DNA of 60,621 nucleotides from Elusimicrobiota bacterium (lineage in GTDB: Bacteria; Elusimicrobiota; Endomicrobiia; Endomicrobiales; Endomicrobiaceae), in assembly GCA_017528425.1 (NCBI GenBank), contig JAFXOV010000050.1, positions 1 to 60,621 of the forward strand, read 5' to 3'. Shown piece after piece: positions 1-60,621 of the stretch (position 1 is the first letter of the stretch; the number at the start of each line of letters is the position of its first letter). The notes beneath the pieces are model-generated. The model saw nothing but the letters and a program-made list of their open reading frames with translations, had not been told where the DNA came from and did not search any database. Made by a program: the position numbers and the translations under genes.

Positions 1-189
1 TCTTTTGTGCTGAACATAGTATGCAAGCTCGGCTTTCGCTATTGCTCCCAACAACATGTTACCTTCGGCCATTATTGCTTTCTCTACATAGCCTCTGTAC
101 ACGGGAACAGATATGGCCGACAATATTCCTACTATCACCATCACTACCACCAACTCTATTAAGGTAAATCCTTTCTTGTTTTTTTTCAT
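1..189 (-). CDS. Type IV pilin-like protein, N-terminal part (cut by window edge)
   Basis: A 63-codon open frame starts at an ATG (position 189) and runs off the left end of the window without a stop. Its first residues are MKKNKKGFTLIELVVV, a class III (prepilin) signal: basic leader, Gly before Phe, and Glu at +5 of the mature protein, followed by a hydrophobic helix to about residue 28. The family is assembled by type IV pilus or type II secretion machinery after cleavage by prepilin peptidase. The next gene upstream is a paralogue 35 bp away, so the two are probably co-transcribed. Major pilin versus pseudopilin cannot be decided from the N-terminus. Confidence 0.85.
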   Translation of the reverse strand, partial: MKKNKKGFTLIELVVVMVIVGILSAISVPVYRGYVEKAIMAEGNMLLGAIAKAELAYYVQHKR

Positions 190-224
190 GTTTTTACCCG
201 CTTATTTTAAAGATTATAACACGA

Positions 225-719
225 TTAATAATCGTTATACCACTCTTGTAAGTCCTCTATATGACCATCAGAATATACGGTAGTATAAACGCCTATACCA
301 TCATAACATCCTTCTTCCCCCAAACCATCAGCATAGCCATACGCACAAATGTAAATGGCATCAGTACACTTATTTGTCGTATATCCGGTGGATCCGATAT
401 AATAGCAACAGAAAAAATTATTACCATTCGTACTTATACCAAGTTCTTGTCTCTTTTTCCATGGTCTCCAATCGCCCTCTGTAGTTCCCCAACCATCCGA
501 GCCGAAATTTTTAAGAAATTTTCCGTTACCTTTTGTGGTTGCATATATCAGTTCAGCTCTTGCTAATGCACCAACCATCGTATATCCTTCCGTCATAGAA
601 GCTTCCGCAACGTATTTCCTGTAAACAGGAACAGATACCAACGATAATATACCTATTATCACTATCACTACTATCAACTCTACAAGAGTAAATCCCTTTC
701 TGCTTTTTGTTATATGCAC
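225..719 (-). CDS. Type IV pilin-like protein
   Basis: 164 aa when started at the GTG at 719, which has an AGGAGG ribosome-binding site 7 nt upstream; a longer frame to 761 would bury that site. The prepilin signal is SRKGFTLVELIVVIVIIGIL at about residues 6-25, with cleavage expected after Gly9 and Glu5 of the mature form present. The rest is a short globular part with two CC/CX clusters (FFCCYY, NKCTDAIYICAYG, EEGCYDG) that could form disulfides. The length fits a small pilin or pseudopilin. It has its own promoter just upstream and a paralogous gene just downstream. No assembly genes (pilB, pilC, pilD) are in the window. Confidence 0.88.
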   Translation of the reverse strand: MHITKSRKGFTLVELIVVIVIIGILSLVSVPVYRKYVAEASMTEGYTMVGALARAELIYATTKGNGKFLKNFGSDGWGTTEGDWRPWKKRQELGISTNGNNFFCCYYIGSTGYTTNKCTDAIYICAYGYADGLGEEGCYDGIGVYTTVYSDGHIEDLQEWYNDY

Positions 720-775
720 CTTTGTTCCTCCTGTGTTCTCCTCTAAAACAAACAGACCCACTACTGCTTGATACT

Positions 776-804
776 ATTATAATACAAATACTTAACAATT
801 GCAA
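776..804 (-). promoter_or_regulatory. Sigma70-type promoter for the pilin genes
   Basis: On the minus strand TTGCAA (799-804) and TATAAT (776-781) are separated by exactly 17 nt. Transcription would begin near 769, about 50 nt before the GTG start of the pilin gene. Confidence 0.7.
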
Positions 805-817
805 TGATTTTTTTAAT

Positions 818-852
818 AAAAAAAAGACCTGTCTTTCGGCAGGCCTTTTTTA
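818..852 (-). terminator. Intrinsic terminator after asd
   Basis: On the minus strand GGCCTG and CAGGTC pair across a short loop (one G-U pair) and a run of eight T follows. A-runs on the other side extend the stem and may allow weaker activity in the opposite direction. Confidence 0.75.
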
Positions 853-880
853 CCTAAATTTATAGTTTTAATTTTTTGTA

Positions 881-1897
881 TTACAAAATGTTTTTTGCTA
901 CCAACATTTCCGCGATTTCTACGGCGTTAAGTGCAGCACCTTTTAACAAATTATCCGATACTACCCAGAATGTTAAACCGTTATCGCAAGAAATATCTTT
1001 TCTTATTCTGCCGACAAATGTTTTTTGTTGGTTTTGTGCAAATAACGGCATAGGATACTTGTTTTCTGCAGGATTATCTATAACTTCCACACCTTTTGCA
1101 GCAGATAAAAGTTCTCTTGCTTTTTCAGGTGTTAATTCTTTTTCCGTTTCAATCCATACTGATTCACTGTGAGCTCTTAAAACAGGAACTCTTACACAAG
1201 TTGCACTTACTTTTATACTTCTGTCACCCATAATTTTCATCGTTTCGTTTGTCATTTTCATTTCTTCTTTTGTATATCCGTTTTCTTCAAAAACATCTAT
1301 ATGAGGAAGAACATTGTAAGCTATTTGATACGGGAACTTTTCAAAAGGAGGCAAAGGTTCACCTTTTCCTAAAGCTTTTGTCTGGTTATCCAAATCGTGA
1401 ATACCTTTTGAACCTGCACCTGAAACAGCTTGATATGTAGAAACAATTACTCTTTTGATTTTTGCATAATCATGTAAAGGTTTTAATGCAACAACCATTT
1501 GAATTGTTGAACAATTAGGGTTGGCAATGATTTTTTTATCTTTAGACAAATCGTTAGGATTAACTTCGGGAACTACTAACGGACAATTATCATCCATTCT
1601 CCAAGCACTTGAATTATCTACAACAAAACAACCGGCTTTTGCAAATGAAGGTGCAAACTCTTTTGATGTTCCTCCGCCCGCGCTGAACAATGCCAAATCC
1701 AAACCTTTACCGCTGTCGTGTGTTAAAAGTTCTACAGGTATATCTTGTCCTTTAAATTTTAATTTTTTACCTACACTTCTTTGTGATGCTAAAAGTTTTA
1801 TTGACTCTACCGGAAAATTTCTGTTTTCCAACATTTTTATCATTTCGTTACCTACTACTCCGGTAGCACCTACGACTGCAACTTTGTACTTCTTCAT
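881..1897 (-). CDS. asd: Aspartate-semialdehyde dehydrogenase
   Basis: Reduces L-aspartyl-4-phosphate to aspartate semialdehyde with NADPH, the branch point to lysine/diaminopimelate, threonine and methionine. The 338-aa length is normal. The N-terminal Rossmann motif GATGVVG lies at residues 10-16, the catalytic Cys129 sits in NPNCSTIQ, and the substrate region STYQAVSGAG follows. The start is backed by a CAGGAGA ribosome-binding site. leuB and leuD lie upstream on the same strand, separated by 182 bp that contain a folded repeat; a terminator lies downstream. Assignment is secure. Confidence 0.96.
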   Translation of the reverse strand: MKKYKVAVVGATGVVGNEMIKMLENRNFPVESIKLLASQRSVGKKLKFKGQDIPVELLTHDSGKGLDLALFSAGGGTSKEFAPSFAKAGCFVVDNSSAWRMDDNCPLVVPEVNPNDLSKDKKIIANPNCSTIQMVVALKPLHDYAKIKRVIVSTYQAVSGAGSKGIHDLDNQTKALGKGEPLPPFEKFPYQIAYNVLPHIDVFEENGYTKEEMKMTNETMKIMGDRSIKVSATCVRVPVLRAHSESVWIETEKELTPEKARELLSAAKGVEVIDNPAENKYPMPLFAQNQQKTFVGRIRKDISCDNGLTFWVVSDNLLKGAALNAVEIAEMLVAKNIL

Positions 1898-1968
1898 TTT
1901 CTTCTCCTGTATTGACCTTAATATGTTATATTTTTGCTTTACAAATTCTTTAGTTCATTGCCGAAACA

Positions 1969-2086
1969 CTTAATTAGATTTTAAGATTTTAGGCGAACCG
2001 AAGCATTTTTTTAATGAAGTTTACTCTTGCGGTAAATGAATTAGAAAAATGCAAAGGTACAGCCAAAATATTAAAATCGTTATAAG
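1969..2086. repeat. Three-tiered hairpin element, copy E
   Basis: Outer stem: arm 1969-1994 pairs imperfectly with 2062-2086 and includes the leuB stop codon. Then an internal loop (1995-2002 against 2053-2061), a middle stem (2003-2015 with 2040-2052, 13 bp with one G-U) and an inner hairpin TTTAC/GTAAA (2020-2024 with 2032-2036). The inner loop region GAAGTTTAC...GTAAATGA is nearly the same as in copy D and is related to copy C. See the finding on this family. Confidence 0.65.
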
Positions 2087-3144
2087 TTTGTAGCAATTAA
2101 ATCGCCAACTTCAGTCGTTCCCATTCCCATCTTCCCTGCCGCCAAAGATTTTATCTTTCCGCTTGCCAAAGATTTTGCAATGGAATTTTCTACCATTTTG
2201 GCTTCTTTTTCAAGTCCCAATGTTTCAAGCATCATTGCACCGGCACTAATTGCCGCCAACGGATTAATAACATTTTGTCCCGTATATTTAGGTGCTGAAC
2301 CGCCCATAGGTTCAAACATTGATACACCTTCGGGGTTAATGTTTCCGCCTGCGGAAATTCCGATACCGCCTTGAATCATTGCTGCCAAATCGGTAATTAT
2401 ATCACCGAACAAATTGTCGGTAACGATAACATCAAACCATTCGGGATTTTTTATCATCCACATACATACCGCATCAACATTTACATAGTTTAACGCTATA
2501 TCAGGATAACTTTTTGCACCCATTGCTCTAAATGCTCTTTCCCACAAGTTGGATGCAAATGTTAAAACATTTGTTTTACCGCACAATGTAAGTTTTTTAT
2601 CTTTATTTCTCTTTTTTGTCAATTCAAAAGCATATTTCAAGCATCTGTCTACACCGAACCTTGTGTTAATGGATTCTTGTGTTGCAACTTCGTAAGGAGT
2701 ATCTTTTTTCAAGAAACCGCCTGCTCCCAAATAAAGGCCTTCGGTGTTTTCTCTAACTACTACAAAATCTATATCTTTCGGCTCTTTATTTTTTAAAGGA
2801 CAATCTACACCTTCAAAAAGTTTTACCGGCCTTAAGTTTATATATTGGTCAAGTTCGAATCTCAATCTTAACAATATACCTTTTTCAAGTATTCCGGGTT
2901 TAACATCCGGATGACCTATTGCTCCGAGATACATTGCATCAAATTTCTTAAATTCTTCAACACAACTGTCAGGCAAAATTTCACCTGTTCTTTTATATCT
3001 TTCTCCGCCTAAATCAAAATTTGTAAATTCAAATTTTGCACCTGTTTTAGCTGCAACGGCATTTATAACTTTCACACCTTCTGCTATTACTTCAGGACCT
3101 GTTCCGTCACCGGGAATAAGAGCAATTTTATAAGTTTTAGACAT
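2080..3144 (-). CDS. leuB: 3-isopropylmalate dehydrogenase (LeuB-type beta-decarboxylating dehydrogenase)
   Basis: 354 aa of the isocitrate/isopropylmalate dehydrogenase family: NAD-dependent oxidative decarboxylation of a 2-hydroxy-3-substituted dicarboxylate, here most likely 3-isopropylmalate in leucine synthesis. Visible marks are the N-terminal GDGTGPEV, the substrate-binding RLRFELDQYINLRP, ENTEGLYLGAGG, the metal-binding DNLFGDIITD and the cofactor loop EPMGGSAPKYTGQN. It lies 2 bp after leuD, which supports the leucine-pathway assignment. The family is close in sequence to homoisocitrate, tartrate and isocitrate dehydrogenases, and no leuC is adjacent, so the exact substrate is inferred. 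Confidence 0.85.
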   Translation of the reverse strand: MSKTYKIALIPGDGTGPEVIAEGVKVINAVAAKTGAKFEFTNFDLGGERYKRTGEILPDSCVEEFKKFDAMYLGAIGHPDVKPGILEKGILLRLRFELDQYINLRPVKLFEGVDCPLKNKEPKDIDFVVVRENTEGLYLGAGGFLKKDTPYEVATQESINTRFGVDRCLKYAFELTKKRNKDKKLTLCGKTNVLTFASNLWERAFRAMGAKSYPDIALNYVNVDAVCMWMIKNPEWFDVIVTDNLFGDIITDLAAMIQGGIGISAGGNINPEGVSMFEPMGGSAPKYTGQNVINPLAAISAGAMMLETLGLEKEAKMVENSIAKSLASGKIKSLAAGKMGMGTTEVGDLIATNL

Positions 3145-3146
3145 TT

Positions 3147-3644
3147 TTATTTTCCTCCCTTAATGTAGGAAAGCAAACCGCCGGCTTTTATTAATTTCTG
3201 CATAAATTCCGGAAAAGGTTGAGCTTTATATATTTGTTTTTTTGTTACATTTTTTATTTCGCCTTTTGCTAAATTGATTTCCAATTTGTCGCCTTTGCTG
3301 ATATTATCAACGGCTTCATCGGACTCTATAATCGGAAGGCCTATATTTATACAATTTCTAAAAAATATTCTTGCAAAAGATTTTGCTATAACACAAGATA
3401 CACCTGCACCTTTAATTGAGATTGGAGCATGTTCTCTTGAAGATCCGCAGCCGAAATTTTTATCTGCAACGATAATATCACCGGGCTTTACTTGTGATGC
3501 AAAATTGTCGTCTATATCTTTCATACAGAATTTTGCAAGTTCTTTAGGATCGGAAGTAGTTAAATATCTCGCAGGAATAATTTCATCGGTATTAACATTT
3601 GCACCATACTTAAAAACTTTACCTTTTAATATCATATTAGGCAT
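3147..3644 (-). CDS. leuD: 3-isopropylmalate dehydratase, small subunit
   Basis: 165 aa, the short LeuD form with the swivelling domain of the aconitase superfamily. It would pair with a LeuC large subunit to isomerise 2- and 3-isopropylmalate. Visible: [11 protein letters not shown] near residue 20, [10 protein letters not shown] near residue 65 and the C-terminal [15 protein letters not shown]. The start ATG at 3644 has an AGAGG ribosome-binding site. It is first in a leuD-leuB unit with its own promoter; the leuC partner is not in the window. The short form is also shared with homoaconitase and 2,3-dimethylmalate dehydratase small subunits. Confidence 0.88.
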
Positions 3645-3684
3645 AGAAAAACCTCTTTAAATTTATAATTTAAATTCGGAATAA

Positions 3685-3713
3685 ATTTTATAACATTTAT
3701 AACTAAAATGCAA
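3685..3713 (-). promoter_or_regulatory. Probable promoter for leuD-leuB
   Basis: Minus strand TTGCAT (3708-3713), 17-nt spacer, TAAAAT (3685-3690). The -35 hexamer lies in a GCAAAGC-type palindrome remnant (ATGCAAAGCAAAT). The divergent glycosylase promoter starts 12 bp away. Confidence 0.55.
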
Positions 3714-3724
3714 AGCAAATTTTA

Positions 3725-3753
3725 TTGACAACAATAACTTTTTATGTTAGATT
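3725..3753 (+). promoter_or_regulatory. Probable promoter for the ogg gene
   Basis: A perfect TTGACA (3725-3730) is followed after 17 nt by TAGATT (3748-3753). Transcription would begin roughly 25 nt before the GTG start at 3785. Confidence 0.55.
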
Positions 3754-3784
3754 TTAAACATTATTAAAATTTAAGAGAAATGCC

Positions 3785-4480
3785 GTGATAATACCAATAG
3801 AATTCATAGAAATAGAAAATATAAAAGCAAAACCCGAAACTGTTAAAGATTTGGTTCATTTATGGAAAACAGTAGCAAAAGGACCTATATCAAAAAGAGT
3901 TCAACACTATAAAGATGTTTTTGTAAAAGGGAACGATGAAGCAATTTTTGCGGAACTTGCATTCTGCATTTTTACCCCGCAATCCAAAGCATTGTCTTGT
4001 TGGAAAGCCATAAATACTTTGAACGATAAAAAACTTTTGTTTACCGCTTCCGCAAAAGAAATATCAAAAAATATAAACAATGTAAGATTTCAAAACAATA
4101 AAGCAAACTTTTTAGTTCAAGCAAGAAAACAGTTTACTTCCGACGGAAAACTAAACATAAAAAAATTATTAAAATCGTTTGACGATCCGTCAACTTTAAG
4201 GAAATGGATTATAGATAATATCAAAGGTATCGGTTACAAAGAAGCAGGACATTTTTTAAGGAATATAGGACTCGGTCTTGATTTGGCAATTTTGGACAGA
4301 CACATTTTAAGAAATTTGAAATTTTATCATGCGATAGATGAAATTCCCTCAACTTTAACACCTAAAATTTATTTGGATATAGAACAGAAGATGATAAAAT
4401 TTTGTAACGATATAAAAATACCTATGTCACATATGGACCTGCTTATGTGGGCTATGCAGACAGGCGGAATATTTAAATAA
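3785..4480 (+). CDS. ogg: N-glycosylase/DNA lyase (8-oxoguanine DNA glycosylase, Ogg2 type)
   Basis: 231 aa of the helix-hairpin-helix glycosylase superfamily. It removes 8-oxoguanine opposite C and nicks the abasic site. The hairpin and active site are visible in GIGYKEAGHFLRN, with the likely catalytic Lys152, and the conserved Asp171 in LAILDRH. The frame opens at a GTG; no internal Met gives a sensible alternative, and the ribosome-binding site (AAGAGA) is weak. It is a lone plus-strand gene between divergent leuD and convergent flavin reductase, with its own promoter and a shared terminator. Ogg2 is known mainly from archaea and some thermophilic or anaerobic bacteria. Confidence 0.88.
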   Translation: MIIPIEFIEIENIKAKPETVKDLVHLWKTVAKGPISKRVQHYKDVFVKGNDEAIFAELAFCIFTPQSKALSCWKAINTLNDKKLLFTASAKEISKNINNVRFQNNKANFLVQARKQFTSDGKLNIKKLLKSFDDPSTLRKWIIDNIKGIGYKEAGHFLRNIGLGLDLAILDRHILRNLKFYHAIDEIPSTLTPKIYLDIEQKMIKFCNDIKIPMSHMDLLMWAMQTGGIFK

Positions 4481-4517
4481 TTAGTAATTAGAAATAAAAA
4501 TTAGTAATCAACAAAAA

Positions 4518-4543
4518 AAGGAAGATATTTTTATCTTCCTTTT
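4518..4543. terminator. Bidirectional terminator between ogg and the flavin reductase
   Basis: AAGGAAGAT and ATCTTCCTT pair with a short T-rich loop. There is an A-run before and a T-run after, so it can serve the two converging genes. Confidence 0.75.
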
Positions 4544-4581
4544 TATTTTTTAACTATAAATATTTAGATCTAAGCCATTAA

Positions 4582-5088
4582 TTATTTTTGTATAAAAGTC
4601 GGAGCATTTTTCGGAGTTAAACCTTTCTTTACTTTGTGATAATAATCATAAGTCATTGTAGGATTATCGTTTAATACTTCACAATTTATTACTTTACACA
4701 AAAATACGGTATGAGTTTCCGTTTCAAACTGTGAAATGATTTCAGCTTCAAAATATGAATTTACAAATTGAGTTACTACAGGTAACCCGTTTTCGTTTGT
4801 TTTATATTCCACACCTTCAAACTTATTAAAATCTCTGGAACTTCTAAAACCGAACTTTCCTATAAATTCAAAACTTGCTTCTTCGGTTATTGTAGATATA
4901 ACGACTTTTTTGCTGTTAGATAATAAAGAGTGAGTATTATTTTGTTTTGAAATACTTATTGCTATAGTTGCCGGATTAGAGTTTATTTGAAAAACGGTGT
5001 TTGCTATTTGCCCGCCGATTTTTCCGTCAAAAGCAGATGTTATAATAAACATTCCATACGGTATTTTTGTTAATGCCAATGTGTTCAT
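4582..5088 (-). CDS. Flavin reductase-domain protein
   Basis: 168 aa, essentially one flavin reductase-like split-barrel domain that binds FMN. The opening LTKIPYGMFIITS, NTVFQINSNPATIAISI and HTVFLCKVINCEVL fit the family used in NAD(P)H:flavin reductases and in the flavin part of rubredoxin oxidoreductases. No rubredoxin or second domain is present. It lies 15 bp after dnaE in the same orientation with an AAGGAGAAAA ribosome-binding site, so it is probably read through from dnaE. In an anaerobe an electron-transfer or oxygen-detoxifying role is plausible but not shown. Confidence 0.8.
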   Translation of the reverse strand: MNTLALTKIPYGMFIITSAFDGKIGGQIANTVFQINSNPATIAISISKQNNTHSLLSNSKKVVISTITEEASFEFIGKFGFRSSRDFNKFEGVEYKTNENGLPVVTQFVNSYFEAEIISQFETETHTVFLCKVINCEVLNDNPTMTYDYYHKVKKGLTPKNAPTFIQK

Positions 5089-5103
5089 ATTTTTCTCCTT
5101 TTA

Positions 5104-8100
5104 CTAAATATCTCTATATTGAAGTGTGACTGTTCCGGGTCCCAATAATGTTTCCAAATCTTTTATACATTCATCGGTATATTTAACTTTATATTCCGTT
5201 TCTATTGTATAATCATCGGTTTTATAATCTTTAATTTCCAAATATACTTTCGACTGGCCGGGATACTTTGAAATGACATTCAATATTTTGTCGGACATTT
5301 CATCATCCAAAGCAACCGCAGAAACCTGTATTCTCAACGAACCTAGAAACGGCGGAAACTTTTTCTTTGCTTCTTCCATAGAATAAAATTCTTCTATGGA
5401 AAGTTTTGGTTTACCTTTATCAAATAAAACTTTCCCTTTAACAACAACTATCATTTTTTCCTGCAACTTATCACTTATTTTTTCATACAATTTGTGGAAT
5501 ACTATACAATCTAAGTATCCGTACATATCTTCTACTCTGAATGTTGCATAGGTTTTTGTTTTATCGCTTTTTGCAGTCAAATGTTTTAAGTTCGTTATCA
5601 TACCGGCAACCCTGATAATTTTCGCATTATCAAAGTTGGTATTTTCCGGCGGAACAGGAACGGTATCAAGTCTGTACATTGAAAAAGCAATCATGTCTCT
5701 TTTATATTTTTCCAAAGGATGTCCCGAAAGATAAAAATCCAACACTTCTTTTTCGTATTCCAATGCTACCGTTTCGTCCAAAGGCGGAACTTTTTTGTCC
5801 ATAACACTAACGGTAGCCGTAGAGATTTCGTCACTGCCGAACAAAAATCCCTGACTATCATTTTCTTCTTTTTTTGTTTTAATTGCCTGTTGAACAGCCT
5901 CTTCTATGTTATTAAGTATCTTTGCTCTTACTTCCAACTTGTTTTTACCGAAACAATCAAAAACACCTGCTTTACAAAGGCACTCCAACGCTCTTTTGTT
6001 TACGGCAGACAAATCTATCTTTGATAAAAAGTCTTCGAAAGATTCGAACTTGCCGAACTTTTCTCTTGCTTCAACTATGTTTTGTGCCGCACCTTCACCG
6101 ACATTTTTTATGGCAAGAAGTCCGAACCTTATATTTTTACCTTCAACGGAAAATTCGCTCTGCGAATATCTTATGTCCGGCGGTAAAGTTTTTATACCGA
6201 ACTGTTTAACATCATCCATATATTCGATTATTTTACTGTCTGCAGATTTTCCTATTTCGTTATTCATACATGCTGTCATATATTCAAGTGTATAATGAGC
6301 TTTTAGATATGCCGTTCTGTATGTAACATAAGCATACGCTGCCGAATGAGATTTGTTAAAACCATATCCTGCAAATGTTACCATGTTATCGTAAATTTTA
6401 TTTGTTATTGCAGGATCTATGCCTTTAGCTTGGCCGCCTGCAACAAATTTTTCTCTTGCAGCCTGCATTTTATCTATGAGTTTTTTACCCATAGCTTTTC
6501 TTAAACCGTCTGCCTGACCTGCCGTAAAACCGCCTATGGCCATAGCCATTTGCATAACTTGTTCCTGATACAAAATAACTCCGTAAGTGTTTTTAAGTAT
6601 AGGTTCCTGCAAAGGATGATCATAAGTAACTTTTCTTCTGCCATGTTTACAATCAACGAAAACATCAAGCATACCCGCACCTATAGGTCCCGGACGATAA
6701 AGAGCATTTAAAGCGGTTACATCTTCTATGCTGGTCGGTTTCATTCTTCTAACCAAATCTTTCATACCTTCCGATTCAAGCTGGAATATACCGAATGTTT
6801 TTGCTTCCTGTAAAAGTTTAAATGTTTTTTTATCTTCAAGAGAAATTTTTTCCAAATCAAAATCAGGTTCTTTTTTCTTTATAAGTTTTACAGCTTCATT
6901 TATAATTGTTAAGTTTTGAAGTCCCAAAAAATCAACTTTTAAAAGTCCTAAATCCGGTAAAATTCTGCCGTCGTACTGTGTAGTTATAACATTCTTTTTA
7001 CCTATTGCAAGCGGTGAAAAATGTCTTACATCTTCGGGGGCAACAATCAAGCCTGCGGCATGAACTCCGGTATGTCTTTTTGTTCCTTCAAGTTTTGAAG
7101 ATATTTTTATAAGTTCGGCAACTCTGGGATCTTTTTTTATAATTTCCTGTAATTCTTTGGAACTTACCATGGCATCCGGTATTGAAGAACCCGCGGGAAT
7201 TGCATTTGCTATTTTTTGTGTCTCGGCAGGAGTAAACTCCATAACTCTGCCGACATCCTTTACTACCATTTTTGCTTCCATAGCGCCGAAAGTTATAATT
7301 TGAGCACAGTTGTTTTGACCGTATTTATTTCTGACATAATCTATAACCTGTTCCCTGCCGAAATCTGCGAAATCGATATCAAGATCAGGCATTGAAACTC
7401 TTTCGGGGTTCAAAAATCTTTCGAAAAGCAAATCGTATTTTAAAGGACAAATATCCGTAATTCCAAGTGTATAAGTTACAATTGAACCTGCTCCGGAACC
7501 TCTTCCCGGACCTACAGGTATTCCGTGATCTTTTGAATATTTTATGAAGTCCCAAACAATTAAAAAGTATGAAGCAAAACCCATCTTTTTAATAACGGAA
7601 AGTTCATACTCCAATCTGTCTGTATGTTTTTTTTCTATAACCGGATATCTTCTTTTAAGACCTTCTCTGCAAAGATGTTCAAGATAAGTTTGAGATGTGT
7701 ATCCTTCGGGAACTTCAAAGTTAGGTAAAAGGTCTCCGTTACCTTTTCTTATTTTAACATCCACCATATCGGCAATAACAAGTGTATTTTTTATTGCCTC
7801 GGGAACATAAGAAAATGTTTTTATCATATCTTCCGGTGAACGATAATAAAACAAATCGGATCCCATTCTCATTCTGTTGGGATCTTTTACCATTTTTTGT
7901 GTATTTATACATAATAAAATATCGTGATAATATGCATCTTCCTGCTTTAAATAGTGACAGTCGTTTGTTGCTACAAGAGGTATTCCCGTTTCCTTGGAAA
8001 GTTCAAGTAAAGGTGCGATTATAGCTTTTTGTTGTTCAAGTCCGTTATCCATAATTTCAAGATAATAGTTACCTTTACCGAACACATCCTGATACCAACC

Positions 8101-8601
8101 CGCTACTTCTTTTGCTTTTTCTTTATTACCCGCGGAAAGAAGTGTTGCTATTTCTCCCGCCAAACATGCCGAAGAACAAATAAGGCCTTTAGAATATTTT
8201 TGTAATAATTCTTTATCTATTCTCGGCTTATAATAAAACCCTTCCGTAAATCCCGCACTTACAAGATAACATAAATTTCTGTAACCTTCATTATCTTTGG
8301 CAAGTAATATCAAATGGTGATATCCGCCGTTTTCTTTATCTTTATCGAACCTGCTTTTTTTAGCAACATAAACTTCACAACCGATAATAGGTTTTATACC
8401 GCTATCCAAACATGCCCAATAAAATTCCATTGCTCCGTACATGTTACCGTGATCGGTAATTGCAAGTGCCGGCATTTGATACTGTTTTCCTATAATATTA
8501 AAAAGTTCTAACGGTTTACCCTTTTTTGTTAATTTGGTTAAGCCGTCCAACAATGAATATTCGGTATGATTATGTAAATGTACGAATTCTGCAGCCATCA
8601 T
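5104..8601 (-). CDS. dnaE: DNA polymerase III, alpha subunit
   Basis: 1165 aa, the replicative polymerase. Domains: N-terminal PHP domain with HLHNHTEYSLLDG (residues 8-20); palm with GPGRGSGAGS (364-373) and catalytic PDLDIDF (405-411); fingers; helix-hairpin-helix; and an OB-fold near residues 990-1070. The length is normal for DnaE of the E. coli/DnaE1 type; there is no built-in 3'-5' exonuclease as in PolC. Two Met codons begin the frame. The GGAG ribosome-binding site sits 2 nt before the first and 5 nt before the second, so 8598 may be the true start. It is between rsfS (34 bp upstream) and the flavin reductase. Confidence 0.97.
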   Translation of the reverse strand: MMAAEFVHLHNHTEYSLLDGLTKLTKKGKPLELFNIIGKQYQMPALAITDHGNMYGAMEFYWACLDSGIKPIIGCEVYVAKKSRFDKDKENGGYHHLILLAKDNEGYRNLCYLVSAGFTEGFYYKPRIDKELLQKYSKGLICSSACLAGEIATLLSAGNKEKAKEVAGWYQDVFGKGNYYLEIMDNGLEQQKAIIAPLLELSKETGIPLVATNDCHYLKQEDAYYHDILLCINTQKMVKDPNRMRMGSDLFYYRSPEDMIKTFSYVPEAIKNTLVIADMVDVKIRKGNGDLLPNFEVPEGYTSQTYLEHLCREGLKRRYPVIEKKHTDRLEYELSVIKKMGFASYFLIVWDFIKYSKDHGIPVGPGRGSGAGSIVTYTLGITDICPLKYDLLFERFLNPERVSMPDLDIDFADFGREQVIDYVRNKYGQNNCAQIITFGAMEAKMVVKDVGRVMEFTPAETQKIANAIPAGSSIPDAMVSSKELQEIIKKDPRVAELIKISSKLEGTKRHTGVHAAGLIVAPEDVRHFSPLAIGKKNVITTQYDGRILPDLGLLKVDFLGLQNLTIINEAVKLIKKKEPDFDLEKISLEDKKTFKLLQEAKTFGIFQLESEGMKDLVRRMKPTSIEDVTALNALYRPGPIGAGMLDVFVDCKHGRRKVTYDHPLQEPILKNTYGVILYQEQVMQMAMAIGGFTAGQADGLRKAMGKKLIDKMQAAREKFVAGGQAKGIDPAITNKIYDNMVTFAGYGFNKSHSAAYAYVTYRTAYLKAHYTLEYMTACMNNEIGKSADSKIIEYMDDVKQFGIKTLPPDIRYSQSEFSVEGKNIRFGLLAIKNVGEGAAQNIVEAREKFGKFESFEDFLSKIDLSAVNKRALECLCKAGVFDCFGKNKLEVRAKILNNIEEAVQQAIKTKKEENDSQGFLFGSDEISTATVSVMDKKVPPLDETVALEYEKEVLDFYLSGHPLEKYKRDMIAFSMYRLDTVPVPPENTNFDNAKIIRVAGMITNLKHLTAKSDKTKTYATFRVEDMYGYLDCIVFHKLYEKISDKLQEKMIVVVKGKVLFDKGKPKLSIEEFYSMEEAKKKFPPFLGSLRIQVSAVALDDEMSDKILNVISKYPGQSKVYLEIKDYKTDDYTIETEYKVKYTDECIKDLETLLGPGTVTLQYRDI

Positions 8602-8635
8602 TACTCCAATTTATAATTTAAGTCAAACAATTTAA

Positions 8636-9103
8636 TTATTTTTTCGCTTTTTTTGTTGATTTTTTAATTGTTTTTGTTTTTTTACTTACTGTTTTTTTTG
8701 CTACTTTTTTTGTTGTTTTTTTAGCTACAGTCTTTTTAACAACTTTTTTCTTTTTCGGTTTAGGTTCATCACTTTCCCATATATGTTCAAGGTTGTATAA
8801 CTGTCTTAAATCCTGGCTCATAACATGAATTATGATACCGCCGAAATCCAAAACTTTCCAATTAACCGCAGCATTTCCGCCATCTCTCCTTAACACCTCA
8901 ACCTTATAATCATATTTAAAAGTTTTTTCTATTTCGTTTATAATTGCATTTATTTGGGGCATAGAATTTGCAGTTGCAATAACAAAATAATTTGTAATAG
9001 GAGTTTTTTCCTGCACATCCAACAAAACAACATTTTCAGCCTTTTTATCTTCGGCTATTTTTACCGCCTGTTTTGCAAGTTTCAAAAAATCTATTTTTTT
9101 CAT
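8636..9103 (-). CDS. rsfS: Ribosomal silencing factor RsfS with a lysine-rich C-terminal tail
   Basis: Residues 1 to about 114 form the RsfS/Iojap domain that binds ribosomal protein uL14 and blocks subunit joining: FLKLAKQAVKIAEDKKAENV, TNYFVIATANS, WKVLDFGGIIIHVM and the end YNLEHIW are typical. About 40 residues after it are almost only Lys, Thr, Ser, Ala and Val, with PKKKK and repeated KKTVAKK/KKTVSKK units, like histone H1 or AlgP tails. Normal RsfS ends near residue 115, so the tail is an addition, presumably for nucleic-acid or ribosome binding. A strong GGGGGG ribosome-binding site precedes ATG 9103. It belongs to the nadD-yqeK-lytR-rsfS cluster common in bacteria. Confidence 0.93.
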   Translation of the reverse strand: MKKIDFLKLAKQAVKIAEDKKAENVVLLDVQEKTPITNYFVIATANSMPQINAIINEIEKTFKYDYKVEVLRRDGGNAAVNWKVLDFGGIIIHVMSQDLRQLYNLEHIWESDEPKPKKKKVVKKTVAKKTTKKVAKKTVSKKTKTIKKSTKKAKK

Positions 9104-9117
9104 TTTCCCCCCTTGTT

Positions 9118-9233
9118 TGAAGATTAGATGATTTGAAGATTGGAAGTTAAGTTGTAAAATTCGTAAAGCAAATTTTGTTATTATTTAGTTTTTTTCCTTA
9201 TAACCTTCTATTCTTTCATTCTTCTAATCGTCC
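9118..9233. repeat. Purine/pyrimidine-armed imperfect inverted repeat, copy 1
   Basis: A left arm of GAAGATTAGATG type (9118-9146) pairs imperfectly with a right arm of CTTCTATTC type (9205-9233). The centre contains AAGTTGTAAAA and GTTATTATTT, also found in the copy at 33733-33858. The right arm reaches into the last codons of the LytR_C gene. It fills the 120-bp gap between that gene and rsfS. Confidence 0.55.
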
Positions 9234-10285
9234 GACTCTCTGTCCAATTTATCGTATATGGTACAATCTTGTCCCAACAAAACGGACACATCCGTTAACG
9301 GTCTGTCTTGCGGTCTGAAAATTATTTCACCGCAATTCAGCACATCCTTTATTTCTTTTATTTTTTCATAATTATTTACAAAATCAATAATTGTTGTAAA
9401 TTCATATTTTTTCGAAGAAGATCCCCAGTCTACGACATCAAAAAGATCTTCTCTGAGTTTATCAACCGCTTTTATAGCAAGTCTGGATTTGTTTGTAGTA
9501 TTTAATACTTCAACTCTTACATTATCTTTATATTCAACGGTATCGTTTTCAAAGAAATCAATAATTTTTTCTTTATTATTTTCGTCTACCTCAATTCTTT
9601 TCCTTTTGTATACAGTCGGATAATCCGCATACTTTATGGTTTTATCTTCATTTAAAAAATAAGAATACAACAAAAACAAATCTTTAAACTCGAAATTTGT
9701 ATCTATAACAATATTTTTGTTATACAATTCTTTTATTACCTTTATAAAAACCATTCTGTTAAAATTATCATATATATAATTTAAATCTTTTATTGCCGCA
9801 ACAAGACATGTATCTCTGTCCGTTTCAGACCGCAAAAACGTATCAAACAAGTTTAAATTATTTTCCAAATTTTCCTGTTTAGAAAAAACTTCAATAACAT
9901 TTTTAAAATCTTTTTCGGTTATGTTTACATAGTAATCGAAACTTATTTTGTTATCAAAAAGTTTTTCAACTTCGGATTTTATGAACTCTTTTCTGTTTTC
10001 GGGTTTTGTTTCCAAAATCATATCTTTTAATATTCTTGCTTTCTTGGTTTTATATACTATGGTAACATTTTCATCAATAAAAGATAGTCTTATATATTCA
10101 TTCAAAGAATTATATTTTGCAATAAAAAACTTTATGTTTCCGTTATTTTCTACATCATCCAATATAAAAAGTATATTGATATTTTTCCCTTCTTTAAAAT
10201 CTTTAACCATTTTAGAAGTAGCGGAAAAATAAATTAATGTTCCCAACAAAGCAACGATTAAAAGCAATAAAAATTTTTTAAACAT
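9224..10285 (-). CDS. Membrane-anchored LytR C-terminal-domain protein (degenerate LCP-like)
   Basis: 353 aa. One N-terminal membrane helix (residues 4-22) is followed by a divergent region beginning NINILFILDD that resembles the start of LytR-CpsA-Psr domains. The C-terminal 95 residues (RVEVLNTTNKSRLAIKAVDKL and on) match a LytR_C domain. LCP proteins move undecaprenyl-linked polymers onto peptidoglycan or proteins, but I cannot find the conserved arginines and aspartates of an active LCP site here, so activity is doubtful. It overlaps yqeK by 8 nt, and the order nadD-yqeK-lytR-rsfS supports the family call. The stop codon lies inside a repeat arm. Confidence 0.65.
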   Translation of the reverse strand: MFKKFLLLLIVALLGTLIYFSATSKMVKDFKEGKNINILFILDDVENNGNIKFFIAKYNSLNEYIRLSFIDENVTIVYKTKKARILKDMILETKPENRKEFIKSEVEKLFDNKISFDYYVNITEKDFKNVIEVFSKQENLENNLNLFDTFLRSETDRDTCLVAAIKDLNYIYDNFNRMVFIKVIKELYNKNIVIDTNFEFKDLFLLYSYFLNEDKTIKYADYPTVYKRKRIEVDENNKEKIIDFFENDTVEYKDNVRVEVLNTTNKSRLAIKAVDKLREDLFDVVDWGSSSKKYEFTTIIDFVNNYEKIKEIKDVLNCGEIIFRPQDRPLTDVSVLLGQDCTIYDKLDRESDD

Positions 10286-10862
10286 TTTGACTGTTATAAT
10301 AATTCCATATCTTTATGATATCAGGATGTAAAACCTTAAATTTCGATAACACATATTTAATTTTATCTTGTAATACAAGTTTAAAAGTTTTGTCCAAATC
10401 ACTAAACATCACTTTTTTAGGAACAAAACTTTTTTTATATTTTCTGTCCAAAGATAAAGCATCAGCCACAAAAATAACCTTTTCGTAATCGCTCATACCG
10501 ACTCTTCCGATAGTATGATTATATATCGAGTTTATAATTTCTTTATCTTTTATATGAAACACATTTTTTGCAATATCCGCACCGATATAAGAGTGTAAAA
10601 CCTGCGGAAGATACTTTGTAATAAAATCTATATCTTTTATTTTTAATTTGTGTTTCTTGATATATTTTATGTTTTCCTCAAAAGTCATATTTTTAGCACA
10701 GTCGTGAAGAAGTGCTGCAACGGAAATCTTGTAGGAATCAAGTTTATATTTCTTCGCCAACTTTAAAGCCAAATCGTTAACCGCCAACACATGGTTATAT
10801 CTTTCCGGTTTTAAATTTGCCGATAAATAATCGTATATTTTTTGTTCTATATTTTTATTCAC
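10278..10862 (-). CDS. yqeK: HD-domain hydrolase YqeK (Ap4A hydrolase type)
   Basis: 194 aa. The HD metal site is seen as His24 (RYNHVLAV), LLHDCAK with His53-Asp54, and the later H(T)IGRVGMSDYEKVIFVADAL. The YqeK family splits diadenosine tetraphosphate symmetrically to ADP. The start is a GTG that overlaps the nadD stop (AGTGAATAA). The nadD-yqeK pair is widely conserved, which supports the name. Confidence 0.88.
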   Translation of the reverse strand: MNKNIEQKIYDYLSANLKPERYNHVLAVNDLALKLAKKYKLDSYKISVAALLHDCAKNMTFEENIKYIKKHKLKIKDIDFITKYLPQVLHSYIGADIAKNVFHIKDKEIINSIYNHTIGRVGMSDYEKVIFVADALSLDRKYKKSFVPKKVMFSDLDKTFKLVLQDKIKYVLSKFKVLHPDIIKIWNYYNSQNV

Positions 10863-11430
10863 TGTACAGTCCGTTTCTTTTTATGTAGTTAACTACCTGC
10901 TGCGGTACAAGTTCGGAAATATCTTTTTTATCATTCAAATATTGTCTTATAGTTGTTGATGATATATCTTCCATAACATATTTTGAAAACTTGCAATATT
11001 TATAATACGGGCTTTCAATATCTATCGTTATGTTCGGTCTGGGAAAAACTATAAACCCGTATTTTTTTACTATATAGTCCGTGTTTTTCCACAAAGATAA
11101 ATTATTAAACGAGTCCGCACCGATTATCATTTTTATATCATCGGATTCATGTTTACTTTTAATATAATCCAACATTTGATACGAGTAAACTACTTTTTTG
11201 GAATCAATTTCATAAGTGTCGATTTCATACTCACTAAAATCTTTTATCACGTCAAACAACATGTTATATCTGTCTTTTTCCGCTGCAACCAATTTTATTT
11301 TGTGCGGCGGTATGTATGCCGGAACAAAAATAATCTTATCAAGATTAAACTCTTTCAAAGCGGTTGCTGCCATTCGAAGATGTGCATTATGAATCGGATC
11401 AAAAGAACCGCCAAAAACTCCGATATTCAT
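10855..11430 (-). CDS. nadD: Nicotinate-nucleotide adenylyltransferase
   Basis: 191 aa; makes deamido-NAD from nicotinate mononucleotide and ATP. It has the nucleotidyltransferase GVFGGSFDPIHNAHL at the N-terminus and SSTTIRQYL near residue 155. I start it at ATG 11430, because the upstream GTG at 11442 is part of the GGAGGTG ribosome-binding site. It lies between proA and yqeK and overlaps yqeK by 8 nt. Confidence 0.94.
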   Translation of the reverse strand: MNIGVFGGSFDPIHNAHLRMAATALKEFNLDKIIFVPAYIPPHKIKLVAAEKDRYNMLFDVIKDFSEYEIDTYEIDSKKVVYSYQMLDYIKSKHESDDIKMIIGADSFNNLSLWKNTDYIVKKYGFIVFPRPNITIDIESPYYKYCKFSKYVMEDISSTTIRQYLNDKKDISELVPQQVVNYIKRNGLYSE

Positions 11431-11455
11431 AATTTTTTGCACCTCCGAAAATATA

Positions 11456-12718
11456 CTACTTTCTTATAACTCCGTTACCTCTGACAACATATTTTGTTGT
11501 AGTTAACTCTCTTGCACCCATTGCACCTCTTGCATGCAACTTACCGGTAGATATTCCGATTTCCGCACCTAATCCGAAAACTCCGCCATCGTGAAGTCTT
11601 GTAGAAACGTTATGGAATACCGCCGCAGAATCAACTTCTTTCAGGAATTTTTCAGCTCTTTGTTTATCTTCCGTAATTATTGAGTCGGAATGTTTTGAAC
11701 CGTATCTGTTAATATGGTTTATTGCTTCTTCCAAAGAGTTAACAACTTTTATTGATACTATCTTATCCAAATATTCCGTTGCCCAATCTTGTTCGGTAGC
11801 ATCTTTAACTTCCGGAACAACAGCTTTTGTCAACTTACAACCTCTTACTTCGGTATCATTGGCAAAAAACTGTTTACATAATTTCGGTAAAACTTTGTTT
11901 GCTATATCTCTGTGAACAAGAACGGTTTCTGTAGCATTACATACTCCCGGCCTTTGACATTTGGCATTTATGGTAACTTTTATTGCCATATCGATATTGG
12001 CAGCTTTATCAATGTAAGTGTGACATAACCCGCTGCCGTGAGAAAGTATAGGAATGGTGGAATGTTGTTTTATAAACTCTATCATTTTCCCGCTTCCTCT
12101 CGGTATCAACAAATCTATATAATTATCAAGTTTTATCATTTCGGAAACTGCAGCTCTGTCAACTACATCTATAAAAGTAATCGCACCTACCGGCATACCC
12201 GCAGATTCGCCTGCGGAAGAAATAATCTTTGCAAGTATTTTGTTTGAATTTATAGCTTCCGAACCGCCTCTTAAAATAATAGCATTACCGGACTTTATAC
12301 ATAATGCCGCAGCATCAACGGTAACATTAGGTCTTGATTCGTATATCATTGCTATAGTTCCTATAGGAACTCTTATTTTTTGAATATTTATACCGTCAAC
12401 ATCTCTTGTTTCCATAATTTCGCCGATCGGATCTTTTTGATTAACGATACTTCTTACACCGTGTATCATATCCTCAATTCTTTTATTTGTTAATGTAAGC
12501 CTTTCTATCAAAACTTTATCCATACCGGAATTTTTCGCGGTTTCAACATCTATATCGTTATGAAACTGTATTTCACTGATATTTTTTTCCAAAGCATCGG
12601 CTATCGATAACAATATAGCGTTTCTTTGTTTAAAATCCAAAAGTCCCAACTGCATAGAAGCAACTTTTGCCAAAGAAACTTTTTTATTAACTATTTGTTT
12701 TATTTCCTGTTCTTCCAT
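11456..12718 (-). CDS. proA: Gamma-glutamyl phosphate reductase
   Basis: 420 aa, an aldehyde-dehydrogenase-fold enzyme that reduces gamma-glutamyl phosphate to glutamate semialdehyde in proline synthesis. The catalytic Cys260 is in QRPGVCNATE; RLHDGGVFGLGAEIGIST and the C-terminal TTKYVVRGNG are characteristic. It starts 1 bp after the aconitase gene ends. No proB or proC is present in the window. Confidence 0.95.
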   Translation of the reverse strand: MEEQEIKQIVNKKVSLAKVASMQLGLLDFKQRNAILLSIADALEKNISEIQFHNDIDVETAKNSGMDKVLIERLTLTNKRIEDMIHGVRSIVNQKDPIGEIMETRDVDGINIQKIRVPIGTIAMIYESRPNVTVDAAALCIKSGNAIILRGGSEAINSNKILAKIISSAGESAGMPVGAITFIDVVDRAAVSEMIKLDNYIDLLIPRGSGKMIEFIKQHSTIPILSHGSGLCHTYIDKAANIDMAIKVTINAKCQRPGVCNATETVLVHRDIANKVLPKLCKQFFANDTEVRGCKLTKAVVPEVKDATEQDWATEYLDKIVSIKVVNSLEEAINHINRYGSKHSDSIITEDKQRAEKFLKEVDSAAVFHNVSTRLHDGGVFGLGAEIGISTGKLHARGAMGARELTTTKYVVRGNGVIRK

Positions 12719-12719
12719 A

Positions 12720-14630
12720 TTATTTTATTCCCTCTTTAATCCAATTTAACAAACCGCCGGCAAACAATATTTCTTTTTGTCTTTCGGTAAAACTGTAATT
12801 CAATTTAATATTTTTACCGTTAACGGTTATAACCAAATCTTTATTTTCTTTTATAATATTCTTTATGTCTTTAAACTCTATTTTATCTGCAAGTTTTATC
12901 AATTCGTAGTCATTAACATTGTCGAATGTTAACGGAATAATTCCGAAATTTATTAAGTTTGCCAAATGTATTCTTGCAAATGTTTTTGTAATAACAACTT
13001 TTATTCCCAAATATCTCGGGGCAAGTGCGGCATGTTCTCTTGAAGAACCCTGCCCGTAATTTTCCGCTCCTACTATAACTCCGTTTTTAACGGATTTTGC
13101 CCTTGCAACAAAATCTTTATCTACAGCACCGAAAGTATGTTCCGATATTGCGGGCAAATTAGATCTTAAAGGCAATATCTTTGCACCTGCCGGCAATATA
13201 TGGTCGGTAGAAATATTGTCACCGACTTTCAAAACCACATCTGCCGAAATTGAATCCGGCATCGGTTCGAATTTCGGTAACGGTTTTATATTAGGTCCTC
13301 TGACAATTTCCCCTTCATTGGAAGGTTTTTGGAAATGGTCATCATTAATATAAAAACTGTCCGGCAAACTTATTTTAGGTTTTGCACCGAACAAAGCTGT
13401 AGGATCTGTTATTTCTCCGGTTAAAGCTGCAGCCAAAGCAACTTCCGGTGAACACAAATAAACTTGAGCATCTTTTGTTCCGCTTCTGCCTTCAAAGTTT
13501 CTGTTAAATGTTCTTAAAGAAACAGCTTTAGTTTTTGGAGCTTGTCCCATACCGATACATGGTCCGCAAGCACATTCCAATATTCTTGCACCGGCATTAA
13601 TTATGTTAAACAATTTACCGGAACTTGCAAGCATTGAAAATACTTGTCTTGATCCCGGAGAAATCGTTAAACTTGTATTTTTGTTTATCTTTTTATCTTT
13701 TAATGTTTCTGCACATAACATCATATCCGCATAAGATGAATTTGTGCAGGAACCGATACAAACCTGATCAACTTTTGTTCCTTTCAAATCTTTAACTTTT
13801 TTTACATTATCGGGGCTGTGAGGCATAGCAATTAACGGTTCAAGTTCGGATAAATTTATTGCCAATTCATCATCGTATGTTGCATCGGAATCGGCAACCA
13901 TTTCAACCCAATCTTTTTCTCTGTTTTGTCTTTTCAAAAAGTCTTTTGTTATTTCGTCCGAAGGGAATATTGTAGTTGTTGCACCGAGTTCCGTTCCCAT
14001 ATTTGTAATTGTTGCTCTTTCGGGAACAGACAAAGTTTTAACACCTTCACCTGCGAACTCAAATATTTTTCCTCTTCCGCCTTTAACGGACAATATTCTT
14101 AAAAGCTCAAGAATTATATCTTTTGCACTTACCCAATCTCTTAATTTTCCGGTTAAATTAACTTTAACTATTTTAGGCATTGTTATATAAAAAGGCTGCC
14201 CTGCCATGGCACATGCAACATCAAGTCCGCCCGCTCCGAAAGCAAGCATACCGATACCGCCACCGGTAGGAGTATGAGAGTCTGAACCTATCAATGTTTT
14301 ACCCGGAACACCGAATCTTTCCAAATGTACCTGATGGCAAATTCCGTTACCTGCAGGTGAAAAAACTATCCCGTGCTTATTTGCTATAGTTTGTAAAAAT
14401 TTATGATCATCGGCATTTTCAAAACCGGACTGCAATGTGTTATGGTCAACATAACTTACCGAAAGTTCCGTTTTTACTTTAGGAACGTTCATTGCTTCAA
14501 ACTGTAAATATGCCATAGTTCCTGTTGCATCCTGAGTTAACGTCTGATCTATCTTTAATGCAACTTCACTGCCTACTTCCATTGATCCCGAAACCAAATG
14601 CTTTTTAATAATTTTCCTTGCTAAATTCAT
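12720..14630 (-). CDS. acn: Aconitate hydratase (short bacterial type)
   Basis: 636 aa; interconverts citrate and isocitrate through a [4Fe-4S] cluster. Cluster cysteines are Cys295 (CIGSCTNSS) and Cys355/Cys358 (ECACGPCIGMGQAP). SDSHTPTGGGIGMLAFGAGG lies in the N-terminal part, and the swivelling domain with GQGSSREHAALAPR in the C-terminal third. At about 640 residues it is shorter than E. coli AcnA or AcnB and like the putative aconitases of Aquifex and clostridia. Homoaconitase or LeuC-like use is possible given the nearby leuD without leuC, but the fused swivelling domain argues for aconitase. The ribosome-binding site is CGGAG. Confidence 0.88.
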   Translation of the reverse strand: MNLARKIIKKHLVSGSMEVGSEVALKIDQTLTQDATGTMAYLQFEAMNVPKVKTELSVSYVDHNTLQSGFENADDHKFLQTIANKHGIVFSPAGNGICHQVHLERFGVPGKTLIGSDSHTPTGGGIGMLAFGAGGLDVACAMAGQPFYITMPKIVKVNLTGKLRDWVSAKDIILELLRILSVKGGRGKIFEFAGEGVKTLSVPERATITNMGTELGATTTIFPSDEITKDFLKRQNREKDWVEMVADSDATYDDELAINLSELEPLIAMPHSPDNVKKVKDLKGTKVDQVCIGSCTNSSYADMMLCAETLKDKKINKNTSLTISPGSRQVFSMLASSGKLFNIINAGARILECACGPCIGMGQAPKTKAVSLRTFNRNFEGRSGTKDAQVYLCSPEVALAAALTGEITDPTALFGAKPKISLPDSFYINDDHFQKPSNEGEIVRGPNIKPLPKFEPMPDSISADVVLKVGDNISTDHILPAGAKILPLRSNLPAISEHTFGAVDKDFVARAKSVKNGVIVGAENYGQGSSREHAALAPRYLGIKVVITKTFARIHLANLINFGIIPLTFDNVNDYELIKLADKIEFKDIKNIIKENKDLVITVNGKNIKLNYSFTERQKEILFAGGLLNWIKEGIK

Positions 14631-14702
14631 AACAAACTCCGTATATATAAAGTATTATTTTATTATCTTTAATATTTTACAAAATTATAAGAAAATTTTA
14701 CA

Positions 14703-14746
14703 TAAAAAAAGAGCAAAATTTTATAAATTAAAATCTTGCTCTTTTA
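14703..14746 (-). terminator. Intrinsic terminator after the phosphorylase gene
   Basis: GAGCAA and TTGCTC, extended by AATTTT/AAAAT, form a long hairpin with an A-run on one side and a T-run on the other in minus-strand reading. Confidence 0.7.
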
Positions 14747-14766
14747 TATTTAAAACAAATACTAAA

Positions 14767-17700
14767 TTAGAATGTAACGGTTATTTGTTTTGCCTGTCTG
14801 TTTCTTATTTTTTCGGCATTTTTTCCTACAACAATATTTCCGTCTACAACATCCTTTGAATTATCATTCCACAAAATTTCGATTTTTTTGATATTCATAT
14901 TCGGTAAATATGTGCTCTTTTTAGATTTGTTTACATAAACCAAATCGGTTGTTGAAAACAATTTTGCCTTAAATTCGCCTTTCTTATCAAAGAATTCTCC
15001 GCTGATTATAGGTTTTAAACTAAATACCAACTCATTTTTATCGTTTACGGAAAAAGGTTTGTAACCTAAACTCATTGTAAGCCACATATCTATAAACTCG
15101 GCTGTTGAACCGCTGAGTCTTGCAACAAAGCCTCTGCCCCAATTTCTTTTATCGGGGAATGCACTTGAAGAAATAAAAGAAGAATTTTCAAGTATACTTC
15201 TTCCGTAGACTTCAGGTTTTAAAAAGCACGGAAAACATGTTTTTATGGATGAGAAAAATTCTTCATACAAACCCGCTCTTAAAAGGCCCAACAAATATTT
15301 GAATTCCATATGCATAAATACTGATTCATTTTCAAGCCAACCCGGTAAAAACACTCTCGATCTTCCTATTTCGTTGGACTCGCTGAGCAATGAAGAACAA
15401 ACTTTAAACATCTTTAACTCTTTATCGTAAAGTCCGCTCTTTTTAATAGATGCAAAATGTTGTTTTGCTTCCTTTTTATCTTCAGACATTCTCATATAAT
15501 GTGTTTCTGATTCCAAAAATAACGGTAACGGATATCTTTGGAATTTGGAAACTTTAACACAAGGTAATCCTTTACAATTCTTTTCATTATTCTTCTGATA
15601 TTTTGTTGCTTCATATCTGAAATAAGTAACATATAACCCTGTTTTCGGATCTATAGCTTTTTTAAGACCTGCATTTATTTTTGCTACAGCTTTATCTATA
15701 AATTCTATTACCGAATTTATATTTATTTGTTCTTCTTTACCGTTTATACCGAATATAACGGATTTTCTGTACTCTTCTTTTAATGTTGTTGCTTTATCCC
15801 AGAAATCGAAAGAAGAAAGTTTTTGTTTTAATAAGGACAAAAGTCCTTTAAACAATTTTGCAACTTCTACAGGTACAAATATTTTTTCATCTTTATTTTC
15901 TTTCAAAAGGTTTGAAAAGAAAACCATCATCTTTCTCAACTCAAAAACTTCCGGAGTCGATGAACCGAAAAGGCCGGGCAAACCGTTCAATGCATCGTAC
16001 CAACCCGGTTTATCCGATTCCATTTCTATACCGATACCTTCACTGTCCAAAGTTGCAAATTTTACCGACATTATTGTTATAAACTTTGAAGCAAGTGTCG
16101 TATAATAAATATCACCTTTACCGTTATTTGTTCTTAATGCATTAGGATTAACTTTTCTTGATGCTATAAGTTCCGCTTTTTCATCGGATTTTGCTACGGA
16201 ATTATATTGTCTTACAGTTCCTTTCGGAGTTAAAACATACTTTTGGCTTCTCGGTAAAACATAATGATCGTTATCATAATAAATAAAAGATTTATCGTTA
16301 AAGAAAATATCTTTTTTCTTATCGGGATATATTGTTAAAAAGCTTTCCAATATATCGAAATTGTATTTCCAATGATCAACCCAATATCCTTCACCGTGAT
16401 TTGCATCGTTTTGAGCTTTTGCCGTTGTTACAACTTTTGAAATAAAATCTTCAAATTTTATTTTTGTTTTTATGTTTGAAAATTCCATGAATGTTGCAAG
16501 CGAACCGGGCTCAAACGGTTTTTGGAAAAATTTGTTCAATTTTTCTTCATCTTTTTTGTTACTTAAATCACTTATTATATTTTTATATTCTTTACTTTTT
16601 GTATCTAAAACGAAAAGTGTTCCTTTAACCACCAACGGGTTACAGGCATCTATTTGTAACAAGTTATAAAATATTTTTACCGCACTGTCTTTAACGTTAG
16701 GGTTAAAGAAAATATCTTTTCTTCTGTTTTGATTTACATCTCTGTAATTTCCGTTACCCTGCGAATAGTAGTTGGGTGATACTTGGAATTCGTTATAATC
16801 TCTTTCCAAATCTCCGTGTTTTCTTGAAAACACATAATACATTGCGGACTTATCGTTATATTTAAACTCTATCGGAAGACCGCCTCTCATAACATTATCA
16901 AGATAATTTTGTCTGCAATACATATCAAATTCAGGTATTGAAGAATGTGTTTCCATATTGGAAGTAATGGAATTTATTAAATTTTTATTTTCTTCCTGTT
17001 TTGCTTCAAAATATTTTATGTCAAACTTTTTAACAAAACTGTTTAAAGATTTTGCACTTTCAATATGACCGACAATAGAATATATTTTAAAACTGTCTTT
17101 TGATTTCAAATTTTGTTTTGCATAACTGAAAGCCGTAGGATATTTGTTATCCGCAAACTGTTTTTTAGGATACACAAAATTTTCATTAAACAATTTTTCC
17201 GGACAAGCAAAACTTGTATCGGAACCGAACAAAATGTCCGGATCAATTATGATATCGGCTTTCTTTACTTTTTTGTCTTGTACTAAAGAACAATAAAAGT
17301 TACCTTCGGTAATTTCCACAACTTCGGAACTGTCCGCCGTTTCAACTTTCAATTTATAAAAAGGAACTCCGGTCTTATCGAAATTATCAACTTTCGTCCA
17401 GGCTTGAATTGTTGTAGACATATATTTTTGTGACCAGGAATTAATATAATAAGGAAGAATTTTCGGCATACCGTCAACAATTTCTATCTGAATATTTTGT
17501 TTGGATATATTTTCAACCGTAATTTTTCTTAAAAGACCGGCTAAAGGTTGGTTAGGTAATGTAAAATATGTAACTGTTGTTTTGATACCGATTTTTGTAT
17601 TTATTTCTTCTATCGTTAAATCGTAAGCTGAAACATACATATTTTGTTTTACGTCTTTTACATCGGCACTATTATTTTTGAACGGTTCATAACAAATTGT

Positions 17701-17979
17701 TTCTTTACCTTTTTTTATTTTCAAAAATGTTCTGAATCCGAAAGTATTAACTAAATTATAACTTACATTTGCGGGATAAAATTCCATTATTGCATAATTT
17801 TTATTTTTTATACCGAATGTACAAATTCCTTGTCCTCTGTTAACATAATATGCCCACATCGGAATACCTTTTACTCCGGAAATCCCCGGGAAAAAGCTTG
17901 AAAAAGTCGGTGCTAAATTATAATTTTCAATAACAAAACTTCCGTCCTGGTTAAGGTAATACTTAAATTTGTTAGCCAT
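14767..17979 (-). CDS. Large cellobiose-phosphorylase-like glycosidase (GH94/GH161-type)
   Basis: 1070 aa, soluble, no signal peptide. It has the layout of inverting disaccharide or beta-glucan phosphorylases: an N-terminal beta-sandwich (YYVNRGQGICTFGIKNKNYAIMEF region), a helical linker, an (alpha/alpha)6 barrel with VDHWKYNFDILESFL near residues 534-548, and GWYDALNGLPGLFGSS at 659-674. Asp662 is in the position of the catalytic Asp of the DWND motif. Such enzymes release glucose-1-phosphate from beta-glucosides inside the cell. Length and the GWYDALNG variant match the long subgroup rather than ordinary 800-aa GH94 enzymes, so the substrate (cellobiose, laminari-oligosaccharide or other) is open. 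It is a single-gene unit with a GAGGAT ribosome-binding site. Confidence 0.82.
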   Translation of the reverse strand: MANKFKYYLNQDGSFVIENYNLAPTFSSFFPGISGVKGIPMWAYYVNRGQGICTFGIKNKNYAIMEFYPANVSYNLVNTFGFRTFLKIKKGKETICYEPFKNNSADVKDVKQNMYVSAYDLTIEEINTKIGIKTTVTYFTLPNQPLAGLLRKITVENISKQNIQIEIVDGMPKILPYYINSWSQKYMSTTIQAWTKVDNFDKTGVPFYKLKVETADSSEVVEITEGNFYCSLVQDKKVKKADIIIDPDILFGSDTSFACPEKLFNENFVYPKKQFADNKYPTAFSYAKQNLKSKDSFKIYSIVGHIESAKSLNSFVKKFDIKYFEAKQEENKNLINSITSNMETHSSIPEFDMYCRQNYLDNVMRGGLPIEFKYNDKSAMYYVFSRKHGDLERDYNEFQVSPNYYSQGNGNYRDVNQNRRKDIFFNPNVKDSAVKIFYNLLQIDACNPLVVKGTLFVLDTKSKEYKNIISDLSNKKDEEKLNKFFQKPFEPGSLATFMEFSNIKTKIKFEDFISKVVTTAKAQNDANHGEGYWVDHWKYNFDILESFLTIYPDKKKDIFFNDKSFIYYDNDHYVLPRSQKYVLTPKGTVRQYNSVAKSDEKAELIASRKVNPNALRTNNGKGDIYYTTLASKFITIMSVKFATLDSEGIGIEMESDKPGWYDALNGLPGLFGSSTPEVFELRKMMVFFSNLLKENKDEKIFVPVEVAKLFKGLLSLLKQKLSSFDFWDKATTLKEEYRKSVIFGINGKEEQININSVIEFIDKAVAKINAGLKKAIDPKTGLYVTYFRYEATKYQKNNEKNCKGLPCVKVSKFQRYPLPLFLESETHYMRMSEDKKEAKQHFASIKKSGLYDKELKMFKVCSSLLSESNEIGRSRVFLPGWLENESVFMHMEFKYLLGLLRAGLYEEFFSSIKTCFPCFLKPEVYGRSILENSSFISSSAFPDKRNWGRGFVARLSGSTAEFIDMWLTMSLGYKPFSVNDKNELVFSLKPIISGEFFDKKGEFKAKLFSTTDLVYVNKSKKSTYLPNMNIKKIEILWNDNSKDVVDGNIVVGKNAEKIRNRQAKQITVTF

Positions 17980-18029
17980 TTTATCCTCACAGTTTTTAAT
18001 TATAAATTATGAATTGTAAATTGTAAATT

Positions 18030-18061
18030 AAAAATAAATTTTTTCAATAAAATTTATTTTT
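18030..18061 (-). terminator. Possible AT-only terminator hairpin overlapping the purB end
   Basis: AAAAATAAATTTT and AAAATTTATTTTT (13 bp) enclose a 6-nt loop and include the purB stop codon. All pairs are A-T, so termination strength is uncertain. Confidence 0.4.
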
Positions 18062-19349
18062 TAAAAACTCTCTTAAATATAAAATCTACATTTTTAAAGT
18101 GCGGTGACAAATCGCAATCTCTTCTTATTTCTTTTTCGTTCATATATTTTCTTATTTCTTCATCTTTCAATGCCACTTCTTCAAGACTGACATTTTTTTC
18201 TCTTGCCGAAAATGCAAGTCTTTGCATAATTGCATACCCTTGTTCTCTTGTTAACCCTTTATCTACCAATGTTAACAAAAGTGTTCCGGAACAAATAACA
18301 TCTTGTGTTTTATTAAGATTTTTTTTCATATTTTCAGGATAAACATTTAATCCCGAAAGCAATCCCTGCATTCTTTTTAAAATATAGAAAAGCCCCATCG
18401 TTGCATCCGGCAACATTATTCTTTCCGTCGAAGAATGACTTATATCTCTTTCATGCCATAAAGCAATATTTTCCATAGCGGTTACTGCATAACCTCTCAA
18501 AAGTCTTGCGAAGCCGCAAACATTTTCCGATATTATCGGATTTCTCTTATGCGGCATTGCGGATGATCCCTTTTGACCTTTTGTAAAAGGTTCTTCGGCT
18601 TCTGCTACTTCTGTTCTTTGTAAATGTCTTATTTCAAGTGCTATCCTTTCAAGGTTAGCACCAACATGTGCAATTGTTGATAAAAATATTGAGTGTCTGT
18701 CTCTGGGAACTATTTGTGTTGAAACAGGTTCCGGTTTCAAGTTTAATTTTTTGCAAACATACTCTTCAACTTTCGGGCTTAAATGTGCAAATGTTCCTAC
18801 AGCTCCGGAAATTGCTCCGTAACTTACGGTTTCCAATGCATAGTTTAATCTGTCGAGAGAACGACTAAGCTCGCTGTACCAGTTTGCAACTTTCAAGCCG
18901 AACGTTGTAGGTTCTGCATGAACTCCGTGGCTTCTTCCCATTGTAGGAGTATATTTATATTTGAAAGCCAACTTTTTTGTTATTTTCATTAACTCTTTAG
19001 TTTCTTTTATAAGAAGCAAACATGCCTGTCTCATTTGAACGGCAAGTGAGGTATCCAAAACATCGGAAGATGTCATACCCATATGCAAAAATCTTGCCTC
19101 AGGGCCTACAGTTTCAACGACACTTGTTAAAAATGCAATTACATCGTGCTTAACTGTCTTTTCTATCTCGTTTATTCTGTCTTTATTTATCTTAGCTTTT
19201 TTTCTTACCTTTGCAATTGCCGATTTTGGAACTACTCCCAACTTACTCATAGCTTCGGATGCTAAAATTTCAACTTCCAACATTATTTTGAACTTGTTAT
19301 CATCAGTCCAAATTGATTCCATTTCAGGTTTTGCATATCTTGGTATCAT
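18054..19349 (-). CDS. purB: Adenylosuccinate lyase
   Basis: 431 aa of the fumarase/aspartase superfamily. It cleaves fumarate from SAICAR and from adenylosuccinate in purine synthesis. The signature GSSAMPHKRNP, the upstream MGMTSSDVLDTS and GRSHGVHAEPT are present. It is the last gene of purM-purN-purB, 14 bp after purN. Confidence 0.97.
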   Translation of the reverse strand: MIPRYAKPEMESIWTDDNKFKIMLEVEILASEAMSKLGVVPKSAIAKVRKKAKINKDRINEIEKTVKHDVIAFLTSVVETVGPEARFLHMGMTSSDVLDTSLAVQMRQACLLLIKETKELMKITKKLAFKYKYTPTMGRSHGVHAEPTTFGLKVANWYSELSRSLDRLNYALETVSYGAISGAVGTFAHLSPKVEEYVCKKLNLKPEPVSTQIVPRDRHSIFLSTIAHVGANLERIALEIRHLQRTEVAEAEEPFTKGQKGSSAMPHKRNPIISENVCGFARLLRGYAVTAMENIALWHERDISHSSTERIMLPDATMGLFYILKRMQGLLSGLNVYPENMKKNLNKTQDVICSGTLLLTLVDKGLTREQGYAIMQRLAFSAREKNVSLEEVALKDEEIRKYMNEKEIRRDCDLSPHFKNVDFIFKRVFKK

Positions 19350-19363
19350 ACTTTTTACCTTCT

Positions 19364-19954
19364 TTATTTTAAATTTTCTATAACTTTTTTTATTGCTTGA
19401 GGGAATATTATATGTTCTTGAACCAATACTCTTGCAGCCACATCTTCCGGACTATCCGTTTCATAAACGGGCACTTCTTTTTGAAGTATTATAGAACCGG
19501 TATCATAATTTTCATCCACATAATGAACCGTAGGACCCGATTTTGTTTCTTTTGCTTTTACTACAGCTTCGTGAACAAAATGTCCGTACATTCCTTTGCC
19601 GCCAAACTTCGGCAATAAAGCAGGATGAATATTTAATATTCTTGACTTATACTCTTTAACAATATTGTCCGGAACTTTCTTCATATATCCCGCCAAACAG
19701 ATCATGTCCGCACCGGATTCTTTTATAAGCTTATACATTTTATCGTCATAATCTTGTTTGTCCATGTTCTTGTAATCAAGAGCAATTGCTTTTATATTTT
19801 CTTTTTTTGCTCTTTCAAGTCCGTAAGCGGAAGGATTATTCGATATCACAACAATAACTTCGGCAATACCTTTAAGTATTCCGCTTTTTGTTGAATCTAT
19901 TATAGATTGTAAATTTGAACCGGTGCCGGAAACTAATACCGCTAACTTTTTCAT
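19364..19954 (-). CDS. purN: Phosphoribosylglycinamide formyltransferase
   Basis: 196 aa; transfers formyl from 10-formyl-THF to GAR. Features: LVSGTGSNLQSIID at the N-terminus, LAGYMKKVP, and the catalytic region ILNIHPALLPKFGGKGMYG followed by HxVDENYDTGSIILQ. The start overlaps the purM stop (TAATG), indicating coupled translation. Confidence 0.96.
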   Translation of the reverse strand: MKKLAVLVSGTGSNLQSIIDSTKSGILKGIAEVIVVISNNPSAYGLERAKKENIKAIALDYKNMDKQDYDDKMYKLIKESGADMICLAGYMKKVPDNIVKEYKSRILNIHPALLPKFGGKGMYGHFVHEAVVKAKETKSGPTVHYVDENYDTGSIILQKEVPVYETDSPEDVAARVLVQEHIIFPQAIKKVIENLK

Positions 19955-20919
19955 TATATTATTTCCACACCTTTTTTCCCTTTTTGAACAAATCCTATAA
20001 CTTTAGAACCTTTCAAAAATTTGTGAACGGCTTGTGCATGTTCCGGTCTGACAAATATTGCCATACCGATACCCATGTTCAATGTTCTGTAAATATCTTT
20101 TTCCGGAACATTACCTTTCTTTTGAATTATGTTAAATATTTCAGGAACTTTCCAAGAACCTTTATTTATTATTACATGTGCATCCTGCGGTAAAATTCTT
20201 CCTATTTTGTCGTAAAAACTTCCGCCCGTAATATGTGCAATACCGACTATTTTATTCTTTTTGCCGTTATTAAATTTTTTAAGCGCTGCCAAAACTTCTT
20301 TAACATAAATTTTTGTAGGTGCCAACAATTCTTTGGAATATTTTTTCAATTCTTTTTCACTAAAAACTTTTCTTATCAAAGAGTATCCGTTGGAGTGAGG
20401 ACCGCTTGAAGGAAGACCTATTACGACATCACCTTCTTTAATATCTTTACCTGTAATTTCTTTACCTTTTTCGATTATACCTACGGCAAAACCGGCCAAA
20501 TCATATTCTTCACCTTTATAAAAGCTCGGCATTTCCGCTGTTTCACCGCCGATAAGTTGTGCATTGGATTGTTTGCAACCGTTAATAATACCGCCTACCA
20601 CTTTTTCCGTAAGAGAAACATTTAATTTTCCGCAAGCAAAATAATCCAAGAAGAAAAGAGGTTTTGCTCCAACACAAATTATATCGTTAACATTCATTGC
20701 AACCAAATCTATACCTACAGTATCGTGTTTATTTACCAAAAATGCAATCTTTAATTTTGTTCCTACTCCGTCGGTGGAACTAACCAAATTATATTTCGTG
20801 TTTTCTACGGGGAATGCTCCTCCGAATCCGCCTACTTTAGGAAGTTTTTTCTTAAGTCTTTTAACCAACTCGTTTCCCGCATCAATATTTACACCTGCTT
20901 TTTGATAAGTAATAGCCAT
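19954..20919 (-). CDS. purM: Phosphoribosylformylglycinamidine cyclo-ligase
   Basis: 321 aa; closes FGAM to AIR with ATP. The start is taken as ATG 20919, which has TGGGGGA 4-5 nt upstream; an upstream TTG at 20940 would swallow that site. Visible: TYQKAGVNIDAGNELV, VSSTDGVGTKLKIAF, GLPSSGPHSNGYSLIRK and HITGGSFYDKIGRILP. First gene of the pur unit, 70 nt downstream of a good promoter. Confidence 0.96.
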   Translation of the reverse strand: MAITYQKAGVNIDAGNELVKRLKKKLPKVGGFGGAFPVENTKYNLVSSTDGVGTKLKIAFLVNKHDTVGIDLVAMNVNDIICVGAKPLFFLDYFACGKLNVSLTEKVVGGIINGCKQSNAQLIGGETAEMPSFYKGEEYDLAGFAVGIIEKGKEITGKDIKEGDVVIGLPSSGPHSNGYSLIRKVFSEKELKKYSKELLAPTKIYVKEVLAALKKFNNGKKNKIVGIAHITGGSFYDKIGRILPQDAHVIINKGSWKVPEIFNIIQKKGNVPEKDIYRTLNMGIGMAIFVRPEHAQAVHKFLKGSKVIGFVQKGKKGVEII

Positions 20920-20991
20920 TTTTCCCCCAATATAAGGCAATTTATAATTTATATTTTTTAATTTATAATTAAAGACAAAATATATTTTATA

Positions 20992-21020
20992 ATTATAGAA
21001 TATTTATTGATAAAAGACAA
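20992..21020 (-). promoter_or_regulatory. Promoter for purM-purN-purB
   Basis: Minus strand TTGTCT (21015-21020), 17 nt, TATAAT (20992-20997). It is back to back with the thiS promoter, 25 bp away. Confidence 0.65.
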
Positions 21021-21045
21021 AAGAAAAATCAATATATTTTTTTGT

Positions 21046-21075
21046 TTGACAAAAGATGAATTTTTATAGTATCAT
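21046..21075 (+). promoter_or_regulatory. Promoter for thiS-thiG-thiH
   Basis: TTGACA (21046-21051), 18 nt, TATCAT (21070-21075). The predicted start point, near 21082, is just before the structured leader at 21090. Confidence 0.7.
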
Positions 21076-21089
21076 AAATTATCATTTTA

Positions 21090-21154
21090 AATAGAATATG
21101 TTATGGGGGTCACCACCTCGGGTGGCAAAAACTTCATTCATATTCTATTTTTTT
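21090..21154 (+). promoter_or_regulatory. Candidate HMP-PP riboswitch (thiS motif) embedded in a terminator
   Basis: An 11-bp perfect outer stem (21090-21100 with 21139-21149) is followed directly by seven T (21148-21154), an intrinsic terminator ending just before the thiS ribosome-binding site AAGGAG. Inside are GGGGG, a CCACC/GGTGG hairpin (21113-21117 with 21121-21125) and an A-rich strand CAAAAACTTC. A tiny aptamer nested in the terminator stem directly ahead of thiS is the described design of the HMP-PP riboswitch (thiS-motif RNA). The usual TPP riboswitch core (CUGAGA, ACC...GAUCUGG) is absent. The class call rests on architecture and location; I could not align it to the known consensus. 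Confidence 0.72.
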
Positions 21155-21168
21155 ATTAAGGAGTTAAA

Positions 21169-21363
21169 ATGAAAGTTAACGGAAAAGAAGTTGTTATAAA
21201 AGAATCGCAAACTATATACGAATACTTAAAAAACAACAATTACAATTTGGAACGAATTGTAATTGAGTTAAACGGTAAAATTATTTCTAAAGATAAATAT
21301 AACACTGTAAATTTAAAAGATACGGATGTTATGGAAGTGCTGACTTTTGTCGGCGGCGGCTAA
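21169..21363 (+). CDS. thiS: Sulfur carrier protein ThiS
   Basis: 64 aa, ubiquitin-like beta-grasp protein ending in VGGG. The C-terminal Gly-Gly tail is thiocarboxylated and donates sulfur to thiazole synthase. A strong AAGGAG ribosome-binding site lies 5 nt before the ATG. It is the first gene behind the leader RNA. No thiF adenylyltransferase is in the window. Confidence 0.95.
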   Translation: MKVNGKEVVIKESQTIYEYLKNNNYNLERIVIELNGKIISKDKYNTVNLKDTDVMEVLTFVGGG

Positions 21364-21382
21364 AAAAATGCAAAGCATTTTT
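21364..21382. repeat. Mini palindrome (GCAAAGC type) between thiS and thiG
   Basis: AAAAATGC-AAA-GCATTTTT, perfect 8-bp arms. It starts right after the thiS stop and is one of six such palindromes in the window. An AT-rich tract of repeated AATGTA/ACAATG words follows (21384-21415). Confidence 0.6.
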
Positions 21383-21453
21383 AATGTACAATGTATAATG
21401 TACAATTTATAATTCTTTTCAAATGAAAATTTTAAAAGAACTTGAGGAGATAT

Positions 21454-22233
21454 ATGATGGAAAATAACGATCAATTAATAATTGCAGGACATAAGTTTTC
21501 TTCTCGATTCATTTTGGGTTCGGGAAAATTTTCGTTGGATTTGGTAAAAGCTGCGGTTGAATCGGCAGGTGCGGAAATCGTAACACTTGCATTAAGACGA
21601 GCAAACACTAAAACAGAATACAACATATTAGATTTTATACCTAAAACGGTAACTCTTTTACCTAACACTTCAGGTGCAAGAACCGCGGAAGAAGCAGTTA
21701 GAATCGCAAGACTTTCCAGAGAACTCGGGTGCGGAGATTTTGTAAAAATTGAAGTCATAAAAGATACAAAATTTTTGTTGCCTGATAACTACGAAACAAT
21801 AAAAGCAACGGAAATTCTTGCAAAAGAAGGGTTTGTTGTAATGCCTTACATGTATCCGGACTTAAATGCCGCAAGAGATTTGGCAAATGCGGGTGCTGCA
21901 ACAATTATGCCGCTTGCCGCACCTATCGGCAGCAACTTGGGTCTTCTCACAAAACATTTTATTAAAATCATTATAGATGAAATAAAGTTGCCTGTAATTG
22001 TTGATGCAGGTATCGGGTCACCTTCTCAAGCTTGCGAAATTATGCAGGAAGGTGCTGCCGCCGTTATGGTAAATACAGCAATTGCAACTGCCAAAAACAT
22101 AAACGAAATGGCAGAAGCTTTCAAACTTGCAATTATCGCAGGGAGAAAAGCTTATCTTGCAGGGCTCGGCAGAGTACTTAATTTTAAAGCGGAAGCGTCC
22201 AGTCCTTTGATAGACTTTTTGGAGGACAAATAA
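21454..22233 (+). CDS. thiG: Thiazole synthase
   Basis: About 259 aa. It condenses 1-deoxyxylulose-5-phosphate, dehydroglycine and ThiS thiocarboxylate into the thiazole phosphate. TIM-barrel motifs: [29 protein letters not shown] with the likely Schiff-base lysine, [13 protein letters not shown], and [28 protein letters not shown]. The upstream TTG at 21442 overlaps the GAGGAG ribosome-binding site, so the start is ATG 21454 or 21457. thiH follows after 1 bp. Confidence 0.95.
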
Positions 22234-22234
22234 A

Positions 22235-23365
22235 ATGTTTTATAAAAACATGGAACAAATAAACTCCGATATGTTGGAACAAGTGTTAAGTTTAACCAAG
22301 GGCTATGATTATAATATATATACGGAAAACGATGTTCAAAAAACATTAAACAAAGAAATTTTGGATATTGAAGATTTAAAAGTTTTGTTATCTCCAGCAG
22401 CAACGGATTTTTTAAATTTAATCGCACATAAAGCACAATACGAAACAAGAAAACATTTCGGGTCAAGTATATCTTTGTTTACTCCGCTATACATTTCAAA
22501 TTATTGTGAAAATCAGTGCACATATTGCGGATATAATTGTAAAAACAATATACACAGAGGAAAACTTACAATTGAAGAAACAGAAAAAGAATTTAAAGCA
22601 ATATCTCAAACGGGACTTGAAGATATTCTTATACTTACAGGCGAATCAAGATCCGCATCAAGTGTAGAATATATAGGTGAAGCCGTAAAACTTGCAAAAA
22701 AATATTTTTCTTCCATATCAATAGAAATTTATCCGTTAAATACGGACGAATATAAATATCTCTGTCAATGCGGAGCGGATTTTGTTTGTGTTTATCAGGA
22801 AACTTACAACAAAGAAAGATATAAACAGTTACATTCGGCAGGACCTAAATCTGTTTTTGAATACAGATTTTATGCTCAGGAAAGAGCAGCACTTGCAGGT
22901 ATGAGAGGTGTATCTTTGGGAATACTTTTCGGGTTAGATGATTTCAGAAAAGATGCTTTTTCCACCGCCATTCATGCTTATTTGTTGCAACAAAAGTATC
23001 CTGATCTTAAAATAGGTTTTTCCGTCCCGAGATTAAGGCCGTATATTCACGAGCACAAAGAACAAAACCCTCACTATGTTAATGAAAAGCAATTGTTCCA
23101 GGCATTGTGTGCTTACAGATTATTTATGCCGTTTTCCGATATTACAATTTCCACAAGAGAAAGAGCAGGTTTCAGAGATAATGTTATAGGTGTATGTGCA
23201 ACAAAAATTTCGGCAGGTGTAAAAACTTCCGTAGGCGGACATAAAGACGAAGCTAAGGGTGACGAACAGTTTGAAATTTCCGATTCAAGAACAGTTGCGG
23301 AAATCGTAGATACGATAAAGCAAAAAGGCCTTTATCCGGTATTCAGCAACCACATACGACTTTAA
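22235..23365 (+). CDS. thiH: 2-iminoacetate synthase (tyrosine lyase)
   Basis: 376 aa radical SAM enzyme that splits tyrosine into p-cresol and dehydroglycine for ThiG. This oxygen-sensitive route is the anaerobic alternative to glycine oxidase ThiO. The cluster motif is Cys91-x3-Cys95-x2-Cys98 (YCENQCTYCGY). The C-terminal ISTRERAGFRDNV, ISAGVKTSVGGH and the thiazole-biosynthesis C-terminal region are present. Last gene of thiS-thiG-thiH. Confidence 0.95.
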   Translation: MFYKNMEQINSDMLEQVLSLTKGYDYNIYTENDVQKTLNKEILDIEDLKVLLSPAATDFLNLIAHKAQYETRKHFGSSISLFTPLYISNYCENQCTYCGYNCKNNIHRGKLTIEETEKEFKAISQTGLEDILILTGESRSASSVEYIGEAVKLAKKYFSSISIEIYPLNTDEYKYLCQCGADFVCVYQETYNKERYKQLHSAGPKSVFEYRFYAQERAALAGMRGVSLGILFGLDDFRKDAFSTAIHAYLLQQKYPDLKIGFSVPRLRPYIHEHKEQNPHYVNEKQLFQALCAYRLFMPFSDITISTRERAGFRDNVIGVCATKISAGVKTSVGGHKDEAKGDEQFEISDSRTVAEIVDTIKQKGLYPVFSNHIRL

Positions 23366-23406
23366 ACAACAATGTATAATGTACAATGTAAAATGTATAA
23401 TTAAAT

Positions 23407-23441
23407 AAAAAAACGGGAAGAAATTTCTTCCTGTTTTTTTT
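23407..23441 (+). terminator. Intrinsic terminator after thiH
   Basis: AACGGGAAGAAA and TTTCTTCCTGTT pair (one G-U) and are followed by eight T. Near-identical hairpins lie at 25748 and 29020. An AT-rich tract of AATGTATAATG words (23370-23402) precedes it. Confidence 0.75.
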
Positions 23442-23474
23442 CTTACATTCAACAAGATATAAGGACAGTAAAAA

Positions 23475-23584
23475 AAACAGAAATATTTGTAAGTGAAACA
23501 AAAAATTCCCGAACTATAGTGTACACAAGTGAAACTGTACATGAAGCTCGGGAATTTGAAGTTGTAACTAAAATATTTCTGTTT
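23475..23584. repeat. Three-tiered hairpin element, copy A
   Basis: Outer stem 23475-23488 with 23571-23584 (14 bp, perfect), an asymmetric internal loop, middle stem 23503-23512 with 23548-23557 (10 bp), and inner hairpin 23519-23525 with 23536-23542. On the minus strand a run of eight T follows the outer stem, so it could end the OMP transcript. The element ends 5 bp from the stop codon of the barrel gene. Confidence 0.68.
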
Positions 23585-23589
23585 GTTTA

Positions 23590-24198
23590 TTATAGAGCAA
23601 ATTTGTATCCTACATTAATTGTTGTTGCTGTATATTGTAAATCAGCTGTATTTCCATTAATAGACAAACTGCCGTTAGCTGAAGATATTAACAATTCAAC
23701 TATAACACAATCTTTTATTATCGTTCCTGCACCGAAACCTAAATATATTCCCATATCTGCAGTTTCAGATTTACCATTTGCTTCCACAATAATACTGCTT
23801 CCGCCGATTTGACCTATTAAATATAAGCTTGTAAAAATATCGGATTCTATTTTAGCTTCAGGTTTTACTGCCAAATAAAAGTTAACTGTTTTTGCTTCGG
23901 GCTTGGAACCTTCCATATTGGCCTTACTGTTAGAACCAAAATTATAATTTATACCTGCACCTACAGACAACATATCCATTAATCCGTAAAAAAATTCCGC
24001 ACCTATTGAAATAGGCATTTCCATATCGTAACCTTGAGAAAGGCCATCCGGCATACCATGATAACCGTTAGCATGATAATTTAAATTATTGCTTACTCCC
24101 AAACCTAATTTTCCGTTGATAGACATATCACCTTTTTGTGCAAACACAGGTGCTACCATTGCTACTGCTAATATTACTGCCAATAAACTTTTTTTCAT
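23590..24198 (-). CDS. Small outer-membrane beta-barrel protein (paralogue 1)
   Basis: 202 aa with a clear signal peptide (MKKSLLAVILAVAMVAPVFA, cleavage after about residue 20). The mature part alternates polar and hydrophobic residues in Gly- and aromatic-rich strands (LGLGVSNN, ISIGAEFFYGLMDMLSVGAGINYNF) and ends INVGYKFAL, typical of the terminal strand of an 8-strand barrel. It is closely related to the product at 24325-24972, with shared segments such as the GAEFFYGLMD stretch and the C-terminus, and more distantly to that at 29109-29672. Function unknown; such porin or OmpW/OmpA-barrel-like proteins often bind or anchor surface partners. Ribosome-binding site AAGGAG. Confidence 0.8.
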   Translation of the reverse strand: MKKSLLAVILAVAMVAPVFAQKGDMSINGKLGLGVSNNLNYHANGYHGMPDGLSQGYDMEMPISIGAEFFYGLMDMLSVGAGINYNFGSNSKANMEGSKPEAKTVNFYLAVKPEAKIESDIFTSLYLIGQIGGSSIIVEANGKSETADMGIYLGFGAGTIIKDCVIVELLISSANGSLSINGNTADLQYTATTINVGYKFAL

Positions 24199-24324
24199 TA
24201 TTTTTTTCTCCTTATAAAAAAATTATTTCATAATTTTTTGCTTATAGCTTAGAGCTTACAGTTCATAGTTTTCGGTAAAATCTTGTTTCACGAAATTTAT
24301 ATTAAACTACAAACCACAAACTAC

Positions 24325-24972
24325 TTACAATGCAAATTTGTAACCTACATTAATTGTTGTTGCTGTATATTGTACATCAAGATCTGCAGGTACAGCAGGA
24401 GGAATCTTTTTCGCTGTTAAGTTAGCAGAAGAGCATACAATTTCCACAAAGACACAATCCATTATTGTTGTTCCTATACCGAACCCCAAATATAGACCAC
24501 TATTTACATCTAGTGATGGGAAATCCCAATCATCACTCTCAATTTCAGCTCTTGCCATTGCCAAACCGATTTGACCTACTAAGTATATGCTTGAAAATAT
24601 TTTGGAATCTATTTTTGCTTCAGGTTTAACTGCCAAATATATGTTTGTTGTTCCTGCCTTAAGTTGATTTTCGAAAGGAGCATGTGCTACATTGTTATTT
24701 TTTGATTTTGAATCAAAACCATAGTTCACACCTAAACCAACCGACAAGTTATCCATTAATCCGTAAAAAAATTCCGCACCTATTGAAACAGGCATTTCCA
24801 TATCATATTTATAATACTGATTTTTCGGGGCTAACACGTCGGACCCATCCAGTGATACACTATTATTTATTCCCAAACCTAACTTTGCATTAACAGACAT
24901 ATCTCCTTTTGCTGCAAATGCAGGTACTGCCATTGCTACTGCCAACAACACTGCAAACAATCCTTTTTTCAT
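24325..24972 (-). CDS. Small outer-membrane beta-barrel protein (paralogue 2)
   Basis: 215 aa, signal peptide MKKGLFAVLLAVAMAVPAFA, then barrel strands and the same terminal VQYTATTINVGYKFAL end as paralogue 1, 126 bp downstream. The strand framework is conserved while putative surface loops differ (SLDGSDVLAPKNQYYK against HANGYHGMPDG), as expected for duplicated surface proteins under loop divergence. It has a strong promoter and an AGGAGG ribosome-binding site, so high expression is likely. Confidence 0.8.
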   Translation of the reverse strand: MKKGLFAVLLAVAMAVPAFAAKGDMSVNAKLGLGINNSVSLDGSDVLAPKNQYYKYDMEMPVSIGAEFFYGLMDNLSVGLGVNYGFDSKSKNNNVAHAPFENQLKAGTTNIYLAVKPEAKIDSKIFSSIYLVGQIGLAMARAEIESDDWDFPSLDVNSGLYLGFGIGTTIMDCVFVEIVCSSANLTAKKIPPAVPADLDVQYTATTINVGYKFAL

Positions 24973-25012
24973 TTACTTCCTCCTATTATAAATTTACTTC
25001 ATTATTGTTTTT

Positions 25013-25041
25013 ATTGTATTTATTTTATATCTTATAGTCAA
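25013..25041 (-). promoter_or_regulatory. Promoter for outer-membrane paralogue 2
   Basis: Minus strand TTGACT (25036-25041), 17 nt, TACAAT (25013-25018), in the 77-bp divergent gap to thiE. Confidence 0.7.
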
Positions 25042-25049
25042 CAGAAATT

Positions 25050-25643
25050 ATGAAAACCGTTTGTATAACCAACCGACTATTATGTAAAAATGATTTTTTT
25101 GAACAAATAGAATATATTTGCAAACAAAATCTTTATGCTTTGATTCTTAGAGAAAAAGATTTGGATGATAAAACCTACGAAGAGTTTGCCGTTAAATGTA
25201 ATGATATATGCACTAAAAACAACGTTTTATTTTTTATAAACACCAAAATACATATTGCACAAAAATTGAAAATTAAAAATATTCAAGTTTCATTTGAAAA
25301 TTTTGTGAACAATAAAGAAAGTTTAAATTCTTTTGATACCGTTGCTGTCTCGGTACATTCGTTAAGTGAAGCGCTAACCGTACAAAAATTTGTTGAAGAA
25401 ACAAGCCAAAATATTTTTCTTATTGCAGGCCATATTTTTGAAACGGATTGCAAAAAAGGATTAGAACCGAGAGGTATAGAATTTTTAAAAGAGATTTGTG
25501 CCAATGTAGAAATTCCCGTATTTGCAATAGGCGGAATAAACCAAAACACAATAAAACAACTAAAAGGTATAAATATCGAAGGTGTATGTTTGATGTCGGA
25601 ATTGATGAAAAAATCGCAAAGCGATTTTTTAGATAATTTATAA
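25050..25643 (+). CDS. thiE: Thiamine-phosphate synthase family protein (ThiE/TenI)
   Basis: 197 aa TIM-barrel protein. ITNR near the start, LILREKDLDD and the C-terminal IPVFAIGGINQNTIKQL are ThiE/TenI marks; GHIFETDCKKG replaces the usual GPxFxTxTK loop. ThiE joins HMP-PP and thiazole phosphate, so it would use the ligand proposed for the thiS leader. TenI-type proteins instead aromatise the thiazole, and with this divergence that remains possible. No clear ribosome-binding site is seen. The last codons (KKSQSDF) are read from a perfect GCAAAGC-type palindrome. Confidence 0.78.
   Translation: MKTVCITNRLLCKNDFFEQIEYICKQNLYALILREKDLDDKTYEEFAVKCNDICTKNNVLFFINTKIHIAQKLKIKNIQVSFENFVNNKESLNSFDTVAVSVHSLSEALTVQKFVEETSQNIFLIAGHIFETDCKKGLEPRGIEFLKEICANVEIPVFAIGGINQNTIKQLKGINIEGVCLMSELMKKSQSDFLDNL
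25608..25630. repeat. Mini palindrome inside the thiE 3' end
   Basis: AAAAAATCGC-AAA-GCGATTTTTT, perfect 10-bp arms, lying within the last codons of thiE. Same type as the intergenic copies at 21364, 27714, 28915, 33712 and 33778. Confidence 0.6.
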
Positions 25644-25686
25644 TTTATAATTTACAATTTATAATTTCGGTGTCCTTCGGACTAAT

Positions 25687-25719
25687 TTTTATAGATTCCG
25701 TGTCAAGCACGGAATGACG
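25687..25719. repeat. TCAAG-loop palindrome, copy 1
   Basis: TTTTTATAG, then ATTCCGTG-TCAAG-CACGGAAT, then GACG. Perfect 8-bp stem at 25695-25702 with 25708-25715. It shares flanks and loop with copies at 25791 and 29064, but the stem differs. Confidence 0.65.
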
Positions 25720-25747
25720 AACAAGACGACAATTTACAATTAATGTA

Positions 25748-25779
25748 AAAAACGGGAAGAAAATTCTTCTCGTTTTTTG
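25748..25779 (+). terminator. Intrinsic terminator after thiE
   Basis: AACGGGAAGAA and TTCTTCTCGTT pair (one G-U), with A-run before and T-run after. Sister of the hairpins at 23407 and 29020. Confidence 0.7.
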
Positions 25780-25781
25780 AT

Positions 25782-25811
25782 TTTTTATAGATTCCGGATC
25801 AAGTCCGGAAT
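25782..25811. repeat. TCAAG-loop palindrome, copy 2
   Basis: TTTTTTATAG, then ATTCCGGA-TCAAG-TCCGGAAT (stem 25791-25798 with 25804-25811), followed by T-run rather than GAC. Confidence 0.65.
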
Positions 25812-25890
25812 TTTTTGTCTTTCTTTGCTTCCAAAGGATTTTAATATTTTAAGCTATAACGAATTACCAATAGAATACAAGGACACAAGA

Positions 25891-26000
25891 AAAAACAGAA
25901 AAAATTTTGTGCGAAATGAAGAAACGCAAGGGCGATGTGTATGCCTTATAATACTCAAGGCCTTGCGTTTCAAAATTGTAGCCAAAATATTTCTGTTTTT
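25891..26000. repeat. Three-tiered hairpin element, copy B
   Basis: Outer stem from 25894 (AACAG...) with 25983-25997, internal loop, perfect middle stem 25921-25931 with 25961-25971 (GAAACGCAAGG), inner hairpin GTGTAT/ATACTC (25937-25942 with 25951-25956). T-runs flank it on both strands. It touches the stop codon of the SufB/D gene. Confidence 0.68.
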
Positions 26001-26923
26001 TATTTTAAGAAGCCGTTAATTATTTGCTCTTCCGCTTCATGTTCGGTTAAGCCGAGTGTCATCAACTTTATAAGTTGTTCCCCCGCAATTTTACCGATAG
26101 CCGCTTCGTGAATTAATGCGGCATCTATATTATTTGCTTCAAGTGACGGAATTGCCAATATTTTACCTTCATCCATAATTATGGAATCACATTCGGTATG
26201 ACCGCTGCAACGATTGTTGCCGGTAAGCTTAACTTCAAATTTCTGGTAAGATTTTTCTTTTGCCACCGATCTTGATACTATATCCGCCGTTGAACCTTCA
26301 CCGTCCAAAGTAACGGTGTAACCGCTTACGGCTTGTTGATTACCGTGAGTTAAAAGTCTTTCTCTTACAACAAGTTTTGCACCTTTATTAAGTTTTGCGG
26401 TTGTTTGTCTGTTAGTGTTATCTACTCCCTTAATTTGTACCATTTCCATTTCCATAACACTGTTATCCTGCAAATAAACTTCAGTTCCCGGATTTAATAT
26501 TCTTTTGCCTGTTCCGGTACCCGAACCGAAGTGTTTTTCAACATATTTTACTTTAGAATTTTTTCCTACATAAAATCTGTGAACACCATCATGTTGCGAA
26601 TCCTGATTACCGCAATTATCTATACCGCAACCGGCAACTATAACAACATCACAATTTTCACCTATATAAAAATCGTTATAAACAACTTCTTTGTAGCCGC
26701 TGTCACTTAAAACTACGGGAATATGGACACTTTCGTTTCTGGTGTTATCTTTTATTCTTATATCTATTCCGCTGCCTTCTGTTTTTGTTTGAATATCTAT
26801 ATTGGCGGTAGTATTTCTGCCTGCAAGTTTGCCGTTAGCTCTGAAATTGTATGCTCCCATAGGAACATCATGCAAATCGGCAACTTCAGCTATTAATCTT
26901 TTTTGTATTTCGTTCATTTCCAT
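26000..26923 (-). CDS. SufB/SufD-family Fe-S cluster scaffold protein
   Basis: 307 aa, the beta-helix core of SufB/SufD without the long N-terminal extension of E. coli SufB. Marks: VAGCGIDNCGNQDSQHDG, YVEKHFGSGTG, the conserved SGHTECDSIIMDEG and LEANNIDAALIHEAAIGKI, and LTEHEAEEQIINGFL. It lies 13 bp after sufC, forming a complete two-gene unit with no sufS, sufU or sufE. This matches the minimal SufBC-like (SMS-type) assembly systems of anaerobes and archaea, where one scaffold protein pairs with SufC. The final codons run into hairpin element B. Confidence 0.88.
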   Translation of the reverse strand: MEMNEIQKRLIAEVADLHDVPMGAYNFRANGKLAGRNTTANIDIQTKTEGSGIDIRIKDNTRNESVHIPVVLSDSGYKEVVYNDFYIGENCDVVIVAGCGIDNCGNQDSQHDGVHRFYVGKNSKVKYVEKHFGSGTGTGKRILNPGTEVYLQDNSVMEMEMVQIKGVDNTNRQTTAKLNKGAKLVVRERLLTHGNQQAVSGYTVTLDGEGSTADIVSRSVAKEKSYQKFEVKLTGNNRCSGHTECDSIIMDEGKILAIPSLEANNIDAALIHEAAIGKIAGEQLIKLMTLGLTEHEAEEQIINGFLK

Positions 26924-26936
26924 ATCTTTGATGCTC

Positions 26937-27677
26937 CTAATTTAGTTTTGCACAAGTTGTAACTGCTGATTCGGTTCCTAAAATTTTCGGTAAAATTTCG
27001 TCTCTTGAACCTTGCATTGTTATTTTACCGTCTGCAAGAACAAGAATTTCGTCCGCAATATCCAAAATTCTTTCCTGATGAGAAATAACAACTATCGTTC
27101 CGTTATTGATATTTTGTCTCATGGAATTAAATATTTTTGTTAAATTCTGAAAACTCCACAAATCTATTCCGGCTTCAGGTTCATCAAAAACGGACAGCTT
27201 CGATTGTTTTGCAAGAATAGTTGCTATTTCAATTCTTTTAAGTTCTCCGCCGGACAACGAACCGTTAACTTCTCTTCTTATATATTCGCCTGCACACAAA
27301 CCCACCTTACTTAAATAGTTGCATGCCTGTTCCAAACTTAAAGTTCCTTTAGAAGCGATTTTCAACAAATCGTAAACTTGTAATCCTTTGAATTTTACGG
27401 GTTGTTGGAAAGCATAGCCTATACCGGATTTTGCTCTGTCGGTTATACTTTTATCCGTAATATCCGTTTCGTCAAACAAAATTTGTCCCTGCGTGGGAAT
27501 TACTATACCTGCAATTATTTTTGCAAGTGTAGATTTACCGCTGCCGTTAGGACCGGTAATAACTATAAATTTATTGTTATCAAACTTTATATTAAGATTT
27601 TTTAATATTTCTTTTTTTTGTCCGTTTACCATAACATCAAAAGAAATATTCTTTAGTTCTAACATGTTGCTCTCCAA
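26937..27677 (-). CDS. sufC: Fe-S cluster assembly ATPase SufC
   Basis: 246 aa ABC-type ATPase that powers the SufB/D scaffold in the cytoplasm. Walker A GPNGSGKS at 42-49, signature LSGGELKR, Walker B with KLSVFDEPEAGID, and switch ISHQER are intact. SufC-specific features are the FQQPVKFKG and EAGIDLWSF segments. The alternate M5 start is possible (MESNMLEL). First gene of the two-gene operon, with a promoter at 27701-27729. Confidence 0.94.
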   Translation of the reverse strand: MESNMLELKNISFDVMVNGQKKEILKNLNIKFDNNKFIVITGPNGSGKSTLAKIIAGIVIPTQGQILFDETDITDKSITDRAKSGIGYAFQQPVKFKGLQVYDLLKIASKGTLSLEQACNYLSKVGLCAGEYIRREVNGSLSGGELKRIEIATILAKQSKLSVFDEPEAGIDLWSFQNLTKIFNSMRQNINNGTIVVISHQERILDIADEILVLADGKITMQGSRDEILPKILGTESAVTTCAKLN

Positions 27678-27700
27678 AAATTGTTATTAAATGTTTTCAT

Positions 27701-27729
27701 ATTTTATCAATATAAAAATTGCTTTGCAA
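27701..27729 (-). promoter_or_regulatory. Probable promoter for the suf pair
   Basis: Minus strand TTGCAA (27724-27729), 17 nt, TAAAAT (27701-27706). The -35 box is part of the mini palindrome at 27714-27734. Confidence 0.5.
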
Positions 27730-27734
27730 TTTTT
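27714..27734. repeat. Mini palindrome upstream of sufC
   Basis: AAAAATTGC-TTT-GCAATTTTT, perfect 9-bp arms. It overlaps the predicted -35 box of the suf promoter. Confidence 0.6.
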
Positions 27735-27794
27735 AGTTTATAAGGTTACAGGTTGAACGGCGGTAATTTTGTTTTTTTGGTAATTGTCGTTAAA

Positions 27795-27898
27795 GACCTT
27801 AAGATTTTAGATTAGAATGAAGAAACACAGAGCCGATGTGTACTCTTTGCGGTACTCAAGGTTCTGTGTTTCGAAATTATAACTAAAATATTGAGGTC
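27795..27898. repeat. Three-tiered hairpin element, copy C
   Basis: Outer stem 27795-27810 with 27883-27898, internal loop with GAATGAA on one side, middle stem 27822-27834 with 27860-27872 (13 bp, one G-U), inner hairpin GTGTAC/GTACTC (27838-27843 with 27852-27857) with loop TCTTTGCG. It ends 1 bp from the bioB stop codon. Confidence 0.7.
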
Positions 27899-27899
27899 G

Positions 27900-28853
27900 C
27901 TATACTTGAAGTCCTAATCGTTTTATTGTATCAAAATCTTCATCTATTGAAGTACCGGAAGTTGTTAACATATCACCGGTAATTGTGGCATTTGCACCCG
28001 CAGAAAACATCGATACACCTTTATCTTTAAACAAAAGTCTTCCGCCGGCAAGACGAATAAATGCATCCGGCAAAATAAATCTTGCTATTGCAACGGTTCT
28101 GTTAATTTCTTCCTGCGATAAAATTTTATTATTTTCAAAAGGTGTTCCTTTTATGGGATTTAAAACATTTATCGGAACGGATTTTATACCCAAATTATAA
28201 ATATCAAAAAACATATCTATTCTGTCTTCAAAAGTTTCCCCTAACCCGAAAATTCCGCCGCTGCAAATTTCAAGTCCCGCTTTTTTTGCAAGGTTTATTG
28301 TATTTATTTTATCATCATAGGTATGTGTAGAACATATACTGGGAAAAAATCTTCTTGATGTTTCCAGGTTGCAATGATATCTTGTAACTCCCGCCTGTTT
28401 TAATTTTACAAGTTGTTCATAAGATAAAAGTCCCATAGAAGCACATAACAAAATATCGCATTTGTTTTTTATATCTTTATAAGTTTGGCAAACGGAATCT
28501 ATTTCCGTATCGGAAAGTTTTTTACCTGATGTGACAATGGAAAACCTTTTAACCTTTTTATCCGCGTTATGTTTCGCTTCTTTAAATATATTTGGGCTGT
28601 CAAGTAAAGGATACTCTTTTATGCTTGTTTTATAATGTGAAGATTGTGCACAGAACTTACAGTTTTCGCTGCACTTACCGCTTTTACCGCTGACTATTGA
28701 GCACATATCGAATTTGTTACCGCAAAATTTTTGTTTTATTTTTTCGGCATACAAAGAAAGCTCTTGTAAATTTTCTGTTACAAGAGATAGTGCTTCCTGT
28801 TTTGTTATATGATAATTTTCATTTAAAATTTTATTACTAAGTTCTTTTAACAT
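27900..28853 (-). CDS. bioB: Biotin synthase
   Basis: 317 aa radical SAM enzyme that inserts sulfur into dethiobiotin. The SAM-cluster motif is Cys61-x3-Cys65-x2-Cys68 (KCSENCKFCAQS). The second-cluster region includes LLCASMGLLS and YHCNLETSRRFF, then SGGIFGLGET and RLAGGRLLF. No other biotin genes are nearby, so it may work with genes elsewhere or on imported dethiobiotin. Confidence 0.95.
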   Translation of the reverse strand: MLKELSNKILNENYHITKQEALSLVTENLQELSLYAEKIKQKFCGNKFDMCSIVSGKSGKCSENCKFCAQSSHYKTSIKEYPLLDSPNIFKEAKHNADKKVKRFSIVTSGKKLSDTEIDSVCQTYKDIKNKCDILLCASMGLLSYEQLVKLKQAGVTRYHCNLETSRRFFPSICSTHTYDDKINTINLAKKAGLEICSGGIFGLGETFEDRIDMFFDIYNLGIKSVPINVLNPIKGTPFENNKILSQEEINRTVAIARFILPDAFIRLAGGRLLFKDKGVSMFSAGANATITGDMLTTSGTSIDEDFDTIKRLGLQV

Positions 28854-28914
28854 AATATTTTCTGCTCCATATAACGAAGATTATAGAATATTTTGACGAT
28901 AAAAAAAAACGGCA

Positions 28915-28933
28915 AAAATCGCTTTGCGATTTT
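28915..28933. repeat. Mini palindrome upstream of bioB
   Basis: AAAATCGC-TTT-GCGATTTT, perfect 8-bp arms, followed by a purine-rich stretch (28934-29010) of GAGGAATAGA words that resembles one arm of the repeats at 9118 and 33733. Confidence 0.55.
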
Positions 28934-29019
28934 GAGGAATAGAAGTATAGAGGAATAGAGGAATGGAAACGACAGGACGACAGAAGATTGGAATATTAGA
29001 GAATTGGAAGTTCAATTAT

Positions 29020-29050
29020 AAAAAACGGGAAGAAAATTCTTCCCGTTTTT
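29020..29050. terminator. Intrinsic terminator after outer-membrane paralogue 3
   Basis: A perfect 14-bp stem (AAAAACGGGAAGAA with its complement) around a 2-3 nt loop. Either strand gives a T-run, but the gene served is the minus-strand barrel gene. Confidence 0.75.
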
Positions 29051-29056
29051 ATTATT

Positions 29057-29087
29057 TTTATAGATCCCGTATCAAGTACGGGATGAC
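29057..29087. repeat. TCAAG-loop palindrome, copy 3
   Basis: TTTTATAG, then ATCCCGTA-TCAAG-TACGGGAT (29064-29071 with 29077-29084), then GAC. Same flanks and loop as copies 1 and 2, different stem. Confidence 0.65.
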
Positions 29088-29108
29088 ACTGCTATCGCAG
29101 TTATAAGG

Positions 29109-29672
29109 TTAAAATACAAATTTATAACCTACTTTTAGTTGTAATGTTGAATACGTTACATCTGAAATAGGACCATCTGGAATGTTTGACTTGCTACTTG
29201 AATAAAGAACTTCAAAAACGAAATTTTCTTTTATTGTTGTTCCTACACCAGCCCCCCAATATAATCCAGTTTCTTTTTCAATACCATCATCGGGATCCAA
29301 TCTTAACATTCCAACACCTACCTGAACTAAAGGATAAATGTTGTTAAAAATATCGTTCCCTGTTTCAAATACATATTTTGCTTGTGCATAAATATTTGTC
29401 CAACCTGCTTTAAACATTGTTTTTTTTACTTCAGAATTGAAAATATAGTCTATACCTGCACCAATTGCCAACTGAGGCATTACATAATAAAAGAAATCTA
29501 CACCGGCTGTAAATGCAGGATCAACATCAAGATCGTAAGGTCTACCCCAATCTATCTTAGACATAAGATTAAAACCTGCTTTGATGTCCAACTCCATTGC
29601 TCCCTGGTCTGCTGCAAATACTGGTGCTACAAGTGCTACCGTCAACAACAAAGCCAACAATCCTTTTTTCAT
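29109..29672 (-). CDS. Small outer-membrane beta-barrel protein (paralogue 3)
   Basis: 187 aa. Signal peptide MKKGLLALLLTVALVAPVFA, almost the same as in the two proteins at 23.6-25 kb, then barrel-like strands (VDFFYYVMPQLAIGAGIDYIF, LYWGAGVGTTIKENFVFEVLY) and a terminal LKVGYKFVF. It is more diverged than the other two and placed 4 kb away, so the set probably arose by duplication and dispersal. The exact role is unknown. AGGAGG ribosome-binding site. Confidence 0.78.
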   Translation of the reverse strand: MKKGLLALLLTVALVAPVFAADQGAMELDIKAGFNLMSKIDWGRPYDLDVDPAFTAGVDFFYYVMPQLAIGAGIDYIFNSEVKKTMFKAGWTNIYAQAKYVFETGNDIFNNIYPLVQVGVGMLRLDPDDGIEKETGLYWGAGVGTTIKENFVFEVLYSSSKSNIPDGPISDVTYSTLQLKVGYKFVF

Positions 29673-29755
29673 TTACTTCCTCCTTTTTATATTTTACTTC
29701 AATAAATATTAGCTTGATTTTATCAAAAAACTATTGCAACGACAAATCTTTTGTA

Positions 29756-29804
29756 GTCGTTAAAGACCTTAAGATTTTGTGTCAGAATGAAGAAACACAA
29801 AATC
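29756..29804. repeat. Partial copy of the left half of element C
   Basis: These 49 bp are nearly the same as 27786-27834 (GTCGTTAAAGACCTTAAG, GAATGAAGAAACAC). Here the middle stem has no right-hand partner; instead GATTTTGTGT and ACACAAAATC form a new 10-bp hairpin. Confidence 0.6.
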
Positions 29805-29828
29805 AAAATTATTTAAAACAATTTTTAA

Positions 29829-29935
29829 GCGACGAAATATTTTGAATTTAGACAAGAAAACAGCACGGCGAAGTTTACATTGAAAAGTAAATGAGCCGTA
29901 CTGTGACACAGTATAAATTCAAAAGATAATGTCGC
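29829..29935. repeat. Three-tiered hairpin element, copy D
   Basis: Outer stem 29829-29850 with 29914-29935 (22 nt, few mismatches), internal loop, middle stem 29861-29869 with 29895-29903, inner hairpin TTTAC/GTAAA (29874-29878 with 29887-29891). GCGAAG and TGAGC next to the inner hairpin can form tandem G-A pairs. It ends 7 bp from the pyrE stop codon. Confidence 0.65.
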
Positions 29936-29942
29936 TATATGT

Positions 29943-30518
29943 TTATTTTCTGCTGCCTGGCTTAATAGGTTTTGACCCGTCTTTACATAACGGACATTCT
30001 TCAGGTTTATAACTTTTAACTTCCAAACTTAATAAAGAAAATCTAGGAACACCGAAATCCACTTTGCCTGCACTTCTGTCCACTAAAGAACATACGGCAA
30101 CAATTTCGGCTCCCGTTTCTTTTAAACTTTCTATAACTTCTCTTGTGGAAAGACCTGTTGTTATAACATCTTCAACTACAAGAACTTTTTCACCTTTACT
30201 TACGGAAAAACCTCTTCTTAATGTAACTTTACCGTCAACTCTTTCGGTAAAAATTGCTCTTGTTCCGAAAGCTCTGCCCATTTCATGGCCGATTATTACT
30301 CCGCCCATTGCAGGTGAAACTACAACATCTATATCTTTTACTACTTGTACAATTTTTTCTTTTAAGTTCTGTGCCAACACCTGTGCAACTTCAGGATGTT
30401 GCAATATAAGTGCAGACTGAAAATATGTATCGGAATGCAATCCGCTGGACAACAAAAAGTGTCCGTTTAATAATGCATTATGTTTTTTGAACAACTCTTT
30501 CATTTCTTCTTGATTCAT
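29943..30518 (-). CDS. pyrE: Orotate phosphoribosyltransferase
   Basis: 191 aa when started at ATG 30518, which has an AAGGAG ribosome-binding site 10 nt upstream and follows pyrF by 4 nt. It makes OMP from orotate and PRPP. The PRPP loop VLVVEDVITTGLST is clear, with SGLHSDTYFQ near the N-terminus and VSPAMGGVIIGHEMGRA. The C-terminal PEECPLCKDG has a CxxC pair seen in some longer PyrE proteins. Last of pyrD-pyrF-pyrE. Confidence 0.95.
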   Translation of the reverse strand: MNQEEMKELFKKHNALLNGHFLLSSGLHSDTYFQSALILQHPEVAQVLAQNLKEKIVQVVKDIDVVVSPAMGGVIIGHEMGRAFGTRAIFTERVDGKVTLRRGFSVSKGEKVLVVEDVITTGLSTREVIESLKETGAEIVAVCSLVDRSAGKVDFGVPRFSLLSLEVKSYKPEECPLCKDGSKPIKPGSRK

Positions 30519-30522
30519 TTTA

Positions 30523-31167
30523 TTATAACTCCTTAATGGATTCGTAAATATTCTTTGCAACTTCTACAGGATTTTCCGCCTGAATTATAGGCCTTCCGAC
30601 AACTATAAAATTGGCTCCTGCTTTAACTGCGGATTCAGGAGTTGCTACTCTTTTTTGGTCATCCTGAACTTTAACAGGTCTTATACCCGGTGTAACGACT
30701 TCAAACTCTTTACCGCAGTTTGATTTTATTGTTTCTATTTCAAGCGGTGAAGATATTACTCCGTCAACCCCGCAATCTTTGGCAAGTTTTGCTCTTCTTA
30801 CAACTTCTTCCGGTGTGGTAACCTGGCTTGTTAAAACGGTTACCGCCCAAATTTTCGGTCTGTTTTCTACGGATGTTGCAAGTTTCAACATTTCTTCCCC
30901 GCCGCAAGAATGAACGGTTAAACTGTAAATGCCCAAATCTCTTGCTGATTGTACCGCTCTTTGAACGGTTGCCGGAATATCGTGAAACTTTAAATCTAAA
31001 AATACTTTTTTACCGTTATCGTTTATCATCTTTATTATTTCTTTACCGGACTGTAAAAAAAGTATCGGGCCGACTTTAAATATATCTATATAAGGGCTTA
31101 AATCTTTAACTAATTTCTCTGCTTTTTTAAAATCGAAAACATCTAATGCCAATATTGTTTTGTTCAT
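30523..31167 (-). CDS. pyrF: Orotidine 5'-phosphate decarboxylase
   Basis: 214 aa TIM barrel that makes UMP from OMP. The active-site array Asp58-x-Lys60-x2-Asp63 is present in DLKFHDIPATV. VTPGIRP and IVVGRPI near the end bind phosphate. The start overlaps the pyrD stop by 4 nt. Confidence 0.96.
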   Translation of the reverse strand: MNKTILALDVFDFKKAEKLVKDLSPYIDIFKVGPILFLQSGKEIIKMINDNGKKVFLDLKFHDIPATVQRAVQSARDLGIYSLTVHSCGGEEMLKLATSVENRPKIWAVTVLTSQVTTPEEVVRRAKLAKDCGVDGVISSPLEIETIKSNCGKEFEVVTPGIRPVKVQDDQKRVATPESAVKAGANFIVVGRPIIQAENPVEVAKNIYESIKEL

Positions 31168-32069
31168 AGTTTAACCTTGCCTTGCAACTCTTTAATATTC
31201 TTTATTTTCTTATCTTTCAAATATTTTTCTAAACCTTTATATGTGTTTTCAAACACTTTAGGTTCTACCAAAACTTGTGTTCCTATACTTACACAACTTG
31301 CACCCGCAAGAATAAATTCTATAACATCATCACTGTTAGTTATTCCTCCGCAACCTATGATGGGTATGGAAACTTTTTGGAAAGCATCAAACACACATCT
31401 TAAAGCCATAGGTTTTACACAAGGACCTGACATTCCTCCTTTAACCGTAGAAAGTTTCGGTCTAAACGTGTTTACATCTATAGCCATTGCAGGAAACGTA
31501 TTTGTTAACGTTACGGCATCCGCACCGCAATTTTGTGCCGTAAGTGAAAGTGCTGCGATATCTTGAACCTGCGGTGACAACTTTGCAATTATAGGAAACT
31601 TTGAAATATGTTTTACACTTTTTATTATGTTGCTAAACAGTTCAATATCTTGAGAAATTATTGTCTTTTTCAAGTTAGGGCACGAAAGGTTTAACTCTAT
31701 CGCCGATATTTTGGAAAATCTGTTAAGTTCCATAACCGTTCTTGCATAATCACTTACACAAGCACCCGCAACACTTACTATTATGGGAACTTTTAATTTT
31801 AATATTTCGTCCAACTTTTTTTCCGTGAACTTTTTTACACCGATATTTTGAAGACCGATAGTGTTAAGCATACCGCTTGCAACTTCCGCAATTCTCGGTT
31901 GAGGGTTTCCCAATCTTTCTTCAAAAGTTATAGTTTTTGTAATTATAGCACCGATTTTTGAAATGTCTATCAGGTCGGTTAATTCGTTACCATAACCGAA
32001 CGTTCCCGATGCCGTGAGCAACGGACTTTTCATCTTTATACCGAGAAATGTTGTGCTTAAACTGTTCAT
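31164..32069 (-). CDS. pyrD: Dihydroorotate dehydrogenase (class 1)
   Basis: 301 aa FMN enzyme of the soluble class 1 type, most like 1B. TASGTFGYGNEL at the N-terminus, the catalytic base Cys130 in ELNLSCPN, and TLTNTFPAMAID followed by GGMSGPCVKPMAL. Class 1B normally pairs with PyrK to pass electrons to NAD; no pyrK is adjacent, so either it lies elsewhere or another acceptor is used. First of the pyr trio, 41 bp after the TIGR04076 gene. Confidence 0.92.
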   Translation of the reverse strand: MNSLSTTFLGIKMKSPLLTASGTFGYGNELTDLIDISKIGAIITKTITFEERLGNPQPRIAEVASGMLNTIGLQNIGVKKFTEKKLDEILKLKVPIIVSVAGACVSDYARTVMELNRFSKISAIELNLSCPNLKKTIISQDIELFSNIIKSVKHISKFPIIAKLSPQVQDIAALSLTAQNCGADAVTLTNTFPAMAIDVNTFRPKLSTVKGGMSGPCVKPMALRCVFDAFQKVSIPIIGCGGITNSDDVIEFILAGASCVSIGTQVLVEPKVFENTYKGLEKYLKDKKIKNIKELQGKVKL

Positions 32070-32110
32070 AGTGTTATTATTATATCTTTTAAGGGTATTT
32101 TTTTCAATTA

Positions 32111-32413
32111 TTATTCTATGGTTTCAATATAGAAACTTACGGGACGGAATCCGTCGTTACAGGAAATCATTGCGGAATGTTTGTTTTTCATCCAACCGTC
32201 AAAGAAGTTGCCTCCGCCTTCGGCAAGTTCTTTAACAAACTTTTCCATACTTTCCCATGCACTGTCACAAAGGTTTTCGGGCTTTTGTGCATTTACGGAA
32301 ACAAAAGTGTCTCCGACTTTTAAATCGCATGTATGTTCTATGGGATTTTCGTATTTTTCCATTAAATCTTTATATTCGGTTTGTTTTAAAACGGTAATTT
32401 TTACGGATTTCAT
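32111..32413 (-). CDS. TIGR04076-family protein of unknown function
   Basis: 100 aa. The opening VKITVLKQTEYKDLMEKY, the central CDSAWESMEKFV and the end SCNDGFRPVSFYIE match a small family of unknown function common in anaerobes, with two conserved cysteines (C29 region HTCDLKVGD and SAMISCNDG). No membrane helix. It sits between rdgB (2 bp) and pyrD (41 bp); no functional link is evident. Confidence 0.7.
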   Translation of the reverse strand: MKSVKITVLKQTEYKDLMEKYENPIEHTCDLKVGDTFVSVNAQKPENLCDSAWESMEKFVKELAEGGGNFFDGWMKNKHSAMISCNDGFRPVSFYIETIE

Positions 32414-32415
32414 AA

Positions 32416-33012
32416 TTATTTTAAAGATAGAAATTTGTTTTTAAAATCTTTAAGCGCCATTGCTCTGTGACTGATTTGATTTTTTATTTCTTCACCGAGT
32501 TCGGCAAAAGTTTTCTCGTATTTAGGAACATAAAATAAAGGATCGTAACCAAACCCTGTAGTTCCCGACAAACTTTCGGCAATGTATCCTTTGATTTTTC
32601 CTTCACCTAATATTTTTACGTTCCCTTGCGGATCACTCAAAGCGATAACACATCTGAATTGTGCTTGTCTGTTTTCCATTTGAACACCGTTAAGCGCTTT
32701 CAATAATTTGTTATTGTTGTCCGCATAAGAACAATTTTCACCGGCATATCTTGAAGAATATACTCCGGGTGCACCGTTCAAATAATTTACTTCAAGACCG
32801 GTATCATCGGCTATTGCCCACGAATTAAAATATTTTGCAACTTCGGTTGCTTTTTTTATTGCATTATCCTGCAAAGTTTGTCCGTCTTCAACAACTTCGG
32901 GATACTTATCAAAATCGGTCATAGGTTTTATATTAACAGACAAATCTTTTAAAATATCTTTTATTTCCACAACTTTATGTTTGTTCCCCGTGGCAAGTAT
33001 TATTTCTTTCAT
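32416..33012 (-). CDS. rdgB: dITP/XTP pyrophosphatase (RdgB/HAM1)
   Basis: 198 aa house-cleaning NTPase that removes inosine and xanthosine triphosphates. LATGNKHKVVEI at the N-terminus, DDTGLEVNYLNGAPGVYSSRY, FGYDPLFYVP and ISHRAMAL at the end cover all family motifs. It starts 1 bp after rph; the rph-rdgB pairing is common. Confidence 0.96.
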   Translation of the reverse strand: MKEIILATGNKHKVVEIKDILKDLSVNIKPMTDFDKYPEVVEDGQTLQDNAIKKATEVAKYFNSWAIADDTGLEVNYLNGAPGVYSSRYAGENCSYADNNNKLLKALNGVQMENRQAQFRCVIALSDPQGNVKILGEGKIKGYIAESLSGTTGFGYDPLFYVPKYEKTFAELGEEIKNQISHRAMALKDFKNKFLSLK

Positions 33013-33013
33013 T

Positions 33014-33700
33014 TTAAATTTTCCCTAATGCTTTTTTCTGCGCTTTTATTACTTGGAATATTCCTGTTTTTGCACTGTCCAACATTTTATCCAAATCTTT
33101 TCTTGAAAAGGTGTGACCTTCGGCTGTTCCTTGAACTTCAACCAAATCTCCGTTATCAAGCATAACAACATTCATATCGATATCGGCAACATTGTCTTCT
33201 TTTGCGGACAAATCCAACACCATTTGTTTACCTACAAACCCCACACTTATTGCCGCTAAAAAACCTTTTAAAGGTAATGTTTCTATCAACTTTTGTTTCT
33301 GTAATTTTTTAAGTGCAAGAGCAAGTGCTATAAAACCGCCGTTAATCGATGCTGTTCTTGTCCCTCCGTCTGCTCTTATAACATCACAATCTATAGTTAT
33401 TGTTCTTTTACCTAACTTTTCCAAATCCACACAAGCTCTCAACGATCTTCCTACAAGTCTTGATATTTCCTGAGCTCTGCCGTTTTGTAATTTTTTTCTT
33501 GATATTCTATCGTTACAAGATCTCGGCATCATGGAATATTCCGCGGTTACCCAACCTTGTTCCCTTTTTTCCGCTTCTATAAAAGGCGGAACTTTTTCTT
33601 CAACGGTTGCAACACACAAAACTTTTGTTTCACCTAAAGAAAACATACACGAACCTTCGGCATGTTTCAAATAATTTTTTACTATTTTAATCTTTCTCAT
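33014..33700 (-). CDS. rph: Ribonuclease PH
   Basis: 228 aa phosphorolytic 3'-5' exoribonuclease for tRNA trimming. GSCMFSLGETKVLC, EYSMMPRS, RAQEISRLVGRSLRA and DCDVIRADGGTRTASI are the expected motifs, and the length is close to the usual 240. It begins a new group downstream of the repeat that separates it from valS. Confidence 0.96.
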   Translation of the reverse strand: MRKIKIVKNYLKHAEGSCMFSLGETKVLCVATVEEKVPPFIEAEKREQGWVTAEYSMMPRSCNDRISRKKLQNGRAQEISRLVGRSLRACVDLEKLGKRTITIDCDVIRADGGTRTASINGGFIALALALKKLQKQKLIETLPLKGFLAAISVGFVGKQMVLDLSAKEDNVADIDMNVVMLDNGDLVEVQGTAEGHTFSRKDLDKMLDSAKTGIFQVIKAQKKALGKI

Positions 33701-33711
33701 TTTCTCCCCTT

Positions 33712-33732
33712 AAAAAATGCAAAGCATTTTTT
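33712..33732. repeat. Mini palindrome upstream of rph
   Basis: AAAAAATGC-AAA-GCATTTTTT, perfect 9-bp arms, directly joined to the longer inverted repeat that starts at 33733. A sixth, imperfect copy with loop CTTTA is at 33778-33798 inside that repeat. Confidence 0.6.
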
Positions 33733-33858
33733 GAAGATTGGATGATTTGAAGATTTGAGGATTGGAAGTAAAGTTGTAAAAATTGCTTTACAATTTTTGT
33801 TATTATTTTATTTTCCACTTTTCTTCCATTCTTCTATTCTTCTAATCTTCTATTCTTC
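33733..33858. repeat. Purine/pyrimidine-armed imperfect inverted repeat, copy 2
   Basis: 36-nt arms 33733-33768 (GAAGATTGGATG type) and 33823-33858 (CTTCCATTCTTC type) match at roughly three quarters of positions. The centre shares AAGTTGTAAAA and GTTATTATTT with the copy at 9118-9233. It ends 8 bp from the valS stop codon. Confidence 0.6.
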
Positions 33859-33866
33859 TGCCGTTT

Positions 33867-36521
33867 TTAGTTTTCGTAGTTCTTCAAAGTTTCTTCCAAT
33901 GTTGCAATCTTGCTCTGTGTATCTGCAAGTTTTTGTCTTATTCTTGCAACTTCTTCGGCAGGAGCTTTCTCTACGAATTTCGGATTAGACAACTTTTTAT
34001 TATATTTTTCCTGTTCCGCTATAATATTTTTTATTTCTTTGTTTATTCTTGCTTTTTCTTTTTCTATATCTATAAGACCTTCCAAAGGTATAAATATTTC
34101 AAAACCGGTAGCAACTGCCAAAGCTGAATTTTTTTCTCTTTGAATATCTTTACCGATAACCAAATCTTTTATTTTGCCTAACGATTTTATATATGCCTGG
34201 TTATTTTCAACAACAGCAAACTTACTTTCATCCAACACTTTTATTTTTGTTGTAATAAATGCCGCGGGTGAAATATTCATTTCACTTCTTACATTTCTTA
34301 TTTTAGAAACTATTTCCTGAACTACAGCCATTTGGTTTGCTTCGTTTGCAAAAACAAGTTTCTCATCATAAACAGGAAAACTTGAATTTACTATACTTTC
34401 CGTTGTGTTATTAAATATTGACCACAACTCATCACTTATAAACGGCATAATAGGTGCAAGCATTTTTATTGTTCCTTTCAATACATAAATAAGAACAGAC
34501 AATACTTGTTTCTTTTCTTCAACATTTTCGGATGTCATTCTGATTTTTGAAAGTTCTATATACCAATCACAGAACTTTGTCCAAATAAAATCGTAAAGAG
34601 TTCTTGAAGCAACATCTATATCGTAAACCTCAAATGCTCTTGTAACGATTTTTATTGTTTGGTTATATTCGTTAAGTATCCACTTATCCGAAAGTTCTTT
34701 TACCTGCGGTGTATCCGATATTTCCAATTCGCCTTTATTCATAAGAATAAATCTTGAAGCATTCCAAATTTTGTTTGCAAAGTTTCTTGCTGCAAGGAAA
34801 GAATCGTTAGATATTTGCATATCTCTTCCGGGAGCCGCGGATTGTGCCAAAGCAAACCTTAAAGCATCCGTTCCGAACTGATCCATAATCTCTAACGGAT
34901 TAATAACATTACCTTTGGATTTGGACATTTTTAATCCGTGTTTATCTCTAACTATACCGTGAATAAACACATCACCAAACGGTATATCGTTCAAAAATTC
35001 AAGTCCCATTTGAACCATTCTTGCAACCCACAAATAAAGTATTTCGTGACCTGTTACAAGAACTCCGGTAGGATAATAATATTTTAATTCTTCATTGTCC
35101 GGATTTTCTCCCCAATTAAATACACTGAACGGCCACATTGCCGAAGAAAACCATGTATCCAAAACATCGTTATCCTGAACTAAATGTGTGTTACCGCAAT
35201 GAGGACATTTTGTCGGTGTATCCTGTTCAACTATAGGAGGACAACTTGTTTTGTTGCCGTTTTCATCAACACAATAGAAAACAGGTATTCTGTGTCCCCA
35301 CCAAATTTGTCTGCTTATACACCAATCTCTTAAATTATCCAACCATAATGTGTACGGTTTCTTCCAAGATGCGGGATAAAATTTTACCTTTTCATCTTTT
35401 GCAACCTGAGAAGCTCTTTTAGACATTTCTTCAACTTTTAAAAACCATTGTTCCGACATTATCGGTTCTATTGTTGTTCCGCATCTGTAACATTTTCCTA
35501 CGGAATGACTGTAATCTTCCGTTTTTATAAGGTATCCTTGTTCCTGCAAATCCGCAACTATTTGTTCCCTTGCATCTTTTGCGGACATACCTTTATATTT
35601 TTCCATTATATCTGTCATGTTACCATTGGCATCGATAACTTCAAGTATTTCAAGGTTATGTCTTCTTGCTATTTCATAATCAACCGCATCGTGAGCAGGT
35701 GTTACTTTTACCGCACCCGTTCCGAACTGCATATCAACAATATAATCGGCAACAACTTTTATTTCTCTTCCCACCAAAGGAAGAATTATTGTTTTACCTA
35801 CTATATTTTTATATCTTTCATCGTTGGGATTTACGGCAACCGCAGTATCTCCTATCATTGTTTCGGGTCTTGTAGTTGCAACGGTTAAAAATTCGTTGGA
35901 ATCTTTTATAGGATACTTTATGTACCACAAATTACCTTTTTCGGGATGATATTCAACTTCGATATCCGATAATGCCGTATTACATCTCGGGCACCAGTTA
36001 ACCAATCTTTTTCCTCTGTAAATTAAACCTTTATCGTAAAATTGTTTAAAGGCTCTTTTAACGGCTTTGGAACATGCTTCGTCCATGGTAAATCTTGTTC
36101 TGTCCCAATCAAGACCGCAACCCAACTTTTTCAATTGGTCTAAAATCGTGTCACCGGTTTCCTGTCTCCACTGCCACATTTTTTCTATAAATTTTTCTCT
36201 TCCCAAATCGTATTTTGTTTTTCCTTCTTTTTTAAGAAGTTTTTCAACAACGTTTTGTGTTGCAATTCCGCCGTGGTCGGTTCCCGGAACCCACAAAGTG
36301 TTATATCCCTGCATTTTTTTGAATCTGATAATCGCATCCTGTAAAGAATCGTTTAATGCATGTCCCATATGCAAAGAACCGGTAACATTCGGAGGCGGTA
36401 TAACTATCGTAAAAGATTTTTTTGTTTTATCGGGTTTGGAAGAAAATGTTTTGTTCTCTATCCAATACTTTACCCACTTTTCTTCAACTTTTTTTGAATC
36501 GTAAACTTTTTCCATTTCCAT
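33867..36521 (-). CDS. valS: Valyl-tRNA synthetase
   Basis: 884 aa class I synthetase. HMGH at residues 51-54 (PPNVTGSLHMGHALND), the editing domain with TTRPETMIGDTAV, KMSKSKGNV, the tRNA-binding helical domain, and a C-terminal coiled coil of about 60 residues (EKARINKEIKNIIAEQEK) typical of ValRS. The start may be Met1 or Met3. It lies 11 bp after the radical SAM gene and is probably co-transcribed with it. Confidence 0.97.
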   Translation of the reverse strand: MEMEKVYDSKKVEEKWVKYWIENKTFSSKPDKTKKSFTIVIPPPNVTGSLHMGHALNDSLQDAIIRFKKMQGYNTLWVPGTDHGGIATQNVVEKLLKKEGKTKYDLGREKFIEKMWQWRQETGDTILDQLKKLGCGLDWDRTRFTMDEACSKAVKRAFKQFYDKGLIYRGKRLVNWCPRCNTALSDIEVEYHPEKGNLWYIKYPIKDSNEFLTVATTRPETMIGDTAVAVNPNDERYKNIVGKTIILPLVGREIKVVADYIVDMQFGTGAVKVTPAHDAVDYEIARRHNLEILEVIDANGNMTDIMEKYKGMSAKDAREQIVADLQEQGYLIKTEDYSHSVGKCYRCGTTIEPIMSEQWFLKVEEMSKRASQVAKDEKVKFYPASWKKPYTLWLDNLRDWCISRQIWWGHRIPVFYCVDENGNKTSCPPIVEQDTPTKCPHCGNTHLVQDNDVLDTWFSSAMWPFSVFNWGENPDNEELKYYYPTGVLVTGHEILYLWVARMVQMGLEFLNDIPFGDVFIHGIVRDKHGLKMSKSKGNVINPLEIMDQFGTDALRFALAQSAAPGRDMQISNDSFLAARNFANKIWNASRFILMNKGELEISDTPQVKELSDKWILNEYNQTIKIVTRAFEVYDIDVASRTLYDFIWTKFCDWYIELSKIRMTSENVEEKKQVLSVLIYVLKGTIKMLAPIMPFISDELWSIFNNTTESIVNSSFPVYDEKLVFANEANQMAVVQEIVSKIRNVRSEMNISPAAFITTKIKVLDESKFAVVENNQAYIKSLGKIKDLVIGKDIQREKNSALAVATGFEIFIPLEGLIDIEKEKARINKEIKNIIAEQEKYNKKLSNPKFVEKAPAEEVARIRQKLADTQSKIATLEETLKNYEN

Positions 36522-36532
36522 AATTTTAGCCC

Positions 36533-37861
36533 TTATATCTTATTATAAACTTTGTTCCAAATATCCGTATTTTCCATACACAAATAAACAATGACACTGC
36601 TGTCCTGTTCCTTTATCAAATCTACAAGACAGCGGTATATTTTTATTCTTGTATTATCATCGTATCTTAACTTATTATCATGCGATAATAAAAGTTCTTC
36701 GTCGAGGATTTTGTTATCTAAAAATCTTGTTTCTATAACTTTTTTTAAAGATGCCACCATTCGCAAAGAACCGATACTTATCCATTTTATATATTTTCCA
36801 CCTATAAAATCAAATATATTTTCAATAGTTTTTTTGTAACCGTTTTTCCAATCTTCGTACAATATTACCGGATCAAAATGAAATCCTACACTGTACCCCG
36901 CTTTTACACATTTTTGCGCAGCTTCCAACCTTTCTTTTAAACTCGGAGTACAATATTCGTTTTCTTTTATCATTTGTTCGGCATTTACGGACCACGACAC
37001 TACAATATTTTCGCTTCCACCGAGTTTTAACAAGTTATCTATGTTTGTACTTTTAGTTTTAAATTCAAAAGATATATCTTTATTTTCTTTAAAGAATTTA
37101 ACTATATCGTTTGAAAAAAGTGTTATATCATCAAAAAGTAAAGAATCTGTAAACTCTCCGCTTCCAACTCTGGGCAAAAAGAACATTTTGTTATTAACCG
37201 GTTTTATTTTGTCTCTGCTTAAAAAGTCAGGTAAGTTGCAAGGTAAAACTATTCCGGCTACATTTTGGTATCCTTGCAAAAAGCAATAACTGCACTCATA
37301 CAAACAACCGTAACCGATATTCAATATCGAATAGTTACAACATTTAACATTTTTTGTGCACGGGCACGGTTTAAAGAAATCGTATTTTTCGTTCACTAAA
37401 AACAGATTTTCTCTTCTGTTGTTATATTTTGCTATAGAAAATTTTTCCTGTTTCAAAAAACTTTTTAATGATTCTATCTCAACAAAATTTGCACTAGGAT
37501 AAAGAGTTTTTACTCTGTTATACAAGAATGAAGTTGTCACTTCTTTTGTATAGTAAACATTTTTAGGATTAAACTTTTCGGAAACTAAGTTTGCTTGTTC
37601 ATCGGTTAAATTTATGTCCGGCAAATAAAAGTTTTCTTTTTTTGATATTGAGTATGTTCTAGGGTACCTTTTTTGTAAAAGATACTCTTTAACTTTTTCG
37701 TAAGATTTTTCTTCTATTGAATTTATAACATCTGCTGAACTTATGTTGTATTTTTTAGATATTTCAAAAACAAGTCTTGTAAGTTCTCTTATTTTGTTTA
37801 TTCCGAAAAACGGAAACTTTTGTTGTATATTTGAACTGATTAAAGAAATGTTACTATCCAT
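36533..37861 (-). CDS. Spore-photolyase-like radical SAM protein
   Basis: 442 aa. The radical SAM motif Cys186-x3-Cys190-x2-Cys193 lies in GYGCLYECSYCFLQGY, the form seen in SplB and its relatives; an extra cysteine-rich stretch precedes it (Cys166, 168, 174, 175 in KPCPCTKNVKCC). FEFKTKST, VSWSVNAEQ, VGFHFDPVI and the C-terminal IYRCLVDLI also match SplB-type proteins. In Firmicutes SplB repairs the spore photoproduct; this organism shows no sporulation genes here, so a different substrate or UV repair is open. It overlaps the nucleosidase gene by 8 nt. Confidence 0.82.
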   Translation of the reverse strand: MDSNISLISSNIQQKFPFFGINKIRELTRLVFEISKKYNISSADVINSIEEKSYEKVKEYLLQKRYPRTYSISKKENFYLPDINLTDEQANLVSEKFNPKNVYYTKEVTTSFLYNRVKTLYPSANFVEIESLKSFLKQEKFSIAKYNNRRENLFLVNEKYDFFKPCPCTKNVKCCNYSILNIGYGCLYECSYCFLQGYQNVAGIVLPCNLPDFLSRDKIKPVNNKMFFLPRVGSGEFTDSLLFDDITLFSNDIVKFFKENKDISFEFKTKSTNIDNLLKLGGSENIVVSWSVNAEQMIKENEYCTPSLKERLEAAQKCVKAGYSVGFHFDPVILYEDWKNGYKKTIENIFDFIGGKYIKWISIGSLRMVASLKKVIETRFLDNKILDEELLLSHDNKLRYDDNTRIKIYRCLVDLIKEQDSSVIVYLCMENTDIWNKVYNKI

Positions 37862-38552
37862 TGTTACTTATAAATTCACAAATAGTGTTTGCAAGTTCTT
37901 GTCTTACGGCCAACAATTTAGCTTTTTGACTTTCATCCAACTCCGTTTCAAACGGGCTTGCTTCGGATATATGATCGGTGACATAAAATAAAGCTATAGC
38001 TTTTTTATTTATTGCCGAAGCCGCAGAAAATACGGACGAACATTCCATATCAACGGCATTTATCTTGTTCTTATCAAACCAATCTTTGTATGTTCTTTGC
38101 AAAACTATAGAGTTTGATGTGATACATTTAACCTGCTTTATATCTTTTTTTGCTTTAGACAAAAAGTTTTCAAGTAAAATCGTTGACGGATAATAAGAGT
38201 CGGGATTTCTTTTCATTTCAAGCATTTCTGAAAAACTTTCGAAATTAAATACTTTTTTTACTATAAGTTTATCTGCTATTTTTACATCTCCGATTCCACC
38301 GCAACTGCCGAACAATATTATATTTTCACAAGCGGAATTTTTTAAACATAAAACTATATCGCCAACCAAAAAATTGTTTTTCGTGGATATAACAGTCATC
38401 GCATCATAATTCATTATCTTTGCAAAAGGTAAATTGTTTCTTTTCGGTTTGCCCATTTTCGAAAACAATGAATGATCCGACACGGGACAAATTACACATG
38501 TCTTTTTTATTTCTTTTAAATTGATACCTAAATTTAACGATAAATCCAACAT
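37854..38552 (-). CDS. Nucleoside phosphorylase/nucleosidase family protein
   Basis: 232 aa of the PNP/UDP phosphorylase superfamily (MTA/SAH nucleosidase, uridine and purine phosphorylases). ENIILFGSCGGIGD is the phosphate/ribose segment, and NAVDMECSSVFSAASAINKKAIALFYVTDHI is the ribose-binding Met-Glu segment and following strand. The N-terminus is divergent. The tight overlap with a radical SAM gene suggests it could hydrolyse the 5'-deoxyadenosine that such enzymes release, but ordinary purine or uridine salvage fits as well. Confidence 0.78.
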   Translation of the reverse strand: MLDLSLNLGINLKEIKKTCVICPVSDHSLFSKMGKPKRNNLPFAKIMNYDAMTVISTKNNFLVGDIVLCLKNSACENIILFGSCGGIGDVKIADKLIVKKVFNFESFSEMLEMKRNPDSYYPSTILLENFLSKAKKDIKQVKCITSNSIVLQRTYKDWFDKNKINAVDMECSSVFSAASAINKKAIALFYVTDHISEASPFETELDESQKAKLLAVRQELANTICEFISNNG

Positions 38553-38561
38553 TTTTATTTC

Positions 38562-38795
38562 CTAATGATGATGGTGATGGCAACATCCGTTGCAACAACC
38601 GGAACTCTTTTTTTCTTGGCAAGAAACTCTCATTGGTTTATTGGTCTCTGAAGATCCCGCGGAGAAAAGCGAAAACTGTTTTTCAACTTCGCTGCTGTTA
38701 CATTCCGGACATTTTATTTCGTCTTTATTTATTGAGAAAACTATTTTTTCAAATTTTGTACCGCACTTTTTACAAACAAATTCAAATAAAGGCAT
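38562..38795 (-). CDS. FmdB-like zinc-ribbon protein with a Cys/His metal-binding tail
   Basis: 77 aa. Residues 1-42 are an FmdB-type zinc ribbon (MPLFEFVCKKCGTKFE, then CPECNSSEVEKQF; Cys8, 11, 29, 32). A linker leads to CCNGCCHHHHH at residues 67-77, a compact metal-binding tail that FmdB-family proteins often carry in shorter form. The gene lies 1 bp after deaD and 9 bp before the nucleosidase. Role unknown; metal handling or regulation is suggested by the residues only. Confidence 0.85.
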   Translation of the reverse strand: MPLFEFVCKKCGTKFEKIVFSINKDEIKCPECNSSEVEKQFSLFSAGSSETNKPMRVSCQEKKSSGCCNGCCHHHHH

Positions 38796-38796
38796 A

Positions 38797-40455
38797 CTAT
38801 TTTCCTTGCGCTTTTTCTACCGCTACTTTGTGACCTTTTATGTTACTGTTATTTAATGCATCTATAATCTGCTGTGCATATTCGTTCGGGACTTCAACAA
38901 AAGAAAATTTGTCGAATATATCTATAGATCCGACAATATCTCCGCTTAAACCCGTTTCGCCGGCTATAGCACCCACAAAATCGCCCGGTCTTACTTTTTT
39001 ACTTTTACCGATACTCATAAAAAGTCTTGTCATACCGGCTTCTTTTGCTATTCCGTGTCTGTTTTTTTTGCTTTTCGAAAATTTCTTTTTAGAATCTCTG
39101 TCTCTTGAAAAATCTCTTTCAAAACTGTTTACGGTCATATCTATATCTTCATGCTTTTCGGGATTTTCCACCTGCAACATCATTTCAAAAAGTGCCGCAG
39201 CAACATCAACGGATGTTATGTTATCCGTTATTAAAGATTCAATTTTTGTTATATATTTTTCAAATGTGTTTTTCTTTAATGTTTCTTTTAATTTTTCCAT
39301 AAAAGAAGATACCCTTACATTTTCAACATCTGCAAGTGAAGGTACCGGCATTCTTTTTATGGTAACTTTCGTGTATCTTTGAATGTCTCTTATTTTGTAT
39401 ATATCTTTACCTGCAACAAAGCTGTAAGCTTTACCTGTTCTTCCCGCTCTGCCCGTTCTGCCGATTCTGTGAACATAAGATTCTATATCTTGCGGAATAT
39501 CAAAATTAAATACGGCTTCAACATCGTCAACATCTATACCTCTGGCTGCAACATCGGTAGCAACAAGAATTTCTATTTTGCAGTTTCTGAACTTGTCCAT
39601 AACTCTGTCTCTTTGAGTTTGGTTCATATCGCCGTGAATGGCATCTGCGGAATATCCTCTTACCTGCAACTGTGCGGTAACTTCGTCCACTCTTCTTTTA
39701 GTGTTACAAAACACCAATGAAAGTTTTGCATCGGCCATATCTATACATCTTGCCAATGCTTCAACTTTTTGGTGTTCCCTGACTTCACAGTACAACTGTT
39801 CTGTTTGCGGAACTGTCAACTTTTCGTGAACTACTTTTATATTTACCGGATTATTTTGATACTTTTTTGTAAGAGCCAAAAATTCTCTCGGCATAGTTGC
39901 GGAAAAAAATACGGTTTGTTTTTCGGGAGGCAAATTTTTAAGTATAAGCTCTATATCGTCTCTGAAACCCATATCCAACATTTCATCTGCTTCATCCAAA
40001 ACAACCGTTTTTACATGATCGAGTTTTATTGTTTGTCTTTCGATATGGTCGATAATTCTTCCCGGTGTTCCTATAACAATATGTGCACCTTTATGAAGTG
40101 CTGCCATTTGTCTTACTATAGGTTGTCCGCCGTAAACGGGAACTATATTTATTCCTCTTTTATATTTTGATAAAGATTTTAATTCCTCGGCAACCTGTAT
40201 TGCAAGTTCCCTGGTAGGGCACATAATAAGTGCCTGAACTTTTTTTTCTTTAGGTGAAATTTTTTCAAGTATCGGAATACCGAAAGCGGCAGTTTTACCC
40301 GTTCCTGTTTGTGCCTGACCTATAAGGTCAACTCCTTCTATCATTTTAGGTATTGCCAACGATTGTATAGGTGTGGTTTCTTCAAAACCCATATCGGCAA
40401 CGGCTTTCAATATTTCGGAAGATAAGTTTAATTCCGTAAATTTTAGTTTGTCCAT
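38797..40455 (-). CDS. deaD: DEAD-box RNA helicase with a DbpA/CsdA-type RNA-binding domain
   Basis: 552 aa. N-terminal Q motif (FTELNLSSEILKAVADMGFEETTPIQ), AQTGTGKT, PTRELAIQ, DEADEML, SATMP in the first RecA domain; VFCNTK, ATDVAARGIDV and HRIGRTGRAGR in the second. A charged linker (about residues 430-465) leads to a C-terminal DbpA-type RRM (MTRLFMSIGKSKKVRPGDFVGAIAGE begins it, given here only in part). Such helicases remodel rRNA and cold-shock mRNA. It heads deaD-fmdB-nucleosidase-radical SAM-valS. Confidence 0.93.
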   Translation of the reverse strand: MDKLKFTELNLSSEILKAVADMGFEETTPIQSLAIPKMIEGVDLIGQAQTGTGKTAAFGIPILEKISPKEKKVQALIMCPTRELAIQVAEELKSLSKYKRGINIVPVYGGQPIVRQMAALHKGAHIVIGTPGRIIDHIERQTIKLDHVKTVVLDEADEMLDMGFRDDIELILKNLPPEKQTVFFSATMPREFLALTKKYQNNPVNIKVVHEKLTVPQTEQLYCEVREHQKVEALARCIDMADAKLSLVFCNTKRRVDEVTAQLQVRGYSADAIHGDMNQTQRDRVMDKFRNCKIEILVATDVAARGIDVDDVEAVFNFDIPQDIESYVHRIGRTGRAGRTGKAYSFVAGKDIYKIRDIQRYTKVTIKRMPVPSLADVENVRVSSFMEKLKETLKKNTFEKYITKIESLITDNITSVDVAAALFEMMLQVENPEKHEDIDMTVNSFERDFSRDRDSKKKFSKSKKNRHGIAKEAGMTRLFMSIGKSKKVRPGDFVGAIAGETGLSGDIVGSIDIFDKFSFVEVPNEYAQQIIDALNNSNIKGHKVAVEKAQGK

Positions 40456-40457
40456 TA

Positions 40458-40931
40458 TTACTTTTGCTCCATTATTTGTTTGACGGTTTCCACATCGACA
40501 TCGGTATCATAACAACCGTCTTTAAGTAAAGGAACAAACTGAGTTATAACTTTCAAACTGTCCGTCATTTTGATACCTTGTGCACCTTCAAAATGACAGG
40601 CAACGGCAACAACTGCTTTTACTTTTTGGTCTACCAAAATATTGTATATGGCTTTACCGCCTTTCATAACATACAACTTTTTGTAGCCAAGCTCGTCGGC
40701 GAGTTTTTGTATTTGTGCAATTTTACAACCGCCGCACTTTACACAAGAATAGTGTGTTCCTTCATCTACAGCTTTACACTGTTTAACGTTTCTCATACAA
40801 TGCGGCAACAAGACAAGCCTTTCGGAAAAAGGAACGGCTTTAAACTTTTCCGCCATTGATAAGTTTTTCTTGTTTATAAACTTTATGTAATTATTCTTGT
40901 TAATTTGTTTAAAATTAAAACATAATTTCAT
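40458..40931 (-). CDS. DUF116-domain protein
   Basis: Up to 157 aa. The DUF116 core begins at RLVLLPHCMRN and carries CVKCGGCKIAQIQKLADELGY and AVACHFEGAQGIKM; about seven cysteines could hold a metal or Fe-S cluster. Function is unknown. The first 25 residues look like translated AT-rich leader, and Met26 (ATG at 40856) directly before the domain is an equally good start; neither has a clear ribosome-binding site. It ends 2 bp before deaD. Confidence 0.75.
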   Translation of the reverse strand: MKLCFNFKQINKNNYIKFINKKNLSMAEKFKAVPFSERLVLLPHCMRNVKQCKAVDEGTHYSCVKCGGCKIAQIQKLADELGYKKLYVMKGGKAIYNILVDQKVKAVVAVACHFEGAQGIKMTDSLKVITQFVPLLKDGCYDTDVDVETVKQIMEQK

Positions 40932-40972
40932 AGTTTGTTTATTTTATCAAATACTGCCGAAAATCGCAAAGA

Positions 40973-41013
40973 GACAATTAGAAATGAGAAATTAGAAATT
41001 AGCAATCATTGTC
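40973..41013. repeat. AT-rich word repeat bounded by a short inverted repeat
   Basis: GACAAT (40973-40978) and ATTGTC (41008-41013) enclose TTAGAAATGAGAAATTAGAA words. Similar TTAGTAATTAGAAAT words follow ogg at 4482-4508. Confidence 0.45.
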
Positions 41014-41018
41014 TTTTG

Positions 41019-41993
41019 TTATTCGAGATTTTTGAATATTTTATCGAATTCTTCAAGGGTTGTTATTTTGTTAAAACTGTTTCTTATACTGCAGGCATTA
41101 GGTAATCCCTTAATATAATAAGGAGCAATTTTCCTTAATACGACAAGTCCTTTTTGTTTTCCGTAATATTGTAAAGAATCTATTGCATGTTGTCTGAACC
41201 ATCTTAACTTAGTCTTTATTGTTGACGGCGGTGTCATTTGTTCTTTATCGAAAAAATATTCTATCTGTTTAAATATATCGTAGTTACCTATTGCTCCCCT
41301 GCCTATCATAAGCCCGGAACAATTTTTTATTTTCAAAAATTTTTCTGCTGTTTTTATATCAACTATTCCGCCGTTTGCAACTATAGGAATTTTTGCATTT
41401 TCGCAAGCTAATGCAAACGCTTCCAAATCGGGATCACCGCTGTGAGCAAACTCGGCATACCTTGCATGAAGAGATACCATTTTTATACCGCAATTTTGTG
41501 CTATTTCTATAATTTCCGGTGCAACATTTTGTCCTTGTAATAACCCGATTCTTGTTTTTATTGTTACGGGAACCGATACCGCTTTTACTACGGCAGTTAA
41601 CACGTCTTCTACTTGTTTAGGGTTGGCAAGCAACCTGGAACCCGCACCTACTTTAGTGATTTTTTTTGCCGGGCACCCTAAATTTATATCTATAATTTTG
41701 TATCCTAAATCCTGTACTCTTTTAGCACATTCAGACATAATTTCAGGTTTAGTTCCGAAAATTTGTGCGGCAACACAATCTTTTTCTTTGTCTGATGTGG
41801 TTAAAAGTTTGTATGTTTTTTTATCTCCGTAAACCATGGCGGTTGCAGATACCATTTCCGTAAATACAAGTCCCGCTCCGCCGTCAACAGCTAACTGTCT
41901 TAAAGGTAAATCTGTAATGCCTGCCATAGGTGCAAGCATTAAACAATTTTTTAGTTTGATATTTCCGATGGTAAGTTTTGGAAGTTTTAACAT
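41019..41993 (-). CDS. dusB: tRNA-dihydrouridine synthase B
   Basis: 324 aa with the start at ATG 41993, 4 nt after the tsaD stop; the upstream TTG at 42011 lies in tsaD. FMN enzyme that reduces uridines in the tRNA D-loop. LMLAPMAGITDLPLRQLA, MVSATAMVYG, DINLGCPAKKITKVGAGS with the catalytic Cys, TIKTRIG and VANGGIVD are all present. Last gene of the long 41-60.6 kb run; no clear terminator is seen after it. Confidence 0.95.
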   Translation of the reverse strand: MLKLPKLTIGNIKLKNCLMLAPMAGITDLPLRQLAVDGGAGLVFTEMVSATAMVYGDKKTYKLLTTSDKEKDCVAAQIFGTKPEIMSECAKRVQDLGYKIIDINLGCPAKKITKVGAGSRLLANPKQVEDVLTAVVKAVSVPVTIKTRIGLLQGQNVAPEIIEIAQNCGIKMVSLHARYAEFAHSGDPDLEAFALACENAKIPIVANGGIVDIKTAEKFLKIKNCSGLMIGRGAIGNYDIFKQIEYFFDKEQMTPPSTIKTKLRWFRQHAIDSLQYYGKQKGLVVLRKIAPYYIKGLPNACSIRNSFNKITTLEEFDKIFKNLE

Positions 41994-41997
41994 AGTG

Positions 41998-43023
41998 TTA
42001 CCAATTTTCAAGTTCCAAAGAAGGTTTTATTGAAACTACATTTTTGTTCGGATAAACATATTTTTTCTTTAACGCTTTATGGTAAGCTACATGAGCTATC
42101 ATTGCGGCATTATCGGTACAAAAAATCGGTGAAGGTAAAAACACATTTATTTTGTTTTTCTTACCTTGTTCTTTAAACATTTTTCTTATTAAACTGTTAC
42201 AAGATACTCCGCCGCCTAAAGCGACTGATTTCAGCCCGTATTTTTTTGCCGCTTCAAAAGATTTTGTTACAACCGTTTCGGCAACGGCTTGCCTGAACGA
42301 TGAACATATATCGTTAATTACTTTTTGGTCTTTTATATCAACTTTTTTTGAATAATTTAATACAGCTGTTTTTATTCCCGAAAAAGAAAAGTCCCAAGAG
42401 CCTTTCATCATAGGTCTTGTAAAATGAACGGCATCGTTGTTGCCTTGTTCGGCAAACTTGTCTATTATAGGCCCTCCGGGGTAAGGTAACCCCAAAATTT
42501 TTGCGGCTTTATCAAAGGCTTCACCGCAGGCATCATCTCTTGTTCCGCCCAAAAATTTGTATTTACCGTAATCTTTTATTATTACAAGTTCGGTATGACC
42601 GCCGGAAATTACAACCGCCAAGAAAGGCGGTTTTAAACCTTTGTTTTCTATTGCCGCTGAAAATATGTGACCTTCAATATGATTGATCGGAATTAACGGC
42701 TTTTTATAAATATAAGATAACGTCTTTGCCGTCATTACACCTACAAGCAAAGAGCCTGCAAGACCGGGCCCGTAAGTACAAGTTATATAATCTATTTTTT
42801 TTTCGAAATTTTCAAAAGAAATGTTTGCTTGTTTTAATGCCTGTTCAACTACAACGTTCACATTTTTTATGTGTTCTCTGGACGCAAGTTCGGGAACAAC
42901 ACCGTTATATTTGGCATGAACGGATATTTGTGAAGAAATTATATTTGATAAAACTTTATTTCCGTTTTCTACAACGGAAGATGAAGTATCATCACATGAT
43001 GTTTCTATTGCCAATATTCTCAT
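41998..43023 (-). CDS. tsaD: tRNA N6-threonylcarbamoyladenosine transferase TsaD
   Basis: 341 aa ASKHA-fold protein that transfers threonylcarbamoyl to A37 of ANN-decoding tRNAs. AIETSCDDTSSSVV at the N-terminus, metal ligands in HIEGH (115-119), ISGGHTELV, GEAFDKAAKILGLPYPGGP and ALGGGVSCNSLIR are complete. It overlaps the upstream membrane-protein gene by 4 nt. Confidence 0.97.
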   Translation of the reverse strand: MRILAIETSCDDTSSSVVENGNKVLSNIISSQISVHAKYNGVVPELASREHIKNVNVVVEQALKQANISFENFEKKIDYITCTYGPGLAGSLLVGVMTAKTLSYIYKKPLIPINHIEGHIFSAAIENKGLKPPFLAVVISGGHTELVIIKDYGKYKFLGGTRDDACGEAFDKAAKILGLPYPGGPIIDKFAEQGNNDAVHFTRPMMKGSWDFSFSGIKTAVLNYSKKVDIKDQKVINDICSSFRQAVAETVVTKSFEAAKKYGLKSVALGGGVSCNSLIRKMFKEQGKKNKINVFLPSPIFCTDNAAMIAHVAYHKALKKKYVYPNKNVVSIKPSLELENW

Positions 43024-43448
43024 TTGCTCGTTAAAGTTACTACGGAATAAGTTCTTTTTTTATCGTAGAAAGAGTACTGAATGGATCCGTCTTTATATTT
43101 TGTTTTTGATAAATCTATTTTAAAATTTCTTGCGATTGTTTTAAATATCGGTTCAAAATTTTCCGGTTTTTTGTTGTCAGGCAACTTTATTGTTTTATAA
43201 TATTCGTTACATAAAACTCCGCTTATTTTTACTTCTTTTACAAACTGAGATACTACATTTTCCTGTTCTATTCCGTTTGATGTAAGAGCGGTAACAAGAT
43301 TGTTATCCAAATCAACATCTATAGCGGTAAGATTTGCTTTGTTTGCCGACAAATAAGAAAACCCTAATACTATACCTGCAATGAATAATATAAACAAATA
43401 TATTTTTATTAAAAATCTGCTTTTTTTCTTTTTAGTTTCTTTTGCCAT
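43020..43448 (-). CDS. Single-pass membrane protein of unknown function
   Basis: 142 aa. Lys-rich cytoplasmic start (MAKETKKKKSRF), one membrane helix (about residues 13-33), then a basic/acidic outer domain of about 105 residues with no motif I recognise. It lies between ctpA (1 bp) and tsaD (4-nt overlap). An envelope role is guessed from topology only. Confidence 0.7.
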   Translation of the reverse strand: MAKETKKKKSRFLIKIYLFILFIAGIVLGFSYLSANKANLTAIDVDLDNNLVTALTSNGIEQENVVSQFVKEVKISGVLCNEYYKTIKLPDNKKPENFEPIFKTIARNFKIDLSKTKYKDGSIQYSFYDKKRTYSVVTLTSK

Positions 43449-43449
43449 T

Positions 43450-44802
43450 TTATTTTTCTTTTACGGACTCGTCTGTTTTCTTTTCCGTATTATTTTCTTC
43501 TTTTGTATCTTTTTTAACTTCTTCTTTAGGAAAATCCTGTTCGTATTTCGAAGGTTTTTCTATATATTCCCCAACTTTACCTGCTTTAATAATTTTAATT
43601 GCTGTTTCCAAAACTTCATCTTTAATTTCTTCTTTTTTATCTTTATCTTTGCCTTTAGGAGAACCTTCACTTTCCGCCTGCATATATAATTTACCTTCCG
43701 TTTCCGGAGATACTTCTATGTATATATCCGGAGTTATACCGTTTTTCTTATCTTTTTTGTTATCGGAATGAGATATCATTCTTCCCGAAGGCAAACAATA
43801 TTTTGCTATAGTTAACCTTAAAGCACTTCCGTCCGATAACGGAAGAATTGTTTGAACAGTTCCTTTACCGAAAGAGTTTGAACCGATAACCAATGCTCTT
43901 TTATAATCCTGTAATGTTCCCGTAACGATTTCCGATGCGGATGCAGAACCTCTGTTAATTAATACCACTACGGGAATATTTGCAAATTCCGGTTTCTTCT
44001 GTGTATAGTAATATTGTTCCATCGTTTTATCTTTACATTTTGTAGACACAACCAAACTGTTTTCTTTAACGAACAAACTGCAAATATTTATTGCCGAATC
44101 CAAAAGACCGCCGGGATTATTTCTTAAATCAAATATAAATCCTTTCATATTTTCTTTTGATAATTCTTTGAGCATACTGTTAACATCACCGTAACTTTGT
44201 GCATTGAATTCCGACAATCTGATATAACCTATGTTGCCATCCAACATCTTTTTCTTAACTGTTTCTATTTTTATTTTTTTTCTTATTATCGTAAACGTAA
44301 GTTCTTCTTTTGTTGAAGGTCTGTATATTGTTAAAACAACTTTTGTTCCGGGGTTACCTCTCATAAGTTTTACGGCTTCATCGCTTGTAATATCCTGAGT
44401 AGACTTATCGTCTATCTTAATGATTTTATCTTCCGGCAAAATTCCGGCATAGTATGCGGGAGTGTCGGGCATAGGAGTTACAACGGTAAGTTCGTTGTTT
44501 TGTATCGTTATTCTTATACCTACTCCGCCGAACGAGCCTTGAGTTTCGGTTTTCATTTCTTTATAATCTTTTTCGGTCATGTACTGAGAATACGGATCCA
44601 ATGTTCTTACCAAACCTCTTATTGCACCTATTACAAGTTCGCTGTTTTCTCTTTCTTCAACATACTTGTTATCTATTATTTCCATTATGTCTATCATCTT
44701 TCTCAGTTCGTCGTATGTCGTATCGGATTTAGCATAAACATTGTTAAGAAAAATGAAACAAACTAAAGCTATCAATAAAACTTTAATTTTATGTTTAAAC
44801 AT
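43450..44802 (-). CDS. ctpA: C-terminal processing protease (S41 family, PDZ domain)
   Basis: 450 aa from ATG 44802 (AAAGGG upstream; the TTG at 44823 is less likely). Signal peptide to about NNVYA, then helical region, PDZ domain (FGGVGIRITIQNNELTVV to about VLTIYR), and S41 core with FIFDLRNNPGGLLD, RGSASASEIVTG (nucleophile Ser) and SFGKGTVQT (catalytic Lys near 313). A charged tail of about 60 residues rich in Glu, Lys and Asp follows. Periplasmic Ctp proteases control peptidoglycan hydrolases, which fits its place after envC. Confidence 0.94.
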   Translation of the reverse strand: MFKHKIKVLLIALVCFIFLNNVYAKSDTTYDELRKMIDIMEIIDNKYVEERENSELVIGAIRGLVRTLDPYSQYMTEKDYKEMKTETQGSFGGVGIRITIQNNELTVVTPMPDTPAYYAGILPEDKIIKIDDKSTQDITSDEAVKLMRGNPGTKVVLTIYRPSTKEELTFTIIRKKIKIETVKKKMLDGNIGYIRLSEFNAQSYGDVNSMLKELSKENMKGFIFDLRNNPGGLLDSAINICSLFVKENSLVVSTKCKDKTMEQYYYTQKKPEFANIPVVVLINRGSASASEIVTGTLQDYKRALVIGSNSFGKGTVQTILPLSDGSALRLTIAKYCLPSGRMISHSDNKKDKKNGITPDIYIEVSPETEGKLYMQAESEGSPKGKDKDKKEEIKDEVLETAIKIIKAGKVGEYIEKPSKYEQDFPKEEVKKDTKEENNTEKKTDESVKEK

Positions 44803-44865
44803 TTTTTTCCCTTTGCCTCGCAATTATAAAATTTAAATACTTCTTTTTATTATATCATTTTTGCT

Positions 44866-45996
44866 CTATTTTTTCTCTTTCAACCACAACAATGGATTTT
44901 CTGCAACATTCCCTTGCCTTATTTCGAAATAAAGAGCGGATTTGTCACCGCTGCCGAGCTTTGCAATTTCCTGTTGTCTTATAACTTTTTGATTTTCTTT
45001 TACCGATATCTTGCTCAACTGACAATAAAAGCTGAAAAATACACCTTTATGATCTACTATCACCATGTTACCGTAACTTCTGAATTCTCCGGCAAAAAGA
45101 ACAGTTCCTTCATCAACGGATTTAATTGAAGCATTATCTTTAGCTTTTATTTTTATTCCGTTACTTATAACGTTTGTATCTAAATCCGGATGTTTATTTT
45201 TACCGTAATTTAAAATTATTTTACCGTCAACAGGCCAAGGCAAATTATTTTTTCTTGTATTGGAACTTGTCGGCTTTTTTGTTTTATCCTGGTTTTGGCT
45301 TGCTTTCATCAATTTATCAACTAAAGCTTTCAATGCTTTTTCGGAATTGTTCATTTCTTTTATTTCTTGTTCGGCTTTAACTCTTTTACCTGCGGTGGTT
45401 TTCAATAAAGCATTTTTATCTTTTTGTAACTTCTTATTTTTTTCCATTAATTTCTGTTGTTTATCTTTTAACTTTTCATATTCATTTTTTGCGGATGTGT
45501 ATTTATTAATATCTGATTGTGCTGTTATACTTTTATCTTTTGCGGCACTGTACTTTTTCGAAAAGTTTTTTATATCTGCTTGTTTTACTTTAAATTCCAT
45601 CGGATAATCGAAATATGATACCAGTTTTTCTTTTGTGTAAGATAAATATTTATCGTTAATTATTTGAGCATATTTTTGTTTGCTCATATCAGACTCATTA
45701 TACACTTCTGAAGCAAACTGTAAATTTTTTTCTGTTTCGGAAATTTTTTCTTTTAAAGATTTTAGTTCTTTTTCATTTTTTTCTATGGACTTCAATATTT
45801 TTTGCAGTTCATTTTTTACTTTTTTTTCTTCTTTGGCTAATTTTGTTTTTTCGGCTTTTTTATTGGAAATATCCGTTTGCAATTTGTTCAACTCTTTTTT
45901 TCTGGTGTTTAAATCCGAATTAACATCCGTAAAAGATACATTTACGGAAAACAATATAAGCATTAAAATGATAAGAGATTTTACAATATTAAACAT
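44866..45996 (-). CDS. envC: EnvC-like amidase activator (degenerate LytM/M23)
   Basis: 376 aa. Signal peptide, then about 200 residues of coiled coil (LNTRKKELNKLQTDISNKKA and on), a linker, and a C-terminal LytM fold from LPWPVDGKIILNYG to the end. The zinc ligands are lost: the usual HxGxD is SNGIKI, and the HxH strand reads ALYFEIR. This is the EnvC pattern, in which a dead LytM domain activates cell-wall amidases. It overlaps the ftsX-like gene by 8 nt, matching the known FtsEX-EnvC partnership. Confidence 0.85.
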   Translation of the reverse strand: MFNIVKSLIILMLILFSVNVSFTDVNSDLNTRKKELNKLQTDISNKKAEKTKLAKEEKKVKNELQKILKSIEKNEKELKSLKEKISETEKNLQFASEVYNESDMSKQKYAQIINDKYLSYTKEKLVSYFDYPMEFKVKQADIKNFSKKYSAAKDKSITAQSDINKYTSAKNEYEKLKDKQQKLMEKNKKLQKDKNALLKTTAGKRVKAEQEIKEMNNSEKALKALVDKLMKASQNQDKTKKPTSSNTRKNNLPWPVDGKIILNYGKNKHPDLDTNVISNGIKIKAKDNASIKSVDEGTVLFAGEFRSYGNMVIVDHKGVFFSFYCQLSKISVKENQKVIRQQEIAKLGSGDKSALYFEIRQGNVAENPLLWLKEKK

Positions 45997-46714
45997 TTGA
46001 TTCTTTTGTTACAAGAGTAATCATTGAACTGAGCGGAATCAAAATATATAAAACTTGCCCGCTTAACATAAAAATAGAACTTTGGTTGAATATTGTTATA
46101 AGACATATAATTGCATAAGCACAAAGTCCCAACAATATACCGCAAGACATTTCAAACAAAATATCTTTATACAAACTTTTTATTATGTAAAACAAAAATT
46201 TTAAAAAGAATATAACTATTATTAAATAAAAAATTATCCTGAATACTTTTTGATATTTATTCAAGAGAATTTTGTTATCGAAAAACATTTTGTATGCTTT
46301 TTGATCGTAAACAACATCTTCTATAAAATCAAAATTTAAAAGGTCGCTTTTAACAGATTTAAGTTCATTTAAATCGTTTATGTTTATACCGTTAGCTAAA
46401 ATAAACGAAGGAAATGACATTGCTTCTTTCGGAATAACGGTTTCAAGTTCGGGGTTTATGTTATTAAATCGTTCGGAATCTTCGGAACTTATAAGTTCCA
46501 TATTTGTAAATTTTCCGTAATTTGAAACACTGCTGATAATTTCATCTTGAGGATGTTCTTCAGACTCGGTGATAAAAATTGCTATTTTTAAATCCGATAA
46601 AGATTTTGATATGTCAGACTGCAAATTTATGTAATACTGTAAAACAAAGATAAATAAAATATTTATCAATATTAACAAAAAATATCTGAGAATTTTTGAA
46701 AGGTTTATCTTCAT
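45989..46714 (-). CDS. ftsX: FtsX-like cell-division permease
   Basis: 241 aa. One N-terminal helix (residues 9-28), a periplasmic domain of about 130 residues, and three C-terminal helices (about 160-180, 190-210, 216-235): the four-helix FtsX layout. Sequence motifs are weak, so the call rests on topology and the adjoining envC. FtsX, with the ATPase FtsE, drives EnvC; no ftsE is in the window. It overlaps glgA by 4 nt. Confidence 0.68.
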   Translation of the reverse strand: MKINLSKILRYFLLILINILFIFVLQYYINLQSDISKSLSDLKIAIFITESEEHPQDEIISSVSNYGKFTNMELISSEDSERFNNINPELETVIPKEAMSFPSFILANGININDLNELKSVKSDLLNFDFIEDVVYDQKAYKMFFDNKILLNKYQKVFRIIFYLIIVIFFLKFLFYIIKSLYKDILFEMSCGILLGLCAYAIICLITIFNQSSIFMLSGQVLYILIPLSSMITLVTKESNV

Positions 46715-48195
46715 ATATTTTTCTGATATATATTGTATGCTGTTTTTCTGTTTACGGCAATATTGTACATTTTCTCATACTCTTGAACGGAATTTATCCA
46801 CGAGTATTGGCTTGCAAAAGCATTTTTAACGACTTCGCCCCATAAAAAATTATTTTTATATATATCGTAAGCTCTTAATATGCAATCAATAAATTTTTCA
46901 CCTTTATAAAAATCAAAAACAAAACCGTTACCTTTCGTGTTATATGTAGAAAAATCTTTTATTGTGTCTGCCAAGCCGCCTGTTTTATTCACTATAGGAA
47001 TAGTTCCGTAAGCCAACGCTATTATTTGGCTGAGTCCGCAAGGTTCAAATTTCGAAGGCATCAAAAAGGCGTCTACACCGGCATATATTTGATGAGATAA
47101 AGGTTCGTTGTAATCCGTGCATACACTTACTTTATCTTTATATAAACTTTGTAAATACAACATACCGTCTTTTATGTATCTGTCACCGGAACCTAGAACA
47201 ACTATTTGAATGTTATATTGTGTGAGTTTGCCTATGGTATCCATTATTAAATCGAACCCTTTTTGCATATCAAACCTTGATACACAACCTAACATAAAGG
47301 CATTTTCGTCTTGTTTAAAACCGCACTTTTCCTGCAAATATTTTTTACACAACTTTTTATTTTCATAATTTTCGGGCGAAAAATTTGCAACTATATTTTT
47401 GTCATCTTTAGGGTTCCAATAAGAATAATCTATACCGTTCAATATTCCGTAAACATCATTTTTCCTTGTTTGTAAAACAACTTCCATTCCTTTACCTGCA
47501 GGTCCTTGAATCTCTTGTGCGTAGGTAGGACTTACGGTAGAAATAATATCGGTATATGCAAGACCTGCTTTCATATAATTGAATGTGTTATAAAATTCCA
47601 ATTTATCGCTCTTATAATCTTCCCATGAAAATCCTGCCAAAGGAACCGTTGATGCCGCATCGTAACTGCCTTGGAAAGCGATGTTATGAATTGTATACAC
47701 CGTTGATGTATTCCAAAAAAATCCGTCGTTTAAATTTGTTGTTTTTAGATATGCCGGAATTAAACCGGTATGCCAATCGTGACAATGAATAATGTCCGGT
47801 CTGAACATCAAAGCTTTTGTTGCTTCTATTGCAGCTTTTGAAAAGAAAATAAATCTTTCTCTGTTATCACCGTAACCTACACCGGAATCATCTCCGTAAA
47901 CTCCGAGTCTGTTAAAATATCTTAAATTTTCTATAAAGTATACGGGAATGTTACCGTCCAACATACAGGTTTTTATTCTGAAATTTTCCTGTTCTTTACC
48001 AACAAAAACCGACAACTTATAAGGCAAAGCCTGTAAGTTATATTTTGCTCCGTCTATCAAACGATACTTAGGAATTATTATCCTAACATCGTGACCTCTT
48101 TGTTTTAAATATTTTGGAAGTGTTCCGACAACATCGGCAAGACCGCCGGTTTTTATAAAAGGAACACATTCGGCTGCAACCATCAATATATTCAT
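46711..48195 (-). CDS. glgA: Glycogen synthase
   Basis: 494 aa GT5 enzyme that elongates alpha-1,4-glucan from ADP-glucose. KTGGL near residue 16 (FIKTGGLADVVGTLPK), HDWHTGLIPAYLK, the C-terminal MPSKFEPCGLSQIIALAYGT and KTGGLADTI are classic. It shares one nucleotide with the upstream galT-like gene (TAATG-type overlap). Confidence 0.95.
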   Translation of the reverse strand: MNILMVAAECVPFIKTGGLADVVGTLPKYLKQRGHDVRIIIPKYRLIDGAKYNLQALPYKLSVFVGKEQENFRIKTCMLDGNIPVYFIENLRYFNRLGVYGDDSGVGYGDNRERFIFFSKAAIEATKALMFRPDIIHCHDWHTGLIPAYLKTTNLNDGFFWNTSTVYTIHNIAFQGSYDAASTVPLAGFSWEDYKSDKLEFYNTFNYMKAGLAYTDIISTVSPTYAQEIQGPAGKGMEVVLQTRKNDVYGILNGIDYSYWNPKDDKNIVANFSPENYENKKLCKKYLQEKCGFKQDENAFMLGCVSRFDMQKGFDLIMDTIGKLTQYNIQIVVLGSGDRYIKDGMLYLQSLYKDKVSVCTDYNEPLSHQIYAGVDAFLMPSKFEPCGLSQIIALAYGTIPIVNKTGGLADTIKDFSTYNTKGNGFVFDFYKGEKFIDCILRAYDIYKNNFLWGEVVKNAFASQYSWINSVQEYEKMYNIAVNRKTAYNIYQKNI

Positions 48196-49184
48196 TACTC
48201 TGCTTCCCTTAAAAACTTAGCGGATTCTTCAGGTATTGTAGGATTTACATAAATTCCCGAACCGAACTCAAAGCCGCTAAACTTTGTTATTTTAGGAATA
48301 ATTTCTATATACCAATGATAATGAGGAATTCTTTCTTGCTTTAAAGGATAAGAATGAACCACCAAATTATAAGGCATATTTCCTAAAGCTTTTTTTAATC
48401 TTCTTAAAACACTTATCGAAACTTCCGCAAGTTCTTCCAATTTATATTTATCTTTTAAATTTCTGAAATCTTCACTGTGTTCTTTCGGTAAAATCCAAGT
48501 TTCAAACGGATATCTTGAAGCAAACGGAACAAAAGCAACAAAAGAGTTTGTTTCCATAACTATTCTTGTTCCGAAAGTTATTTCCTGATCTATAATATCA
48601 CAAAATAAACATCTTTCTTTAAAATCGTAATATCTCTTTGATATTGTCATTTCTTCTTTAACCGATTTAGGAATAATAGGTAATGCCACCAACTGAAAAT
48701 GAGGATGAGAAATGGTGGAACCTGCTGTTTTTCCTTGGTTTTTGAAAACCAATATATACTCAAATCTTAAATCATTTTTTAAATCGTTTATTCTGTCTTG
48801 TGCAGCTAAAATACTTGCAACAAAATCTCCGGGATTCAGATTATCGACAACATGTTTCGGGTTCTCTATTAAAATTTCATGAGCCCCTACACCTTTCATT
48901 TTGTCGTAAATACCTTCCGCTTTTCTTAAAATACTGCCTTCTATTGTAAGTATAGGTTTGTTGTTAGGTATAACTTTTACCTGCCACTTATTACTGTATT
49001 TATCAATTTTATTACCTTTTTGGTCATAACAAGCTATCGGTTCGGGAATAAGACTTTCATTTCCCAAACAAAACGGGCACAATGAACCGTCATCGATGTT
49101 TTCTTCCAAATCAAACTGAAAGTCTCTTGAATCGTTTATTATAACCCATCTGGCCGTTATTGGATCTTTTCTAAGTTCTATCAT
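48195..49184 (-). CDS. galT: Galactose-1-phosphate uridylyltransferase family protein
   Basis: 329 aa HIT-superfamily nucleotidyltransferase. Zinc pair CPFC (Cys36, Cys39), NQGKTAGSTISHPHFQLVALP with His160-Pro-His162 as the catalytic motif, and the C-terminal HYHWYIEIIPK. The coupling to glgA suggests a role in supplying sugar nucleotides or handling glucose-1-phosphate; some relatives in this family act as ADP- or UDP-hexose transferases of glycogen metabolism. Confidence 0.87.
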   Translation of the reverse strand: MIELRKDPITARWVIINDSRDFQFDLEENIDDGSLCPFCLGNESLIPEPIACYDQKGNKIDKYSNKWQVKVIPNNKPILTIEGSILRKAEGIYDKMKGVGAHEILIENPKHVVDNLNPGDFVASILAAQDRINDLKNDLRFEYILVFKNQGKTAGSTISHPHFQLVALPIIPKSVKEEMTISKRYYDFKERCLFCDIIDQEITFGTRIVMETNSFVAFVPFASRYPFETWILPKEHSEDFRNLKDKYKLEELAEVSISVLRRLKKALGNMPYNLVVHSYPLKQERIPHYHWYIEIIPKITKFSGFEFGSGIYVNPTIPEESAKFLREAE

Positions 49185-51343
49185 TATTGATTTTGTATCC
49201 TTTCCAAAGCTCTTTGAGCTTCCAATTTAGTAGGTTCAACTTCCAATGCTTTTTTCAACAGTTCTATGGATTTTTCTTTATCACCTGTAGCAAAAGCCTG
49301 TAAGCCCTCATCATAATATTTTTGTGCGGTAACGGAATTTATTGCATCCATTGCCTGTTTTGCCGCTAAATTTGCATCATCATAAGCAAGTGCTTCTTTA
49401 TATTTATCATAAGCTTCCGTTAATTTTTCCTGTATTTCCAAATCTTTTCCTTCCGTGTAAGCAATTGTTGATAATGCTTTATTTGATTTTGAGAGATAAG
49501 TTTTTATTTGTTCGCTGTAAGTGTAATATCTGTTTTTTTCAGACATTGCTTTCAATTTTGTAAATGTTTTTACGGCATTCTTATAATCTTTTAAAGTATA
49601 CTGCTCTACACCGGAATCGTAGATTTTTTTCATTTGAGTTTCAAGTCTCTTATTTGTTAATATCTTGGATTCACCTTTAGAAGCATTTTGAGACTCTTCT
49701 GCCAATGCAATTTGTTTTGCAATATTTATTTGTTCTTCGCATTTTGCAATATATTCTTTAATATCATCTCTTCCCGTATTGGATAAGTATGCGGCATTAA
49801 AGTAAGATAAAGCTGTTTCATAATCTTTCTTTTCGTACTCAACCAGTCCTTTCTTAAATAAATTATGTGACTGAACTGCGTTTACTTTATCAACCTTTTT
49901 CTGTATAAATTCCAAATACTGTATTGCTCCGGCATTTTCCGGGTCTATTTCCAATATTTTATTAAGTTCATCTTTTGCATATACAAACTCACCGTTATCG
50001 TAATATTTCATTGCTTTCATCCAATATTCCGATATTTCTTTTTGATGTTTTTTCCTGTTTGCATATATCTCTTGTTCTCTTATACTTTCATTCGTTTTTT
50101 CCAATCCGTCAATGGCATGCTTGTTTTTAGGAGATATTTGTAAAGCTTTTTCATAATATTTTTTTGCTCTTATCAAATTATTTTTTAATAATGCGGAATC
50201 AGCTCTTGCCAAATATTTTTCGGTTTTATCCGAGAAATCCATATCTGTTTGATACAAATCTTCCGACAAAAGTTTTACATATTGTTTTGCGGTACTTTCG
50301 TTGGGATAAACGGCTAAAATATCCTCATATTGTTTTCTTGCTGAAACATAGTTTTTCTTTTTATAATCATAATTTGCCTTATTCAAATAATATCCCAAAT
50401 AATGTTCATAAGCTTTACCGGAATTAGGTATTTTCCCGAAATACATTCCCAAAGAAAAGATATGTTGATCATTATCGCTATTCATTATATCGGAGAAAGA
50501 GTAAGAAATATTTACTCTGTCAAATTCCAAACAGAAACCTGCGGTTATACCTTTATTAACACCGTCTCTGTAATCTCTCCAGCCGACTCTTACCGATAAA
50601 GGATAAATCGGTTTAGATTCAACACCGCAAGCATATCCCAAATCGGTAATCTGGAAATTTTTTACCATATCTCCGACTAAAGCTACTTTGTATAAATCGT
50701 ATATGTTATATCTTGCGGAAGCGGTTAACATTTGAGCTTGATTCAGTGAAAAATCGTCGAACTCAAAAGCATTACCTAAATTTTTTATAGTAAGTGCTCC
50801 GGTTAAATCGTTATCTATAAAATCCAAAGCATATATACAACCCACATCAAAACTGAATACCATTACGGATTTATCCGAACCGTCAATATTATATGCCGAC
50901 ATATTATAAAATTTAAGAGTGGCACCTACGGAACCTTTTTCCGTAACTACAGGATATTTTCCTAATATGGGATACACATAATTAACGGCTGCCATTAACA
51001 TATTTTTATATCCGGTTTCCTGTTCATTCAAATCGGCAGCGGAAACAATAAAAGAAAAGTTTCCGATTTTTTCCGTAGGTAATAAAAATCCGGCATTTAT
51101 TCCGTAATTATTGTTTTGCACGGTGTAATATGAAAGCTGAACTTCTTTTGAAATATTTTTATAATTTGATGCAGGATTTGTAAAAAAACCGAAAACAGAA
51201 GGAGATAAAGATAAAATGCTTGCACCTATAGACTGGGAATACGGATCAGAATTCAAAACATAAACAAAACCGTCCGAACTTGCAAATAAAGGAACATTCA
51301 AAAAAGCAACAACTAATGCAAGCAATATTTTTTTTGATATCAT
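49184..51343 (-). CDS. PorV-like outer-membrane protein fused to TPR repeats
   Basis: 719 aa. Signal peptide (about MISKKILLALVVAFLNVPLF), then about 290 residues of beta-barrel in the PorV/UPF0164 style (SIGASILSLSPSVFGFFTNPAS, and repeated ITAGFCLEFDRVNISYSFSD-type strands), then from about residue 310 to the end a chain of TPR-like helices (KNYVSARKQYEDILAVYPNE, NLIRAKKYYEKALQISPKN, KSIELLKKALEVEPTKLEA). The TPR part would face the periplasm. PorV proteins shuttle cargo in type IX secretion; a PorV-TPR fusion is unusual to me. It follows the response regulator by a 4-nt overlap. Confidence 0.78.
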   Translation of the reverse strand: MISKKILLALVVAFLNVPLFASSDGFVYVLNSDPYSQSIGASILSLSPSVFGFFTNPASNYKNISKEVQLSYYTVQNNNYGINAGFLLPTEKIGNFSFIVSAADLNEQETGYKNMLMAAVNYVYPILGKYPVVTEKGSVGATLKFYNMSAYNIDGSDKSVMVFSFDVGCIYALDFIDNDLTGALTIKNLGNAFEFDDFSLNQAQMLTASARYNIYDLYKVALVGDMVKNFQITDLGYACGVESKPIYPLSVRVGWRDYRDGVNKGITAGFCLEFDRVNISYSFSDIMNSDNDQHIFSLGMYFGKIPNSGKAYEHYLGYYLNKANYDYKKKNYVSARKQYEDILAVYPNESTAKQYVKLLSEDLYQTDMDFSDKTEKYLARADSALLKNNLIRAKKYYEKALQISPKNKHAIDGLEKTNESIREQEIYANRKKHQKEISEYWMKAMKYYDNGEFVYAKDELNKILEIDPENAGAIQYLEFIQKKVDKVNAVQSHNLFKKGLVEYEKKDYETALSYFNAAYLSNTGRDDIKEYIAKCEEQINIAKQIALAEESQNASKGESKILTNKRLETQMKKIYDSGVEQYTLKDYKNAVKTFTKLKAMSEKNRYYTYSEQIKTYLSKSNKALSTIAYTEGKDLEIQEKLTEAYDKYKEALAYDDANLAAKQAMDAINSVTAQKYYDEGLQAFATGDKEKSIELLKKALEVEPTKLEAQRALERIQNQ

Positions 51344-51711
51344 TTTAATAACTTTTTTATCCTTTTTATCGTTTCATTAAAATTCAAAGGCTTGAAAATA
51401 CAATCATCGGCACCTTTATCAAAAGCTTCATCTACAGATATTGTAGTATCTGCAGTTATTAACATAACCGGAGGAACTTCGGAAAAATTTTTGCTCTTTT
51501 TCATAGACTTCAAAACTTCAAATCCGCTTTTGTCCGGTAAATTTTTATCTAAAATAACCAAATCGGGATGTACATCAACTATAGCTTCAACACCGCTTTC
51601 CGCAGTAGTCGCTTCAAAAACCTCAAAACCTTCTTCTTCTAAAACTACGGTAACAGTTTGTAAAAAAATTTCGTCATCATCTATTACCAAAATCTTGATC
51701 TTCTTATCCAT
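51340..51711 (-). CDS. Single-domain response regulator
   Basis: 123 aa receiver domain only. Acidic pair DDD (11-13), phospho-acceptor Asp55 in LVILDKNLPD, Thr in LITAD, and Lys107 in IFKPLN. No output domain and no histidine kinase nearby. It is inside the surface/signalling run, between the PP2C phosphatase gene (15 bp) and the PorV-TPR gene (overlap), so it may act by protein contact. Confidence 0.92.
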   Translation of the reverse strand: MDKKIKILVIDDDEIFLQTVTVVLEEEGFEVFEATTAESGVEAIVDVHPDLVILDKNLPDKSGFEVLKSMKKSKNFSEVPPVMLITADTTISVDEAFDKGADDCIFKPLNFNETIKRIKKLLK

Positions 51712-51726
51712 CTTTACTACTCCTTT

Positions 51727-53157
51727 CTAAAAATCCTTTTCAGGAACCATTATTATTAACATTTTTGTCAACTCATCCGAAACTTCCAAAGTAACGGAAA
51801 GACTGTCTTTTAAAGTTAAATTCTTATCTAAAATTTTGTATCCGGGGTAAGATAAAGTCATATCGTAAGTCCCTTTCGGAAGCTTTATATCCAACGGTCT
51901 GAAACTTGACATCCCCATATATTTGTTTTGCCCGTCTATCGATAAAGAAACGGTAACATTTTGCATAGGTGTAAGCGAACTTATAGGATCTGCATACGCT
52001 TCCTGAACAACCTGAATTTTAAACACTTTATCTTTTATGGTTTTTATTTCAACAAGTTTATCTGCCGTAAAAGTTTCAATATCCAACTTTAAACCGGAAA
52101 CATTTCCCGTTAACTCAACAATACTTTTTTGTTCACCTTTATCTTTAAATATTGCAGTATAAACAAAAAACGCGGATATAAGGACCAACAACAACACAAC
52201 AGCAATAAAAATAGGACTCTTCAAAATATTCTTTTTTGTTGCAAGTTTAGGAACAGGTACCGAGAAATTTCTTTCGAATTTACGAATTATCGAATGTTCT
52301 TTATCCGAGTTACTTTTAGTTTCATCCGGAAAAACAACTATTTCTTCCGTAGGTTCCGAATTTAAATATGCCGTTTCAATTTGAAAATTATCTTGAATAT
52401 ATACCGATATAACAGTAGTGTTGTCTCTTCCTCCGGCATTGTTTGCGGAAGTTATCAATTCACCGGCTATCATACTGGTATCGGGTTTATTTAAATTAAC
52501 AATATCGTTTATTGTAAAATCAGAAAGTTCTCCGTTTAAACCGTCAGTACAAAGAACATAAATATCCCCGTTTTTAACAAGCTCCGATTTATAATCAACC
52601 TTAACCGTTTTACCTATTCCAAGAGCTCTTGTTATCATACTCTGAATTTCTGCCATTTTGGCGTCTTCCTGAGTCATTTTACCGTCATCTATGAGCTCTT
52701 TAATTTTAGAATGGTCTTCCGTTAAAAGTTGAATTTTCCCGTTTCTTATTCTGTATACTCTGCTGTCTCCAACATTGTATATATGAACAAGTCCGGCATC
52801 TCTGTCAAACCAAACTCCGGCACACGTTGTTCCCATACCGGACAACTTAGGATATTTTTTTGTTAAATTATATAAATATCTGTTTGCAGTTTTTATAAGT
52901 GCTATTGGTTTAAGCACATCTTCATCATAATTGTAATATACATTCCCTAAAATATCCAAACAATCTTGTTTATCGATTTTATCATATAGGGAAAGCATTA
53001 CATCTACAGCACATTTACTTGCAAAATCACCTGCAACTCCGCCGCCCATACCATCGCAAACGAAGAAAAAATCACTTTCTTGTTTAACACCGAAACAATC
53101 TTGATTTTCTGTTCTTACTTTACCTGTACTTGTTTGTGCCGAACTTAATATCATCAT
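51727..53157 (-). CDS. PP2C-type Ser/Thr phosphatase with membrane helix and PEGA-like tail
   Basis: 476 aa. Residues 1 to about 257 form a PP2C domain: ENQDCFG, CDGMGGG (34-40), YNVGDSRVYR (127-136), CTDGLNGEL (203-) and GGRDNTT (243-) hold the metal-binding acids. An acidic linker, one membrane helix (about 315-337), and a C-terminal part with PKGTYDMTLSYPGYKILDKN that resembles PEGA domains follow; it would lie outside the membrane. It overlaps the FHA gene by 4 nt. A matching Ser/Thr kinase is not in the window. Confidence 0.88.
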   Translation of the reverse strand: MMILSSAQTSTGKVRTENQDCFGVKQESDFFFVCDGMGGGVAGDFASKCAVDVMLSLYDKIDKQDCLDILGNVYYNYDEDVLKPIALIKTANRYLYNLTKKYPKLSGMGTTCAGVWFDRDAGLVHIYNVGDSRVYRIRNGKIQLLTEDHSKIKELIDDGKMTQEDAKMAEIQSMITRALGIGKTVKVDYKSELVKNGDIYVLCTDGLNGELSDFTINDIVNLNKPDTSMIAGELITSANNAGGRDNTTVISVYIQDNFQIETAYLNSEPTEEIVVFPDETKSNSDKEHSIIRKFERNFSVPVPKLATKKNILKSPIFIAVVLLLVLISAFFVYTAIFKDKGEQKSIVELTGNVSGLKLDIETFTADKLVEIKTIKDKVFKIQVVQEAYADPISSLTPMQNVTVSLSIDGQNKYMGMSSFRPLDIKLPKGTYDMTLSYPGYKILDKNLTLKDSLSVTLEVSDELTKMLIIMVPEKDF

Positions 53158-55373
53158 AAATATGTAACCTTAACTTTTTTCTTCGATTTCTTTAATGATG
53201 ATCTCACTTTAAAGAAGAAAAATAATATCAACAATAATAATCCTGCACCCATCAATATCATTGATTTATCTTTATACTCCTTTAAAGAAAAGAAGGATGT
53301 GTGTTCGGCATTTGCCAAAAACATCGGCCAAATTCTAAGATTCTTTAATGTCTTTGCATTGGTGTTAACAATTTGTATAGAATCCTGTACATTGGTATAT
53401 AAAATTTCTATTAATTTATCTCCGTTTAAATCTGCAAGAACAGGACTGGATGTTATAGCCATATTACTTGCTTTGATATCCGCCATTACTTCCAACTCTT
53501 TTCTCTTCGGATTACTCTTTGCCACTATCAATCTTCCGTCTTCGGTTCCGAAAACAAGTTCTACAAGACCATCTTTATCAAAATCATAAGCGGCAGGAGA
53601 AGATATTAATCTCTTCGATTCCGGCAAACTCAATTTCCATAACATTTCACCTGAAGGATAAGTCGTTTTTCCTTTCAATATTTGTACTGTTCCGTTTGCC
53701 GAAACAACTCCTACATCACATATTCCGTTACCCGTAAAATCAGAAACAATAGGAGCTGCATTAAATTTTAAATTTGCAGGCGGTACAGGTTCTATAAAGT
53801 ATGTCCACATAACCGAGAACTTCGATGTGTTTATGGCAGATACATACTGCGGAACATTAGACTGAACAATAACTTCATCTATACCGTCACCATCTATATC
53901 TCCGATAGCCGGAGCACCGGCTATAAGGTGAGCTTTTCCCGTTAACTCAAGTAAGTTGATTGTCTTTTTGGTTCTTGTTTTACCGTCAATGAAATAAACT
54001 TTACTGTCATAGTTGGCAATAATAACAAAAGGCGAAAAGTCCTTTCTTGTTAATATTACCGGACTTGCATATAAAGGCCCGTCTATGAATTCAGTATACT
54101 TTGCATAATTACTGTCAAAGCCCGGAGAATATAAGAAATGAACGGCTCCGTCTTCCGAGGTAATAACAACATCTTTTTTATCATCGCCATCTAAATCACA
54201 AACCAACGGTGTCATTTCGGAAATATGACCGCCCAAAATTTCTCTTCTTATAATATTGCCTGTCTGTCCGTCAATAATATAAATCAAAGAAGAATCCGAC
54301 ACTGCAACAATATCAGGAATACCATCATTGTTAACATCGTCACTGACTAACGATGCTATACCGGAATTATATATATCCATAGGTTTCCATAAACTGTCAC
54401 CGGTAGCTCCGCTCCAACCATATAAAAAGCCCGCACTTGTAAGCATGGCAATATCGTTTTTACCATCGGCATCAAAATCCGCAACAACAGGTGTTGATGT
54501 AATATCGTAAGAAGAAGTGTCGGCTCTTAAAGGAATTTCTTTGCTCCAGTTCATTTCCAAAGATAAATTCAATTTGCTCGGAGCAGAAGTCACTGAAGAA
54601 TAAGATGTGTATCCGAAATATAAAGAAAGCGCCGATAAAATTATTACAGCTAAAAATATAAAAGTTCTTGCCAATTTATAAAGTTTTAATGCAAGTATAT
54701 GTTGTTTTGAAGGTAATGAATAATCTTCAGAGAAATAATCTACAAGTCTGAATATTGTTCTACCTATAGAAATTTCGTCACCTATTGCCAACTGTGTACT
54801 GTTTAACTGTCCTAATTTTTCTCCGTTTATTGCAACTCCGCCGGTACTACCGATGTCGGTAATTGTGTACTGTCCTTGAACGGCACTTATTTTAGCATGA
54901 CCTTTAGATACCGTCATATCCCCTGATAAAACAACATCGTTTTCAATACCTCTCGGAGAAAGACTTTCTCTACCTATAAAAGTGTCTCCGTCCGATTTTA
55001 AGAAATATTTTTTACCGAAAAATCTTCCGTAAACACCTATTAAATAGTATTGAGGAATTACAACGTCTTGTTTACTTAAAGCGTCATCCAAAAACAAAAT
55101 CTTATAATCACCTATAGAAATTTCATCTCCGAAATTTAAAGGAGCTTCCGTTATTGAACGAAGATTAATTTGCGTTCCCATTATGGTGTTTTGGTCTTTA
55201 AGTGTGTACTGGTTGTTTGCAAATATAATAGTACAATGATGTTCCGAAACATTTTTATCGGGAACAACAATATCGTTGCCTTTTTTGTTTCCTATAAAAA
55301 TTTTCAACTTATTTTTTCTGGAAACATATTCTGCTATAATTTCTTCTCTTTTCTTAAGTAATAGTCTTGGCAT
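53154..55373 (-). CDS. Membrane protein with two FHA domains and an FG-GAP propeller
   Basis: 739 aa. Two forkhead-associated domains (about residues 24-97 and 128-213; the second has FIGRESL, SKGHAKI and GSTGGVAING) that read phosphothreonine in the cytoplasm. One membrane helix (about 235-256), then seven or so FG-GAP/VCBS-like calcium loops (DFDADGKNDI, DVNNDGIPDI, DLDGDDKKDV, DIDGDGIDEV) forming a beta-propeller, a second helix near 705-725 and a basic tail. The propeller therefore sits in the periplasm between two helices. With the neighbouring PP2C it links phosphorylation to an outside sensor or adhesion domain. Confidence 0.87.
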   Translation of the reverse strand: MPRLLLKKREEIIAEYVSRKNKLKIFIGNKKGNDIVVPDKNVSEHHCTIIFANNQYTLKDQNTIMGTQINLRSITEAPLNFGDEISIGDYKILFLDDALSKQDVVIPQYYLIGVYGRFFGKKYFLKSDGDTFIGRESLSPRGIENDVVLSGDMTVSKGHAKISAVQGQYTITDIGSTGGVAINGEKLGQLNSTQLAIGDEISIGRTIFRLVDYFSEDYSLPSKQHILALKLYKLARTFIFLAVIILSALSLYFGYTSYSSVTSAPSKLNLSLEMNWSKEIPLRADTSSYDITSTPVVADFDADGKNDIAMLTSAGFLYGWSGATGDSLWKPMDIYNSGIASLVSDDVNNDGIPDIVAVSDSSLIYIIDGQTGNIIRREILGGHISEMTPLVCDLDGDDKKDVVITSEDGAVHFLYSPGFDSNYAKYTEFIDGPLYASPVILTRKDFSPFVIIANYDSKVYFIDGKTRTKKTINLLELTGKAHLIAGAPAIGDIDGDGIDEVIVQSNVPQYVSAINTSKFSVMWTYFIEPVPPANLKFNAAPIVSDFTGNGICDVGVVSANGTVQILKGKTTYPSGEMLWKLSLPESKRLISSPAAYDFDKDGLVELVFGTEDGRLIVAKSNPKRKELEVMADIKASNMAITSSPVLADLNGDKLIEILYTNVQDSIQIVNTNAKTLKNLRIWPMFLANAEHTSFFSLKEYKDKSMILMGAGLLLLILFFFFKVRSSLKKSKKKVKVTYL

Positions 55374-55387
55374 TTATAAGACTCCTT

Positions 55388-57463
55388 TTACCTTGCTATA
55401 AATAATGCTGCAACTAATGACAAACCTAAACTTACTTTAGCGATTGTTCCGCCTTTTCCCGAACCGGAATCGGAATCCGAACTGCCACCGCCGGAACTTC
55501 TGTCCGAATTTTCCAAATTGGATAATCTCTTTTCTATTCTTTTTATATCTGCAGTATTTTTATTATCACTTACCGCAGAAGATTTTTCTACTTTTATATT
55601 ATCAACTTCTTCTCTTATGGAACTTATTTTTGCATTTATAAGTCTCATTTGAGAAGTACTTAAAGCTGTTCCGTCTGAACTGTCTTTAGCGGAAGCAATC
55701 ATACTTTGATCTTTTTCCAATGAATCCAATCTCTTGCCTAAAGCAACATAACTCTGTTGCATTTGAAGAAGTGTTTTTTTAAGACTATTAATTTCTTCCT
55801 GTGACGGTGCATTTGAAACAGAAGATTCCGTTGTTGCACTTGCCAATTTAGATTCCATATCTGAAATTTTCTTGTTTACGGTATTTATTTCATTTTTAAA
55901 ATTCTTTACTTCATATAAAACTTGAGCATTATTTGCTGTTGAACCTGTTTTCCCTTCTTTTCCCAAAGAAGCTAAAGATGATTCAACGTTGTTAATTTTT
56001 GAGTTCATATCGTTAATATTTTTTTGTAAATCTTTTAATACTGATGAAGAAATTTCTGATTTTGAAGAATCGTTATTCTTTGCTATTGTCGTTTCCATGC
56101 TGCTTACTTTCTTGCTTAAATCGTTAAGATTTTTTTGCAAGTATGTTACTTCCGCTGATGTTGCGGAAGCTTTTGATCCGGCTTTTGCGGATGTTAATGC
56201 CGATTCCATACTGCTGAATTTTGCCGTTAAATCATTCATTTCTTTTTTCAAAGCATTTACATCGGATGAAGATGCCGTTGCTTTTGTATCCGGTTTTTTA
56301 GCTAATGTTGTTTCTACACTGTTAATTTTTGAATTTAAATCATTTATATTTTTTTGTAAATCTTTCAAAACCGCTGAAGAAACTTCTGATTTTGAAGAAG
56401 TATCTTTAGCCACCGTTGTTTCCATACCATTAACTTTTGCGGATAAATTGCTTATCTCTTTCTGTAAAGCCGCTATTTCGGATGAAGAAGCGGAAGATTT
56501 TGTATCCGTATTTTTTGCCAATGACATTTCCATTGTACTTACTTTCTTACTTAAATCATTAAGATTTTTTTGTAAGTATGTTATTTCCGCTGATGATGCA
56601 GAACTTGATCCTGCCTTTGCGGATGTTAATGCCGATTCCATACTGTTAAACTTTGCGGATAAATCACCAACACTCTTTTTTATAGCGTTAATTTCTGATG
56701 CTGTTGCTTTTACATCCGGTTTTTTGGCTAATGACGATTCTACCGAACTAACCTTCGAATTTAAATCACTTATATTTTTTTGTAAATCTTTTATGGCACT
56801 TGCGGAAAGATCCGTTTTTGAAGAATCTGCTTTTTTAGCTAAGTTTGTTTCAACGGTTGTAACCTTTTTACTTAAATCACTTATGTTCTTTTGTAAATTG
56901 TTTACAACTGCTACCGAAACACCTGAACTTGTACCTGCGGAAGAACTCGAACCGCCACCTGCAGCACCGGCTTTAACTTGTGCTTCCAAGTTTTTAAATA
57001 CTTTTGAAGAAGACAATGTGTTATCAAGCATGGTAGGCAAGTTTACTTCCAAATCGTTCATTATCTCAATCATATCTACCGATTCTCCTCCGCCTGAAGA
57101 AGAACCGCCGCTTTTTGGAGCAGAACCTAACTTCTTTTCCAATGCCGCAATTTTTGCTGTAAGAGCATCATAATCTTTTTTTGAAATTACACCTGAGGCC
57201 GAAGCGGACGAACTTGAAGATGCAGAAGACTTTTTATCGAACTCATATAAAGCTTGTAACAAAGTACCTCTTGTTATCTGTTCATCTTCAACGAAAACAG
57301 CTGATCCGTACTTATTTATAAATCTCGGCATCCTGCTGCTTAATTCCGTTATTATCGCCTGTAAAGCCGGATCGGCAACATCTCTTTTGTCGGCAAAGCT
57401 AAGACTTGCGGTATTTAACAAAAACAAAACTGAAACCAAGACACTAAAAATTTTTTTATTCAT
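55388..57463 (-). CDS. Secreted repeat-rich coiled-coil protein with C-terminal anchor
   Basis: 691 aa. Signal peptide to about residue 24, a small domain with an SLH-like look (ITELSSRMPRFINKYGSAVF, residues 37-57), low-complexity Ser/Ala and Ser/Gly linkers, then about nine units of 34-37 residues from residue 190 (LQKNISDLSKKVTTVE type), each with a coiled-coil stretch and an Ala/Ser/Lys-rich spacer. A second coiled coil follows, then a Ser/Gly/Asp linker and a hydrophobic C-terminus (IAKVSLGLSLVAALFIAR). It looks like a fibrous surface or periplasm-spanning protein. Units 2-4 and 6-8 are nearly copies of each other. Confidence 0.78.
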   Translation of the reverse strand: MNKKIFSVLVSVLFLLNTASLSFADKRDVADPALQAIITELSSRMPRFINKYGSAVFVEDEQITRGTLLQALYEFDKKSSASSSSSASASGVISKKDYDALTAKIAALEKKLGSAPKSGGSSSGGGESVDMIEIMNDLEVNLPTMLDNTLSSSKVFKNLEAQVKAGAAGGGSSSSAGTSSGVSVAVVNNLQKNISDLSKKVTTVETNLAKKADSSKTDLSASAIKDLQKNISDLNSKVSSVESSLAKKPDVKATASEINAIKKSVGDLSAKFNSMESALTSAKAGSSSASSAEITYLQKNLNDLSKKVSTMEMSLAKNTDTKSSASSSEIAALQKEISNLSAKVNGMETTVAKDTSSKSEVSSAVLKDLQKNINDLNSKINSVETTLAKKPDTKATASSSDVNALKKEMNDLTAKFSSMESALTSAKAGSKASATSAEVTYLQKNLNDLSKKVSSMETTIAKNNDSSKSEISSSVLKDLQKNINDMNSKINNVESSLASLGKEGKTGSTANNAQVLYEVKNFKNEINTVNKKISDMESKLASATTESSVSNAPSQEEINSLKKTLLQMQQSYVALGKRLDSLEKDQSMIASAKDSSDGTALSTSQMRLINAKISSIREEVDNIKVEKSSAVSDNKNTADIKRIEKRLSNLENSDRSSGGGSSDSDSGSGKGGTIAKVSLGLSLVAALFIAR

Positions 57464-57473
57464 ATTCTACCCT

Positions 57474-58520
57474 CTAAAAAAAGAAATTAAGAGCAAACTT
57501 TGTAGTTTGGTCAAATATATTTCCACTGCATATTGCTACATCAAGTTGTAAGAAATATGCATTCAAAATACCGAAATCAAAACCTAAACCGAAATTATAA
57601 GATACGGTTTCGTTGTAGTCGGAAGTTATGTCGTATCTGTTTTCAAGTGCATAACCTTCAACACCGCCTCTTAGATATATTCCGTTAATCGAAAATGCAT
57701 CTGAAACCAATACTTCTACAACACCAAATTCCAAACCTAAGTTTCCGCCTAAAGGTTCATCTTGTCTTTGAACCAAATCAACCGCACCGGTAAGTTGCAA
57801 CTTATCTATAAATGTAACCTTATCGGAAACACCGACTTTTGTCGTCATAGGAGCAGAATCTTCTCCCATCGTAACACCTTTTTGGAATATTGCGCCGAAA
57901 CTTATACGACCGAAACTTTGTGCATCAATGGAATAAATAACACCTGCATCGATATCTAATCCGCCGTCAGATACTCCGACTTCGGACATATTTTTAGTAA
58001 CATATTTTAAAGAAGCACCGACATATAAACTTGTAGTTGATTCCCATAACGGAATACCTGCAGATAAATAATATGCCGCATCGGTATCACTTATCTTTCC
58101 GCTTCCGACAGGATTTCCGCTTTCATCGGTATGTTGTATGTTATCCATTTTGGAAGAAATATATCCTATACCTATAACCGTTTTACCTAAAACATCGGTA
58201 AATTTTTGCAAAGGAATTGAAGCTGCAAAAAATTGATGGGTAGGTACAACATCTTTAAGTCCCGGATATTCATCCGAGGCACCGGTTCCGCCCATTGCAT
58301 ATACGGAATAATAATCCTGTATTTGGGCAAGACCTGCAGGGTTCCAATAAATTGCCGATGTATCATCTGCAAGAGAGGTATAAGCACCGCCCATACCTAT
58401 AGCTTTTACACCGACACTTTTTTTCAAGAATGCCGCAGCATCCGTTCCGGCAAAAGCATTTGTTACACCTACAAAAATCAAACAAGCAAAAACTAATGAT
58501 AATTTTTTTATTTTTTTCAT
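57474..58520 (-). CDS. PorV/PorQ-family outer-membrane protein
   Basis: 348 aa. Signal peptide (MKKIKKLSLVFACLIFVGVTN...), then GVKAIGMGGAYTSLADDTSAIYWNPAGLAQ, the hallmark opening of the PorV/PorQ (FadL-related) family, barrel strands, and a terminal FALNFFF. In Bacteroidota PorV carries proteins to the type IX sortase; in other phyla the family is widespread without a known T9SS. It is coupled to an FlgD-Ig protein (1 bp). Confidence 0.88.
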   Translation of the reverse strand: MKKIKKLSLVFACLIFVGVTNAFAGTDAAAFLKKSVGVKAIGMGGAYTSLADDTSAIYWNPAGLAQIQDYYSVYAMGGTGASDEYPGLKDVVPTHQFFAASIPLQKFTDVLGKTVIGIGYISSKMDNIQHTDESGNPVGSGKISDTDAAYYLSAGIPLWESTTSLYVGASLKYVTKNMSEVGVSDGGLDIDAGVIYSIDAQSFGRISFGAIFQKGVTMGEDSAPMTTKVGVSDKVTFIDKLQLTGAVDLVQRQDEPLGGNLGLEFGVVEVLVSDAFSINGIYLRGGVEGYALENRYDITSDYNETVSYNFGLGFDFGILNAYFLQLDVAICSGNIFDQTTKFALNFFF

Positions 58521-58521
58521 A

Positions 58522-59724
58522 TTATTTACCCACTATAGCTAATGCCGTATATCTTCTGTCACTTCCGGCAATTATTTCTACTATATAAGCACCTGTTGCA
58601 AGAGTTTCACCTGCATAATTCCTGCCGTCCCACTCTTCTTCATTGGTACCTGCCGACCTTTCTTCACCGTCAACCAACTTACATACAACCTTACCTGCTT
58701 TATCGTACAACCTAATAGTAACATTTGATGTTTTTGCCAACAAATATCTAATCTTTATTTTTTCCTTATTAGGATTAAACGGCGACGGATAAGTTAAAAT
58801 ATTCGCAACTCCGCCGGATATTGCTGTAAATTCGAGATCTATATCCTCATATACATCACTCGCAAAATCAATTTTTAGTGTATAAGTCTTACCTGATTCT
58901 AATTTCTTGCCATCCATAACTGTCGAATTTAAATAAGAAATACAACTGGTACTGCTAACAAATACACTTGAACCGCTTGTAACATTAACAGTATATAGTA
59001 AATTAGTATCAGTTGTATGATCGGCATCTCCTTCCCAAAGATAAATAGTGGCCGTTGAAACATTGATTGAGAACTTAGAGGTTTGTATTATAGGATCCGT
59101 CGTCGCTAACTTTGTAAAAGGATCAGGAGATTCAAGCACAACCTTTGATGATGATCCCCCTTGTGTATTAACGGTTATTATTATATATGATGAACCAGCC
59201 GTATTGTTGTTCTCATCTATACATTGAGCCCAGAGCCAAAATTGATTTGCAGAAAGTCCCTCGGTAAAATTTATATCTTTTTCAAAAGTGTACTCTGTTT
59301 TACCGGAAGGAATTTTTAATTCATTAGCTGGTATCTTGTTAAAATCAGGATTCTCGCCATCACCCACCTTATATGCAATCGTGGTAGATAACGTTTTCCC
59401 TTCAACAGCTGTTACTTTTATTTTTATAGGAACAACATTTGTTTCAAAAACTTTTTGTTCAGTTTCATTTGTAAAAGTAATATCACCGCTTTTCGAGGTC
59501 ATTAATATAGACTCAAAGCCGGATTTTGCTATAACACTCTCTGTTTGCTGAGCAAAAATAATGGCTTGCCCCAATGTTGTGGTGTTAAAGCCCTTTACAG
59601 CATCGTTGTCATTAAATTTTCCGCCGTTTGCTATCGTTATGAAATTACTTTCTGAAAAGCAAATCACACCCAAACAACACAAACATAAAACAACTGTGAT
59701 AAAAATAATTTTTTTATTTATCAT
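58522..59724 (-). CDS. Secreted protein with C-terminal FlgD-type Ig domain
   Basis: 400 aa. Signal peptide (to about residue 24), an N-terminal region of about 280 residues with Ig/beta-sandwich features but no family I can name, and from about residue 310 a FlgD-Ig domain (LTYPSPFNPNKEKIKIRYLL, VTIRLYDKAGKVV, WDGRNYAGETLATGAYIV). This domain resembles the C-terminal sorting domains carried by secreted cargo of type IX-like systems. It overlaps the next upstream gene by 4 nt and precedes the PorV gene by 1 nt, which suggests cargo and transporter. Confidence 0.82.
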   Translation of the reverse strand: MINKKIIFITVVLCLCCLGVICFSESNFITIANGGKFNDNDAVKGFNTTTLGQAIIFAQQTESVIAKSGFESILMTSKSGDITFTNETEQKVFETNVVPIKIKVTAVEGKTLSTTIAYKVGDGENPDFNKIPANELKIPSGKTEYTFEKDINFTEGLSANQFWLWAQCIDENNNTAGSSYIIITVNTQGGSSSKVVLESPDPFTKLATTDPIIQTSKFSINVSTATIYLWEGDADHTTDTNLLYTVNVTSGSSVFVSSTSCISYLNSTVMDGKKLESGKTYTLKIDFASDVYEDIDLEFTAISGGVANILTYPSPFNPNKEKIKIRYLLAKTSNVTIRLYDKAGKVVCKLVDGEERSAGTNEEEWDGRNYAGETLATGAYIVEIIAGSDRRYTALAIVGK

Positions 59725-60621
59725 TGTAAGTTCACCAAAACCAATATGGTCCCTTTTTGAGAATCTGAATTTTCAAGTGCTTTTCCGATAACCGTTCCTA
59801 CTTTCGGATTGTCACCTGCTTTCTTTGCATACCCCGGTATCGAGGCGGATACAAGCAAATCTCCTCTCTTTATAGCTCCTCCTTCGTTACAAACTTTTGT
59901 TGGAACTTTACCGACCAAGGCCAACTTATATCCTTTTTCGTCTTGATTCATTAATACACCCGGTTCGGTAGAAATAACTCCCGCAACCATAGTGTCTTCG
60001 GCTACTTTTGTTTTTACTATTGCATTATCTTTTGCCGGATCTATTGAAACAACATCACCCGGAACAAGTTTCTCGGTTGACTGATATATTTCTGCAAGGT
60101 CTGCACCAGTAAGATAATTTCTACCATAGCTTCTATGTATTTTCATTTGTATCCAACCTTGTTTAGATTCATCAATATCAGTATTGCTACTGTTTGCCTC
60201 TGCTCCCCATACATAGTAGAGATCATTTTCAAGATCATCAGAAGTTACTATTATTTTTCTTTGATTGTCTATCTTTTGTGCTGCCGGTGCAGTGGTTACA
60301 ACTACTTTATTTTGACTATCAATATCCAATCCTGTACCGGTTGAAACACTAATCACATTGTCAACCAAGGATACGCCTGCCCCTTCCGAGATAGCCTCTC
60401 CCGCCGCAAGTTCTCTCCACCCTTGAGTTCCATTCGTATCAATTGTTGCCCAAACCGCAGAAGTGGATGTTGTTGTCACCGCTATCGAACTTGATTTTAC
60501 TGCATATGTCGCACTAGACGATAAGCCATCATAACTCGTTATCGTCTGTGCCACTCCGCTTGCATCAAAATATATAGGCAAGCTCGCACTTCCTTTACTG
60601 GTTACATTTCCTTTTGGCTCA
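59721..60621 (-). CDS. Large surface protein, C-terminal part (5' end outside window)
   Basis: The frame stays open to the right edge (GAG CCA AAA GGA ... upstream of the TTG at 60581), so this is the C-terminal 299 residues of a longer protein. A Ser/Thr/Ala-rich beta part (TTTSTSAVWATIDTNGT) leads to a domain with LTGADLAEIYQSTEKLVPGDVV, TMVAGVISTEPGVLMN, LVGKVPTKV and GDLLVSASIPGYAKKA. The ADLAE...PGDVV layout resembles the self-cleaving peptidase G2/IMC-type domains of surface and fibre proteins; that assignment is tentative. First gene of the visible run. Confidence 0.7.
   Translation of the reverse strand, partial: EPKGNVTSKGSASLPIYFDASGVAQTITSYDGLSSSATYAVKSSSIAVTTTSTSAVWATIDTNGTQGWRELAAGEAISEGAGVSLVDNVISVSTGTGLDIDSQNKVVVTTAPAAQKIDNQRKIIVTSDDLENDLYYVWGAEANSSNTDIDESKQGWIQMKIHRSYGRNYLTGADLAEIYQSTEKLVPGDVVSIDPAKDNAIVKTKVAEDTMVAGVISTEPGVLMNQDEKGYKLALVGKVPTKVCNEGGAIKRGDLLVSASIPGYAKKAGDNPKVGTVIGKALENSDSQKGTILVLVNLQ

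Follow-up and report, generated by a model that had tools for sequence, protein, structure and literature searches.

Does the hairpin that stands directly ahead of thiS in a bacterium of the phylum Elusimicrobiota simply stop transcription, or does it also carry a sensor for a precursor of thiamine? The hairpin was found in a stretch of 60,621 nucleotides, analysed whole and called here the window. Its host belongs to Candidatus Ruminimicrobiellum (Endomicrobiaceae), a rumen genus of that family (PMC11257099). The reading favored here, to which a probability of about 0.87 is assigned, is that the leader belongs to the HMP-PP riboswitch class (the thiS motif), that it acts as an ON switch on thiSGH, and that operon and switch probably came from Clostridia. 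This reading builds on features observed here: the anatomy of the leader, the class membership of its core, the covariation in the class, the gene context, and the position of ThiG among the Bacillota.

Anatomy of the leader

Positions 21046-21168 of the window hold, in this order, a promoter (TTGACA-18-TATCAT), a short leader, a hairpin followed by seven T residues (T7), and a ribosome-binding site, after which thiS begins at 21169. The promoter is sigma-70-like (21046-21075, on the forward strand, as are all parts of the leader and operon given below). Its two boxes, TTGACA (21046-21051) and TATCAT (21070-21075), match at 11 of 12 positions, are separated by an 18-nt spacer, and are conserved in relatives. 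From the promoter spacing, transcription is predicted to start at about 21081-21083.

Within the RNA, the 5' arm of the lower terminator stem, AAATAGAATATG (21089-21100), folds and is kept in the genus. It is followed by AUGGGG (21103-21108), whose conserved G-run corresponds to nucleotides 24-27 of the published C. sp. Maddingley RNA and is invariant in alignments A2 and A3. The P2 hairpin comes next, GUCACC-ACCUCG-GGUGGC (21109-21126; 18 nt, loop ACCUCG), indicated alike by the fold, by class covariation and by a covariance model. An AAAAA insert (21127-21131), 3-5 nt long in the genus, separates P2 from the 3' side of the terminator (21132-21150), which consists of CUUCAU, a single unpaired U, and CATATTCTATTT. 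The T7 run occupies 21148-21154. In the predicted OFF state, AUGGGG pairs with CUUCAU in a helix that includes two G-U wobbles; in the ON state, the G-run would instead pair with C35-C36 of the loop. Beneath the OFF-state helix lie a UU/U internal loop and the AT-rich lower stem, AAATAGAATATG / CATATTCTATTT.

Intrinsic terminators are recognised by a strong stem and six or more U; here, the lower stem has 12 base pairs and is followed by T7. A preliminary description of this DNA had spoken of an 11-bp stem plus T7. The T-run stands as described; the stem comes to 12 pairs by fold. The same description had placed a nested core, GGGGG/CCACC-GGTGG, inside the terminator stem, directly ahead of thiS; sequence and fold bear this out and show there a conserved core of G-run, P2 and loop. 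Folding the 130-nt region gives a minimum free energy of -29.7 kcal/mol; dinucleotide shuffles give -17.9 +/- 3.2 (z -3.7), and none of 200 reached so low a value. The window holds a single copy of the core pattern, GGGGNNYACCACCNNGGGYR, and not one of 100 shuffles contains it. Short repeats resembling AATGTATAATGTACAATTTATAAT lie in the intergenic DNA around the operon (21380-21410 and 23368-23400), and are found in relatives as well.

Assignment to the HMP-PP riboswitch class

The published work on the C. sp. Maddingley RNA provides a numbering against which the window can be read. There, G24-27 form G-U wobbles with nucleotides 46-49, the loop comprises nucleotides 35-39, and G26 and C35 are needed and are the proposed partners of a pseudoknot (PMC6478431). 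Because the wobbles take up 24-27 and 46-49, nucleotides 28-45, 18 in all, remain for P2. In the window, exactly 18 nt follow the four G, and the first C of CCUCG falls at position 35. The nucleotides that would form the G26-C35 pair, G21107 and C21116 in the window, are invariant in all eleven leader copies (L001-L011) at loci located through ThiG; the pairing itself is predicted.

An independent covariance model, R1, was built from 61 copies from outside the Elusimicrobia, nearly all from Clostridia or Actinobacteria and mostly upstream of thiazole genes; its alignment is our own, distinct from that of the authors of the class. R1 matches the window at 21087-21153 with 38.2 bits (E 6.2e-6), the sole match in the 2.08 Mb genome. 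Across 120 relatives, matches were found in 11, each at a thi operon. Of the copies located through ThiG, those of the genus score 38-48 bits and the two from another genus 63.4 (L010) and 61.4 bits (L011). The assignment to the thiS motif made in the preliminary description is thus supported from three sides: the covariance model, the one-to-one agreement with the published numbering of P2 and G-run, and a gene context typical of the class. By its sequence, the leader is a bona fide member of this known class, one whose P1 is reduced and which carries an insert of 3-5 nt.

A scan with Rfam 15 returned no thiS-motif match in the window leader, nor in 18 loci where clear class members stand beside thi genes; Rfam 15 seems to hold no thiS-motif family. 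Because those 18 loci were also unmatched, the missing match is not counted against membership. Sub-threshold matches of the leader to cow-rumen-4 (19.7 bits, cut-off 48.5) and freshwater-2 (15.5 bits, cut-off 49.9) were taken as chance. The TPP riboswitch is, as had been proposed, absent: RF00059 has no match anywhere in the genome, the window included, and a covariance search of 11 genomes from the genus found no TPP aptamer, while the same search was positive in 10 of 14 control genomes.

The wider class was sampled by scanning some 85,000 species genomes with the core pattern, which returned at least 120 stretches. The matches listed are nearly all from Clostridia and other Firmicutes, with a few from Actinobacteria; this is also the published distribution (PMC6429828). 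Among these listed matches, 68 of 89 downstream open reading frames match ThiS, and others match ThiG, ThiF, ThiW, hydroxyethylthiazole kinase or a thiamine-binding protein. Since the pattern itself dictated some of the core letters, evidence was taken only from the positions it left variable. Here, the two outer P2 pairs, which the pattern left free, covary without a mismatch (outermost pair: UA 33, CG 20, GC 7, AU 1), and the lower stem covaries strongly. Over the whole structure, 89% of cells are paired, compared with 76% after shuffling and 39-56% after sliding. Three loci in a subset of 18 carry a TPP riboswitch immediately 5' of the thiS motif, an arrangement described for the class.

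The core also stands before thiS or thiG in metagenome-assembled genomes labelled Gastranaerophilales, Desulfovibrionaceae, Lentisphaerae and Kiritimatiellae (L054 4546-4588, L087 965-1011, L093 766-811, L110 6877-6922, L144 ~5660), where binning errors are possible.

The operon and the thiamine pathway of the host

Three genes follow the leader. These are thiS, for a sulfur carrier protein (21169-21363; TIGR01683, 69 bits, cut-off 37.5), thiG, for thiazole synthase (21457-22233; PF05690, 332.8 bits), and thiH, for 2-iminoacetate synthase (22235-23365; TIGR02351, 500.9 bits). The start of thiG was set at an ATG chosen by its ribosome-binding site; the list of open reading frames opens it at a TTG at 21442. 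A gap of 14 nt separates the T-run from the start of thiS, and thiSGH are genes of the thiazole branch, as is usual downstream of the class (e.g., thiS, thiW, thiE).

Downstream, between thiH and a ThiE/TenI-like gene, are two tandem paralogues on the minus strand (23590-24198 and 24325-24972) for small secreted proteins of about 200 amino acids, probably outer-membrane-like. Elsewhere in the window, Rfam SECIS_1 matches the minus strand at 13285-13354 with 38.9 bits (cut-off 35), within an aconitase-like open reading frame that runs uninterrupted; SECIS is a eukaryotic element, and the match is most likely due to chance.

The partner pathway is mostly there. Adjacent thiC and thiE genes, preceded by no recognised leader, are present in the genome, together with thiL, a ThiF-family protein, and the second ThiE/TenI-like gene (25050-25643). 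Canonical ThiD, the HMP-P kinase, was not found in the genome or in 40 relatives, the best matches being far under the cut-off; the same search was positive in 14 of 14 control genomes. One candidate in the genome (19 bits) was rejected as ThiD and is presumably an NAD(P)HX dehydratase-like reading frame. ThiE uses HMP-PP as its substrate. Because ThiE is present, HMP-PP must be made somehow, by an enzyme other than those found. The missing ThiD counts against the favored reading, and points to an unknown HMP-P kinase in the Elusimicrobiota.

Conservation and origin

Leader copies in relatives were located by a ThiG-based search of 100 relatives. The window genome shares this leader with eight close relatives (together L001-L009), and another genus holds a further two copies (L010 and L011). 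Because these loci were found by protein, the conservation of GGGG, CACCACC and GGG among the eleven is unbiased. Around these invariant letters, the structure is kept while the sequence moves: the P2 pair 29-44 is U-G, A-U or G-C, and the lower stem varies with compensation (for example, TTAT/ATTC versus ATGT/GCGT). The L010 and L011 leaders have no A insert and resemble standard members of the class.

In a ThiG tree, the window genus forms a clade with L010 and L011 (100/97), inside a Bacillota ThiG group (98/97); the ThiG of most other Endomicrobiaceae falls apart from it. Since ThiG of the window is nested in a Bacillota clade, operon and switch were probably gained together from Clostridia, and horizontal gain of the thi operon with its switch is the simplest reading of these sequences. 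Two other Endomicrobiaceae genomes (G034 and G028) have a separate Bacillota-type ThiG, with a TPP-like aptamer upstream of the thi operon (L193 3981-4111 and L194 2023-2148) that scores 46 and 44.8 bits, below the Rfam cut-off of 54.3. The thi loci of Fusobacterium, Cetobacterium and Haliovirga were checked as possible sources; two have TPP riboswitches and one has neither switch. A nucleotide search of plasmid records gave no meaningful match.

How the switch might work

Ligand, direction of control, and timing are carried over from published experiments on members of the class, and HMP-PP would, by the same analogy, be the ligand of the window RNA. When no ligand is bound, the G-run would zip with CUUC, the hairpin would close as an intrinsic terminator, and transcription would halt before thiS. 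Were HMP-PP available with RNA polymerase close to the T-run, then G-run and loop (C35, C36) would fold around the ligand atop P2. The G-run so engaged would be withdrawn from the terminator, which would be weaker for it, and thiS-thiG-thiH would be transcribed. Thiazole synthesis would thereby be matched to the supply of its coupling partner.

The part of the class architecture least visible here is P1, the antiterminator stem that in the ON state lies upstream of the G-run and competes with the terminator. Of 115 non-Elusimicrobia copies among the matches listed, 96 are predicted to form it, as, among the relatives, L004 and L006 clearly are; no P1 is predicted for the window RNA, L003 or L008, a point against the favored reading. 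In the window RNA, pairing is possible at five of the seven potential P1 positions, beginning near the predicted 5' end. A P1 formed from CATAA at about 21073-21077 was rejected, as these letters lie before the expected start of transcription. For two clostridial copies, shortening the transcript by 11-13 nt shifts the predicted fold from the terminator to P1 plus P2, as published; no such shift was seen on folding shortened window RNA. When the pairs of the G-run are forbidden, the window hairpin has -18.0 instead of -23.4 kcal/mol, so that 5.4 of 23.4 are lost. Because a hairpin of -18.0 kcal/mol is left, the bound ligand may by itself reduce termination only in part. We infer that the switch works as its class does elsewhere, P1 being weak and the effect coming mostly from the G-run. 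The reduced P1 thus raises a testable question: how much of the published mechanism does switching require?

One answer would be a P1-less HMP-PP variant of hosts without canonical ThiD, in which the bound pseudoknot between G-run and loop alone blocks the zipper, maybe reading another phosphorylation state of HMP; this we consider rather unlikely. Also unlikely is a degenerate member, in which a core derived from Clostridia has lost P1 and serves mainly as a constitutive attenuator, damping thi expression and responding poorly to HMP-PP. The P1 predictions for the window, L003 and L008 would fit this, as would the terminator, intact in all copies. However, the core is invariant across the genus and in a sister lineage, pair 29-44 and the lower stem change with compensation, and in a plain terminator there would be nothing for selection to preserve in G-run and loop.

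The ligand, rather than the response, might instead have shifted, the same architecture now reading HMP-P or some other thiamine precursor. The lack of canonical ThiD in the window genome and 40 relatives and the insert beside the binding site in the genus speak for such a shift, yet every core nucleotide of the HMP-PP class is kept and ThiE, which needs HMP-PP, is present; we regard the shift as very improbable. That the hairpin is an ordinary intrinsic terminator, or a chance hairpin before thiS, can be given almost no weight. R1 does also score ordinary terminators weakly, as with matches of 28.4 bits in L005 and 25 bits at 23407-23441 of the window. These were set aside because they resemble such terminators, score 10-13 bits lower, and are without the core. 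Neither the core pattern, which no shuffle reproduced, nor the folding energy is what chance would deliver, and the same core precedes thi genes in other phyla. An HMP-PP-responsive ON switch of the known class thus stays the preferred reading.

Comparison with known systems

The class, its architecture and its gene context are already known. What is new, as far as the papers examined show, is the phylum, with no earlier report found for the Elusimicrobiota, together with the reduced P1 and a transfer in which the switch apparently accompanied its operon. The class sets of earlier authors are 66% metagenomic, and unlabelled Elusimicrobia copies may therefore already be among the published members.

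Two other kinds of regulator invite comparison. The TPP riboswitch (RF00059) also regulates thiamine genes, and a TPP-like aptamer heads a related thi operon in G034 and G028; the TPP aptamer is absent from the window. Within one bacterial family, an HMP-PP switch governs some thi operons and a TPP switch similar ones. The guanidine-IV riboswitch and the HRC-8-4 motif (PMC8632094) are likewise described as terminator stems whose tips carry conserved nucleotides, and guanidine-IV as an ON switch. Both differ from the window leader in their gene associations, on which the comparison was made.

The closest known relative is the C. sp. Maddingley HMP-PP riboswitch (PMC6478431, PMC6429828). Shared with it are the aptamer embedded in a terminator, GGGG at 24-27, an 18-nt P2 at 28-45, the loop at 35-39, the conserved C35 and C36, the T-run, and the position directly upstream of thiS. 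Unlike that RNA, the window leader has no predicted P1, UAU in place of GAA before the G-run, an AT-rich lower stem, and 3-5 extra nucleotides where P2 gives way to the 3' arm. It also differs in its host, an elusimicrobiote, the hosts reported for the class being Firmicutes, Actinobacteria and unassigned metagenomes. A small riboswitch class is thereby extended to another phylum, in what is apparently a case of a regulator travelling with its operon.
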